A DNA stretch of 45,898 bases from Candidatus Magasanikiibacteriota bacterium (GTDB taxonomy: Bacteria; Patescibacteriota; Patescibacteriia; Magasanikbacterales; UBA922), in assembly GCA_016182415.1 (NCBI GenBank), contig JACPGR010000027.1, positions 1 through 45,898 of the forward strand. Direction: 5' to 3'. Shown in pieces: positions 1-45,898 of this stretch. The notes under the pieces were generated by a model that made no database searches, had not been told where the DNA came from, and was given only the letters and a program-made list of their open reading frames with translations. A program made the translations under genes and the position numbers. Position 1 is the first letter of the stretch; the number at the start of each line of letters is the position of its first letter.

Positions 1-294
1 CGTATCCCACATAGTTTCGTAATTTCGTACCGTTCGTATTTCGTATCCCACATAGTTTCGTAATTTCGTACCGTTCGTATTTCGTATCCCACATAGTTTC
101 GTAATTTCGTACTGTTCGTATTTCGTATCCACAATAGTTTCGTAATTTCGTACCGTTCGTATTTCGTATCCCACATAGTTTCGTAATTTCGTATCTTTCG
201 TATTTCGTATCCCACATAGTTTCGTAATTTCGTACCGTTCGTATTTCGTATCCCACATAGTTTCGTAATTTCGTACCGTTCGTATTTCGTATCC
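1..294. repeat. 41-bp tandem repeat array, seven full copies plus a partial
   Basis: Copies start at 1, 42, 83, 124, 165, 206 and 247, with a truncated eighth at 288-294. They are nearly identical; the differences are single changes in the centre and a CCACA/CACAA change in copy 4. The unit is built from the word TTTCGTA and contains no spacers, so it is not a CRISPR array. It starts at the window edge and may extend further left. The last copy runs directly into the promoter of the methyltransferase gene. A related word string forms the arms of the palindrome at 36302-36381. Confidence 0.97.
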
Positions 295-300
295 TATACT
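295..300 (+). promoter_or_regulatory. -10 element TATACT giving a probably leaderless mRNA
   Basis: TATACT lies 6 bases before the ATG at 307, so the expected transcription start coincides with the start codon. No Shine-Dalgarno sequence precedes the ATG. There is no clear -35; the last copy of the 41-bp repeat occupies that region. Leaderless expression is inference. Confidence 0.5.
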
Positions 301-306
301 TTCTTT

Positions 307-861
307 ATGTCATATCACTCCGGCAACAATTTGATTGATCCGAAACTTCTTTTTGAAAAAGTGCAATTGCGTGAAGGCGTGCATATTGCGGATTTTGGGT
401 GCGGACGAACGGGGCATATTGTATTTCCTGCGTCAAAAATTGTCGGTGAACGAGGAATAATATATGCGGTCGATATTCTCAAAGATGTACTTGAGTCCAT
501 TCGTCGTCGCGCTGCTATTGAAGCGATGCATAATATTGAGACTATTTGGGGAGATCTCGAGCGTCCGGGTGGTATTGTCATCGCAGAAAAAACTTTGGAT
601 ATTGCCTTTTTTATCAATGTTTTGTTTCATTTTAATTCCTATGATACCCCATTTGCCGAAGCCTCCAGAATTCTCAAACCAAAAGGAAAGATTGTCGTGC
701 TCGATTGGATTAAATCGATTTCCGGCATAGGTCCGCAGGAAGGTGGACTTGTGAATTTTGATCAAATAAAAAGCTGGGCGATGTATAATAATTTTGTGGT
801 GGAGCAGGATTTTGAGGTAGGAGCGTATCATCGGTGTGTGATTTTGTTTCGACATACTTAA
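307..861 (+). CDS. class I SAM-dependent methyltransferase
   Basis: The 184-residue protein has the glycine-rich SAM-binding motif DFGCGRTG at about residues 29-36. A second strand ending in the acidic AVDI follows at about 57, and a GDLERPGG segment after that fits motif II. The tail LKPKGKIVVLDW is typical of the Methyltransf_25/31 fold. The substrate cannot be told from sequence; relatives methylate small molecules, lipids or quinones. It stands alone, preceded by the 41-bp array and followed by a palindrome and the YraN-like gene. The ATG is the only start that keeps the first helix, and its -10 element lies immediately upstream. Confidence 0.85.
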   Translation: MSYHSGNNLIDPKLLFEKVQLREGVHIADFGCGRTGHIVFPASKIVGERGIIYAVDILKDVLESIRRRAAIEAMHNIETIWGDLERPGGIVIAEKTLDIAFFINVLFHFNSYDTPFAEASRILKPKGKIVVLDWIKSISGIGPQEGGLVNFDQIKSWAMYNNFVVEQDFEVGAYHRCVILFRHT

Positions 862-883
862 ATAATCTGCTAAAATTCGTTGT

Positions 884-940
884 AATCTGCTTAATCTGCT
901 GTTTAAATGACGGTATTACAGACAGCAGATTAAGCAGATT
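884..940. repeat. intergenic inverted repeat, 19-bp perfect arms
   Basis: The arms are 884-902 and 922-940 with a 19-base loop, and both are made of the repeated word AATCTGCTT. Further loose copies of the word (AACAGATT) follow up to 960, just before the next start codon at 968. There is no T-run after the stem, so it is not a classic terminator. It belongs to the same style of word-built palindrome seen before tsaC, rnc and nusB. Confidence 0.9.
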
Positions 941-967
941 TGAACAGATTAAAACAGATTGTTTTGT

Positions 968-1348
968 ATGCAGACTGAAAAACAAAAAACTGGAAAATGG
1001 GGAGAGGATATTGCGGCCTCTTTTTTAGTTAATAAGGGTTATGATATTATCGACAGAAATTTTAGCATACACAAGAAAGGCGAGGTGGATATCATTGCCT
1101 GGCATGCAAAAAAATATTTTGGCAAGACTTTGTGTTTTATCGAAATCAAAACACGCGGAAGCAGTGATGGCAGTGCAGAACGGTCAGTCGGAAAGAAAAA
1201 ATTACAGTCCTTATTTTTTGCTGCTAATGTGTATTGCAATTGGCATGGCATAGATGTAGATAGAACGGCAATTCAATTTGAACAAGTGAGTATTTATTTT
1301 ATGGGTGGAAAAATGGATATACGGCATTATGAGATACCGATGGGGTAA
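968..1348 (+). CDS. YraN/UPF0102 family nuclease-like protein
   Basis: The 126-residue protein begins QKTGKWGEDIAASFL and continues with the family hallmarks KGEVDIIAW and CFIEIKTR. These carry the E...D...ExK residues of a PD-(D/E)XK nuclease-like fold. Family members are small (about 115-130 residues), widespread and of unsettled function, possibly linked to DNA processing. The ATG at 968 fits the family N-terminus; the frame opens only three codons earlier. A 19-bp-arm palindrome lies directly upstream. Confidence 0.9.
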   Translation: MQTEKQKTGKWGEDIAASFLVNKGYDIIDRNFSIHKKGEVDIIAWHAKKYFGKTLCFIEIKTRGSSDGSAERSVGKKKLQSLFFAANVYCNWHGIDVDRTAIQFEQVSIYFMGGKMDIRHYEIPMG

Positions 1349-1381
1349 GTTTGAAAAATATTTTTAGTTATTATAATTTTG

Positions 1382-1390
1382 TGGTATACT
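1382..1390 (+). promoter_or_regulatory. extended -10 promoter TGGTATACT for the Clp-type ATPase
   Basis: TATACT at 1385-1390 is preceded by TGG, the extended -10 signature. No good -35 stands 16-18 bases upstream. The start codon at 1417 is 27 bases downstream. Confidence 0.6.
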
Positions 1391-1416
1391 ATTTATACTT
1401 TTTTTTAAAAAAATAT

Positions 1417-2595
1417 ATGGAATTTTTTGAAATCATCCGTTACATCGGCATCGCACTCATCGTATTTGGTATTGTGCTATATCTATCATCAAAAGGTAAA
1501 CTGAGTTCGCCGGTGTTTGGAAATCAGGCATCGCAAAAAAATAATAACGCAGGTGGATTTACCCTCGATATTACTAAGCAGGCGCAAGAGGGAAAAGTGG
1601 ATCCGGTGATTGGCCGTGAAGAAGAAATTTTGCGCGTAACTCAGATCCTGACTCGACGTAGAAAAAATAATGTCATTTTGGTAGGAGAACCTGGTGTAGG
1701 AAAGACCGCGATTGTCGAAGGGCTTGCGCTTAAGATTGCGACAGGGGATGTGCCAAATGTGCTCAAGAACAAGCAAGTCCTAGTTTTACAAGTAGCAGAT
1801 TTGATTGGTGGAACAAAATATCGCGGAGAATTTGAACAGCGAGTCAAACAATTGGTCGAGCGAGTTACTCATGCAAATCGTCAGATTATTTTATTTATCG
1901 ATGAGATTCATACCATTATGCAGACCAAAGGTGCTGAAGGGTCGGTCAATATCTCAGATATTTTGAAACCTGCGCTTGCACGTGGTGAACTTCAGGTCAT
2001 CGGTGCAACTACCAAAAAAGAATATGAACAATATATATTGCCCGATGAAAGCTGGGAGCGTCGATTCCAATCTGTGCTTGTTGACGAACCGAGTGTTGCT
2101 GAGTCAGTGGAAATTTTGAAAGGACTTAAAAAAAATTATGAGTTGTATCATAAAGTAGTATTCACCGATGATGCAATCACGAGCGCAGTTCGCTTGTCTC
2201 AGGAATATATAACTGGACGAAAACTGCCGGATAAAGCTATTGACATCATGGATGAGAGTGCGGCGATGGTGAATGTACGACTTGATGCCGAACATGATCA
2301 CGCGACCGCTTTATTATATGGTGCCGCAAATAGTCTGGCCCAAGAACATAATCTTGAAACTCCGGAAATAAAAAAATTGAAAGAAGAGTTGCTTCTCCTT
2401 CGAAAAGAAGAACTGCAACAAAAAGATGCCAAAAAACTTTCAGCCGTGCAAAAGCAAAAAATTAGTAAAGTCAAAGAAATTCAAAAACAAGAATCCACAA
2501 TCTTACAAAAAAATGGATGGCCACAAGTGACGGACAAACATATACGTCAAGTGGTAGCTGAGTGGGTGGGGATGAAAGAAAAAGATATCCACTAA
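1417..2595 (+). CDS. membrane-anchored Clp-type AAA+ ATPase, single D1 ring
   Basis: The 392-residue protein starts with one hydrophobic helix (about residues 7-23) and a short linker. The first AAA+ module of ClpA/ClpC follows: Walker A GEPGVGKT at 90-97, pore loop GTKYRGEF near 132-139, Walker B ILFIDE at 158-163, then GATTKKEY and an arginine-finger region ESWERRFQ. A lysine/glutamate-rich coiled segment follows, and the protein stops where D1 normally passes to D2 (VAEWVGM). The N-domain and the whole second ATPase ring are missing, so the ClpP-docking loop is absent as well. The frame is open 22 codons further upstream, but 1417 follows a TGGTATACT promoter and has the local tatATG context. 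Its role is probably unfolding or remodelling at the membrane (inference). Confidence 0.85.
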   Translation: MEFFEIIRYIGIALIVFGIVLYLSSKGKLSSPVFGNQASQKNNNAGGFTLDITKQAQEGKVDPVIGREEEILRVTQILTRRRKNNVILVGEPGVGKTAIVEGLALKIATGDVPNVLKNKQVLVLQVADLIGGTKYRGEFEQRVKQLVERVTHANRQIILFIDEIHTIMQTKGAEGSVNISDILKPALARGELQVIGATTKKEYEQYILPDESWERRFQSVLVDEPSVAESVEILKGLKKNYELYHKVVFTDDAITSAVRLSQEYITGRKLPDKAIDIMDESAAMVNVRLDAEHDHATALLYGAANSLAQEHNLETPEIKKLKEELLLLRKEELQQKDAKKLSAVQKQKISKVKEIQKQESTILQKNGWPQVTDKHIRQVVAEWVGMKEKDIH

Positions 2596-2624
2596 ATTTT
2601 GTTTCTAAGTATGGTGTGTTGTGT

Positions 2625-2630
2625 TATACT
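2625..2630 (+). promoter_or_regulatory. -10 element TATACT upstream of the Cys-rich protein gene
   Basis: TATACT lies 55 bases before the ATG at 2685. The -35 is weak (TTTCTA at 2602-2607), so this is only a candidate. Confidence 0.4.
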
Positions 2631-2684
2631 GTATGCAATTTAGTCCACAACGTTTTTAGCCTTATTAATTTTAAGTAAAAAAAT

Positions 2685-3953
2685 ATGCCACGAAAAAAAC
2701 AGGAGGAGCAACTTATGGAAGAAGCTCCAATAGTGTCTGCAACTCAAACACAGACACAAGTCGTATCGATAACTCGAACCAAGATGGGTATTGCAGTTGC
2801 ATTTTTGGGATTTGCTGCGGTCGCGGCTGCTGCTGCGGGTGGCTTATCAGGATCAAATTGTATTTCTAACAAAACTACACTGGTAGATAATGGGTCAGTG
2901 CGTGTCTGTGAACAAGAAAAAATGATTAACAAATGGGCGCCTGATTATGCATTCGTAGTTTCAAAATATACTTCACTCAATGTACGTCTCATTGTAAAAG
3001 ATCCCGAGCAGTGGATTGTTTCGGATGGATTTAATACATCGACAGCAGTGGAATCTCCAACGAGTGTAATGATTGATCAAGGTAAAAGTAAAGTATTTAT
3101 GCTCAAAGATGGTGGTATGAATATGGTTCTTACATACAAAGGTATGTATAAAAATTATGCACTATTTAATGTTGAAATAAATGTGGGTGGTGGTATGCAG
3201 TCTGGTTGTACTGATTCTGACGGTGGTCTTGATTATTATGTAAAAGGAACTACATACGGTCCAAATATCGATAATACTGATTTCTGTAGTTATGGAAGTG
3301 GGGGAGGCCTTCAAGAAAATTATTGTAAAAATGATACTCAAGTCATGGACTATTATGAGTGTCCAAATGGATGTGTGGATGGTGCGTGTATTACTTCTTC
3401 CACGATGCCTGTAGCTACAACGACGTCTGCAGTAAGTTATTCGTGTGTTGATTCTGATGGTGGTGAAAATTTATTTGTAAAAGGAACCGTCACCGCAAGC
3501 AGTAGTGCTTCTAATTATGTAGGTGTACATACGGATAAATGTTCATCTGAATTTTTACCGGCAAATAATTATGTTGAAGAGAATGTGTGTAATGATAACT
3601 ATGGAAAATTAGGTAATAATACTCCTCTTGTAAAATTATTGATCCAAGAATGTCCAAATGGGATGATATGTAGTGATGGTGCATGTCTAGTTTCTAGCTC
3701 TACTTTGCCTATCGTAACAAGTACCCCAATAACTTCTTCAACACAGTCGATAATATGTACTCCGGGCGAAGTCGTTAAAGATTGTATAAATGCAAATGGT
3801 GTAGATTATACAACTTTCAGCTTTAGCCATATTTGTAATGCACAAGGTACGGGATATATTACCGATTCTACTAAGTGTTATCCAACTGGTGTGTGTCAAG
3901 AGGGTGTTTGTGTTCCAACTCAATCACCGAGTTCAACGTCCTCATCAACATGA
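2685..3953 (+). CDS. membrane-anchored Cys-rich surface protein with DSDGG repeats
   Basis: The 422-residue protein has a charged, Gln/Thr-rich N-terminus, one hydrophobic segment (about residues 34-54, Ala-rich) and a long exported part. The repeat CxDSDGGxxxxVKGT occurs twice, near 175 and 255, each followed by a block with Cys pairs ending ECPNGxxCxDGxC. A third shorter Cys block ends QEGVCVP. Ser/Thr-rich linkers separate the blocks and the tail is Ser/Thr/Pro-rich. Cysteines are plentiful only outside the membrane segment, consistent with disulfides. The DSDGG/VKG repeat is known from archaeal and CPR surface proteins without assigned function. The ATG at 2685 has the local A/T-rich context and no Shine-Dalgarno. 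Confidence 0.75.
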   Translation: MPRKKQEEQLMEEAPIVSATQTQTQVVSITRTKMGIAVAFLGFAAVAAAAAGGLSGSNCISNKTTLVDNGSVRVCEQEKMINKWAPDYAFVVSKYTSLNVRLIVKDPEQWIVSDGFNTSTAVESPTSVMIDQGKSKVFMLKDGGMNMVLTYKGMYKNYALFNVEINVGGGMQSGCTDSDGGLDYYVKGTTYGPNIDNTDFCSYGSGGGLQENYCKNDTQVMDYYECPNGCVDGACITSSTMPVATTTSAVSYSCVDSDGGENLFVKGTVTASSSASNYVGVHTDKCSSEFLPANNYVEENVCNDNYGKLGNNTPLVKLLIQECPNGMICSDGACLVSSSTLPIVTSTPITSSTQSIICTPGEVVKDCINANGVDYTTFSFSHICNAQGTGYITDSTKCYPTGVCQEGVCVPTQSPSSTSSST

Positions 3954-3980
3954 TAAATATTTTTTTTTTTTAGAGTCTAT

Positions 3981-4009
3981 TTGACAAAATTGCTTGTTTG
4001 TGTTATTCT
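3981..4009 (+). promoter_or_regulatory. strong promoter TTGACA-N17-TATTCT upstream of nusA
   Basis: TTGACA at 3981-3986 and TATTCT at 4004-4009 are separated by exactly 17 bases. The expected start near 4016 is followed at once by the hairpin at 4019-4048. nusA begins at 4129. Confidence 0.75.
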
Positions 4010-4018
4010 ATATACATT

Positions 4019-4048
4019 AAAGTAGCATTATACCAATGCTACTTTTTT
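4019..4048 (+). terminator. hairpin with T-run between the surface protein gene and nusA
   Basis: AGTAGCATT (4021-4029) pairs perfectly with AATGCTACT (4035-4043), followed by a run of T. It can end the upstream transcript, but it also lies just after the promoter at 3981-4009. It would therefore sit at the very 5' end of the nusA mRNA and could attenuate it. Confidence 0.75.
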
Positions 4049-4128
4049 ATTAAATTAATTTCAGTTACTTTTTCGGATCGTTCACAAATCAGTGAAATCC
4101 ATATAGTAATCTGTGTAATCAATGTTTT

Positions 4129-5313
4129 ATGAGTAGTGAAATCACCAAAAGCATCCAGTTTCTCTGTGATGAAAAAAATTTAGATTTCGACGTTGTCATG
4201 GACGCACTCCAGACCGCGCTTGGTGCGGCGTATAGAAAAGATTTTGGAAATAAACAACAAAATATCCAAGTTATTTTTGATCCAGAGACGGGAGATATGA
4301 AAGTCTGGGATGAAAAAGAAGTGGTCGAAGATATCAGTGAAGAAGAGCTTGAAAAAGATCAAGAAGAACTTATCAGACGTCGAGAAGAAGCTCGACTTGC
4401 AAATCGTGAGCTTTCTGAAGAAGAGATGAATGATTTGGTTCGCTTCAATCCAAAAACTCAAATAATGCTTACTGAAGCAAAGACACATAACAAAAAAGCA
4501 AAACTTGGAGAAATTTTGAAAATTGATCTTGAAGTGCCGGGAGAATTTGGTCGTATGGCTGCGCAGACTGCCAAGCAAGTCATCATCCAAAAACTTCGTG
4601 AAGCTGAGCGAAGCGGTGTATTTGAAGATTTCAAAAAACAAGAAGGTATGATCACCCAAGGTGTGGTACAGCGTCGTGATCGAACGGGCGGGTTTCTTAT
4701 TGATCTAGGTAAAATTACTGGAATACTTCCCCCGCAGGAAATGGTGGCGCGCGAACGATACAATCTTGGCGCAAAAATGAAATTTTATATTGTATCAGTC
4801 GCATCAGGAAATCGCGGACCTGAAATTATCTTGTCTCGAAAAGACAATCGCATGGTGCAATCAGTATTTGAACAAGAAATTCCAGAAATTGCGAGTGGAG
4901 AAGTCGTTGTCAAAGGTATTGCGCGAGATCCGGGTAATCGCGCCAAAGTCGCGGTGTTTACTGCGGACGATTCAATTGACCCAATTGGATCATGTATCGG
5001 ACAGCGTGGTAGTCGCATTACGACAATTATTGATGAACTTGGGGGTGAAAAAATCGATGTGATTGCGTATAGTGACGATGCGCAAGACTATATCAAAAAA
5101 GCATTGTCCCCTGCAAAAGTGCACACAGTTGAACTCAAAGAAGCAGAAAAAGAAGCTGTTGCACATGTGGCATCTGACCAATTTTCTTTGGCAATCGGTC
5201 GCGGTGGTCAAAATGTCCGCCTTGCTGCTGAGCTTACCGGCTGGAAAATTAAAGTGGTAGATGAAGGTGGAGAGCAGACGCTAAGTAGTGAGGATGGGGA
5301 AGTATTGGTTTAG
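4129..5313 (+). CDS. nusA: transcription termination/antitermination factor NusA
   Basis: The 394-residue protein has the NusA order of domains: an N-terminal RNA-polymerase-binding domain (about 1-130, acidic), an S1 domain (about 173-245, GVVQRRDRTGGFLIDLGKI), KH1 with the loop IGSCIGQRGSRI near 290 and KH2 with AIGRGGQNVRLA near 355. It ends shortly after KH2, without the C-terminal acidic repeats found in gammaproteobacteria. NusA binds the elongating polymerase and modulates pausing, termination and antitermination; nusB is also in this window. The start ATG lies in a stretch of repeated words (AATCTGTGTAATC) with no Shine-Dalgarno. Confidence 0.97.
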   Translation: MSSEITKSIQFLCDEKNLDFDVVMDALQTALGAAYRKDFGNKQQNIQVIFDPETGDMKVWDEKEVVEDISEEELEKDQEELIRRREEARLANRELSEEEMNDLVRFNPKTQIMLTEAKTHNKKAKLGEILKIDLEVPGEFGRMAAQTAKQVIIQKLREAERSGVFEDFKKQEGMITQGVVQRRDRTGGFLIDLGKITGILPPQEMVARERYNLGAKMKFYIVSVASGNRGPEIILSRKDNRMVQSVFEQEIPEIASGEVVVKGIARDPGNRAKVAVFTADDSIDPIGSCIGQRGSRITTIIDELGGEKIDVIAYSDDAQDYIKKALSPAKVHTVELKEAEKEAVAHVASDQFSLAIGRGGQNVRLAAELTGWKIKVVDEGGEQTLSSEDGEVLV

Positions 5314-5569
5314 TGAAAAAGAACTCGCTGTGATGTGCGGAGCACTCACAGGGTTTCCTTGAGGGAACGTGTGAAAATCGCAGTGGTTTTCACGTGCTTG
5401 TGGAGATTGCTATTCAACTAGGAATTGAACAAGGAAGACGGATTCAACGATCAAAATTGCGCTAGAACTCCCTGCGGTCTCTGCCTCAGGGTTTCCATCG
5501 TGCGTCCCTTAATCCGGATCTAGGGTTCCTGCCCCAGGGAGGGGTTCACGTGGGTGAAATTAAAGTAGT
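5314..5569. other. gene-free, palindrome-rich spacer after nusA
   Basis: I see no gene here. The stretch has several short palindromes, for example GTGAAAA/TTTTCAC (5371-5377/5387-5393), and C/G-rich words repeated around 5460-5545 (CCCTGCGG, GCCTCAGGG, GCCCCAGGGAGGGG). It looks like layered remnants of intergenic repeats. The end of this spacer, AGTTTGCGAGACGGCTC at 5567-5583, resembles the first half of the terminator before the second HEPN copy (7180-7194). Confidence 0.5.
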
Positions 5570-5598
5570 TTGCGAGACGGCTCAAATGATGATATGAT
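5570..5598 (+). promoter_or_regulatory. promoter TTGCGA-N17-TGATATGAT of HEPN-MNT copy 1
   Basis: TTGCGA at 5570-5575 and TATGAT at 5593-5598 are 17 bases apart, with a TGA extended -10. The same arrangement precedes copy 2. The expected start near 5605 leaves only about 13 untranslated bases before the ATG at 5618. Confidence 0.6.
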
Positions 5599-5617
5599 AG
5601 GTCCGTACCCAGATTTT

Positions 5618-6037
5618 ATGACAAAAAAAGAATTACTCAAAAATCAGATTGTCTATTGGCGCAGTTCGGCGAAAAAAGATTGGAAGACGGCCAAATATTT
5701 GTTTTTGGGCAAGTATTATGATGCCTGTTTGTTTTTTTGTCATTTGGCGATTGAGAAATTACTCAAAGGTATGGTGGTGATCGAGACGAAGGATACACCG
5801 CCATTTATTCATCAGCTGGTACGATTGGCGACCTTAGCTTGTATTGAGTATAGCGACGAAGAGGAATCTAAATTAAAATTGATTACCACTTTTCATATTG
5901 CAGGAAGATACAAAGAAGATAAGCTTGCATTTTATAAGAAATGTACTCCGGCATTTACCAAGAAAAATTTAGTGTTGTGTAAAGAAGTATTTGTATGGCT
6001 CGAAAAAGAATACCAAAAAAAATTATCAAAGCGGTAG
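5618..6037 (+). CDS. HEPN-domain protein, copy 1 of a HEPN-MNT pair
   Basis: The 139-residue all-helical protein contains YYDACLFFCHLAIEKLLKG, the HEPN hallmark around residues 33-51, and FHIAGRYKED near 90. In HEPN-MNT toxin-antitoxin systems the HEPN partner is an RNase and the nucleotidyltransferase neutralises it by nucleotidylation. Here the usual Rx4-6H motif is not visible after the Arg of GRYKED, so RNase activity is doubtful. The frame is open upstream, but ATG 5618 is conserved in both copies and fits the promoter. It overlaps the MNT gene by 43 bases. Nearly the same gene lies at 7262. Confidence 0.85.
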   Translation: MTKKELLKNQIVYWRSSAKKDWKTAKYLFLGKYYDACLFFCHLAIEKLLKGMVVIETKDTPPFIHQLVRLATLACIEYSDEEESKLKLITTFHIAGRYKEDKLAFYKKCTPAFTKKNLVLCKEVFVWLEKEYQKKLSKR

Positions 6038-6327
6038 AGGCCTATGCCAAGTCGCTACAACACGATAAGGTGCCCGTGAAGAACGTGTATATTTTTGGTT
6101 CTTTCGCCAAAGGAAATCCGCATGAATGGAGCGATATTGATGTGTGTGTTATTTCACCAAAATTTAAAGATTCTTGGGATGCCTTAACATATTTGTGGCA
6201 AAAGACGCCACGAATTACCAATGCATACGAACCTCACATTGAACCGGTCGGCTATTCTCCCAAAGTGTTTAAAGAAGGGGGGATGTTGATTGATGAGATC
6301 AAACGGTATGGGGTGAAGATTGTGTAG
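5995..6327 (+). CDS. MNT-type nucleotidyltransferase, copy 1
   Basis: The 110-residue protein has the minimal nucleotidyltransferase signature GSFAKGNPHEWSDID, that is GS-x10-DxD with both catalytic aspartates. Short MNT proteins paired with HEPN proteins act as antitoxins that transfer nucleotides to the HEPN partner; that role is inferred here from family and arrangement. Its ATG lies inside the end of the HEPN gene (43-base overlap, different frame), which implies translational coupling. The last 27 codons are almost identical in DNA to copy 2. Confidence 0.88.
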   Translation: MARKRIPKKIIKAVEAYAKSLQHDKVPVKNVYIFGSFAKGNPHEWSDIDVCVISPKFKDSWDALTYLWQKTPRITNAYEPHIEPVGYSPKVFKEGGMLIDEIKRYGVKIV

Positions 6328-6334
6328 GGATTGA

Positions 6335-6386
6335 GATTAAGATTAAGATTAAGATTAAGATTAAGATTAAGATTAAGATTAAGATT
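6335..6386. repeat. GATTAA hexanucleotide microsatellite, about 8.7 units
   Basis: Eight perfect GATTAA units run from 6335 to 6382, followed by GATT. Diverged relatives (GATTTA) appear at 6436-6449. The stretch directly follows the stop codon of MNT copy 1 and could vary in length by slippage. Confidence 0.95.
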
Positions 6387-6421
6387 CCAGCCCGAGGCTG
6401 GTCCGCCTTGGGCGGAGAGAT
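6387..6421. repeat. two short GC-rich palindromes
   Basis: CCAG-CCCGAGG-CTGG is followed by TCCGCC-TTGG-GCGGA, each able to fold. There is no T-run, so they are not convincing terminators. The rest of the spacer up to 6554 shows no gene. Confidence 0.6.
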
Positions 6422-6554
6422 TTGTGGAGACGAGATTTAGATTTAGATTGGGATGGTCAGACTTAAATGAAGGGTTTATCTGTATTTAGGTATAGAAAGA
6501 AGACGGTTCGAAAGGGTCATTTTTTGTTTGTGGATAAAGCTTGTGGATAAAATA

Positions 6555-6584
6555 TTGACGAATGGTGTCGGGGGGGGGTATTAT
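6555..6584 (+). promoter_or_regulatory. promoter TTGACG-N18-TATTAT with a G9 tract in its spacer
   Basis: TTGACG at 6555-6560 and TATTAT at 6579-6584 flank an 18-base spacer. Bases 6570-6578 of the spacer are nine consecutive G, touching the -10 element. Changes in tract length would alter the spacing, a known phase-variation layout. The start codon at 6616 is about 25 bases after the predicted transcription start. Confidence 0.6.
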
Positions 6585-6615
6585 TAAGTGTATTATTTAT
6601 GTAAGCAATAATTAT

Positions 6616-7122
6616 ATGGGTGAGCCAGGCAAACCAGATAGTTTATCATCTGATCGACGCGATATGGGGAGTCGTGTTTCTTTAGAAGAGTATATTGAAA
6701 GACATGCTAAGGTTTTAGTTACTAAAGAAACATTATTACAAGATATTCATGCTGATAGTAATCTTAAAGCATTATCTACTGTGGAAGCAAAGAGTGTAAT
6801 AGTCGGTCGTAATGTAGATAATTCGTTTCATCAAAGAGGGATATATGATATGGTTTATGTAAATGATATAGGAGATTTTGTTCATGTGGATTTAAATATA
6901 TCTGAAATTACTGAATTTATTAGCGTGTCTGACAAGTTGTTTAAAGCAGGTGCAACAGTAACAGATAGTGAAACAGATGATACGTATAGAGAAAGAATTG
7001 ATAAATTAAATCGAGAAATTTCTCAAATATTAAAAGAAGAAAATTATAAAGTTGTAGGAGTGGATGTAAATTCATATAATTCGTGGCATCTAGTTTTAGA
7101 TCAAAAAAATGATGATAGTTAA
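6616..7122 (+). CDS. hypothetical protein between the two HEPN-MNT copies
   Basis: I do not recognise this 168-residue protein. It is acidic and hydrophilic, with no signal peptide or membrane segment. The N-terminal third is helical and charged (SLEEYIERHAKVLVTKE). The middle has a beta-rich stretch (IYDMVYVNDIGDFVHVDLN), and the tail is another helix-strand pair ending WHLVLDQKNDD. The frame is open 18 codons further up, but ATG 6616 has the local tatATG context and lies after the promoter at 6555-6584. Its DNA is A/T-richer than the flanking HEPN-MNT genes. A strong terminator follows. Confidence 0.6.
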   Translation: MGEPGKPDSLSSDRRDMGSRVSLEEYIERHAKVLVTKETLLQDIHADSNLKALSTVEAKSVIVGRNVDNSFHQRGIYDMVYVNDIGDFVHVDLNISEITEFISVSDKLFKAGATVTDSETDDTYRERIDKLNREISQILKEENYKVVGVDVNSYNSWHLVLDQKNDDS

Positions 7123-7185
7123 AAAGAATAAAAATAAAAAAGGTATAACGATAAGAAATTGAAGTGGATGGAAAAATAGTTTGTG

Positions 7186-7215
7186 AAACGGCTCCAAAGA
7201 GCCGTTTTTTATTTT
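7186..7215 (+). terminator. intrinsic terminator after the gene at 6616
   Basis: AAACGGCTC (7186-7194) pairs perfectly with GAGCCGTTT (7199-7207), followed by more T. It ends the upstream transcript just before the -35 of HEPN-MNT copy 2. Confidence 0.85.
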
Positions 7216-7242
7216 GACGAGCAGGGAAAATGATGCTATGAT
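7214..7242 (+). promoter_or_regulatory. promoter TTGACG-N17-TGCTATGAT of HEPN-MNT copy 2
   Basis: TTGACG at 7214-7219 and TATGAT at 7237-7242 have ideal 17-base spacing and a TGC extended -10. It is stronger by consensus than the promoter of copy 1. The -35 overlaps the tail of the terminator upstream. Confidence 0.75.
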
Positions 7243-7261
7243 ATATCCATATTCAGATTTT

Positions 7262-7672
7262 ATGACAAAAAAAGAATTACTCAAAAATCAGATTGTCTAT
7301 TGGCGCAGTTCGGCGAAAAAAGATTGGAAGACGGCCGAATATTTGTTTTTGGGCAAGTATTATGATGCCTGTTTGTTTTTTTGTCATTTGGCGATTGAGA
7401 AATTACTCAAAGGTATGGTGGTGATCGAGACGAAGGATACGCCACCCTTTATTCATGATTTAGAACGGCTAGCTAAGTTCGCGAATCTCGAATATTCCGC
7501 AGAAGAAAAAAGTCGATTGTTGGAAATTACCGGTTTTCATATTGCCGGTCGCTATAAAGAAGACAAATATGAATTTTATAAAAAATGCACAAAGCCATTT
7601 ACGACACTAAAGTTGGCAATGTGCAAAGAAGTATTCCTATGGCTCGAAAAAGAATTCCAAAAAAAGTCTTAA
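7262..7672 (+). CDS. HEPN-domain protein, copy 2 of a HEPN-MNT pair
   Basis: The 136-residue protein matches copy 1 residue for residue over the first 64 positions except Lys26 to Glu. It then diverges strongly (about half identical) up to the shared FHIAGRYKEDK. The C-terminus is again WLEKE(F/Y)QKK. Divergence confined to the second half may reflect selection for specific pairing with its own MNT, so that the two modules do not cross-neutralise (inference). As in copy 1, no His follows the Arg of GRYKED at Rx4-6H spacing. It overlaps the MNT gene by 34 bases. Confidence 0.85.
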   Translation: MTKKELLKNQIVYWRSSAKKDWKTAEYLFLGKYYDACLFFCHLAIEKLLKGMVVIETKDTPPFIHDLERLAKFANLEYSAEEKSRLLEITGFHIAGRYKEDKYEFYKKCTKPFTTLKLAMCKEVFLWLEKEFQKKS

Positions 7673-7971
7673 AAAAAATTGATGAGTTTGCTCAGACGCT
7701 CAAGAGTGAACAGGTACCGATCACGGGGGTATATTTGTTTGGCTCGTTTGCAAAAGGAAATCCGCACAAATGGAGTGATATCGATGTATGTGTTATTTCG
7801 CCGAATTTCAAAGATTCATGGGAAGCAATGCAATTTCTTTGGCAACGACGTCCTTCTATTACCAACCCCTGCGACCCCCACATCGAACCGGTCGGATATT
7901 CTCCCAAAGCGTTTAAAGAAGGGGGGATGTTGATTGATGAGATCAAACGGTATGGGGTGAAGATTGTGTAG
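7639..7971 (+). CDS. MNT-type nucleotidyltransferase, copy 2
   Basis: The 110-residue protein has GSFAKGNPHKWSDID (GS-x10-DxD) with both metal-binding aspartates. The frame is open 18 codons further upstream, but ATG 7639 gives a protein exactly as long as copy 1, starting MARKRIPKK. Differences from copy 1 cluster in the N-terminal third and around residues 62-80; the C-terminal 27 residues are nearly the same. It is presumed to be the antitoxin of the HEPN protein encoded just upstream. Confidence 0.88.
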   Translation: MARKRIPKKVLKKIDEFAQTLKSEQVPITGVYLFGSFAKGNPHKWSDIDVCVISPNFKDSWEAMQFLWQRRPSITNPCDPHIEPVGYSPKAFKEGGMLIDEIKRYGVKIV

Positions 7972-8034
7972 AGATTACGATGAAGCGAGAACCTTGTATG
8001 AATGTTTCATATAGAGCACAGCATAGTAACTTTC

Positions 8035-8062
8035 TTGAATTTTTCTCTCAGTTATGCTATAC
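8035..8062 (+). promoter_or_regulatory. promoter TTGAAT-N16-TGCTATACT of the decayed AbiEii locus
   Basis: TATACT at 8057-8062 has the TGC extension, and TTGAAT lies 16 bases upstream. The ATG at 8071 is 8 bases after the -10, so the mRNA would have almost no leader. Confidence 0.65.
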
Positions 8063-8070
8063 TTCCTTAT

Positions 8071-8274
8071 ATGTACAATTGGAATACTGATACAACTGAA
8101 CTCAAAAAAGACCCGGAAAAATATGCTATCTGGAAACTGGAACAGCTGGTTAATTTTGGGTTACATGGTGAAAAAATTAGTCGGTCACAATTGACGCGTT
8201 ACTGGGATGAATTGACACTTGATCCAAAGAAAAAAAAGTATCTCTCGTTTCTTTTATGGGGAAAACAATCTTGA
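8071..8274 (+). CDS. small antitoxin-like protein upstream of an AbiEii remnant
   Basis: The 67-residue protein (YNWNTDTTELKKDPEKYAIW...) is of the type often found directly upstream of AbiEii-like nucleotidyltransferases in CPR genomes. By position it matches the gene at 37255. It contains a predicted helix pair (KYAIWKLEQLVNFGL and SQLTRYWDEL) and no membrane segment. The stop overlaps the next start by 19 bases. The function is unproven; a role as regulator or antitoxin is inference. With its partner broken, it may be an orphan. Confidence 0.65.
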   Translation: MYNWNTDTTELKKDPEKYAIWKLEQLVNFGLHGEKISRSQLTRYWDELTLDPKKKKYLSFLLWGKQS

Positions 8275-8740
8275 GTCATCGGCAACAGTTATTTCTTCAG
8301 AAACTCAGTGAACTCCCCGCAGTTACTGATTCTTTTTATTTGTCCGGTGGAACGGCACTCGCTGAGTATTATCTGCACCATCGCTATTCAGAAGATTTGG
8401 ATTTTTTTTCTGAATGTGAGGTGGACGTTCAAGGTATTTTTACTGTGTTGAGTTCAGTGAAAAAAATAATGGGGTTTCAGCTTTTCAACGGCCTCGATCC
8501 AGAGATTATATTGACTTGTATTGCATACTCAAACAACAAGGTTGGTCGCTTGATGATCTCATAAAAAAAGCCCAAATAAAATTTGACTGGTATGTGGATC
8601 TACTGCAGTTGGGAGCTCAGTTTTTGCAGGTAACTGAAGTAAAAGATTTTCCTCGGTTGTTGATTGACTTGCCTGAAGCTGAATGGCAGAGATTTTTTTT
8701 ATCTGAGGCGGAGCAATTGAGAAAACAGGTGCTGGAGTAA
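8256..8740 (+). pseudogene. AbiEii-type nucleotidyltransferase, internally deleted and frameshifted
   Basis: The first reading frame (8256-8564) encodes the catalytic N-terminus, with FYLSGGTALAEYYL and EDLDFF. This is the GG-T-A and DxD-like motif pair of the AbiEii/PF08843 family. Near 8495-8503 homology jumps to another frame, which continues RDYIDLYCILKQQGWSLDD and then a normal family C-terminus to 8740. About 70-90 central residues seem to be missing, judged against the intact relative at 37520. A deletion of non-triplet size explains both the loss and the frame change. The product is probably inactive. Confidence 0.82.
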
Positions 8741-8984
8741 GTTAAGTCGGGGATTATCTTGTATTGCCACTCAGTAATTCACCGAGAGCTGGGGTGTGCG
8801 GATATGATAAACCGGTATCAGTTCCATTGTTTACGAATAAATGGTAAGAAACTAAGTACTTTGAATTAAAATAGATATATATGAGTTCCGTAATTCAAAG
8901 TAATTATTCATTTTTTAATCTTAGTTTTCAGCGTCCCTGTGGACAACTCGACACAAAACACTTAATTTATTTGTGTAAATATTG

Positions 8985-8990
8985 TATACT
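8985..8990 (+). promoter_or_regulatory. -10 element TATACT of the giant surface gene
   Basis: TATACT fits the local promoter style; the -35 (TTAATT at 8962-8967) is poor. It implies a leader of about 195 bases before the ATG at 9192. Confidence 0.5.
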
Positions 8991-9066
8991 AGATATATCT
9001 TAAATTATATTAATACTTTTAACATGTTTTTTTGCGAGGGCACTTATCATGTTCAAAGTACTTTAG

Positions 9067-9097
9067 AGAAGTGATTTTTTTAGTTACTTCTTTTTTT
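9067..9097 (+). terminator. terminator-like hairpin inside the leader of the giant surface gene
   Basis: AGAAGT and ACTTCT pair around a T-rich loop and are followed by T7. The hairpin lies after the predicted promoter and before the gene, so it would act as an attenuator if it functions. The stem is short. Confidence 0.45.
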
Positions 9098-9103
9098 ATT
9101 CCA

Positions 9104-9171
9104 ATCTGAATTTTCCATTCTGGCAATCTTGCTTTTGCAAGTGTGGTCGGTCCGGACAAGAAAGTTCAGAT
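9104..9171 (+). ncRNA. possible structured leader element
   Basis: ATCTGAA (9104-9110) pairs with TTCAGAT (9165-9171) and closes a 68-base domain. Inside are a hairpin CTTGC-TTTT-GCAAG (9128-9141) and a self-complementary GTCCGGAC (9150-9157). It ends 20 bases before the start codon. I cannot match it to a known riboswitch; the fold was judged by eye only. Confidence 0.3.
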
Positions 9172-9191
9172 GTATAAATAATTTATTTCCT

Positions 9192-12100
9192 ATGGCAGAA
9201 ACAATCAAAAATCATTTTATTCGACAACGAATAATATATATGTGTTCCTTGCTTTTGATTGCAGGAGCAATTGGTATCACGTTTTCCTTATTTCAAGTGC
9301 GAAATGCGAGCGCGGCGGTAACTGAAATTACGGTACTCGATAGTATGAGTATGATAGGAAAAGTTAAAGCGGGTGCTACAGTCAATTTAGCAGAAATTTT
9401 GTTAACAGCGAGCGCAGGTGAAACATTGAGTTCTATCAAGTTTACGATTGCCAATGTTGCTGGCGGGGCGACGTCGACTGACTTTCAAAAAGTTATTTTA
9501 AATAAAATAAACAATAGTACTAACGACGTTACTCTTGTTACCTCCACCACGGTGCCGATTACTGTCGACACTGAAATGACCTTGAACGCTGGAGCTAATT
9601 CAATTAGTCCTGCTTTCAGATATGCCTTAGCGCTACAGATGAGTACTTCTTCAGTAGATGGCAGACAGTTTCGATTGGTACTAGATTCCGGGACGGATAC
9701 TTATTTGTTGAGCGCAGGAACAGTCAACGCTGCAGGTTTGACCGGTACGGCGATTACCATCGATAATGTCGCGCCGACCGGAATCGGTGGCGGTCCGACT
9801 ACTGGTTCCACCAATATGCCGATCTTTGTGTTTATCAATCGATCCTTTAGTGAAAGATTGCTCTCGACTACTGTGAATACCACTACAGTCAGTTTGCAAA
9901 CCAACACCGGCAATACCCAAAATGGAGCGCCGACTGGATCCAATCTATGTAATAGCGTGGCACTTGCGACGACTACTGTTGTTGCGGATACTATTCAATG
10001 TGAACATATGGCGGATGCTATTCCACTGACGACTTCGACATGGTATACATTTACGATTAGCACCAGTACGACTGATATGGCCGGAAATGCATTAGCCACG
10101 GCGGTTACGAGCACATTCCAGACAGGGGATTTCAATGCAAGCATCAATACCACGCCGCCTAATATTACGGAGAGCAACCCCAGTCCGGGTTTTCAAAATT
10201 TTTCAATCAATGGAAATTTGGCTGCTTCTTTGGCTTTTCCGAATATGTCTGTCAGTGGCGCTGGTTCTATTACCAGTACGGAAAATGTCCTTCTCCAGAC
10301 TGCCAGTTTTGGCCAGCCTACCGGATCTAATATCTGTTTGAGTGGCGGTTGTGCGCTAAGCTGGAGCTCTGATACTAAGACCCTCACTATCAATCCTACC
10401 GCGAATCTTACGGCCTCTACCGATTATATTTTGACTCTCAAAAAGACGATTACGAATAGTGGCGGTATCGCGCTCAATGGCGGTACGACAGATCATATCG
10501 TAAATTTTCGAACAGCAAGCGGAGTTGATAGTACTGCTCCGACGATTACTCAGACGCAGCCGGCTCATGGTGCGACTAATGTAGAACTTAATAAGCAAGC
10601 CATGTCCGTGTTCTTTTCGGAAAACATGGATCCTTCTACGATCAATTCTTCGACAGTCTTCGCATTTATTGATGTGAATACCAATGCGGTATACGACGCT
10701 GGCGTGGATCTCAATATGCTTAGTGAAAATCTCGCTAACTTACTCTATGACCAAGCCCAACAAACTGTTTTTCTTGGCTTTAAGTCGCTTCTTACCACAA
10801 GCACCCAATTTTGTGCTGCTATTATCGGTGGCGCGAGCGGAGTGAAAGACACCGTGGGACTCCCTGTGGCTGTATCAGCAAACAAATGTTTCGTAACCAC
10901 TGCTCAAGCTTTTTCAGCGATCGCCCCAACTCTTATGTTTGCCGATGCAGATAACTTTCGGATGTGGATTCAATTTGATAGGCCAGTAAATCCGACTGAC
11001 GCGGTTGACAAAACTAAGTATTCTGTTGAAGTTCCGGTTAATACACAGATCAATTTAGCTACAGTTGATGTGATTTATCGCCCGGAAGCGAATGCAGTTG
11101 AAATGACTGGTCTCGGCGTCAGTTCTGCCGGCAGTCCTCAATTCAAAGTAACCGTAACTGGTGTTCGCGATATTAGTGGCACGCAGACGATAGTAGCCAA
11201 TGGCACGACCAATGTGGCTCAAGGAATCATCCAAAGTTCAGATCAAACTGGTGGCTTTGTGGGCGGATTTGAAAAACCTGATTTTAGTCAAACGAATTTT
11301 GCTACCTTTTGGGAAAAACCCGAGCGTTGTTCTCCTCGTACCATAATTACCAGTGTGACGACTACGTTCGAGTGTGAGTTTCCGAGTCCGGCCAGTTTGG
11401 CCGTGGGCTCTACCTTTATTCTTACCATACCTGCAGGATTTGGAGTTGGGAGTGCGGCCATTATTTCTACGAGCACTTCTTTTATGAACAAAGATATCAA
11501 TGGTCCTGGCGCTAATACGACATGGCTCACAACGATTGCGACCAATACTACTGCCAACACAATTACTCTTACAACTGGCGGTGGAACGATTGCTTCAGGT
11601 GATCATATTAAATTTGAATTGAGTGGTATCGTCAATAGTTCAGCTGCCGGTGAGAAGTCAGTTTCGATTGTTATTAAAGATGGCAGTGGTGTAAAGCAGG
11701 GTGGCACGATTACGACCGCCCCCTTTATGCTCGGCGTGGGCGGAGTAAGGACAATTTCAGGAAAAGTCTGTAAAGGGGCTTCTAGTACCTCAACTTGTGG
11801 CGGAAGCGACACTGCTGTATCCGGAGCAAAAATATTTTGTGATTCCTTTGGCGGCTTTGGATCTACTGCGACGATGTCCGGTCATCAGGAAACTACTAGT
11901 GATAATAGTGGCAACTGGACTATCTCCAATTTGAGCGATGGGGAGTATGGTTGCGGTATTATGCCGGATCCGACGGTCCTAAATGAGATGAGTGGCGGCA
12001 GTGATTTCAAAAAAGTATTTATGAGCGAAGGAAATAAGACGGGTGTTGATTTTCGCTTTACGGATCTATCATCCACCGGGAAGTCTTTAACAGTAAATAT

Positions 12101-15100
12101 CACAAGTGGTGTAGCTCTTGCAAATGAACAATTAGATGTTTTTTGTCATGCTGGATCATTTGATTTCAATTTTTCCGCGCCGATCATGAAACTTGTTACC
12201 TTGGATGGCAGCGGTGCCGGATCTGCTACGATCAAACTTCAGCCGGGAAAGACCTATGAATGTGGAGTAGGTCCGCACATGGACTTTTCTTCTATGACCA
12301 ATGGGGGTCCACCACCGGTGCCGGACTTCAAATTTATGCCGCCGAAATCAACTCAGGTGGTGGTTCCAAGCGCGACGAATCCTGATGCAATTACCTTTGC
12401 CTTAACTATTGCCGGAAATTCGATTACTGGCACAGTAACTGATGGAACCACGGGTATCGGCAATGTCTTTGTCCACGCCGCGCCTATGGGTTGTTTTGAT
12501 GCCACGAGCGGTGTTGGAAAAGATTGTTTCGGAGGTTTTGCCCAAACCAAATCAAATGGAACCTTTACCCTTAATGTATCTCCCGGTGTGTATGAAGTGG
12601 GAGCAGACGCTCCCGGTATGCCACCGAGCGAGCCTGTTTCAATCACCGTTACCACCGATGGAACAGTCTTAAAAAATGGCACTGCAGTAGGTGGAGACGG
12701 ACTTACCTTAAAAATGATCAAATCATCGGTGACTATTGCCGGCGTGATAAAAGATGAATCCGGCAGCGGAATCAAATATGCACATGTGAGCGGAGAAAAA
12801 ATAGCTGATGCTGGTACTTGTAGCAGTTTTACACCAGTGGGCGGTTTTCGAGATTCACCCACCGATAGCTCGGGAAATTATACCCTCTATGTCTCAAACG
12901 GTACCTGGCGTGTGGTGGCTTTCTCTCCCTCCTATGGACAGGTTGGTTGTAAAGTGGTGACTGTTTCAGGAGGCACTTCGCAAAGTGGTCAGGACATTCA
13001 GGCTTCTGCCAGCAGCTTTAAGACAATTTCCGGAACTGCGAAGGCTGGCGCCTTTATCTCAGCATTTGGAGCTAATGGTGGCAATAATACGCAGGCTGAT
13101 AATTCAGGAACCTATTCCCTGAAAGTAACTGCAGGTATTTATACGATGGATTGTTTCGCGCATGGAGTCGGACCCTGTGGTTTTCAAGAAAATGTCAATG
13201 CAAGCAGTGCTGATCAAACGGTTAATTTTGGCGCGACAGTAGATACCGGTACAGTGAGTGTTACGATTACGGGTATTAGTGATGCGTTTGTGGATGTTCG
13301 TAATTCGAGCGGTCGCGGATCCGGTAGCGGACAAGGCAACGCAGGCCTCTATACCATCACCGTGCCAACCGGTACCTATACTGTGCGAGCCGGTGGTCCA
13401 AAATATGGTGAGTTGTGTGCCGGTCAAACAGTAACGGTTACATCTGGTCAGACCTCGTCGGTAACCTGTAGTCCACCGTCAACGCTTCGAACAGTGGCAG
13501 GGCGAATTACCGATGGGACAAACAACATGGCTGGCGCGACCGTGAAATTCATCAATAATACGACCAAAGAAAGTTTTATCATGACAACCGATGCTCAAGG
13601 CAGTTCAAGTAACAACTTGTCCGCCACCAATGTTCCCGATGGCACCTATACGATTGTCTCTTCAAAGCAAGGCTATGAACCTGGGTCTACCACCGCGACA
13701 GTCTTGGGTGGCAATCTTACCTTAAGCAGTCCGATCACCATGATTCAAGCAACTGGTGCTAATGGCACTTTTGTCTCAACTACGGTGCAAGCGGATGGAT
13801 CAAATTATGCCGGAAGTGCAAAAGTGATTGCCACTAAGTCTGGCAAAACAGTGGTCGCTGATATAGACAAAACCACTGGCATTGCAAGTCTCCCTTTGAC
13901 CAATGGCGCATGGACCGTGAAAGCAGTGGGAGATAATGGGAAGCAATCAGCTGAAACGACCGTAACAGTAGCAACAGGTTCTTTGAGTGGTAGCGCGCCG
14001 ACTCTGTCACTTTCCACTAGTATTACTGGCTTTAGCGCGGTCAATGAAAGTAAGACTATTTCACCCAAGACCGGCGGACTGTTTACTGCAGACAACGTGT
14101 CAGGACTCGAGGTAAATATTCCCGGTTCAACACTGCATACGACCGACTCCAATACCGGTAAAGTTGAAATCAAGACCGATCCGACAATAGCGGCGATTGA
14201 TCCGGGTGAAGGGTTGGCTATGGTCGGGGCAACTGGCTATGATATTACACCTAAAGATTCCAATGGTAATCCACTTGGTAAAACATTATATGGTGATGCG
14301 GTTACCATTACCATTCCTTATACTGATGCCGATGTGACCACGGCCGGGGTAGATGAAACCAAATTGACGGTGGCTTCACTCAATGCAAATGGTGAATTTG
14401 AGACTTTCCCTACAGTTGTGGACACGACGAATAACCTATTGGTCGCTCAAGTAACTCATTTTTCGAGCTTCGGCGTGGTGGGCGGAACAGCTACCGTGGC
14501 TGCAACTCCGGCATCACCCAGTCCTTCAGGCGGTGGCTCAAGTCCTATCACCGCAACAACAGCTCCCACTGTTCCTAAAGTTGTATCATCTACCGAATCC
14601 AAAACTATTGATCAGGCAGTCGAGGTGAGTAAAGCAACTTCTATTGTGATGGGTGCTTCGAGTCACACCGTTACCGTTTCAAGTGCAACAGCTGATGTAG
14701 CTACTGTTAGCATCGCGTCAACACCAGTAACCACGACAATTAAAAAGGGAGAAACCAAAGATGTGGATACCAATGCCGACGGATATGCCAATATACAAGT
14801 AAGCTATTATGGTCTTGACACCAATGGCAAAGCAGTCTTTAGATTCGTTACTATTTCAGACGAAGGTGAACGCAGCGGTCCGATGACGATTAATGATGGC
14901 CAATACTCAAGCGCTCTTACCTCAGTACTCTTGAGTATTACTGCGACAGGCGCTACGGAAATGATGATTTCAAGTTCATCCGCATTTACTGGTGCCAAAT
15001 ATATTCCGTATACGGCGACAAGCACCTGGATTTTAAGCACCGGAAATGGCATAAAAACTGTATATGTAAAATTAAAATCAGCTTCAGCAGGGACTGTAAC

Positions 15101-16067
15101 TATTTCTGATACTATCACACTGACAGGTCAGGGTATCGAACAAAAGGAGCCTGAAGAACCTAAGACTAAGTCTAAAGTTCAAGTTACGTGTTCGCTTGAA
15201 ATAGGCAAAGCCTATAAGACACAAAATTCGCCGACAGTGTACTATATTAGCAAACCATTTGGCGCAGGTACTGTTTGTGTCAAACGTCCTTTTAGCAAAG
15301 CTGAAATATTCTTTACCTATTTTTCCACATGGACTGAGGTGAAGACCATCTCTCAAGCAAGTCTTGATGCCATTGCAAAAGATTCTCTTGGCTTTATGCC
15401 TCTTGGACCAAAATACAGTCCAAAATATGGTGCGCTTATCAAGTCGGTAGATAGTCCTCAAGTCTATTTACTCGTAGATGGCAAACGACGTTGGATTGAT
15501 AGTGAAAACACATTTATGTCCTTTGGGTATTCATGGGATTGGATTGAGGATGTACATGAAGATTTGATTACAAACGTAAGCGACGGCGGAGCAATCACCA
15601 AAGATACTGGATACCCAAGCGGACTCCTTATCAAATATGCAGGTAATCCAAAAGTGTATCTCCTCGCTCCTCATCAGACCAAGTCCGGCAAACTTATGAA
15701 GAAACATGTGAAAGATATGCAGACCTTTGATACACTTGGTTACCGATGGGATCGTATTGTTACTGTTCCAAGTTCGGTAAGCTTTGATGATGGTGAACAA
15801 TTAGTAAATACCCCAACAGTTAAGGGCGTCAAAGTAAGTGCAGGCCATACCTTTACACTCAATTTGAGTGCGGGTAGCTCGGGCGCAGAGGTCAAAGCGC
15901 TTCAACTCAAACTCCAAAATCTCGGGTATCTGTCAAAAGATGTGAACGTAACCGGTTACTATGGTCCGGCCACTACCCAAGCGGTACGGAAATTTCAAAC
16001 CGCACAAGGTATTCAGGCGCTTGGTATTGTGGGTCCAAGCACGAGAAATGCCTTAAATAGTTTGTAA
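9192..16067 (+). CDS. giant secreted multidomain surface protein with C-terminal peptidoglycan-binding domain
   Basis: The 2291-residue protein has a signal peptide: charged start, hydrophobic core at about 19-38, likely cleavage after NASA. It then has an Ig-like N-terminal part, including two SbsA/Big_5-like modules (for example QPAHGATNVELNK then FSENMDPSTI). A long series of carboxypeptidase-regulatory-like folds follows (ISGTVTDGTTGIGNVFV, DSSGNYTLYVSNGTWRV). Towards the end, near 2000-2200, is a repeat of the type GALIKSVDSPQVYLLVDGKR seen in other CPR surface proteins. The last 70 residues are a PG_binding_1 domain (GAEVKALQLKLQNLGYL...YGPATTQAVRKFQ), which suggests cell-wall attachment. 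Thr and Ser are very abundant, so heavy O-glycosylation is possible. ATG 9192 was chosen because it directly precedes the signal peptide. Confidence 0.85.
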   Translation: MAETIKNHFIRQRIIYMCSLLLIAGAIGITFSLFQVRNASAAVTEITVLDSMSMIGKVKAGATVNLAEILLTASAGETLSSIKFTIANVAGGATSTDFQKVILNKINNSTNDVTLVTSTTVPITVDTEMTLNAGANSISPAFRYALALQMSTSSVDGRQFRLVLDSGTDTYLLSAGTVNAAGLTGTAITIDNVAPTGIGGGPTTGSTNMPIFVFINRSFSERLLSTTVNTTTVSLQTNTGNTQNGAPTGSNLCNSVALATTTVVADTIQCEHMADAIPLTTSTWYTFTISTSTTDMAGNALATAVTSTFQTGDFNASINTTPPNITESNPSPGFQNFSINGNLAASLAFPNMSVSGAGSITSTENVLLQTASFGQPTGSNICLSGGCALSWSSDTKTLTINPTANLTASTDYILTLKKTITNSGGIALNGGTTDHIVNFRTASGVDSTAPTITQTQPAHGATNVELNKQAMSVFFSENMDPSTINSSTVFAFIDVNTNAVYDAGVDLNMLSENLANLLYDQAQQTVFLGFKSLLTTSTQFCAAIIGGASGVKDTVGLPVAVSANKCFVTTAQAFSAIAPTLMFADADNFRMWIQFDRPVNPTDAVDKTKYSVEVPVNTQINLATVDVIYRPEANAVEMTGLGVSSAGSPQFKVTVTGVRDISGTQTIVANGTTNVAQGIIQSSDQTGGFVGGFEKPDFSQTNFATFWEKPERCSPRTIITSVTTTFECEFPSPASLAVGSTFILTIPAGFGVGSAAIISTSTSFMNKDINGPGANTTWLTTIATNTTANTITLTTGGGTIASGDHIKFELSGIVNSSAAGEKSVSIVIKDGSGVKQGGTITTAPFMLGVGGVRTISGKVCKGASSTSTCGGSDTAVSGAKIFCDSFGGFGSTATMSGHQETTSDNSGNWTISNLSDGEYGCGIMPDPTVLNEMSGGSDFKKVFMSEGNKTGVDFRFTDLSSTGKSLTVNITSGVALANEQLDVFCHAGSFDFNFSAPIMKLVTLDGSGAGSATIKLQPGKTYECGVGPHMDFSSMTNGGPPPVPDFKFMPPKSTQVVVPSATNPDAITFALTIAGNSITGTVTDGTTGIGNVFVHAAPMGCFDATSGVGKDCFGGFAQTKSNGTFTLNVSPGVYEVGADAPGMPPSEPVSITVTTDGTVLKNGTAVGGDGLTLKMIKSSVTIAGVIKDESGSGIKYAHVSGEKIADAGTCSSFTPVGGFRDSPTDSSGNYTLYVSNGTWRVVAFSPSYGQVGCKVVTVSGGTSQSGQDIQASASSFKTISGTAKAGAFISAFGANGGNNTQADNSGTYSLKVTAGIYTMDCFAHGVGPCGFQENVNASSADQTVNFGATVDTGTVSVTITGISDAFVDVRNSSGRGSGSGQGNAGLYTITVPTGTYTVRAGGPKYGELCAGQTVTVTSGQTSSVTCSPPSTLRTVAGRITDGTNNMAGATVKFINNTTKESFIMTTDAQGSSSNNLSATNVPDGTYTIVSSKQGYEPGSTTATVLGGNLTLSSPITMIQATGANGTFVSTTVQADGSNYAGSAKVIATKSGKTVVADIDKTTGIASLPLTNGAWTVKAVGDNGKQSAETTVTVATGSLSGSAPTLSLSTSITGFSAVNESKTISPKTGGLFTADNVSGLEVNIPGSTLHTTDSNTGKVEIKTDPTIAAIDPGEGLAMVGATGYDITPKDSNGNPLGKTLYGDAVTITIPYTDADVTTAGVDETKLTVASLNANGEFETFPTVVDTTNNLLVAQVTHFSSFGVVGGTATVAATPASPSPSGGGSSPITATTAPTVPKVVSSTESKTIDQAVEVSKATSIVMGASSHTVTVSSATADVATVSIASTPVTTTIKKGETKDVDTNADGYANIQVSYYGLDTNGKAVFRFVTISDEGERSGPMTINDGQYSSALTSVLLSITATGATEMMISSSSAFTGAKYIPYTATSTWILSTGNGIKTVYVKLKSASAGTVTISDTITLTGQGIEQKEPEEPKTKSKVQVTCSLEIGKAYKTQNSPTVYYISKPFGAGTVCVKRPFSKAEIFFTYFSTWTEVKTISQASLDAIAKDSLGFMPLGPKYSPKYGALIKSVDSPQVYLLVDGKRRWIDSENTFMSFGYSWDWIEDVHEDLITNVSDGGAITKDTGYPSGLLIKYAGNPKVYLLAPHQTKSGKLMKKHVKDMQTFDTLGYRWDRIVTVPSSVSFDDGEQLVNTPTVKGVKVSAGHTFTLNLSAGSSGAEVKALQLKLQNLGYLSKDVNVTGYYGPATTQAVRKFQTAQGIQALGIVGPSTRNALNSL

Positions 16068-16081
16068 GACATATCAACATG

Positions 16082-16109
16082 AAAAGACGGCTCATGCGAG
16101 TCGTCTTTT
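16082..16109 (+). terminator. intrinsic terminator after the giant surface gene
   Basis: AAAAGACG and CGTCTTTT form the stem (16082-16089/16102-16109), and the loop side arms GCT/AGT extend it partly. The stop codon is 14 bases upstream. Confidence 0.8.
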
Positions 16110-16124
16110 ATGTATAGTGTATGA

Positions 16125-16153
16125 TTGACAAATTTTTTTAAATATGCCATACT
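16125..16153 (+). promoter_or_regulatory. rnpB promoter TTGACA-N17-TGCCATACT
   Basis: TTGACA at 16125-16130 and CATACT at 16148-16153 are 17 bases apart, with a TGC extension. The expected start near 16160 lies just before the first RNase P stem. Confidence 0.8.
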
Positions 16154-16167
16154 TTTGTTGTTCATTA

Positions 16168-16746
16168 CATAGCAGATGATCGCCCCGACTTAGTCGGGGA
16201 GGAAAGTCCGAACTTCCCGTCTTCGCTAAAGCTACGACGGGCAAGCCCGCTTGGGTTTGCTCATATACTTTGGTTGAGGGCGGACAAAGATAATGGATAA
16301 GGTCCATCATATGCATCGTGAGGTGTATGTCGGGAAAGTGCCACAGAGACAATACTAGTTGCGAAGTGAACATGGTGAGTGAACTATGGGTTTGCGTATG
16401 ATACAGAAGTATCATTCGACTCGCCTTGGGGCTCGCTCATGATGATTGCTTCGCAATCAAATGTGAAAAGTGTATAGATGTTTTTGCTCTCGAGTCAAAA
16501 GCTACTATACTCGTCCCGATTGCGACATCGGGATGTGGTAAACCCTATCTGAAGAAAGAACAGCCCGGCTTCACTTCGTTACGCCAGGGCAGGCCTATGT
16601 ATCATCATAGACTTGTTGCATGGTCTACCGGGCGTAACGAAGTGAAGCCTGGGAAAAGTTAGTTCGTGTCGCCTTCGGGCGAGATCGTATTGGTAACAAT
16701 GCGGCTAGATAAATGATCATTAATACAGGATTCGGCTTATGCTATG
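16168..16746 (+). ncRNA. rnpB: RNase P RNA, enlarged by palindromic insertions
   Basis: The conserved core is clear: GAGGAAAGTCCGAAC near 16198, GTGCCACAGAGACAATAC near 16339, GGTAAACCC near 16537 and ACAGGATTCGGCTTATGCT near 16725. The ends pair as P1 (CATAGCA 16168-16174 with TGCTATG 16740-16746). About 579 bases is long for this RNA (usually 350-400). The excess is hairpins in peripheral loops: CCCGTCTTCGCT...GACGGG (16217-16241), GATTGCTTCGCAATC (16444-16458), TCCCGAT...ATCGGGA (16514-16533), and a long pair around 16563-16651. Protein genes cannot be read through this region. The RNA is the catalytic subunit that cuts tRNA 5' leaders. Confidence 0.93.
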
Positions 16747-16759
16747 GAATGAACACATA

Positions 16760-16790
16760 AAAATACCTTGACATGAGGTATTTTTGTTTT
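16760..16790 (+). terminator. rnpB terminator
   Basis: AAAATACCT (16760-16768) pairs with AGGTATTTT (16776-16784), followed by TGTTTT. It lies 14 bases after the P1 stem. The loop contains TTGACA by chance. Confidence 0.85.
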
Positions 16791-16802
16791 GAATTTGTAT
16801 GT

Positions 16803-16831
16803 TTGACCAGACTCGTTTTTTGGCGTATGAT
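16803..16831 (+). promoter_or_regulatory. promoter TTGACC-N17-TATGAT of the glycosylphosphotransferase
   Basis: TTGACC (16803-16808) and TATGAT (16826-16831) are 17 bases apart. The start codon at 16872 follows after a leader of about 35 bases without a Shine-Dalgarno. Confidence 0.75.
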
Positions 16832-16871
16832 ATCTATAGTTTATCTCAAACACTGAGCGATTTTTTTTAGT

Positions 16872-18290
16872 ATGAAACGTTCCGAAGTAATTCTCTTATT
16901 GCTCCAAGTCCCGATTGATTTTCTCATGCTTTTTTTTGCCGGGGTAAGCGCCTATTACCTGCGTTTTAGTGATTGGGCAACTACGCTTAAACCTGTATTT
17001 TTTGATATATCAATTGGTGAATTTATTTCGATTGTATCATGGGTTGCCTTGGGTTGGTTGGTGATTTTTGCAATTGTCGGCTTATATTCCACAGATCCAA
17101 ATCGTAAACTTGCTCGAGATTTAGTTCGTGTTATCTTGGCGTGTTCTACGGGTCTTGCCGCAGTCGCCGTTTATGTTATGTTTACGCAAGAAGTTTTTGA
17201 TTCTCGTTTTTTGGTTGTCGCATCATGGGCTTGTGCAATTATGTATGTAAGTTTTGGGAGACTCGTCATGCGTGGAGTCAAGGGGCTTATGTATCGGTTT
17301 GGTATGGGTTTGCGCCGTGTGGTCGTGATTGGTAATGGTGAAATTGGACAGGCGATTATTGAAACGCTCAATCGGCGAAAAGAACTTGGCTATGCCGTTG
17401 TCGGCTCATTTGATTCGTATACAAAAATGTACGATACTAAAATGTGCGAGCTTAGAATTGATGAACTGTTTTTTAGCAAGCCGAGATCGAATGAAGCAGA
17501 GGCCTTAAGCGCAATTCGATTTTGCAATGCGCATCATATTGTGTTTAAATATAGCGCTGACCTATTTGCAACCTACTCGGCAAATATGACGGTGACTGCG
17601 CTTGCAGGAATTCCTATTGTTGAACTCACCCGAACACCGCTTGACGGATGGGGACGCATCATCAAGCGTATCTTTGATATTGTCGTAAGTATTTTCGTAC
17701 TTATCATTCTTAGTCCATTGTGGTTGTTACTCGCCTTAGTTATTTTTATTGAAACCGGCAGTCCGGTTATTTATAAAAATAAACGCATTGGTATTCGAGG
17801 GAATATATTTTTTACCTTAAAATTTCGATCTATGTATCAGGACAAATCGACTGGTCCGCAATTTGGCGAAGCAGGTAAACAGGCGGAAGCAGAGGAACAG
17901 AAACTGATTGAAAAACAAAATAGCAAGACCGGGCCGATTTATAAAATTGCAGATGATCCGCGTGTGACTCCCTTTGGTCGTTTTATTCGCAGATGGAGTA
18001 TTGATGAGTTGCCGCAGTTTATAAACGTCATCCGCGGTGAAATGAGTATTGTCGGTCCGCGCCCGCATCAGCCTCGGGAAGTAGAAAAATACGAACAGGA
18101 TTTTCCTCTTGTGTTTGTCCTTAAACCGGGCATCACCGGTCTTGCCCAAATTTCCGGCAGAAGTGATCTAAGTTTTGAAGAAGAAATGCGACTGGATATT
18201 TTGTATGTTGAAAAATGGAGTCTGCTTCAAGATATAATTATTTTTTTGAAGACGCCATTTATTTTATTTAAGAGGAGAAAAGTGTTGTGA
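16872..18290 (+). CDS. polyprenyl glycosylphosphotransferase (exopolysaccharide initiating enzyme)
   Basis: The 472-residue protein has four N-terminal membrane helices (about 9-29, 49-70, 84-104, 112-130). A Rossmann-like segment [13 protein letters not shown] follows near 149, then a further hydrophobic helix near 268-292. The C-terminal bacterial sugar transferase domain has [40 protein letters not shown] and [10 protein letters not shown]. This family (WbaP/WcaJ type) moves a sugar-phosphate from a nucleotide sugar onto undecaprenyl phosphate at the inner face of the membrane and starts glycan assembly. It heads the glycosyltransferase region, so it likely initiates a surface polysaccharide or protein glycan. 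The exact sugar is unknown. Confidence 0.92.
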
Positions 18291-18291
18291 C

Positions 18292-18340
18292 ATATTATGC
18301 TAATATACAAATTATACTAATGCTACTAATTACAACTAAT
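18292..18340. repeat. left 49-bp inverted repeat of the GxxExxY cassette
   Basis: This segment is the exact reverse complement of 18755-18803. It starts two bases after the stop codon of the glycosylphosphotransferase. It is built from AAT/ACT/GCT-containing words (CTAATATAC, ACTAATGCTACTAA). Confidence 0.95.
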
Positions 18341-18357
18341 CTTTTCACAAGCAGTCT

Positions 18358-18759
18358 ATGTATGCAAATGCGAAATTAATTTATCCTGAGTTATCATATG
18401 ATATTACCGGTGTGCTATTTGAAGTTCATAATACAATCGGAAGGTATGGTAGAGAAAAACAGTATGGTGATTTGATAGAAAGATTATTTCATGATAGAGA
18501 TATATGTTATCGGCGAGAGTTTTTCATTGGTGATACAGGAAATATAGTTGATTTTTTTGTTGAAAATAAAATAGTTTTAGAGTTGAAAAGAAAAAAAATA
18601 ATCACTAAAGAAGACTATTATCAAGTGCAACGGTATTTGCAAATAATGGATCTGAAGTTGGGTTTGTTGGTCAATTTTCAAGAAGAATTTCTCAAACCAA
18701 AGCGCGTGGTTAGAATAGAAAATAATGTGCCAAGTAAATTTTTAATCAAGAAATATTAG
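18358..18759 (+). CDS. GxxExxY family protein bounded by inverted repeats
   Basis: The 133-residue protein has the family N-terminus ELSYDITGVLFEVHNTIG and a G-x-E-x-x-Y-like segment GREKQYGDLIE. A PD-(D/E)XK-like core follows: FIGDTGNIVDFFVENKIVLELK, with D, E and K at nuclease spacing. The tail GLLVNFQEEFLKPKRVVR is also typical. The family is frequent in CPR and Bacteroidetes genomes without proven function; a nuclease is plausible. It sits between two glycan genes and is flanked by perfect 49-bp inverted repeats. The stop codon TAG lies inside the right arm. No Shine-Dalgarno is present. Confidence 0.85.
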   Translation: MYANAKLIYPELSYDITGVLFEVHNTIGRYGREKQYGDLIERLFHDRDICYRREFFIGDTGNIVDFFVENKIVLELKRKKIITKEDYYQVQRYLQIMDLKLGLLVNFQEEFLKPKRVVRIENNVPSKFLIKKY

Positions 18760-18803
18760 TTGTAATTAGTAGCATTAGTATAATTTGTATATTAGCATAA
18801 TAT
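18755..18803. repeat. right 49-bp inverted repeat of the GxxExxY cassette
   Basis: Exact reverse complement of 18292-18340. Its right end is six bases before the start codon of the next glycosyltransferase, so it also occupies that gene's promoter region; CATAAT at 18796-18801 could be its -10. I see no target duplication outside the arms. Confidence 0.95.
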
Positions 18804-18809
18804 TTCAAC

Positions 18810-19934
18810 ATGAAGGTAGCACTAGTCCACGATTACCTCGCACAAGATGGAGGGGCTGAGCGAGTCTTAAAGGCGCTCCATGAACTTTGGCCAAAGGCGC
18901 CTATTTTTGTCTTGTTTCATAATAAAAAGTGCGTGGAAGGATTTGAAAACGCAGATATACGCCAATCATTTATCTCTCGATTACCATTTGGCAAAACATA
19001 TTATCAGTGGTATTTGCCATGGATGCCTTTTGCGACCGAGTGCCACAATCTGCATGAGTTTGATGTGGTGATTTCATCGACGAGCGCGTTTGCAAAAGGA
19101 GTGCTTACTCGGCCAAACACCTTGCATATTTCCTATTGTCATACGCCGACTCGCTATCTTTGGACCGATACACACGAATATATTGAAGATCTCAAATATA
19201 ATCGATTTGTTAAAGCATTTTTGCCGCGTCTTATTTATAAGCTTCGTATTTGGGATAAGATGAGTACGGACAGAGTGGATCATTTCATCGCAAATTCAGA
19301 CACGGTGCGCGGACGTATTGAAAAATATTATCGTCGGGACAGTGATATTATTTATCCGCCGGTTGATGTAGATACGTTTTTTTTAAGCAAAGATATCGGA
19401 GACTATTTTGTTAGTGGCGGTCGCATGGTTCCCTACAAACGATTTGATGTGATTATTCAGGCATTCAATCGCCTCAAAATTCCGATCAAGATTTTTGGCG
19501 AGGGACCTGAGTTTTCACGCTTACAAAAGACTGCAAAACCGCATATTGAATTTATGGGGCGGGTACCTGATGATGAAAAAGCGAAACTATTAAGCCATGC
19601 GCGTGCGTTTATTCATCCACAAGTGGAAGATTTGGGAATTACGCCGATTGAGTCTATGGCATCAGGGCGGCCGGTGATTGCCTACGGCGTCGGAGGAGTT
19701 ACCGAGACCGTGATTCCGGGCAAGACAGGCATATTTTTTGATACGCAAACATGGGAATCGCTCCTTGACGCGGTGATGCGATTTGAAGATATAGAGTGGG
19801 ATAGTGATATGATTCGCGCGCATGCAACACGTTTTGGGGTGGATTTGTTTAAAGATAAAATTAAGCGATATACGGAGGATACCTATGAGGAGTTTACGAG
19901 AGGGTTGACGCAGTGTAGGTTGGATGTACGGTGA
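18810..19934 (+). CDS. GT4-family glycosyltransferase
   Basis: The 374-residue protein has a GT-B fold. The N-terminal domain starts MKVALVHDYLAQDGGAERV with the glycine-rich acceptor-side loop. The middle has ISYCHTPTRYLW, typical of WbaZ/mannosyltransferase-like GT4 enzymes. The C-terminal nucleotide-sugar site has IFGEGPEFSRLQ and FIHPQVEDLGITPIESMASGRPVIAYGVGGVTE, which contains the E-x7-E-like motif with its first Glu replaced by Asp. It probably adds a hexose, possibly mannose, to the lipid-linked glycan begun by the enzyme encoded upstream. It is separated from that gene by the GxxExxY cassette. Confidence 0.9.
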   Translation: MKVALVHDYLAQDGGAERVLKALHELWPKAPIFVLFHNKKCVEGFENADIRQSFISRLPFGKTYYQWYLPWMPFATECHNLHEFDVVISSTSAFAKGVLTRPNTLHISYCHTPTRYLWTDTHEYIEDLKYNRFVKAFLPRLIYKLRIWDKMSTDRVDHFIANSDTVRGRIEKYYRRDSDIIYPPVDVDTFFLSKDIGDYFVSGGRMVPYKRFDVIIQAFNRLKIPIKIFGEGPEFSRLQKTAKPHIEFMGRVPDDEKAKLLSHARAFIHPQVEDLGITPIESMASGRPVIAYGVGGVTETVIPGKTGIFFDTQTWESLLDAVMRFEDIEWDSDMIRAHATRFGVDLFKDKIKRYTEDTYEEFTRGLTQCRLDVR

Positions 19935-19963
19935 GTATTTGTTTTATTTTTAATAGGTTATAT

Positions 19964-21019
19964 ATGTTCAAACCAAAAGAATCAAAACCATCATCTGCGC
20001 AATGGCAACGACTATATGAACTCGCGCAAGAGATATACACGATGAAACCCTGGCAATGGATGTGGGACAAAGATATTTTTGCGATAAGCGATCCACTGTC
20101 AGACGACATGCTCTACATCTGTGTGATGGGAAGAAATGGCGAGCATCTCTCTATCGCCGCATATATCGGGGTGCAAGGATTTACCGGTCTTAACATCCTA
20201 TTTCAAATGGAAATGAACCCTGACTCATATCGGACGGTTGATTTGCTCAACGCGCAGACTTGTTTGCAAGCCATATTTCAGCCGATTTATGACGTGGATC
20301 CACAAGATGTATCGCGCGCTCGAGAATATGGATGGCAAGACAGGTCTATGGTTTGTGAGTTTGAATCTTTTTTGCCCGGCTATCCCCCATGGACGATTAC
20401 TAAAGATGAAGCGACTCGATTGATTGCGACACTTGAACAAACACTCAATGTCGCGCCGAGGTTCAAAAAAACAGAAACATTGTTTACTGGTTTGCCTGAA
20501 GATAGACTCTTCGCGCGTATAAAAACGACAGGGAATTTGCACGAGTGGCAAGATGGGTCTGCCGAAATTTCATTTCCAGTCTTGCCTGATCCAATGCTTG
20601 AAACTGGGGTCTTGGGTACGTCAAAAGAGTATATATCACTTGTTGCCGGTATGCCACCGGGGAACGCAGTGTGGGAGGCTGATGTAGTATATGCGCAAGG
20701 GTCTATTGATGGACGCCCTTATATTTTGCGACCCTATTTTCCCAAATTGGCGATGCTTCTTGATCATGATAGCTATACTGCATACGATATGCGACTTATG
20801 ACACCGCACCATCATGATGAGCAGATTGCGAAGATGTGTGTCAAAGCATGCCAGCAGACAGGGTCTTTGCCACGAGAGATTATTGTCGGGGATGACTCAC
20901 TCAAAGTAATTTTGAAACAACTAGTACAGGGATTGTCTATCACTGTTTCTTTTGGATCCGAGCTCCCTGCAATTGACGAGGCAGTGGCGCATATGGATGA
21001 ATATTTAGGAAAAGTGTAA
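19964..21019 (+). CDS. DUF7309/DUF6930-like protein
   Basis: The 351-residue protein begins with WQRLYELAQEIYTMKPWQWMWD, then DIFAISDP and YICVMGRNGEHLSIAAYIG. These match my recollection of uncharacterised DUF7309-type N-terminal domains. A second alpha/beta part (about 225-345, EADVVYAQGSIDGRPYILRPYFPKL) resembles the accompanying DUF6930. No signal peptide or catalytic motif is evident. ATG 19964 was chosen over an earlier in-frame GTG at 19931 because it follows tat and starts the conserved region. It may be co-transcribed with the glycosyltransferase upstream (30-base gap), but its role is unknown. Confidence 0.6.
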   Translation: MFKPKESKPSSAQWQRLYELAQEIYTMKPWQWMWDKDIFAISDPLSDDMLYICVMGRNGEHLSIAAYIGVQGFTGLNILFQMEMNPDSYRTVDLLNAQTCLQAIFQPIYDVDPQDVSRAREYGWQDRSMVCEFESFLPGYPPWTITKDEATRLIATLEQTLNVAPRFKKTETLFTGLPEDRLFARIKTTGNLHEWQDGSAEISFPVLPDPMLETGVLGTSKEYISLVAGMPPGNAVWEADVVYAQGSIDGRPYILRPYFPKLAMLLDHDSYTAYDMRLMTPHHHDEQIAKMCVKACQQTGSLPREIIVGDDSLKVILKQLVQGLSITVSFGSELPAIDEAVAHMDEYLGKV

Positions 21020-21284
21020 TCTTTTAAATAGAATAATAATTCCATTTGGAGATTTTTCTGTAACGTACGATGTATCAGAAGGCGGTGCTGATTTTATCGT
21101 GACCTTAGGAAATAAAAAAGTTGTTATTGAGGTAGGTGCTGGAATAAAAGGCTATAGGCAAATTATGACAACAGCTCTAAAGGTGAATCCTAAATATAGT
21201 ATTATTATTTCAAAAAATGAGTTGGAATATTCGCAGGAATATAATGCAATTAAAATTCCATTACATTATTTTCTCTTAATGTAA
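21018..21284 (+). pseudogene. C-terminal remnant of a DUF4143-type ATPase
   Basis: The frame reads FGDFSVTYDVSEGGADFIV, then KKVVIEVGAGIKGYRQIM and a tail KIPLHYFLLM before the stop. This is the nuclease-like C-terminal end (D...E-x-G) of AAA_14/DUF4143 proteins, whose full-length relative here is at 39538. The Walker motifs and most of the protein are absent, and the frame starts inside the end of the preceding gene. The fragment is about 85 residues. Confidence 0.7.
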
Positions 21285-21351
21285 ATCGTTGTAAATGAAT
21301 CAAAAACAAGAGCTGAATACATCGACCCAAAATTCAAAAATTCACGCTATA

Positions 21352-21357
21352 TTGACA
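21352..21357 (+). promoter_or_regulatory. -35 element TTGACA before the Pif1-like gene
   Basis: TTGACA is perfect, but the -10 at 21375-21380 (CGTAAT) is poor. The start codons at 21383 and 21389 are so close that the mRNA would be nearly leaderless. Confidence 0.4.
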
Positions 21358-21382
21358 TGTTACCGTGAATATATCGTAATAT

Positions 21383-22987
21383 ATGTATATGCCCAAAAAT
21401 AAACAAACAAACATTGACCTCAACTCTGACTTCCAAAAAGCCCTTGATTTGATGAACAACACCAATAAAAACCTTTTCATCACCGGTCGAGCAGGCACGG
21501 GTAAGTCCACACTTCTTACGTATTTTCGCGAACACACGAAAAAAAAGATCGTGGTGCTTGCGCCGACCGGAGTGGCAGCGGTCAATATTGCGGGACAAAC
21601 CATTCACTCGTTTTTTAAATTCAAGCCTGATATTACACTCCAAAAAGTAAGCAAAGTGACCAAAGACGATGCAACAAAAAATAGTATTTATAAACGACTC
21701 GACGCGATTGTTATTGACGAAATCTCAATGGTGCGTGCGGACTTACTTGATTGCGTTGATAAATTTATGCGTCTCAATGGGAAAGATAAGACATTGCCTT
21801 TTGGTGGTACGCAGATGATTTTTATTGGTGATCTGTATCAACTTCCACCTGTTTTAACGTCGCAAGATAAAAGCGCGTTTGCAAAATACTATGCGAGTCC
21901 GTATTTTTTTTCCGCACATATATTTTCTCCACAAAAAAAACTTTTGTCTGATACCGGAGAATTTAATATGGAATTTATTGAACTGGAAAAAATTTATCGA
22001 CAAAAAGATGATGTGTTTATCGGCGTATTAAACGCGATTCGAAATAACAGTATTACTGAAGTAGATATTGCACGAGTTAATGCACGTCTCAATCCTAGCT
22101 ATGAATCCAAGCCGGAAAATTTTGAAATTTATTTGACGACCACCAATCAGATGGCATCAGGCATCAATGAAAAAGAATTGGCAAAGCTCCGTACTAAGCT
22201 TTGGACTTTTCGGGGACAGATTACGGGTAAATTTGATCAAAAAATATTACCCACCGATGAGTTGCTCAACGTGAAAGTGGGATCGCAAATCATGCTTCTT
22301 AATAATGATAAACAAGGGAGGTGGATCAATGGCACGATTGGGAAAATAGAATCAATTGAAAAAGACGAGGGTGTTCATATCGTATGGGTTGAGCTTCCGG
22401 ACGGTACAGTCGAAGCGGTAACCCAATATACCTGGGATATGTATGCGTTTAGGTATAATAGCGCACGTGGGCATATCGAGAGTAAGACTGTCGGGTCATT
22501 CACGCAGTTTCCTTTCAAACTCGCCTGGGCAGTAACGATTCACAAAGCGCAAGGCAAGACCTTTGAGCGCGTCATACTCGATATCGGCAATGGTACCTTC
22601 GCACCCGGGCAGCTTTATGTTGCCTTGTCTCGCTGTACCAGCCTTGAGGGTCTTACTCTCAAGCGAAAAATCAGCAAACGCAATGTCTGGATGGATTGGA
22701 ATGTGGTCAAATTTGTAACGCAGTTTCAATATGACAAATCCGATGAAGTACTATCTTTTGATGATAAAGTAACCATGATTGAAGACGCGATAGAGTGCGG
22801 CGGGAAGCTTGCGATTACCTATCTCAAAGGCAGTGACGTCAAATCCCGCCGTACCATTTCACCGCGTCGAGTCGGGGAAATGGAATATATGGGCAAGACC
22901 TATATGGGCATCGAAGCCTATTGCCATAGCCGAAAAGAAGATCGTGTGTTTCGCGTGGATAGAATTTTGGAGATAGGTGTTGTATAA
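21383..22987 (+). CDS. Pif1-like SF1 helicase with C-terminal WYL-like domain
   Basis: The 534-residue protein has Walker A GRAGTGKST (35-43), LAPTGVAAVNIAGQTIHSFF (motif Ia region), Walker B IVIDEIS (109-115) and GGTQMIFIGDLYQLPPV (motif III). The C-terminal helicase block AVTIHKAQGKTF...YVALSRC follows. After about residue 460 there is an extra segment, ECGGKLAITYLKG...RRTISPRRV...YMGIEAYCHSRKEDRVFRVDRI, which matches the WYL fold that binds nucleic acid or nucleotides. Pif1-type enzymes unwind DNA 5'-3'. The fusion may regulate or target the motor (inference). Either of two nearby ATGs, 21383 or 21389, could be the start. Confidence 0.85.
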   Translation: MYMPKNKQTNIDLNSDFQKALDLMNNTNKNLFITGRAGTGKSTLLTYFREHTKKKIVVLAPTGVAAVNIAGQTIHSFFKFKPDITLQKVSKVTKDDATKNSIYKRLDAIVIDEISMVRADLLDCVDKFMRLNGKDKTLPFGGTQMIFIGDLYQLPPVLTSQDKSAFAKYYASPYFFSAHIFSPQKKLLSDTGEFNMEFIELEKIYRQKDDVFIGVLNAIRNNSITEVDIARVNARLNPSYESKPENFEIYLTTTNQMASGINEKELAKLRTKLWTFRGQITGKFDQKILPTDELLNVKVGSQIMLLNNDKQGRWINGTIGKIESIEKDEGVHIVWVELPDGTVEAVTQYTWDMYAFRYNSARGHIESKTVGSFTQFPFKLAWAVTIHKAQGKTFERVILDIGNGTFAPGQLYVALSRCTSLEGLTLKRKISKRNVWMDWNVVKFVTQFQYDKSDEVLSFDDKVTMIEDAIECGGKLAITYLKGSDVKSRRTISPRRVGEMEYMGKTYMGIEAYCHSRKEDRVFRVDRILEIGVV

Positions 22988-23023
22988 TAATACAAGCAGA
23001 TTTGTTATTTAACTACATACTAT

Positions 23024-23875
23024 ATGCACGGAGAACCAAAAAATTCGTTGGCAATTTTCGAACAATTTAAGATTCGTCGGGTCTATGATGAAGAAAAGGA
23101 AAAATGGTATTTTTCGGTGATTGATATTGTCGCTGCTCTGACGGAACAGTATGACTATAATAAGGCAAAAACTTACTGGACAACCTTGAAAAATCGTCTA
23201 AAAAATGAAGGAAGTGAAGTGGTCACAAATTGTGACCGGTTGAAATTAGAAGCTCAGGATGGAAAAATGCGTGAAACAGACGTTGCCGACGTAGAAACCA
23301 TCCTTCGTCTCGTCCAATCTGTTCCGAGCAAAAAGGCCGAACCGATCAAGCTATGGCTTGCCAAAGTGGGATATGAACGAATTCAAGAAATAAGTGATCC
23401 GGAAAAAGCTTTAAACCGGAGTCGAGACTATTGGCAGAAAATGGGGCGAAGTGAAAAATGGATACAGCAACGCATGATGGGGCAAGAGATTCGCAATAAA
23501 TTGACGGATTATTGGAAAGATCATGAAGTGAGTGTGGAAAAAGAATATGCGATTTTGACTAATATTATTCATCAAGAATGGAGTGATTTGAGTGTAAAAG
23601 AGCATAAAACGTTAAAACAGCTGAAAACAGAAAATTTACGTGACCACATGAGTGATGCCGAGCTCATATTTACTGCACTTGCTGAACTTTCCACCCGACA
23701 AATTGCTGAGACTATGCAAACGAAGGGTCTGGAAGAAAATAAGATTCCCGCGAAAAAAGGCGGACGAATTGCACGAAACGCACGCACAGAACTTGAACAA
23801 AAGACTGGAAAATCTGTTGTGAGTGGTACAAATTTTAAACCTGTGATAGGTGTATACAAGCGGAAGAAAAAATAA
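23024..23875 (+). CDS. Bro-N domain protein, phage antirepressor/DinD-like
   Basis: The 283-residue protein begins with a Bro-N domain (FEQFKIRRVYDEEKEKWYFSVIDIVAALTE...YWTTLKNRLKNEG). A helical middle follows, then a C-terminal block GGRIARNARTELEQKTGKSVVSGTNF shared with DinD-type proteins. Bro-N proteins occur in phages and mobile regions as antirepressors or DNA-damage-linked factors. In CPR genomes they are common single genes. A broken relative of its C-terminus lies at 41206-41398. The start codon has the tatATG context. Confidence 0.85.
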   Translation: MHGEPKNSLAIFEQFKIRRVYDEEKEKWYFSVIDIVAALTEQYDYNKAKTYWTTLKNRLKNEGSEVVTNCDRLKLEAQDGKMRETDVADVETILRLVQSVPSKKAEPIKLWLAKVGYERIQEISDPEKALNRSRDYWQKMGRSEKWIQQRMMGQEIRNKLTDYWKDHEVSVEKEYAILTNIIHQEWSDLSVKEHKTLKQLKTENLRDHMSDAELIFTALAELSTRQIAETMQTKGLEENKIPAKKGGRIARNARTELEQKTGKSVVSGTNFKPVIGVYKRKKK

Positions 23876-23896
23876 ATTCTCTGTTTAACCACAACC

Positions 23897-24028
23897 TATA
23901 TAGACGACTACGTCACCAACATCGAATTATATACGGTCTATTCACCTCCCGAACACAAAGACGGCACTGTCGAACACACCAAGGCAGATGAATTTAAGGA
24001 ACATTTGAACAGGGTGGTGAGTGAGTAA
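23897..24028 (+). pseudogene. short ORF remnant before the NYN gene
   Basis: An open stretch without a start reads YIDDYVTNIELYTVYSPP and continues to a stop at 24026-24028. Its composition is protein-like and charged, but I do not recognise it. It looks like the 3' end of a gene whose front part was lost when the Bro-N gene or its neighbour was placed here. Confidence 0.4.
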
Positions 24029-24034
24029 ATTGAT

Positions 24035-24556
24035 ATGGAAAAACTACAAAACAATTATGCATTTATAGATAGTCAAAACTTAAATCTAAGTATTAGATCA
24101 CTTGGGTGGCATCTTGATTTTAAGCGTTTTCGAATATATCTTAGAGAAAAATATAGCGTTTCAAAAATTTTTTTGTTCATTGGGTATATTGAAGGAAATA
24201 GTGATTTATATATAAGTTTGCAAGAAGCAGGTTTTATTTGTATTTTTAAACCGACACTTAAATATAAAGATGGTAAAACAAAAGGTAACTGTGATGCAGA
24301 ATTAGTATTACAAACAATGATAGAATTTGTAAAATTTGATAAGGCGGTGATAATTACGGGTGATGGAGATTTTTATTGTTTAGTAAAATATTTGATTGAA
24401 CAAAATAAATGTAGGGCAGTACTTATTCCTAACAAGTTTAAGTATTCTGCATTACTTAGGTTTAAAATAATTAGGCCATTTTTGCGTTTTATGAATGATT
24501 TGGAATCAAGATTAGCCTATAAAAAGAAAAGGCCCTATAGGGACGAAACCGTATAG
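24035..24556 (+). CDS. NYN-domain (LabA/DUF88-like) protein
   Basis: The 173-residue protein has the three acidic positions of the NYN/PIN-like fold: AFIDSQNL (Asp near 12), GNCDAELVL (Asp near 85) and IITGDGDF (two Asp near 111). NYN proteins are predicted RNases acting on tRNA or mRNA. The length fits single-domain members. A second NYN gene of the same kind at 33698-34441 is broken by a mobile element, so this may be the only working copy in the window. The gene ends in a palindrome (CCCTATAGG...CCGTATAGGG) that may help terminate transcription. Confidence 0.88.
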   Translation: MEKLQNNYAFIDSQNLNLSIRSLGWHLDFKRFRIYLREKYSVSKIFLFIGYIEGNSDLYISLQEAGFICIFKPTLKYKDGKTKGNCDAELVLQTMIEFVKFDKAVIITGDGDFYCLVKYLIEQNKCRAVLIPNKFKYSALLRFKIIRPFLRFMNDLESRLAYKKKRPYRDETV

Positions 24557-24645
24557 GGTGATCTTTCCAGTTGGTGATTATGTAAGAAGTATAACAGATT
24601 TCCTATTTTTTGTCAAATTATTAAGTTACCCTAAATCATTTTTTT

Positions 24646-25251
24646 ATGAACTTCCTCCTCCGTAAACTTTTCAAAAAAATTTCGCCTGAATCCGAATGTG
24701 AATTTCTTGTTCGTCGGGCGGCGACAAGTGGGTATATGGTGTTTAGAAATGAACAGTTTCGAAAGATGATAGACTTCGAGACACAATCGCAGGAAGAACA
24801 GGATAGAATTTTTAATGAGCTTACGGTTACGGCAATTGTGTATTTGATGCGTATGGTAGAAGACTCATTTGACCGAGTCAAACCTGAGCGTCAGCATTTT
24901 TGGCGGGATCTCAAAAAAATGACGCCGGATGTATTTGTAACATGGTTATCTGGAGTTGGGGTGCCACGCGAACTTACACATATATGGAAAAAATTGATTG
25001 ATATGCGTTATGAAGAATATGTGAAAGGACAACAAGAAACCCGAGCTGCGTGGAAAAAAGCCTTTGCAGAACATCCGGATAAAGACGTGTTGACTGATCA
25101 CGTTGCTCGATTGGAGTCCGTGACTGTCGGTTCACTGCTACATATCACACGCGGGAAAGCGAGTACTGACCCGGGCGATCCCTTACGTCGGCATCTGAGA
25201 ACATGGCTCTCTACATTGGAATATAAACTAGCTAAACGAATCGGATGGTAG
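24646..25251 (+). CDS. hypothetical protein, likely co-transcribed with glycosyltransferases
   Basis: I do not recognise this 201-residue protein. It is predicted to be mostly helical, basic at both ends and without signal peptide or membrane segment. Tryptophans recur (FWRDLKKM, VTWLSGVG, HIWKKLIDM, RTWLSTLEY). It ends three bases before the start codon of the next glycosyltransferase, so it is probably the first gene of that operon. It could be an accessory or regulatory partner of glycan assembly, but there is no direct evidence. Confidence 0.65.
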   Translation: MNFLLRKLFKKISPESECEFLVRRAATSGYMVFRNEQFRKMIDFETQSQEEQDRIFNELTVTAIVYLMRMVEDSFDRVKPERQHFWRDLKKMTPDVFVTWLSGVGVPRELTHIWKKLIDMRYEEYVKGQQETRAAWKKAFAEHPDKDVLTDHVARLESVTVGSLLHITRGKASTDPGDPLRRHLRTWLSTLEYKLAKRIGW

Positions 25252-25254
25252 TAT

Positions 25255-26580
25255 ATGCATATCGCAGTAGACATTCGTTGTCTTACAGAAAAAAATAGAA
25301 CTGGCGTCGGGGAATATATCTACCAACTTCTCGACGCACTTTTTAAAATTGATACAGAAAATCAGTATTTTTTGTTGTATAATTCTTTTAGTGATGTTTC
25401 AGAGATAGTTCCAAAATGGAATCAACAAAATGTGCAGTACGTCGTTTCTCGTTGGCCGAATAAATTGTTTAATTTAGCGGTTCTATTGGGGGTGATTAAA
25501 CTTGATACATGGGTGTTGCGTTTTGTGAAAAAAAATAATGAGCGAATAAGACAATATTATAATCCCCCCTTGAGGGGGGCAGGGGGTTATTCAACATGTG
25601 CAGACAAAACAAAAGCTGAAACACTCCCTAACCCCCCTCAAGGGGGGAGACGAGACGACAATGAAACCATAGAATCCCGATGCGAATCGAGACTCAGCCT
25701 GTGGGCTTCGCAATCTCACACTATCGACATATTCTTCTCCCCAAATATCAATTTTACTCATATTTCACCTCGAACAAAATTTGTACTCACCATTCATGAT
25801 CTTTCATTTGAATTATTTAAAGACTGTTATTCATGGAGACGCAGGCTGTGGCATTGGGTGGTTAATCCAAAAAAACAGTGTAGGCGAGCAGATCTTATTT
25901 TGACACCGTCGTTTAGTACAAAGATGGATGTGGAGAAGGAGTATGGTATGAGCGGAGAAAAAGTTGTATGTATATATCCGGGTTTAGGATTAGGAAGCAG
26001 GAAACCAGAAGTTGAAGAAATTAAAAAGGTACGGGAAAAATATACGTTACCTCTGAAATATATTTTGTATTTAGGGACGCTTGAGCCACGGAAAAATATT
26101 TTAGCAATTATTGATGCATTTTCAAATTCAAAACTCAAAACTCAAAACTACAAATTCATCATCGCCGGTTCACCAGGTTGGAAGTATAAAAAAATTTTAA
26201 AGAAAATTGATGAGACTCCTGGGGTTTCGTATATTGGATATATAGCTAGTGAAGATAAAACTGCGCTATATATGATGTCTAGTTTATTTGTATTCCCGTC
26301 CCTCTATGAAGGTTTTGGGTTTCCGGTTTTAGAAGCGCTTTCGTGCGGAATTCCTGTCATCACGAGTAATCGTTCATCATTACCAGAACTTGTGGAATCA
26401 CATGCGTGCATGATTAATCCCGATAATGTGTCTGAGATTTCAAAAAATATGGAGCGAATCTTGCTCCATACTTCATATCATGATATGCTCGTGCAACACA
26501 CAGATGAACTAGAACGTTTTTCTTGGGAGAAAAGTGCTAGCGAGTTGTTAGAGATATTTAAGAGAAATGTACGTATATGA
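25255..26580 (+). CDS. GT4-family glycosyltransferase with an in-frame palindromic insert
   Basis: The 441-residue protein has a GT-B fold: N-terminal MHIAVDIRCLTEKNRTGVGEY and C-terminal LGTLEPRKN, SLYEGFGFPVLEALSCGIPV with the E-x7-E motif. It is about 60 residues longer than its neighbour because residues about 98-155 (NPPLRGAGG ... ESRCESRLSLWASQS) are encoded by palindromic repeats (25561-25710). The insert lies before FFSPNINFTH in a surface loop, so the enzyme may still work. A second low-complexity patch near residue 292 (FSNSKLKTQNYKF) also looks repeat-derived. It overlaps the next gene by 4 bases (ATGA), a sign of coupling. Confidence 0.88.
   Translation: MHIAVDIRCLTEKNRTGVGEYIYQLLDALFKIDTENQYFLLYNSFSDVSEIVPKWNQQNVQYVVSRWPNKLFNLAVLLGVIKLDTWVLRFVKKNNERIRQYYNPPLRGAGGYSTCADKTKAETLPNPPQGGRRDDNETIESRCESRLSLWASQSHTIDIFFSPNINFTHISPRTKFVLTIHDLSFELFKDCYSWRRRLWHWVVNPKKQCRRADLILTPSFSTKMDVEKEYGMSGEKVVCIYPGLGLGSRKPEVEEIKKVREKYTLPLKYILYLGTLEPRKNILAIIDAFSNSKLKTQNYKFIIAGSPGWKYKKILKKIDETPGVSYIGYIASEDKTALYMMSSLFVFPSLYEGFGFPVLEALSCGIPVITSNRSSLPELVESHACMINPDNVSEISKNMERILLHTSYHDMLVQHTDELERFSWEKSASELLEIFKRNVRI
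25561..25710. repeat. palindromic repeat cluster inserted in frame in a glycosyltransferase gene
   Basis: Two copies of a C6TTGAGGGGG-type palindrome lie at 25564-25580 and 25633-25648 in opposite sense. They are followed by TCCCGAT-GCGA-ATCG (25675-25689) and CAGCCT...GGGCT-type hairpins. The last element recurs near tRNA-Arg (33236-33265) and its core also in rnpB (16514-16533). All are in phase with the reading frame and contain no stop. Confidence 0.85.
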
Positions 26581-27698
26581 AAATCGGCATTGACGCGCGC
26601 ATGATGACAAGTGGGTCAGGCATCGGGCGCTATGTCACACAACTTATCTTGAATTTAGAAAAGCTCGACCATGACAATGAGTATGTGATTTTTTTGACGA
26701 AAAAAAATTGGGATGATTTCAATTTCACACATGGAAATTTCAAAAAAGTCTTGGCGGATCTGCCGTGGTACAGTGTTAAGGAGCAACTGTTCATGCCGCG
26801 AATTATTGCGCGAGAATCTATAGATCTGATGCACTTTCCGCATTTCAATGTCCCGGTCTTGTATGACAAGCCATTTGTGGTGACGATTCATGACCTCATT
26901 ATGTTTCATCATCCTCGGCCCGAGGCGACAACGCGTGGAAAAATTATATTCAAGATTAAAGATATGGCGCATCGGTTTATCATTCGCCATACCGTACAAA
27001 AAGCAAGGCATATTATGGTGACGACACAGTTTACCAAGCTAGATGTTAGTAAAACTTTGGGCGTTTCTCAGGAAAAAATGTCAGTCATTTATCAAGCGCC
27101 GTTTGTGCAAGATGAGTGGGCGCAGACAGATAAAATGGTTTTGGAAAAGTATGGTATTAACAAAGAGTATATCATGTATGTGGGTGCTGCCTATCCGCAT
27201 AAAAATTTGTTGAGATTGCTCACTGCGTGGAAATTATTTCAGCAAAAATATGATGGAAAATTTCAATTAGTTTTAGTGGGAAAAAAAGATTATTTTTATA
27301 CGCGTTTGCTTAACAGTGCTGAATTTAACACGTGCACTAATATCATCTATACCGGTTTTGTCCAAGATGATGAGCTTGCGTCGCTCTATTCGTGGTCGAG
27401 TCTCTATGTGTTCCCGAGTCTCTACGAGGGCTTTGGCTTGCCGCCGCTTGAGGCAATGCATTTTAATATTCCGGTAGTGTCTTCAAGCGAGACATGTTTG
27501 CCTGAGGTCTTAGGAGATGCGGCACTGTATTTTGACGCCTATAATCCCGAACATATGTGTGATGTAATTAAGGTAGTTCTTGATGATACAGAAACACAAA
27601 TGATACTCATCCAAAATGGTCGTGCACGGCTTAAAGAATTATCATCACGTGATTTTGCGCAAAAAACCTGCGAAATATATATGCATGCATTGCAATAA
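26577..27698 (+). CDS. GT4-family glycosyltransferase
   Basis: The 373-residue protein has GT-B features: [20 protein letters not shown] at the N-terminus, [14 protein letters not shown] in the middle, [11 protein letters not shown] at the domain hinge and [21 protein letters not shown] with the E-x7-E motif near residue 288. Similar enzymes transfer mannose or glucose to lipid-linked glycans. Its length is normal, which makes the extra segment in the neighbouring paralogue stand out. It is translationally coupled to that gene through a 4-base overlap. Confidence 0.92.
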
Positions 27699-27759
27699 TT
27701 TGTTATACACAGTCATGTTAAAAAGCGGACAAAAAATCGTTTTTTTTGATATAGATTTG

Positions 27760-27768
27760 TGGTATACT
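27760..27768 (+). promoter_or_regulatory. extended -10 promoter TGGTATACT of the DUF4012 gene
   Basis: TATACT at 27763-27768 is preceded by TGG. The -35 region is a T-run without a clear hexamer. The ATG at 27797 is 28 bases downstream. Confidence 0.6.
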
Positions 27769-27796
27769 TACCTCTATAATTGTTATCTCAAATTTC

Positions 27797-30400
27797 ATGG
27801 AGAAGGAGCGGAAAAATTCAAAAAAAAAGATGCATACAAGAGCAGCTCGCACCTGTTCTATTTGTGGTAAATCAGGCCACAATACCCGAACCTGCATGGT
27901 TTTCACTGTGGCAACAGCCCCCAAAGTTGAAAAGAAAAAAATAAGTGCAGCGTATGTCGCGGTGCATGTTGCGCAAGATGTCGCACGATCTCCGCATATA
28001 CTTGAACTTGCAAAAAAAGATATGAGCCTGCATTGGAATGGCATAGATGTGTATCGTGAAAAAATAGCAGAAAAAAATACGCGTGAAGTGATAAATTTTG
28101 CAGATGCAATTATGCGGGCAAATACACAAACACAGGTAATTTTAGCCAAAGAAACATTGAAAGCGTATACTGAACCAAAAGTTGACGTAGATATTTTATC
28201 TGAAATTGCGAAGATTGGCGTGGTCGAACCTGAATTTCAATTTACCAAAAAACAAGCGGCTCAAGTTTCCTGTGTCGGAAAAAATCGAGAACGAACAATT
28301 TTTTTTGTATCTGTCATTCGTTCGATTATGCAGATTCCACAACACATGCATGGTAAAATGTTACAAATGGACGCGGTAATCAAAGAAAAATTCAGCATCA
28401 AGCGATTTGCCATAAGCGCATTGGTGCTTCTTGTACTTATCACTCTGCCATTTCCGGCTTTTGGATATTACAAAAAATTAGAAACAGATACATCTCGAAT
28501 TGTTTTGGAAAGTACCCACGCGTTTTTGTCACTCCAATCTTCAACCGTCGCTGCCTTTGAACACAATATTCCTCAAGCACAATATGATCTAAATACCGCA
28601 CTCAACGCATTTAGTACTGCTGAGGAAATTATCGACAAAGAATACAAAGCGCTTGTCTATGTGACAAGCTTGCTTCCTGTGGTAGGTACCAAAGTTTCAA
28701 GCAGACAAAAATTACTCGAAGCCGGACATGATTTGGCACTCGGAAATACCTATTTGGTAAAAGGAATTGCAGAAGCGTCTGGGGAAGGGGATGCGACGCT
28801 TGTTGATCGTTTGTCAGTATTACAACAACATATCATAAGTGCAGTGCCCAAGTATGAAGCAGCGCTTAGAACTCTTGAGCAGGTCGATCCAAAATCAATT
28901 CCAGTCGAATATCAAGAATCATTTGGCGATTTTAAACAACTCTTCGACGGCTTTATTGCAGACATGCATGATATGGACAAGGTAATCAATGGTGTGGAGT
29001 TACTCATGGGCTCGGAGGGTTTTCGTCGGTATCTCGTCATGTTTCAAAATACGCATGAACTTCGCGCGACCGGTGGATTTGCCGGAAGTTTTGCGGTGAT
29101 TGATGTCGAGAATGGTAAAATTCAACACATTGACGTGCCAGGTGGTGGAACCTATGATGTCAAAGGCCAGCTCAATGTATTTGTCAAACCGCCATTACCA
29201 CTTCAAATCGTGAATAATCGCTGGGAATTTCAAGATGCAAATTGGTTTCCAGACTTTCCCGCGTCTGCAAAAAAAATGGCATGGTTTTATCAACACGCGC
29301 GAAATAGCACCGTTGACGGGGTCATCGCGGTCAACTCCTCGGTGCTTGAACGTGTGCTTTCAGTCATGGGTCCTATAGAAAATAAAGATTATAAAATCAT
29401 TTTGGATGGTGAAACCGCGCTTGAAAAATTGCAATATGAAGTCGAGACCTATGACAATGTAGAGGAAAATACTCCCAAAGCAATACTCTCAGTCTTACTC
29501 AATCAATTGATTGAGCGCATCAAAGAAATAGAGCCACATCAAGTTATAGGCCTCGTCGAGCAATTACACCAATCGCTTGAACAGCGCGAAATCCAATTTT
29601 ATTTTAGAGACGAAGACGTAGAACAAATTTTTCGTGACTATGGATGGACCGGAGAAATGATACAAACTGATGAAAATCAGGATTATCTCATGGTGGTCAA
29701 TACTAACCTCGGAGGATCTAAGAGCGACGCACGCATGCGACAAAAAGTATATCATCAAGCGTCTATTGAAGCAGACGGGTCTATTGTCGACACGGTCATC
29801 ATCACCCGCTATCACGAAGGCGGGGATGCCCACTTTTTTGATGCGGCAAATGCCAGTTATCTGCGCATCTATGTCCCCGAAGGTTCCACGCTTTTGGATG
29901 CAGGTGGTTTTGTATATCCGGAAGAAAGTGCCTTTAGTGTCCCGCTTGAATACTATCTCGATGATGCGGACTTGACAAGGCTTGAACAAGAAGTAAGTAT
30001 GCATGTGGGTAGCGGAACACGCGTTACCAATGAATTTGGCAAGACTACATTTGCAAACTGGATTGTAACTCGGCCGACGCAAGAAACACAGGTATATTTT
30101 ACCTACAAATTACCCTTTCGTGCATTTGAAATTGACGCTTCAGCCGAAGAACAAAAATTAAGCCTGGCACGTGTGTTTGATAGTTTTACCGGTGATGAAG
30201 AATTATCTTCATATAGCATAATTGCGCAAAAACAATCCGGATCACGGAGTGATTTGTCTCATACTGTAATTTACCCCGAAAACTGGAGACCTGTCTGGAA
30301 GGTGGGGGACGAGCTTGAATTATCTATCAACGGTGCATCAGTTGAAACACCATTTGATGTGGATAAAGTCTATGGGGTAATCATGAAACAAATTAAATAA
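27797..30400 (+). CDS. DUF4012 membrane protein with an N-terminal zinc knuckle
   Basis: The 867-residue protein starts with a basic tail and a CCHC zinc knuckle, CSICGKSGHNTRTC (Cys20, Cys23, His28, Cys33; C-x2-C-x4-H-x4-C). About 160 further cytoplasmic residues follow. A single membrane helix lies near 199-220 and a large outside part follows. From about 400 on it matches DUF4012: RRYLVMFQNTHELRATGGFAGSFAV, PDFPASAKKMAWFYQ, DGVIAVNSSVLERVL. DUF4012 proteins are common in CPR and Gram-positive genomes next to glycosyltransferases; their function is unknown. A zinc knuckle at the cytoplasmic end is unexpected, as these usually bind RNA or ssDNA. The gene follows the glycosyltransferases but has its own promoter. 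Confidence 0.88.
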   Translation: MEKERKNSKKKMHTRAARTCSICGKSGHNTRTCMVFTVATAPKVEKKKISAAYVAVHVAQDVARSPHILELAKKDMSLHWNGIDVYREKIAEKNTREVINFADAIMRANTQTQVILAKETLKAYTEPKVDVDILSEIAKIGVVEPEFQFTKKQAAQVSCVGKNRERTIFFVSVIRSIMQIPQHMHGKMLQMDAVIKEKFSIKRFAISALVLLVLITLPFPAFGYYKKLETDTSRIVLESTHAFLSLQSSTVAAFEHNIPQAQYDLNTALNAFSTAEEIIDKEYKALVYVTSLLPVVGTKVSSRQKLLEAGHDLALGNTYLVKGIAEASGEGDATLVDRLSVLQQHIISAVPKYEAALRTLEQVDPKSIPVEYQESFGDFKQLFDGFIADMHDMDKVINGVELLMGSEGFRRYLVMFQNTHELRATGGFAGSFAVIDVENGKIQHIDVPGGGTYDVKGQLNVFVKPPLPLQIVNNRWEFQDANWFPDFPASAKKMAWFYQHARNSTVDGVIAVNSSVLERVLSVMGPIENKDYKIILDGETALEKLQYEVETYDNVEENTPKAILSVLLNQLIERIKEIEPHQVIGLVEQLHQSLEQREIQFYFRDEDVEQIFRDYGWTGEMIQTDENQDYLMVVNTNLGGSKSDARMRQKVYHQASIEADGSIVDTVIITRYHEGGDAHFFDAANASYLRIYVPEGSTLLDAGGFVYPEESAFSVPLEYYLDDADLTRLEQEVSMHVGSGTRVTNEFGKTTFANWIVTRPTQETQVYFTYKLPFRAFEIDASAEEQKLSLARVFDSFTGDEELSSYSIIAQKQSGSRSDLSHTVIYPENWRPVWKVGDELELSINGASVETPFDVDKVYGVIMKQIK

Positions 30401-30423
30401 TTTTCAATTTTCAAGTTGTGTAT

Positions 30424-32322
30424 ATGTCTTCAAAAAACAAAAAATTCAAAAAAGATGATACACATGTATTTGTGACTAAAGAATTGCCTGAAGAACGTGT
30501 GAAACCTGAAGATGAGGTTGATAGGTCTTCTCCCACAGATAGTAAAAAGATCACGCAGAAATTGATAGAGATTTATGAAAATGGTGACGGGTCTATGCCC
30601 GATATGCAGAAATTTGAAAAGCGAACACGAAGCAAGGTCTTGCGTGCATTTTTTGTATTGCTTTTTGCGTTGTTGTTTTTTGCAGTCGTCGCATGGCTTG
30701 GTTTTTTTGTGATTGTTCCACAGTCTGATTTTAATGAAGAAGACGTAATTTTGACTATTTCCGGAGATGAAGAAATTTCGTATGGTGCAGAGGTGTCCTA
30801 TCGCATTCGCTATCGAAATGCCCAAAATATAGCCCTTGATGACGCGAATCTCGAAGTTCGCTATCCTAAAGGTTTTGTGTTTGTGACGAGCAGTATCGCG
30901 ACTACCACAGACAATAATGACGCATGGAAGCTCGGGACGGTCGATCCGCAAGGTAGCGGATATATGGATATCACCGGACGCATGTATGGAGATATAAGTG
31001 ATGCACAATCATTTCGAGTATTTCTTAATTATATTCCTGCAAATTTCAGTTCGCAGTTTCAAAAAGTCGCGCATGTTGCCCTCACGATTACTGAGGCGCC
31101 ACTTCTACTTGATGTAGAAATTCCATCTGAAGTTGTTGCGGGAGCTGAGACGAAGGTCCTGATTCATATTAGTCCGCAAGAAGGGGAGGCACTGTCTCAT
31201 ATTCAAGTCTCATGTGAATCAGAGATGTTTAGCATTACACATATTAGTGGAAGCGGATCAGATGAAAATAAAAACTGTAGGTGGACACTTGACCAGGTAA
31301 CTCAAAAACAAGAATTCCAGGTCTCGGGTTCTTTTTTGGAAGATATCGACGCAGGGGAGAAGCAAATATTTAGGGTCGTCGTTTCCGGTTGGCAGTCGGC
31401 AGAAAAATCCGGAGAGCCATATACACTGACGCACTTTGAAAAAGAAGTAATGTTGTCAAAAGCACAAATATTATTTAATGTAGTAGTCAATGGCGGAACC
31501 GGCACGATGACTGTCGAGCCAGGAGAAAATCTCAACATGAGTGCAATGATCAAAAATAGCGGAGACATGGTCATGCACAATGCCGCACTTCGAGTCGTGA
31601 TTGAAGCTCCATCCTATACCAATCGAAGTATGCTCAATTGGGGCAAGCTCGATGTTATCGGGGACGCGGACATTTTTGGCAAACAACTCTCAGACACCGT
31701 GCGTCAAGGTGAACTAGTGTTTGACAAACGCTATATTGCAGGACTCGCACAAATCATGCCGGGTGAAGAAGTGGGAATCGATATCGTGCTCCCGATAAAA
31801 AATGGACTTGAGACTACGCTTGCCAATTACAAAAGCTCTGCCATCAGAGTCTATGCCGAGCTTAAATATACTGGATCTGACACGGCCCAGATATTAAATA
31901 GTAATGAAGTCAATTTGGCTATTGTTTCAGATCTAGATATCGACGTAACAGACGCAATTTCACAAGATGTGGAGGGAAATGCCGTACATACTGTCACATG
32001 GCTTGTGTCCAATTCATTTCATGATCTTAAAAATCTTGTACTTGAAGCGGATGTGTATGGGGATATATCAATTGATAGAAAAGATATTGTGGTACCTGCC
32101 GGAGAATTGGAGTATGATGATCAACAAAAAAAAATCATCTGGAAAATCGATACGATGCCGACGAGCATCGACGTACTTGCCATGCACATCCCGATTGTGA
32201 TTAAGACCGACAATCCCTCGCAAAAGAATCTTACTTCAAAAGTGACTATCAAAGCGCACGATGTCGTGAGTGATACAGAAATTGTGAAGTTTGGTGAGGA
32301 GATATTACTTTCCAGCACTTAA
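30424..32322 (+). CDS. single-pass membrane protein with Ig-like/DUF11-like extracellular domains
   Basis: The 632-residue protein has about 75 charged cytoplasmic residues, one strong membrane helix (about 76-100, rich in Phe/Leu) and a long exported part. This consists of beta-rich repeats such as VSYRIRYRNAQNIALDDANLEVRYP and ENLNMSAMIKNSGDMVMHNAALRVVI, typical of DUF11/CARDB-like folds. It lies 23 bases after the DUF4012 gene and probably forms an operon and functional pair with it. ATG 30424 was chosen; an in-frame GTG lies two codons earlier. Confidence 0.75.
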   Translation: MSSKNKKFKKDDTHVFVTKELPEERVKPEDEVDRSSPTDSKKITQKLIEIYENGDGSMPDMQKFEKRTRSKVLRAFFVLLFALLFFAVVAWLGFFVIVPQSDFNEEDVILTISGDEEISYGAEVSYRIRYRNAQNIALDDANLEVRYPKGFVFVTSSIATTTDNNDAWKLGTVDPQGSGYMDITGRMYGDISDAQSFRVFLNYIPANFSSQFQKVAHVALTITEAPLLLDVEIPSEVVAGAETKVLIHISPQEGEALSHIQVSCESEMFSITHISGSGSDENKNCRWTLDQVTQKQEFQVSGSFLEDIDAGEKQIFRVVVSGWQSAEKSGEPYTLTHFEKEVMLSKAQILFNVVVNGGTGTMTVEPGENLNMSAMIKNSGDMVMHNAALRVVIEAPSYTNRSMLNWGKLDVIGDADIFGKQLSDTVRQGELVFDKRYIAGLAQIMPGEEVGIDIVLPIKNGLETTLANYKSSAIRVYAELKYTGSDTAQILNSNEVNLAIVSDLDIDVTDAISQDVEGNAVHTVTWLVSNSFHDLKNLVLEADVYGDISIDRKDIVVPAGELEYDDQQKKIIWKIDTMPTSIDVLAMHIPIVIKTDNPSQKNLTSKVTIKAHDVVSDTEIVKFGEEILLSST

Positions 32323-32343
32323 GGCGCGTGTAATGATCAAATC

Positions 32344-32373
32344 TTGTATATATTGCCTGAACTATGCTATAGT
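32344..32373 (+). promoter_or_regulatory. promoter TTGTAT-N18-TGCTATAGT
   Basis: TTGTAT (32344-32349) and TATAGT (32368-32373) with a TGC extension lie upstream of the gene at 32412, leaving a leader of about 32 bases. Confidence 0.65.
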
Positions 32374-32411
32374 AGTCTTGGCTTTACGTTTATTATGTTA
32401 AGTCTGTATAT

Positions 32412-32972
32412 ATGTCTGAACAATATATTAGGGGGGGGGCGTCTGAAAGATCTCCATTACCTCTTGACATTCAAGGAGATATTCTGTCTACGTTGATTAA
32501 AGAAGCCAAAGAACGGGCTAATCTTCCCGCTGTTGTGGATACATCTGCACATTTGTCGGCAATTGTTGACAAGTCCGACAATATGTTGGCAGGTTTAGAT
32601 TCTTCAATACACGATAATATAGAACAATTGGATGAAGAGGGTACATCCCCATCTCAAGTTTTAAATTCTTCAGTAGACAATAGTACAGAACAGGCTATAA
32701 TACAATCACAATTGGAAAAGCGAAAAAAAAGAATTCATCACTTAAACAACAAAATACAAGAAACCAAAAAAGAACTTGAATTAGCATCTCAAAAACCTCC
32801 ATTGTGGAAGAGACTCTTGGGTCTGGGTCGGCAACAGCAGTCCGTATATCGTCGAGATAAGCTTGGACGAACGCTCAAAGGACTTGAACATAATTATAAA
32901 TGGGAGTTAGAACAATATAAATCTGAGAGTAAAGAACAGGATCGCCTCACAATCCTTAAAAAGGCTGCATAA
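32412..32972 (+). CDS. hypothetical coiled-coil protein with a G9 tract in codons 7-10
   Basis: I do not recognise this 186-residue hydrophilic protein. The first half is acidic and Ser-rich. Residues about 95-130 (QSQLEKRKKRIHHLNNKIQE) and 155-186 form likely coiled coils, separated by a basic LWKRLLGLGRQQQ turn. There is no membrane segment. The run of nine G at 32431-32439, only 19 bases after the start codon, encodes RGGA in the present frame. One base gained or lost would shift the frame, so expression may switch on and off. A terminator follows at 32987. Confidence 0.6.
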   Translation: MSEQYIRGGASERSPLPLDIQGDILSTLIKEAKERANLPAVVDTSAHLSAIVDKSDNMLAGLDSSIHDNIEQLDEEGTSPSQVLNSSVDNSTEQAIIQSQLEKRKKRIHHLNNKIQETKKELELASQKPPLWKRLLGLGRQQQSVYRRDKLGRTLKGLEHNYKWELEQYKSESKEQDRLTILKKAA

Positions 32973-32986
32973 TATTTTATCTTAAC

Positions 32987-33013
32987 AAAAACTCTCCGAA
33001 AAGAGAGTTTTTT
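32987..33013 (+). terminator. intrinsic terminator
   Basis: AAAAACTCTC (32987-32996) pairs with GAGAGTTTTT (33003-33012) around a CGAAAA loop, with T extending the run. Confidence 0.9.
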
Positions 33014-33044
33014 GAAAATTGAAAATTTGTACATTAGAATTTTC

Positions 33045-33203
33045 GTAACTACTCACCACCCTATGTCTGGTGAACGCAACTCTATCCCCGCCTTTCTCTT
33101 ACCGAATATAAAGGAGACAGGTGAACGTGTGTTCCCCCTCTCTTCCGTAAGAGAGGGGCGAGGGGAGAGTTGCGTTCACGAGTAAAGCAGGGTGAGTAGT
33201 TAC
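33045..33203. repeat. 159-bp imperfect inverted-repeat element
   Basis: The arms 33045-33082 and 33166-33203 share GTAACTACTCACC and TGAACGCAACTCT as inverted copies and differ only in the middle. The interior has a C/G-rich hairpin CCCCTCTCTT-CCGT-AAGAGAGGGG (33135-33158). The left arm (38 bases) occurs again, exactly inverted, at 41168-41205. No coding potential is seen in the region 32973-33303. Confidence 0.88.
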
Positions 33204-33218
33204 GATTTTTTTTGTCTG

Positions 33219-33235
33219 TGCTTCCAGAGGGAATC
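33219..33235. repeat. duplicated 3' end of tRNA-Arg
   Basis: These 17 bases equal the 3' end of the tRNA-Arg gene (33304-33320), in the same orientation; the match is 19 bases if two flanking bases are counted. The TCCCGAT/ATCGGGA hairpin follows at 33236-33253. Such tails are left by integration at tRNA genes or by local duplication. Confidence 0.75.
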
Positions 33236-33303
33236 TCCCGATGCGAATCGGGATCAGCCTTCACAGGCTGAGAACCCTAGGATTATAGTATACATTATTT
33301 TTG

Positions 33304-33375
33304 TGCTTCCAGAGGGAATCGAACCCCCATCAACGGTTCCGAAGACCGTTGTGTTATCCATTACACCATGGAAGC
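33304..33375 (-). tRNA. tRNA-Arg (TCG)
   Basis: The acceptor stem GCTTCCA/TGGAAGC closes 72 bases. The anticodon stem ACGGT/ACCGT holds the loop C-T-TCG-G-A, and the T arm carries GGTTCGATTCC. The anticodon TCG reads CGA/CGG. The discriminator base is A and CCA is not encoded. It lies downstream of tRNA-Lys on the same strand. Confidence 0.95.
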
Positions 33376-33479
33376 TCGTCTTCGCTTCGCTACGACAGAG
33401 CAGGCTCGTCTTCGCTTCGCTACGACAGAGCAGGCTCGTCTTCGCTTCGCTACGACAGAGCAGGCTCGTCTTCGCTTCG
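33374..33479. repeat. 30-bp tandem repeat between two tRNA genes, 3.5 copies
   Basis: Units start at 33374, 33404, 33434 and (partial) 33464. Each contains TCGTCTTCGCTTCGCTACGA and AGAGCAGG, and the copies are identical. The last is followed by an inverted piece GCGTAGCGAAGCGAAG (33481-33496), which completes a palindrome. The first unit begins inside the 5' end of tRNA-Arg. Related sequence is found in rnpB (CGTCTTCGCTAAAGCTACGACG). Confidence 0.95.
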
Positions 33480-33501
33480 GGCGTAGCGAAGCGAAGCCTA
33501 G

Positions 33502-33574
33502 TGGACCGGGCGGGGATCGAACCCACGACCGTCTCCTTAAGAGGGAGCTGCTCTACCAGCTGAGCTACCGGTCC
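33502..33574 (-). tRNA. tRNA-Lys (CTT)
   Basis: The acceptor stem GGACCGG/CCGGTCC closes 73 bases. The D arm is GCTCAGCTGGTAGAGC, the anticodon loop is C-T-CTT-A-A and the T arm has GGGTTCGATCCCC. The discriminator base is A and CCA is not encoded. It is probably co-transcribed with tRNA-Arg downstream, with the tandem repeat in the spacer. Confidence 0.96.
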
Positions 33575-33590
33575 GTGACATTTTTGTTAA

Positions 33591-33620
33591 AGTATATTTA
33601 TAGACTAGAGATCTTGACAA
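33591..33620 (-). promoter_or_regulatory. tRNA promoter, minus strand, TTGTCA-N18-TATACT
   Basis: On the minus strand TTGTCA (33615-33620) and TATACT (33591-33596) are 18 bases apart. The expected start lies about 10 bases before tRNA-Lys. Its -35 overlaps the -35 of the plus-strand promoter. Confidence 0.6.
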
Positions 33621-33642
33621 ATAGCTTATGTTAAGGTATAGT
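33614..33642 (+). promoter_or_regulatory. plus-strand promoter TTGACA-N17-TATAGT with no gene behind it
   Basis: TTGACA (33614-33619) and TATAGT (33637-33642) have ideal spacing. It points into a sequence that ends in a terminator after about 50 bases and is convergent with the NYN pseudogene. Confidence 0.7.
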
Positions 33643-33648
33643 TATGTT

Positions 33649-33699
33649 ATCAAGACGAAAAGGGTCCCTGCGATCGTAAGATTAATGGCCCCCTTTTTT
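33649..33699 (+). ncRNA. candidate ~50-nt small RNA ending in a terminator
   Basis: From the predicted start at about 33649 the transcript folds AAAAGGG(T)CC with GG(CC)CCCTTTT (33657-33667/33688-33697) and ends in T6. It has no ORF. The hairpin also serves as the likely end of the minus-strand NYN gene, whose stop is at 33698-33700, so it may simply be a bidirectional terminator. Confidence 0.4.
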
Positions 33700-34441
33700 A
33701 TTTATATTCAATAATATGTCTTATATTCACGAGATAATCAAAATATTGTCTCGTGATTTTTTTATATAGTGATGATGCAAATTTTTTATTTGGAAAAAGA
33801 ATTTTTTCGAATTTTTTTTTCTTCGATTAGAAAATCTACCAACATACTATAATCACCGTCTCCTGAAACTAGAATAATTTTGTCAAAATTTTCTTTTATA
33901 TATAATTTTTTCGGTTCTTCGTAAATTATTGTGGGTAAAGCTCTAACAGCTTACTATGGTGAACCACCAAATTTGTATACAAAGCCCTGTAAGGGCGATA
34001 TATGTTAGCCAGGCACGTGAGTGCCTGGTAAGATATGGTACAATCATGAGATATGCAATACAGGCACTTAAGTGCCTGCCTAATATATTCCATCCCTTAC
34101 GGGATTGGAATTAGGTACCCACAATAATTTACGAAGAACCATTTTTTCATTATCGTAAATACAATATCAGTATCCACATTTCCTTTCTTTTTTCCGAGCA
34201 TTGCATCAGTGTGTTTTTTGAAAACCAATACAAATCCTGACCTTTGTATTGATTCATACAGATCTTGGTTGCGTTCATCAAGAAAACCAAGAAAATAATA
34301 TGCCACTTCTACACTATATTTTTTCTGCAAATAATATCTAAATTTTGAAAGATCAATTTTCCATCCGGGAGTGTCTGATTGCGTTCCCATGTATAAGTTT
34401 TGTCCATCAATAAAGGCTAGATTGTGTGTAGATCTTTTCAT
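33698..34441 (-). pseudogene. NYN-domain gene split by a MITE and a frameshift
   Basis: The 5' part (34441 down to 34149) encodes AFIDGQNL and GNVDTDIVFTIMKK of a NYN protein. The 3' part encodes IILVSGDGDYSMLVDFLIEE and a normal end. A 228-bp element plus an 8-bp duplication lies between them. Removing 33913-34148 rejoins the reading frame exactly (MKK-LYIKENFDK). A second defect is one extra base in the run at 33802-33807; correcting it recovers IRKILFPNKKFASSLY and the family C-terminus up to the stop at 33700-33698. The start codon lies 6 bases after the rnc stop, so it was the last gene of the rpmF-nusB-rnc direction. An intact relative is at 24035. Confidence 0.92.
33913..34140. mobile_element. 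228-bp MITE with 25-bp terminal inverted repeats
   Basis: The ends 33913-33937 and 34116-34140 are perfect inverted repeats (GGTTCTTCGTAAATTATTGT... inward). The element is flanked by an 8-bp direct duplication ATTTTTTC (33905-33912 and 34141-34148). The interior has four small palindromes, for example CAGGCAC-TTAA-GTGCCTG (34061-34077) and CAGGCAC-GTGA-GTGCCTG (34010-34027), and no ORF. It interrupts a NYN gene. The transposase that moved it is not in the window. Confidence 0.95.
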
Positions 34442-34447
34442 ATTTCT

Positions 34448-35209
34448 CTAGCCTATTGGATCTTCGTTTTTTCTCTCCAAAATCTCCACCTTCGGTCCTT
34501 TCCATTTTTTCATTTTAAGCGCAATGTCCGCCGCATCAGTCTGTGCCTCTTGTTTACTAGTTCCTTTTCCTTCCGCTACTTTTTCTTTGTCGAGAAATAC
34601 TCCGATGGTAAATTCTTTCGCATGATCAGGACCCTCTTGGCTCAAGACTCGGTATGTCGGCGTTACCCCGACTATTTCTTGTGCAGCTTCTTGAAAACGT
34701 GATTTGCTATCCATCCATAGTCCAAGTTCAAGCACTTCCGGTAATTTGGTAATGACCCAGCGTGTGATGAATTGTTTGGATATATCCCAGCCCTGATCGT
34801 GGTAAATCGCGCCAATGAGTGCCTCAAGCGCATTTGCAAGAATATAATCACGTGCTTTCGTATTTGCATCTTTTGATTCTCCATGGCTTAAAAATAAATA
34901 GGGTTCAAGTCCGATTTCTCGAGCAACTTGCGCGCACATCGTACCATTTACCAGCGCTGCACGCCAGTTGGTGAGTTCACCTTCTGGGTTTAGATAATTT
35001 TCAAATAAATATTCGGTCACGACAAGCTCAAGTACCGCGTCTCCCAAAAATTCAAGTCGTTCATTATGTGCAAGCGGGAAGTCTCGATTTTCATTGAGAA
35101 ATGATCGATGTACCATTGATTGTACCAAGATGTCTTTGTGGGCAAATGAGATACCGATTTGTTCTTCAATTTGTGCAAATTTTTTTTCTGTATAGGAAAG
35201 TATAGACAT
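34448..35209 (-). CDS. rnc: ribonuclease III
   Basis: The 253-residue protein has the RNase III signature NERLEFLGDAVLEL (about 49-62) and the second catalytic block ANALEALIGAIYHDQGW (about 118-134), with the Glu/Asp metal ligands in place. A C-terminal dsRNA-binding domain follows (about 172-240, PDHAKEFTIGVFLDKEKVAEGKGTSKQEAQ in pieces). It cuts structured rRNA precursors and mRNAs. ATG at 35209 is the family start; the frame is open 12 codons further. Upstream lies a palindromic spacer, then nusB. Confidence 0.97.
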   Translation of the reverse strand: MSILSYTEKKFAQIEEQIGISFAHKDILVQSMVHRSFLNENRDFPLAHNERLEFLGDAVLELVVTEYLFENYLNPEGELTNWRAALVNGTMCAQVAREIGLEPYLFLSHGESKDANTKARDYILANALEALIGAIYHDQGWDISKQFITRWVITKLPEVLELGLWMDSKSRFQEAAQEIVGVTPTYRVLSQEGPDHAKEFTIGVFLDKEKVAEGKGTSKQEAQTDAADIALKMKKWKGPKVEILERKNEDPIG

Positions 35210-35218
35210 AGAAATTAG

Positions 35219-35358
35219 GTTTAATTTACCTAATTTCCAATTCACCTAATTCACCTAACATTCGACCTGAGCTCATGTCGAAGGATAAAATGCCAAATTC
35301 TAGTTTGAGAATTAGAAATTTTATTAGGTGAATTAGATATTAGGTGAATTAGAAATTA
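35219..35358. repeat. word-built palindrome between nusB and rnc
   Basis: Left words AATTCACCTAA (two copies, 35240-35258 region) face TTAGGTGAATTAG (two copies, 35325-35352 region) as an imperfect inverted repeat. In the centre lies a near-perfect palindrome TTCGACCTGAGCTCATGTCGAA (35261-35282 region). There is no T-run. It lies just upstream of the rnc start on the minus strand. Confidence 0.8.
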
Positions 35359-35388
35359 AACGTGTGTAAATAAATTTATTGTTAAGTT

Positions 35389-35838
35389 TTATATATTTTT
35401 TGAAATATCGTTGGGACTTTTTTCCATCTCCTTGTACATTGCTCCAAGTATTCCATTCACAAATTTTCCGGATGTCGGGCCGCCATAGGTTTTGGCGAGT
35501 TCAATCGCCTCATTTATGGCAACCCGCGGGGGAATTTCTGATATGTTGAATTTGAGTTCATAGACTCCTATACGCAGTATGTTTTTGTCAATAAGCGACA
35601 TCTGATCGAGCGGCCAGTGAGGAGCGTAGTCACTGATTGTTTTGTCGATTTCTTGTTGGTGAGAAATAACTCCATCGACTGTAGCTCGGACAAAGGCTTC
35701 AGTTTCTTCAATACCCACGCCAAATTCTTTCATCTGCTCATCAATAATGGCAGGCACAATTGCGCTGGGATTTCCTCTAAAATCCCATTGGTAAAGTGTG
35801 TGCATGACGATGGATCGTGCAAGATGACGTTTGGACAT
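35389..35838 (-). CDS. nusB: transcription antitermination factor NusB
   Basis: The 149-residue all-helical protein has the NusB pattern: [19 protein letters not shown] at the start, [24 protein letters not shown] in the middle and [30 protein letters not shown] at the end. NusB binds boxA RNA with S10 and works with NusA in rRNA antitermination. Length and start are standard. It is co-directional with rpmF upstream and rnc downstream. Confidence 0.96.
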
Positions 35839-35841
35839 AGA

Positions 35842-35926
35842 TACACGGATATACGAATGACGCGGATTTACAAATTTGCGAATTCGAATATCTGTAAATC
35901 CGCGACATCTGTAAATCCGTGTGTAT
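35842..35926. repeat. word-built palindrome between rpmF and nusB
   Basis: The inner arms CGCGGATTTACA and TGTAAATCCGCG pair perfectly, and the outer parts ATACACGGAT and ATCCGTGTGTAT extend the structure. It follows the rpmF stop and directly precedes the nusB start on the minus strand. Confidence 0.85.
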
Positions 35927-36142
35927 TTATTTATGAGTTATTTTTTTGGTACGTCGAGTGAGGCGTTTTTCAACGTTGATTGTTTTTCTACCTTTATAGG
36001 TTCCGCAACTTGCACATGCAACATGTGGCAATACATCTGTGCCACATTTTTCACATTTTTTTGTGGAAATTGGTTTGAGTGCATGGTGTGATCGTCGATC
36101 ATCGCGAGATCGAGGGGTTCGTTTTTTTGATGGTAGACCCAT
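35927..36142 (-). CDS. rpmF: ribosomal protein bL32
   Basis: The 71-residue protein is basic and starts [20 protein letters not shown], the bL32 N-terminus. It contains a zinc site with Cys pairs CEKCG and CASCG, so it is the zinc-binding form. It is a component of the large ribosomal subunit. It heads the rpmF-nusB-rnc direction and has a promoter at 36195-36223. Confidence 0.96.
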
Positions 36143-36194
36143 ATAGTTTAAGACTTAAGATTGAAGATTTAAGATTTCTTCTAAAACATTGCAT

Positions 36195-36223
36195 AGTATA
36201 GCGGAATTTGTAGAAAAAATCAA
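36195..36223 (-). promoter_or_regulatory. rpmF promoter, minus strand, TTGATT-N17-TATACT
   Basis: On the minus strand TTGATT (36218-36223) and TATACT (36195-36200) are 17 bases apart, about 50 bases before the rpmF start. Confidence 0.65.
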
Positions 36224-36250
36224 GAGCTGGCTTGGGTCGATGTAATTTAA

Positions 36251-36279
36251 TTGCAAATTAGGCTAGATTGAGCTATAAT
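36251..36279 (+). promoter_or_regulatory. tsaC promoter TTGCAA-N17-TATAAT
   Basis: TTGCAA (36251-36256) and a perfect TATAAT (36274-36279) at 17-base spacing. The leader of about 105 bases contains the 34-bp hairpin. It is divergent from the rpmF promoter. Confidence 0.8.
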
Positions 36280-36301
36280 ACCATTTTAAATGAATATAAT
36301 T

Positions 36302-36381
36302 GGATACGAAATACGAACTTTACGAAATTACGAAAATTGACGTACGATTTCGTAATTTCGTAAAGTTCGTATTTCGTATCC
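36302..36381. repeat. perfect palindrome with 34-bp arms in the tsaC leader
   Basis: The arms 36302-36335 and 36348-36381 are exact inverted copies with a 12-base loop. The right arm reads TTTCGTAATTTCGTAAAGTT and onward like the 41-bp tandem unit at 1-294, with only a central AAAG/ACCG-type change. It ends 9 bases before the tsaC start codon and would form a very stable RNA hairpin. Confidence 0.96.
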
Positions 36382-36390
36382 TATGAACTT

Positions 36391-37005
36391 ATGGAAATAA
36401 TTAGCTATGATTCTCTAAATATACCATATATTGTTGATTCTTTGAAGCAGGGCAAGACAATCGTCTACCCGACAGAGACCTGTTATGGTCTTGGTTGTGA
36501 TGCGACGAATCGTGAAGCGGTTGAGAAAATTTTTGAAATTAAGCATCGGCAAAAAGATAAATCTGTATTGGTAGTCGCATCTGACCCCTCGATTATGATG
36601 GAGTATATTGAGTGGACTCCTGTACTTGAAAAAATTGCAGAGCGCTATTGGCCGGGGCCTCTCACTGTCGTTGTATGCGCAAAAAATGGATATGATTTGC
36701 CCGTGGGTGTCAAAGCAGCTGATGATGGGACAATTGCATTTCGCATTACAGATCATCCGCTTGCCTCACAGCTGTCAAAAGAATTGGGCAAACCGATTGT
36801 ATCTACGTCTGCGAATTTGGCATCGTACAAGAGTCCCTATGATAGTGCGTTAGTTCGAGCCATGTTTGATACGAGTATTCCACAGCCGGATATTATTATC
36901 GATGCGGGAAAACTCGTGGAACATGCGCCTTCAACAGTAATTCGTTTGGGGCGAGATGGTGAGTTTCATGTATTGCGACAAGGTGAGGTGATAGTACGAC
37001 TATGA
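36391..37005 (+). CDS. tsaC: L-threonylcarbamoyladenylate synthase (Sua5/YrdC family)
   Basis: The 204-residue protein has the YrdC signature: KQGKTIVYPTETCYGLGCDA near 18-37, KIFEIKHRQKDKSVLVV near 47-63, RYWPGPLTVVV, IAFRITDHPLA and KPIVSTSANLA. It makes threonylcarbamoyl-AMP for the t6A modification of ANN-decoding tRNAs. The length is that of the short TsaC type without the Sua5 C-terminal domain. The start codon is 9 bases after a large hairpin, with no Shine-Dalgarno. Confidence 0.95.
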   Translation: MEIISYDSLNIPYIVDSLKQGKTIVYPTETCYGLGCDATNREAVEKIFEIKHRQKDKSVLVVASDPSIMMEYIEWTPVLEKIAERYWPGPLTVVVCAKNGYDLPVGVKAADDGTIAFRITDHPLASQLSKELGKPIVSTSANLASYKSPYDSALVRAMFDTSIPQPDIIIDAGKLVEHAPSTVIRLGRDGEFHVLRQGEVIVRL

Positions 37006-37097
37006 TATCTGACAGAAAAACTGAACTCAAAAAAAATTTCTCTCGCATGTTTTGGATCAAGGCTTTTTTGAATATCAAATTTGTCAATATTTTTTGC

Positions 37098-37126
37098 TTG
37101 ATTTTTATCAAAAAATATGCTATACT
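37098..37126 (+). promoter_or_regulatory. promoter TTGATT-N17-TGCTATACT of the AbiEii-type pair
   Basis: TTGATT (37098-37103) and TATACT (37121-37126) are 17 bases apart with a TGC extension. The leader to the ATG at 37255 is about 120 bases, A/T-rich, with repeated words TTTGTA near its end. Confidence 0.75.
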
Positions 37127-37254
37127 ATTTTTATAGATGAACTAATTTAAACTGACATAGATTTTTTATAGAATATGCAAAAAATCTGTAAAAATACGAA
37201 AATTTTGGATATAAGAATTTGTATATCTGTACATTTGTACAATTTGTAATTTGT

Positions 37255-37527
37255 ATGTCTATTATGACCATGCATGAATTCATCAAAGAGCGCCCTTATT
37301 TAATTTGGTGGGTGAAGAATTATGACAAGCTCAGCGCGGAGTCTATTGTTGAGGCTACCCTCAATTATGGAGATTGGGATGATGTACAAATACTTATCAA
37401 AATTTTGGGTATAAAAAAAGTTGCTAGAATTTTTCGCGAGAAGTCAAAGCCCTCTAAAATGGGACGGCAGAATTATTTTCCTGAAGTGAAGAATTATTTT
37501 TCATTATACTTCAATAAGTATGCATAA
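37255..37527 (+). CDS. DUF6922-like small protein, partner of an AbiEii-type nucleotidyltransferase
   Basis: The 90-residue protein (IKERPYLIWWVKNYDKL...LNYGDWDDVQILIKILGIKKVARIF) is like the small helical proteins encoded just before AbiEii-type genes in CPR genomes; the DUF6922 assignment is from memory. It probably acts as antitoxin or regulator. The stop overlaps the next start by 8 bases. Three ATGs within six codons could serve as start; the first after TTTGT (37255) is given. Confidence 0.7.
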   Translation: MSIMTMHEFIKERPYLIWWVKNYDKLSAESIVEATLNYGDWDDVQILIKILGIKKVARIFREKSKPSKMGRQNYFPEVKNYFSLYFNKYA

Positions 37528-38131
37528 AGAAATTCTCACCACAGAACAAGTTGAATTGTTTCCATTACTCAAAACTGTTAGTTCAGGGTATGGGCTGGTT
37601 GGTGGTACGGCAATTGCGCTGTTGATTGGCCATCGACGCTCAATTGACTTTGATTTGTTTACCGAAAAATCTTTTCGAAGTAAATTTCTTCAGAAAAAAA
37701 TAAAAAGTGTTACCAAAATAGATCGTATTTTGGTAAATAAAGAACAGGAATTTACTTTTTTTGCTCATGATGTAAAGGTTACATTTTATCAATATCCATT
37801 TCATATCGACTATACTGAGCGATTTGAAAAATTGATCTACTTGCCGGATTTGCTCACACTTGCGGTCATGAAGGCCTACGCGCTTGGACGACGTGCCAAG
37901 TGGAAAGATTATGTTGATCTGTATTTTATTATACGAGATTTTCATTCGCTTGAAGAGATTACAAAAAAGGCAAGGGAAATATTTGAAGGTGAGTTCAACC
38001 CAAAAATTTTTCGGACACAATTGGCATATTTTGATGATATCAATTATGAAGAAAAAGTTGAATTTCTCCCCGACTTTGAAGTCAGTGAAAAAAAAATCAA
38101 AAAAGCCTTGGTGGAATTTAGTTTGTCGTAA
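37520..38131 (+). CDS. AbiEii-type nucleotidyltransferase
   Basis: The 203-residue protein has the PF08843 motif pair YGLVGGTAIALLIGHRRSIDFDLF (GG-T-A and DFD near 21-44). The family C-terminal part follows, with LPDLLTLAVMKAYALGRRAKWKDYVDLYFI. AbiEii proteins act as toxins or abortive-infection effectors that transfer nucleotides, for example to tRNA acceptor ends, and are held in check by a partner. This copy is intact, unlike the one at 8256. Overlap with the upstream gene suggests a toxin-antitoxin operon. Confidence 0.85.
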   Translation: MHKEILTTEQVELFPLLKTVSSGYGLVGGTAIALLIGHRRSIDFDLFTEKSFRSKFLQKKIKSVTKIDRILVNKEQEFTFFAHDVKVTFYQYPFHIDYTERFEKLIYLPDLLTLAVMKAYALGRRAKWKDYVDLYFIIRDFHSLEEITKKAREIFEGEFNPKIFRTQLAYFDDINYEEKVEFLPDFEVSEKKIKKALVEFSLS

Positions 38132-38158
38132 ATTAATGTACATATTAAACCAGAGTTT

Positions 38159-39424
38159 ATGGTATTTTCAGAATCATCCAAGGAAGACGTTGAACCCCCT
38201 TCTCAGCTCATCGCTCAAGTGGTCACTCAATGTTTCTTGCGTTATGGAAGAGACATTGAGTTAGGGTTGGATTCGTCTCAGACCTACACTCGTGCCGTAG
38301 GGGATGTAGAGCCAATCAAAAAAGAAGGCAAAGTTCTTGGCTATTATATTCCTATTCAACCTGCAGTCTCTTTTTTATCACCGGATCTGTGGATGGATAT
38401 CAAGGCAAAATTGTTGGATATCTTTCCAAAGGCATCTACAGTTTTAACTCAAGAGGCTATCCTACTTTTTGTTGATCCCGCGCTGTCAAAATCGGATATA
38501 CACAGTATGGTCAATGAGTATACAGAAGCCATATTGAAAGATAAACCCTTGGAGTTTCCTCCGGAATTTAATGAAACCGAAGCGCGAAAATTGGGATTAG
38601 AACGGCTGGAGCTTGGATCGTATGCGACAGCTGAGCGACTGATGCAAGAAGTTATTGCAGGGACGATTGATATAGAAACCCAGGATGGTCAAACTAGATT
38701 TTGTACCGAGTGGGTGCAGGCTCATCCGGAGTTGCCATTACCATGCCTTCCAAATGAAAAATTATGGTTTGACTTATATAAGTATCATAAGGATAAACAA
38801 TCTTATCCAAGAATTCCAGGTGAATCTAATGGATATTTTTGGTATCTTATCAAATTAAAAAATAAAAAAATTACTCGCAATTTGACAGGTATTTACAATC
38901 AAGATCTTCACCCAAAATTTGATGAAACTCAGGTGATTTGGGTTGATAATTATACAAAAGAATTTGAACATACAGACGGATACTCTTTGAATGAAGAAAC
39001 AAAACTTCAATTCATGGATTCTTCCATCCTCAAGATACTCCTGCCTTCTCAGTATAAGGGTGTGGTCAATGTTACAAGAAAAAATATGGATTTAGCTCTT
39101 TGGCAGGGTGATCCGAACTTAAAGAAATCGACTCCACAACACGTTGGTCTATTACAGCAATTAGGACTTGATCCAAACATGTTTGAGTTTCGCTATATTA
39201 CTCATGATGAATATACTCGCGGCAGTATCACCCATAAATTGGGTTGGGAAGGGATACAGACCATGTTGTATGGATTTTATTCGGATTATGATGGGAGACT
39301 AAATCTGGATTATATGCTTGGTCTCATAAGTAGTTATCATATGGGTGTTTCATGGGTTGCCGGGAAGGTTCGGCGCTATGGTAATAGCCGTTTGGCTGTC
39401 CGTCTTGTCCTTGCACGCAAGTAA
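38159..39424 (+). CDS. hypothetical 421-residue protein
   Basis: I do not recognise it. It is soluble-looking and acidic in the first half. It has several aromatic-rich patches: EKLWFDLYKYHKDK, GYFWYLIKLKNKK, YGFYSDYDGRLNLDYM. The C-terminus is basic (AGKVRRYGNSRLAVRLVLARK). No signal peptide, membrane helix or known catalytic motif is visible. It starts 27 bases after the AbiEii-type gene and may belong to the same accessory operon. Its codon style resembles the neighbours and there is no sign of decay. Confidence 0.7.
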   Translation: MVFSESSKEDVEPPSQLIAQVVTQCFLRYGRDIELGLDSSQTYTRAVGDVEPIKKEGKVLGYYIPIQPAVSFLSPDLWMDIKAKLLDIFPKASTVLTQEAILLFVDPALSKSDIHSMVNEYTEAILKDKPLEFPPEFNETEARKLGLERLELGSYATAERLMQEVIAGTIDIETQDGQTRFCTEWVQAHPELPLPCLPNEKLWFDLYKYHKDKQSYPRIPGESNGYFWYLIKLKNKKITRNLTGIYNQDLHPKFDETQVIWVDNYTKEFEHTDGYSLNEETKLQFMDSSILKILLPSQYKGVVNVTRKNMDLALWQGDPNLKKSTPQHVGLLQQLGLDPNMFEFRYITHDEYTRGSITHKLGWEGIQTMLYGFYSDYDGRLNLDYMLGLISSYHMGVSWVAGKVRRYGNSRLAVRLVLARK

Positions 39425-39468
39425 TTATTTTGATTAAATCCAACTTTTTATACCATATTCCAAAAAGT

Positions 39469-39496
39469 TTGTGTTTTTTTTGAAGTATGGTATACT
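39469..39496 (+). promoter_or_regulatory. promoter TTGTGT-N16-TGGTATACT of the DUF4143 gene
   Basis: TATACT (39491-39496) with TGG extension, and TTGTGT 16 bases upstream. The ATG at 39538 follows after about 35 bases. Confidence 0.65.
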
Positions 39497-39537
39497 TTGT
39501 TTATATCTTAAGATAAGACTAGTATTAATCATTCCGT

Positions 39538-40716
39538 ATGTTTCAATCACGCTATCTTGAGCCATATATTTTGGCTGATATGAACAAAAAAATGGTATTT
39601 ATCGGAGGTCCCCGTCAGGTAGGTAAAACTACGTTGGCTTTGCATATTGGAGAACAAATATATCAAAATAGAACATATCTCAATTGGGACAATAGTGAAC
39701 ATCGCCGGCGTATGATGAAACAAGAATTTCCGAAAGAGACAGGTCTTATTATTTTTGATGAAATTCATAAATATCGTTTATGGAAAAATTATGTGAAAGG
39801 CATCTATGATACCTACCAAGATTCACTCCGCATACTCGTTACCGGCAGCGCTAGATTGGATCTGTATCGTCGAGGCGGAGATTCCTTGTTCGGCAGATAC
39901 CGTTATTATCGTCTTCACCCTTTTTCAGTGCGCGAACTTTTAGGAGAAAAATGGACCGGCGAACCATTTGTCGAGTTGCCGTTTTTACCGCAGGCACCGG
40001 GAGAATTTTTGATGCACCGTCTGCTGGAATTTGGTGGTTTTCCAGAGCCATTGTTTGCCGAGGATCACCAGACACTACGCCGTTTTCATACTGAACGTAC
40101 GGAACGATTGATTAAAGAAGATATACGAGACGTGGAGCGAGTGCACGATTTGTCGCTCTTACAGTTGTTGGCTGATATGGTGCCGGAAAAAGTTGCCTCA
40201 CTTTTGTCAATCCATTCGATTGCCGAGGATTTGTCGGCATCGCATAAGACTATTGCGCATTGGGTGGATATTTTAGAACGATTCTATTATCACTATCGAA
40301 TATATCCCTATACATCGAAAAAAATTCGTTCGCTCAAAAAACAACCTAAACTGTATTTGTGGGATTGGTCGGAAATACAGGATCCGGCTGTTCGGCTCGA
40401 AAATATGGTGGCGTCTCATTTGCTCAAAACCGTCCATTTGCTGTATGATTTTTTTGGCTATAAGGCAGATCTATTTTTTTTGAGAGACACTGCCGGCAGA
40501 GAGGTGGATTTTTTGGTGGCCGTGAATGGCAAGCCGTGGTTTAGCGTTGAGGTGAAGTCGCGCGATACGCAGGTGTCGCCACATTTGTTTTATTTTGGAA
40601 AAAAATTGCATATTCCATTTCAATATCAAGTGGTGGCGGAAGGTTTGGAACATGATATGGTTTATAAGGGGGTGAACATCATGCGACTTGATCATTTTTT
40701 GAGTGGATTGGCGTGA
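39538..40716 (+). CDS. AAA_14/DUF4143 ATPase
   Basis: The 392-residue protein has Walker A GGPRQVGKTT (23-32), Walker B LIIFDEIHK (70-78), the sensor LVTGSARLD and the AAA_14 hallmark HPFSVREL. A DUF4143 C-terminal half follows, with a winged-helix-like segment and a nuclease-like block GREVDFLVAVNGKPWFSVEVK (D...E-x-K). Such proteins are abundant in CPR, archaea and gut bacteria; their function is unknown, perhaps defence or DNA processing. A C-terminal fragment of a relative lies at 21018. Confidence 0.9.
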   Translation: MFQSRYLEPYILADMNKKMVFIGGPRQVGKTTLALHIGEQIYQNRTYLNWDNSEHRRRMMKQEFPKETGLIIFDEIHKYRLWKNYVKGIYDTYQDSLRILVTGSARLDLYRRGGDSLFGRYRYYRLHPFSVRELLGEKWTGEPFVELPFLPQAPGEFLMHRLLEFGGFPEPLFAEDHQTLRRFHTERTERLIKEDIRDVERVHDLSLLQLLADMVPEKVASLLSIHSIAEDLSASHKTIAHWVDILERFYYHYRIYPYTSKKIRSLKKQPKLYLWDWSEIQDPAVRLENMVASHLLKTVHLLYDFFGYKADLFFLRDTAGREVDFLVAVNGKPWFSVEVKSRDTQVSPHLFYFGKKLHIPFQYQVVAEGLEHDMVYKGVNIMRLDHFLSGLA

Positions 40717-40753
40717 TATATACGACATCTGCCTGTGCAGGGTGAGAGTATGG

Positions 40754-40779
40754 CAGCTCAAAAAATGAGCTGTTTTTTT
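40754..40779 (+). terminator. intrinsic terminator after the DUF4143 gene
   Basis: CAGCTCA (40754-40760) and TGAGCTG (40766-40772) pair around an A5 loop, followed by T7. Confidence 0.92.
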
Positions 40780-40847
40780 ATAGACTGATTCAGTCTCCAT
40801 TTATCCCCATGTTTTGGGGTTTTTTCCTTACAAGTATCGGGAAAATA

Positions 40848-40856
40848 TGCTATACT
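40848..40856 (+). promoter_or_regulatory. extended -10 promoter TGCTATACT
   Basis: TATACT at 40851-40856 with the TGC extension; no clear -35. It would drive the small ORF at 40877 and formerly the RhuM gene. Confidence 0.55.
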
Positions 40857-40876
40857 TCATCGTGTAATAAAAATCT

Positions 40877-40987
40877 ATGCCGAGAGAAAACCCCTGGAAT
40901 TTTTCTGTATCAAAAACAGCAGAGGGGTGGACGTCGTTTTTGGAGAACGGCGTTTTTGTGATACGTGCGAATAATCAAAATAAATAA
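40877..40987 (+). CDS. small ORF, 36 codons, possible leader peptide
   Basis: It reads MPRENPWNFSVSKTAEGW and ends RANNQNK. It lies 21 bases after a TGCTATACT promoter and before the broken rhuM gene. A weak hairpin with T-run (ACGTCG...CGGCGT at 40931-40953, then T) lies inside it. Coding status is uncertain; it may be a chance frame or a leader ORF. Confidence 0.3.
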   Translation: MPRENPWNFSVSKTAEGWTSFLENGVFVIRANNQNK

Positions 40988-41011
40988 AATCAATCAACCG
41001 TTAAGCCAATT

Positions 41012-41150
41012 ATGAACAACCCTGATACAAGCAATCACATCATCATGTACAACACCGAAGATGGGCAGATGAAGATCGAGGTGCAGATGAAAGATGAGAC
41101 GGTATGGCTCTCGCAAAAGTAGATGGCTGAGCTTTTTGATAACGAGGATA
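41012..41150 (+). pseudogene. RhuM-family gene fragment with an early stop
   Basis: The start reads MNNPDTSNHIIMYNTEDGQ and then KIEVQMKDETVWLSQK, the conserved RhuM N-terminus. A TAG at 41120-41122 replaces the Gln of the usual WL(S/T)Q-x-QMAELF, and MAELF follows in the same frame. Homology ends near 41150, where repeat sequence (GCCTGCCGGCAGG) begins. Only about 45 of some 330 residues remain. Confidence 0.85.
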
Positions 41151-41167
41151 GCCATGCCTGCCGGCAG

Positions 41168-41205
41168 GAGTTGCGTTCACCAGACATAGGGTGGTGAGTA
41201 GTTAC
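41168..41205. repeat. inverted copy of the 38-bp repeat at 33045-33082
   Basis: Exact reverse complement of 33045-33082. It joins the RhuM fragment to the Bro/DinD fragment, so it marks a rearrangement or insertion point. A CCTGCCGGCAGG palindrome directly precedes it. Confidence 0.95.
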
Positions 41206-41398
41206 CATATATGGAGATGGAGAAGAGAGTATAAGAGAAGAATTGGAAACGTATAATCGAAAAAGACTAAAAGATGATGTGTGGGCGGGCGGAGCGATTG
41301 CCGGAACGGCGAGAAAACAAATTGAACGGAAATTGAAACGGTCAATGGTCTCGAAGAATAATTTTTTAGAAAAAAATACAACGGAACAGATTCAGTAA
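41206..41398 (+). pseudogene. C-terminal fragment of a Bro-N/DinD-type gene
   Basis: The frame reads WAGGAIAGTARKQIERKLKR then SMVSKNNFLE and stops at 41396-41398. It matches the C-terminal block GGRIARNARTELEQKTGKSVV of the intact Bro-N gene at 23024. No start codon or Bro-N domain remains. Confidence 0.75.
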
Positions 41399-41420
41399 TA
41401 ACACACGTAGTTTGGTTTGT

Positions 41421-44400
41421 ATGATGGATGATCAAGAAGATACGACAACATACCAGCGCGCTGATCTCGTGGAAACGTGTTTTGAAAAAAAACGCGCTCT
41501 TAAGTTTTGGGATTTTTTATTGACTGACTTGCGGTACGACCATCGAGGAGGTTCTTCGTGGCAGCCGATAGTGATTGGCGCTTGTTTAGGAATTATATTG
41601 GTTATACTGGGTTTTTTGACTCACTATTTTCGAGCCAATTCATTGGAGGCGAGTGGTGATGGAATTCCGCGCGCGTCGACACCCACGTTTTCTTCCCAAG
41701 CTACCGATGGAAGCGGCTATGTAACCTTTACTCTTGGCACGAGCGACAGCGACACAGTAACGACCTCGCATAAATTTGAGTATTCGCTTGACGAAGGTAA
41801 CACCTGGTATGATATGCAGATTCAAAGTGTATCTTCGAATCAAGGAAACACGGCACTTGACAATAATGTAACCAGACAAATAGATGTCGGCGCATCTACT
41901 AATACGGTACCGTATGATCCCACAGTTCTCATGCATATGGAGGATACTGATACCTCGATTACTGATAATATGGGAAATTATGGCGGAACCTATACTGGCG
42001 CGCTTCTTTCCGAAAGCGGTCAGTTTGGAAATTCGATTGGGTTTGATGGAACCGATGATACGATAGATTTAGGAGATATTACGCAATTGAATTCTGCCTC
42101 ATCGTTTACGATTATGGGGTGGTTCAAACAGTCTACCGTCGGTGAAGAAAGAGGTCTTTTTTCTAAGGATGGTGGTACCAATAAATATATTTTTGGTCGA
42201 ACAGTGACCGTGAGTGGAATAAAACGACTGTATTCATATATCAGTAATGGATCTATCCATCGGGGATATTTTACCTATAGTGGCGATGTGAGCAATGATA
42301 CGTGGTTTCACTATGCTTTGGTATATGATGGTTCATTGACAGGGGATGCTAATCGCGAAAAGGTGTATATAAATGGCGCTCAAAAAACTCTTACCTTTAC
42401 TGATGGCACGGGTATTCCAGCTACTACCTATGATTTGTCGACAAATAATTTTGTTATTGGCGGTTCAGTTTCTTCCATCAATGCTGAATGGAGTGGTAAT
42501 ATTGATGATTTTGCCATTTTTACTCAGCCTTTGTCCGCTTCAGAAATCAGTAGTATCTATGCATCTGAGTTGACCTTGACTACAACCACTTTGACAGTGG
42601 TATGGGATTCAAAATCCGCCTCCAATGGAGGCGGGGTTTTTTCCGGTATCACCACTACAGCTCAGATCAGAGTAACTCCGTATGATGGTAGTGATGGAAC
42701 AACGGTTACTTCGGCAAATATGTCAATAGATGACCAGGCACCAACCGATCTCGGGAGTTTTACCCTAGTCTCCACTAGCACTGCCGGTGTTACCAAAGTT
42801 TCTTGGTCACCAGTCACAGAAACCAATTTTGATCGCTATGACATCTGGTGGGGCGCTAGTTCATCTGATGTCGAGAATCGAACAGGCAGCGCTACTCAAT
42901 GGACCACGAGCTCGGACAGTAATTTGGCAAGTGCCGGTACGACCAGTACGACACTTACCAATCTTCTCGGTGGTTTGTTGTATTACAGCATTTTTGCCAT
43001 AGACGATTATGGCAATGTAGCGACTACCACGCAAATATCGGCTACTATTGAACGCGACTTTATTTCCACTGAGACCGGTGATTGGAATTTGGGTACTACC
43101 TGGGGTGGCAGTTGTTCTTCCAGTTGTACTGCGGGAGTGGATTTTCCTACCTCAACCGATGATGTAATTGTTACAAGTACTCACACGGTAACTATCCCTA
43201 CAGGTACTACAGGAAGTTTTAGCACGCTTACTATTCGCGGCACAGCCAATTTGACCTTGGTGGGAGATATTGGCATTGGTACCACCACTACTATTGAGAC
43301 TGGCGCCACATTGGAACAAAAAAATACGACAACTCAAACCATTTCAGGGACATTAACCATTGACTCGGGTGGAACTTTCACGCACACTGCCAATACCACT
43401 GCGCAGAGTTATGAAATTGATTTTAGTGCTGCTTCTATATCCATCGCTGGAACCGTAAGCGCAAGTGGTAAAGGCTTACAGGGAGGACAATCAAGTGGTG
43501 CCAATGGCAATGGCACCGGTTTGGGAACTGGAAATGGTACAGGAGCCGGTGGCGGGGCCGGGTATGGCGGTGCGGGAGGCACGTCGAGCAATAGTACTGC
43601 GGGAGGTGTCAAGTATGGCACGACGTCTACACCTGCTAATATCGGTTCCGGTGGTGGTGCGGGTGGCGCGGCAGGAGCCACCGGTGGTGCGGGTGGTGGC
43701 TTGATTCAATTGACCGCGGCGACCATCAGTGTTACCGGTTCTATCGTGGCCAATGGCAATGCAGGTGTGGTATCCACGCTCTATGCCGGGGGTGGCGGAT
43801 CCGGCGGCGGTATTTATCTCAATCCCAGTACCTCAATTTCCGGCAATGGATCTATTACTGCCAACGGAGGTGATGGGGGTGACGGATCAAGTCATGATGG
43901 CGGCGGTGGCGGGGGCGGGCGGATTGCTATTGGCACGCTTGAAGGAACTTTGGATTTTACAGGCACCTTTTCCCGTAGCGGCGGGCTTGGTCCAGGTACG
44001 GCCAACGACGGTGAGAATGGATCGCTCTATATCCTCCCAAACGCCGTTTTTTCACTGAGTAGCAGTTACTCCAACCTCGACTGGCCCGGCACCATCAGTG
44101 GTACTGCGACGGATCATGATGATACCCTTTCTCAAATTGATGTATCCATTCAGCGATCAAACGACAGCAAATATTGGAATGGCAGCATTTGGACCGACGG
44201 TGAGCAGTGGGTGACTACGGTCGGTACCAGTAGTTGGTCCTACACTATTTCTGCCACGAATTTTACAGATTCCACTACCAACACGGTTCGTTCCCGCGCC
44301 ACTGACTCGGACGGAGAAGTGGAAGCAACGTATACCAGCGATGCCTTTGCATATACGACCCAGGTGAATTCTGTGCCAACCCTTAGTGCACCCACAGCCT

Positions 44401-45898
44401 ATCAAATAAGTACTGCGGCAGGTACGGTCTTAGCAAGCACTACGGTCGCAGACGGGGATCTGCATGATACGACCACCACCATTGAATACTCGCTTGATAA
44501 TGGGAGTACCTGGGCATCAAGCACACTTGGGGATGTAACAATTAGTGGACAAGAGAGTGGCTTTAGTACTTCAACAGGACAGATTAGTGGGATTGATACG
44601 TCGGCTGGAGATAAGTTGATTACCTTCCAATGGCTCGCTGGCACTGATGCGCCGGATCAAGATATTTCGATTGCCAAATTGCGAGTGGTAGCCAATGATA
44701 CCTTTGATAATGGTTCCTACGCCACGAGCTCGGCTTTTGCGCTTGATACGCGCGATCCGGCGTCTTTAGCCAATCTGACGGTTGTGGTTGCTACCAGTAA
44801 AAGTGTTCATTTGTCTTGGACAGCGGCGAGTGATACTAATTTTGATCACTATGAAATTTGGTATGGCACGACTCAAAGCGATGTGCAAAATCGCACTGGC
44901 ACAGCCACGGAATGGGACAATAGCGATGACAGCAATTTAGCCGTAGCTGTTACCACGAGCAGCACCATTACATCCGGTATCGCGCCCGGCACCTATTATT
45001 TTAAAATTTGGGCTAGTGATGATTTTTTAAATGACGTAACTCTTTCTGATATTTCCTATACAGTTGTAAATACCTTGCCAACGGTTGTAACCTCAACTCC
45101 GAGTCAATCTACGAGCGGCACGCGGCTCGTAACGATAAGCGCGGTCCTGCAAGATACAGATGCAGTTGCCACGTCGCTCATTGTCGAACACTCGACCAAT
45201 GGCACGAGTTGGACGAGTTCGACCTTGTCAAGCGTCACTGCGAGCACGGGCAGTGTTACGACAAGTACGGGCAATATCAGTAGCATTGATACGGATGTGG
45301 CGAGTGATAATCAAGTAACGCTGACTATTGTGTGGAATGCAGCTACGGATCTTGCAAGCACAAGCGATGACACAGTCTATATCCGGCTGACACCGGTTGA
45401 TGATTTGGCAAATGGCAGTAGTGCGACCACTGCCGCCTTTGTAGTTGATACCGTGGATCCGACTGCTCCCGGAAATTTGACTGCCGGGGGTGCTGCGACG
45501 ACCACCCTAACGCTCACCTTTGGTGCGGCTTCGACTGAAGATCATTTTACCGAGTATAAAATTTTTTACAAACAAGCAGGAAGCGGGGTTACGACCGGTG
45601 ACACAGCCTTTACTTCATCGTCAGACAGTGATCTCAGCTCGCGTACCTTCAATGGTACGAGCAATACCACTATCACTGGTCTTTCACCCAACCGTGTCTA
45701 TGCCTTCAATATCTGGGCCTATGATCAGTATGGCGCCTCAAGTTATGCCACTGAAATGGCAACTTATACGCCTGCAGCTATTCCGAGCAATTTTACAGCC
45801 ACGGAAAATGGTGAAAATCAAATTGATTTAGCCTGGGATGCCAATAATAATGCGGCTGGCACGGTCTATTATATTGCCTATTCCAATGATACATTTAT
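41421..45898 (+). CDS. second giant surface protein (5' part, runs off the window)
   Basis: The frame is open from ATG 41421 to the window end, giving at least 1492 residues. It has a charged cytoplasmic start (about 50 residues), one membrane helix (about 54-74, PIVIGACLGIILVILGFLTH) and then an outside part. A LamG/concanavalin-like domain follows (about 175-370: MHMEDTDT, FTIMGWFKQ, WFHYALVYDG, GNIDDFAIF). Then come fibronectin-III-like modules, a very Gly-rich segment (about 680-840) and more fibronectin-like repeats (FDHYEIWYGTTQSDVQNRTG near 1135 and an earlier copy near 475). It is likely an adhesin or cell-surface appendage anchored by its N-terminal helix. A terminator-like hairpin occurs inside the frame at 42611-42642. 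Confidence 0.88.
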   Translation, partial: MMDDQEDTTTYQRADLVETCFEKKRALKFWDFLLTDLRYDHRGGSSWQPIVIGACLGIILVILGFLTHYFRANSLEASGDGIPRASTPTFSSQATDGSGYVTFTLGTSDSDTVTTSHKFEYSLDEGNTWYDMQIQSVSSNQGNTALDNNVTRQIDVGASTNTVPYDPTVLMHMEDTDTSITDNMGNYGGTYTGALLSESGQFGNSIGFDGTDDTIDLGDITQLNSASSFTIMGWFKQSTVGEERGLFSKDGGTNKYIFGRTVTVSGIKRLYSYISNGSIHRGYFTYSGDVSNDTWFHYALVYDGSLTGDANREKVYINGAQKTLTFTDGTGIPATTYDLSTNNFVIGGSVSSINAEWSGNIDDFAIFTQPLSASEISSIYASELTLTTTTLTVVWDSKSASNGGGVFSGITTTAQIRVTPYDGSDGTTVTSANMSIDDQAPTDLGSFTLVSTSTAGVTKVSWSPVTETNFDRYDIWWGASSSDVENRTGSATQWTTSSDSNLASAGTTSTTLTNLLGGLLYYSIFAIDDYGNVATTTQISATIERDFISTETGDWNLGTTWGGSCSSSCTAGVDFPTSTDDVIVTSTHTVTIPTGTTGSFSTLTIRGTANLTLVGDIGIGTTTTIETGATLEQKNTTTQTISGTLTIDSGGTFTHTANTTAQSYEIDFSAASISIAGTVSASGKGLQGGQSSGANGNGTGLGTGNGTGAGGGAGYGGAGGTSSNSTAGGVKYGTTSTPANIGSGGGAGGAAGATGGAGGGLIQLTAATISVTGSIVANGNAGVVSTLYAGGGGSGGGIYLNPSTSISGNGSITANGGDGGDGSSHDGGGGGGGRIAIGTLEGTLDFTGTFSRSGGLGPGTANDGENGSLYILPNAVFSLSSSYSNLDWPGTISGTATDHDDTLSQIDVSIQRSNDSKYWNGSIWTDGEQWVTTVGTSSWSYTISATNFTDSTTNTVRSRATDSDGEVEATYTSDAFAYTTQVNSVPTLSAPTAYQISTAAGTVLASTTVADGDLHDTTTTIEYSLDNGSTWASSTLGDVTISGQESGFSTSTGQISGIDTSAGDKLITFQWLAGTDAPDQDISIAKLRVVANDTFDNGSYATSSAFALDTRDPASLANLTVVVATSKSVHLSWTAASDTNFDHYEIWYGTTQSDVQNRTGTATEWDNSDDSNLAVAVTTSSTITSGIAPGTYYFKIWASDDFLNDVTLSDISYTVVNTLPTVVTSTPSQSTSGTRLVTISAVLQDTDAVATSLIVEHSTNGTSWTSSTLSSVTASTGSVTTSTGNISSIDTDVASDNQVTLTIVWNAATDLASTSDDTVYIRLTPVDDLANGSSATTAAFVVDTVDPTAPGNLTAGGAATTTLTLTFGAASTEDHFTEYKIFYKQAGSGVTTGDTAFTSSSDSDLSSRTFNGTSNTTITGLSPNRVYAFNIWAYDQYGASSYATEMATYTPAAIPSNFTATENGENQIDLAWDANNNAAGTVYYIAYSNDTF
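42611..42642 (+). repeat. terminator-like palindrome inside the giant surface gene
   Basis: CCGCCTCC (42616-42623) pairs with GGAGGCGG (42627-42634) around AAT, with AAAAT before and GGTTTTTT after. It keeps the reading frame and encodes SASNGGGV between two fibronectin-like strands. By sequence it has every part of an intrinsic terminator. Confidence 0.8.

Follow-up and report, generated by a model that had tools for sequence, protein, structure and literature searches.

The locus considered here raises the question of why a small GxxExxY gene stands between two perfect inverted repeats at the junction of two glycan genes, and whether such a unit could be mobile. The window, that is, the whole stretch of DNA analysed, is contig JACPGR010000027.1 of Candidatus Magasanikiibacteriota bacterium (GCA_016182415.1), positions 1-45,898, and its features are collected in the table below. 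The initial annotation had described arms identical over 49 bases, a right arm containing the stop codon of the gene, and a unit filling the gap between the glycan genes. All three points hold: the two 49-nt cores are exact reverse complements of each other, the TAG lies at 18757-18759, and arms and gene together occupy all but two bases of the gap. The cores sit in longer arms of 57 nt with 96% identity, and the left one is an array of five C-N-R-A-T words (CTAAT-ATA-CAAAT-TATA-CTAAT-GCTA-CTAAT-TACAA-CTAAT). A perfect inverted repeat of this length is far beyond chance; the flank-to-flank score is 52 at the element and was never above 17 at 617 shifted control positions.

Table. Coordinates of the element, its neighbours and related gene-less copies in the window.
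Feature	Positions	Strand	Remarks
Upstream neighbour, polyprenyl glycosylphosphotransferase (EPS_sugtrans)	16872..18290	+	outside the element
Left arm	18288..18344	+	perfect core 18292-18340; overlaps the TGA stop of the upstream gene
GxxExxY gene	18358..18759	+	133 aa; predicted PD-(D/E)XK nuclease fold
Right arm	18751..18807	-	perfect core 18755-18803; reverse complement of the left arm
Downstream neighbour, GT4 glycosyltransferase	18810..19934	+	outside the element
Gene-less palindrome	860..964	.	left arm 862-903 matches the arms of L017, another GxxExxY locus of the window genome
Gene-less single arm, L014-type element	37224..37258	-	

The assignment of the gene to the GxxExxY family was borne out by matches of its product to PF13366 (6e-18, 65.7 bits, cut-off 22) and TIGR04256 (3e-17, 63.1 bits, cut-off 35). 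In an alignment of 41 homologues E33, D65, K77, Q89 and Y93 are invariant and E75 nearly so, whereby the catalytic D65, E75 and K77 of a PD-(D/E)XK nuclease are conserved together with E33, Q89 and Y93. The QxxxY motif is known from RecB, Cas4 and lambda exonuclease. For the AF2 model of the window protein (pLDDT 89, pTM 0.82), the nearest solved structures by Foldseek were Cas4 SSO0001, LHK-Exo, lambda Exo, tRNA-splicing endonucleases and Hjc, none of them below E = 0.001. From alignment and model, the protein is a predicted nuclease with a PD-(D/E)XK site and the QxxxY motif. In the pairs allowing an estimate dN/dS was 0.07-0.20, and the active site, as read from the homologues, is intact and under purifying selection. 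Two other associations were rejected: a defence system, for which PADLOC gave only weak Cas4-like similarity, and a link to reverse transcriptases, the one paper that names GxxExxY beside an RT reporting a probable cas4 labelled GxxExxY in a CRISPR locus. A search of viral contigs with the Bacteroides GxxExxY protein found no relative. GxxExxY proteins are widespread and, judged by the open-access literature, appear unstudied; among open-access papers naming GxxExxY or PF13366, none was found to describe inverted repeats at the gene.

Of the 38 genomes sampled from the order, essentially all have the sugar transferase and GT4 genes, in most cases next to each other. In G160, a genome of the same family as the window genome, their junction measures 9 nt from stop to start (TTG-TAG-ATATATAGT-ATG), and it is short in most other relatives. 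Because of this 9-nt junction within the same family, the window element is, on comparison of these sequences, an insertion of about 520 bp, as a unit, between two co-directional glycan genes; the empty site is drawn from the order, the genus of the window genome being represented by one genome. By eye, the same junction is occupied in G175 by a palindrome of about 130 nt that has TAG-type words and no gene, in G172 by another gene-less palindrome, of about 75 nt, in G171 by a G+C-rich hairpin and in G174 by an ORF-bearing insert. Since relatives hold unrelated inserts there, the junction looks like a tolerated insertion spot. Unrelated other inserts in relatives at this junction were recorded as L234, L235, L236 and L237. 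In the surroundings of L061, within the family of G051, an empty site was not found, the comparison returning weak one-flank similarity and one further arm copy.

The early reading of the locus hinged on whether flanking inverted repeats recur at other GxxExxY loci, and they do: called at a flank-to-flank score of at least 13, they were present at 44 of 58 loci, as compared with 3 of 128 other ORFs and 9 of 617 shifted positions (p = 2.6e-21), the 58 loci not being independent, with eight from one genome and fourteen found by similarity to the window protein. At this threshold 14 of the 58 loci had none, and among the loci from an even phylum sample the proportion was 22 of 28. The 1.11-Mb window genome (G000) contains nine GxxExxY genes or fragments, and all eight genes having both flanks have inverted repeats, the sequence of which differs at most loci. 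The architecture is present in Patescibacteria, Bacteroidota, Alphaproteobacteria and Gemmatimonadota, the inverted repeats beyond Patescibacteria being those of Bacteroides (CACAGAGG words), Bernardetia, Sphingomonas (ACGCGAAG words) and Gemmatirosa; at the Treponema locus the inverted repeat extends over 11 nt only, and at the Persicobacter, Fusobacteria and Prevotella loci none was clearly seen. On the Gemmatirosa plasmid each GxxExxY flank is a complete hairpin (L082, L212), in contrast to the half-palindromes of Patescibacteria. The genomes are metagenome-assembled and contigs can be misassembled at repeats; the agreement of many genomes argues against an assembly artefact.

In Patescibacteria an arm consists of about five C-N-R-A-T words with 3-5 nt between words, the starts of successive words being mostly 8-10 nt apart. 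Word density is 9.4 per 100 nt in arms versus 2.8 in shuffled arms, which is partly circular because the pattern was defined on the same arms, and 242 words point toward the gene versus 14 away from it, orientation and spacing being only semi-independent of that definition. The letters vary with the unit, with CTAAT in the window element, CGGAT/CTGAT/CAGAT at RecJ and CAAAT at L014. Across genomes, arm similarity tracks protein identity (Mantel rho 0.37, a value reached by 0 of 999 permutations), and among cross-genome pairs of at least 55% protein identity 72% share arms, against 9% for DNA 450 nt farther out. In L034 and L067, from different genomes, similarity runs over 2895-3411, the arms lie at 2915-3408, and nothing outside is similar; the close pairs L034/L035 and L039/L042 are syntenic and were not counted as independent insertions. 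By these comparisons, each protein subfamily has arms of its own, and arms and protein are inherited together across genomes. Two units of the window genome (L014/L015) have near-saturated synonymous sites (pS 0.76) and nearly identical arms, which are thus conserved or homogenised; the active maintenance of arms that had been considered at the outset gains support from these paralogs.

Arms of the same types were also found without the gene. In the window genome, window-type arms form four solo hairpins (C36, C58, C70 and C81), while, according to the match list and in approximate numbers, RecJ-type arms recur at about eight further places, L014-type arms at about twelve, L017-type arms at about nine and L012-type arms at two; for the arms of L009 and L011 no gene-less copy was found in this genome. 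On the Gemmatirosa plasmids, at least 30 and 23 places show a relation to one of the units found there. Several other structures were recorded alongside. Two more gene-less palindromes of the window (35843-35922 and 36299-36384) have CGGAT/CGAAT/CAAAT or CGAA words, and the former resembles, by eye, the arms of the dUTPase unit. At 33067-33182 lies a G+C-richer palindrome (GTGAACGCAACTCT..), like those beside the Y1 (RAYT) genes of the same genome. The window-type solo hairpin on C81 is itself interrupted by a different, MITE-like palindrome with CTGAACTTTGGCAAATTTTT ends (L019:2076-2230) and an apparent 8-nt duplication, TAACATTA, seen by eye. An Rfam scan of the window returned only tRNAs and a match to Acido-Lenti-1 RNA at 33983-34028 (55.8 bits, gathering 37), near two tRNA genes.

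The window copy is intergenic, between protein genes, unlike a set of copies elsewhere that lie in frame with coding sequence. Gene-bearing units are open in frame within RecG (L011) and at the C-terminus of RecJ (L013), both in the window genome, upstream of dUTPase (L012), upstream of a prepilin (L060) and, in two genera, within LepA (L051, L052), the host proteins being named by their sequence motifs. In a third genus of the family holding the LepA units (G053), LepA is uninterrupted, and in the LepA units the conservation of the nuclease domain comes close to that of the host part (pN 0.19 and 0.16 respectively). Single gene-less arms of the RecJ type stand in frame in SMC, LeuRS and GrpE of the window genome, each reading DTDT(R/Q)xxADxADNAD and each occupying a loop that is shorter or absent in relatives. 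The window genome's own LepA (L097, G000:C30) has a 31-aa in-frame insert with no nuclease gene, in the same loop as the whole GxxExxY units of the two other genera.

Taken together, these observations make it fairly probable, in our judgement, that the window element is an autonomous nuclease-encoding palindromic element, the protein of which acts on its own word array and spreads the arms in cis and in trans. Its autonomous form is probably the copy with the gene, to which the solo palindromes and single arms that share its words would be non-autonomous relatives. The PD-(D/E)XK protein would recognise its own array, as duplex or as hairpin/cruciform, and would cut at the recognised array or at the target, after which a copy would be set up at a new site without target duplication. 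Action in cis would serve the gene-bearing unit and action in trans the gene-less copies; copies of either kind would persist where they are harmless, at gene junctions or in frame in variable protein loops. The initial annotation had proposed a small mobile cassette or a unit using its GxxExxY protein for its own spread; the empty site, the gene-less copies with the same arms and the co-inheritance of arms and protein strengthen this proposal, and the movement of the element, the protein as its driver and every chemical step are what we infer from them.

There is a low, though real, chance that the palindromes are instead spread by a general process, such as template switching during replication, recombination by the host or a route through RNA, the GxxExxY gene then being no driver but a passenger or stabiliser, the part that S23 may play in rRNA IVS. 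The absence of target-site duplication is in line with such a process, none having been found at 35 loci (3.51 shared flanking nt versus 3.78 expected). A weightier argument comes from a second protein family, S23/IVP (PF05635), genes of which occur in 81 of 145 sampled genomes, with several copies in most. The S23 ORF is known from 23S rRNA IVS and encodes a four-helix bundle. At 23 of 30 S23/IVP loci of Patescibacteria (L182-L211) the gene lies between inverted word arrays, compared with 1 of 226 control positions (p = 1.7e-18), and the arms have mostly TAG-type words. Since a protein unrelated to GxxExxY thus stands between the same kind of arms, the nuclease may not drive the spread of the palindromes, and this parallel is the strongest counter-argument to the nuclease-driven model. 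Against a general process, on the other hand, stand the specificity of the arms for the protein subfamily with which they travel, the invariant active site of GxxExxY, and the words of the two families, which look different from each other.

Mobilisation in trans of the arms, as REP/REPIN-type sequences, by Y1 (RAYT) transposases of the same genome is improbable. There are seven PF01797 matches in the window genome, three of them near full length, and the solo palindromes are similar to REPINs in size. This mobilisation is nevertheless unlikely because different types of palindrome (TCCCGTAGGGACG, GCAGGCAC..GTGCCTGC and GTGAACGCAACTCTCCCC) stand around the three best Y1 genes; moreover, the arms follow the GxxExxY protein across genomes.

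Still more improbable is an IVS-type RNA element, in which RNase III would remove the stem from transcripts, so that insertion is nearly neutral and spread follows transcription. The 520-nt window element does fold, as RNA, into one long stem (-149 kcal/mol, z = -9.9), and the 23S IVS of Coxiella has its S23 ORF within an RNase III-cleaved stem, with tandem GACAGAT heptamers beside or before the ORF and a 28-bp terminal stem (PMC4990558). The copies in RecG, RecJ, LepA, LeuRS, SMC and GrpE, however, have an open frame continuous with the host protein, and therefore look translated and not excised, and the single-arm copies have no stem. Lastly, a role of the element in the glycan operon, as an invertible switch or a regulatory hairpin, is scarcely tenable. 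A gene flanked by perfect inverted repeats and lying between two co-directional genes would suit it, yet the invertible segment that had once been suggested found no support: the words hold to one direction with respect to the gene, the same arms are met beside unrelated genes and in gene-less copies, and the sugar transferase/GT4 pair is free of the element in relatives.

Returning to the nuclease-encoding palindromic element, a wider formulation is possible and is offered tentatively, namely an undescribed class of selfish elements that ranges from Patescibacteria to Bacteroidota, Alphaproteobacteria and Gemmatimonadota. A GxxExxY nuclease or, in a sister group, the S23 four-helix protein would recognise its own array and spread itself together with gene-less arms, also in frame into essential proteins. 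The in-frame entry of palindromic elements into protein genes and the spread of rRNA IVS are old open questions, and here, within one genome, inserts that lie in frame without the gene have their arms in common with a copy that encodes the nuclease. If nuclease-driven movement is true, it would define a new class of element, compact and inserting without target duplication and in reading frame; it would give a function to the uncharacterised GxxExxY family and a candidate mobilising principle for Rickettsia-type coding palindromes and rRNA IVS. The architecture itself offers a testable role for the family.

Several known systems resemble the element in part. Its protein has the fold and the QxxxY motif of Cas4, lambda exonuclease and RecB-type nucleases, from which it differs by its length of only about 130 aa and its distance in sequence. 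In the 23S rRNA IVS, too, long inverted repeats enclose a small ORF in their loop, with short tandem words beside the ORF in Coxiella; the IVS lies in rRNA genes and encodes the S23 four-helix bundle, whereas GxxExxY elements lie between or within protein genes and the window element encodes a predicted nuclease fold. Palindromic inserts that keep the reading frame have been described in Rickettsia (review PMC10969869). As with the Rickettsia palindromic elements (RPE), in-frame inserts occur here in unrelated protein genes, as short single arms with a similar peptide per site (DTDTRxNADxADNAD) in SMC, LeuRS and GrpE and as gene-bearing units in RecG, RecJ and LepA, this likeness being one of description and not of sequence comparison. 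Unlike RPE, the GxxExxY copies partly carry a nuclease gene, and several in-frame copies are single arms and not whole palindromes. Pairs of autonomous IS and MITE share with the present case autonomous and non-autonomous copies with common terminal inverted repeats, and differ from it in that the GxxExxY element has no known transposase and shows no target duplication. In REPIN/RAYT, as here, a nuclease-type gene is paired with a palindrome family of its own, and the same genome has many dispersed palindromes that lack the gene and are related to those flanking it. The RAYT enzyme is a Y1 (HUH) transposase, whereas the element's protein matches PF13366 only, with no Y1/HUH match, and is of the PD-(D/E)XK type; in addition, GxxExxY arms are arrays of repeated words, and copies lie in frame inside coding genes. 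Thus, while missing a defining feature of each system tested, the element appears to work like REPIN/RAYT or like autonomous/MITE pairs, in a layout resembling that of an IVS.
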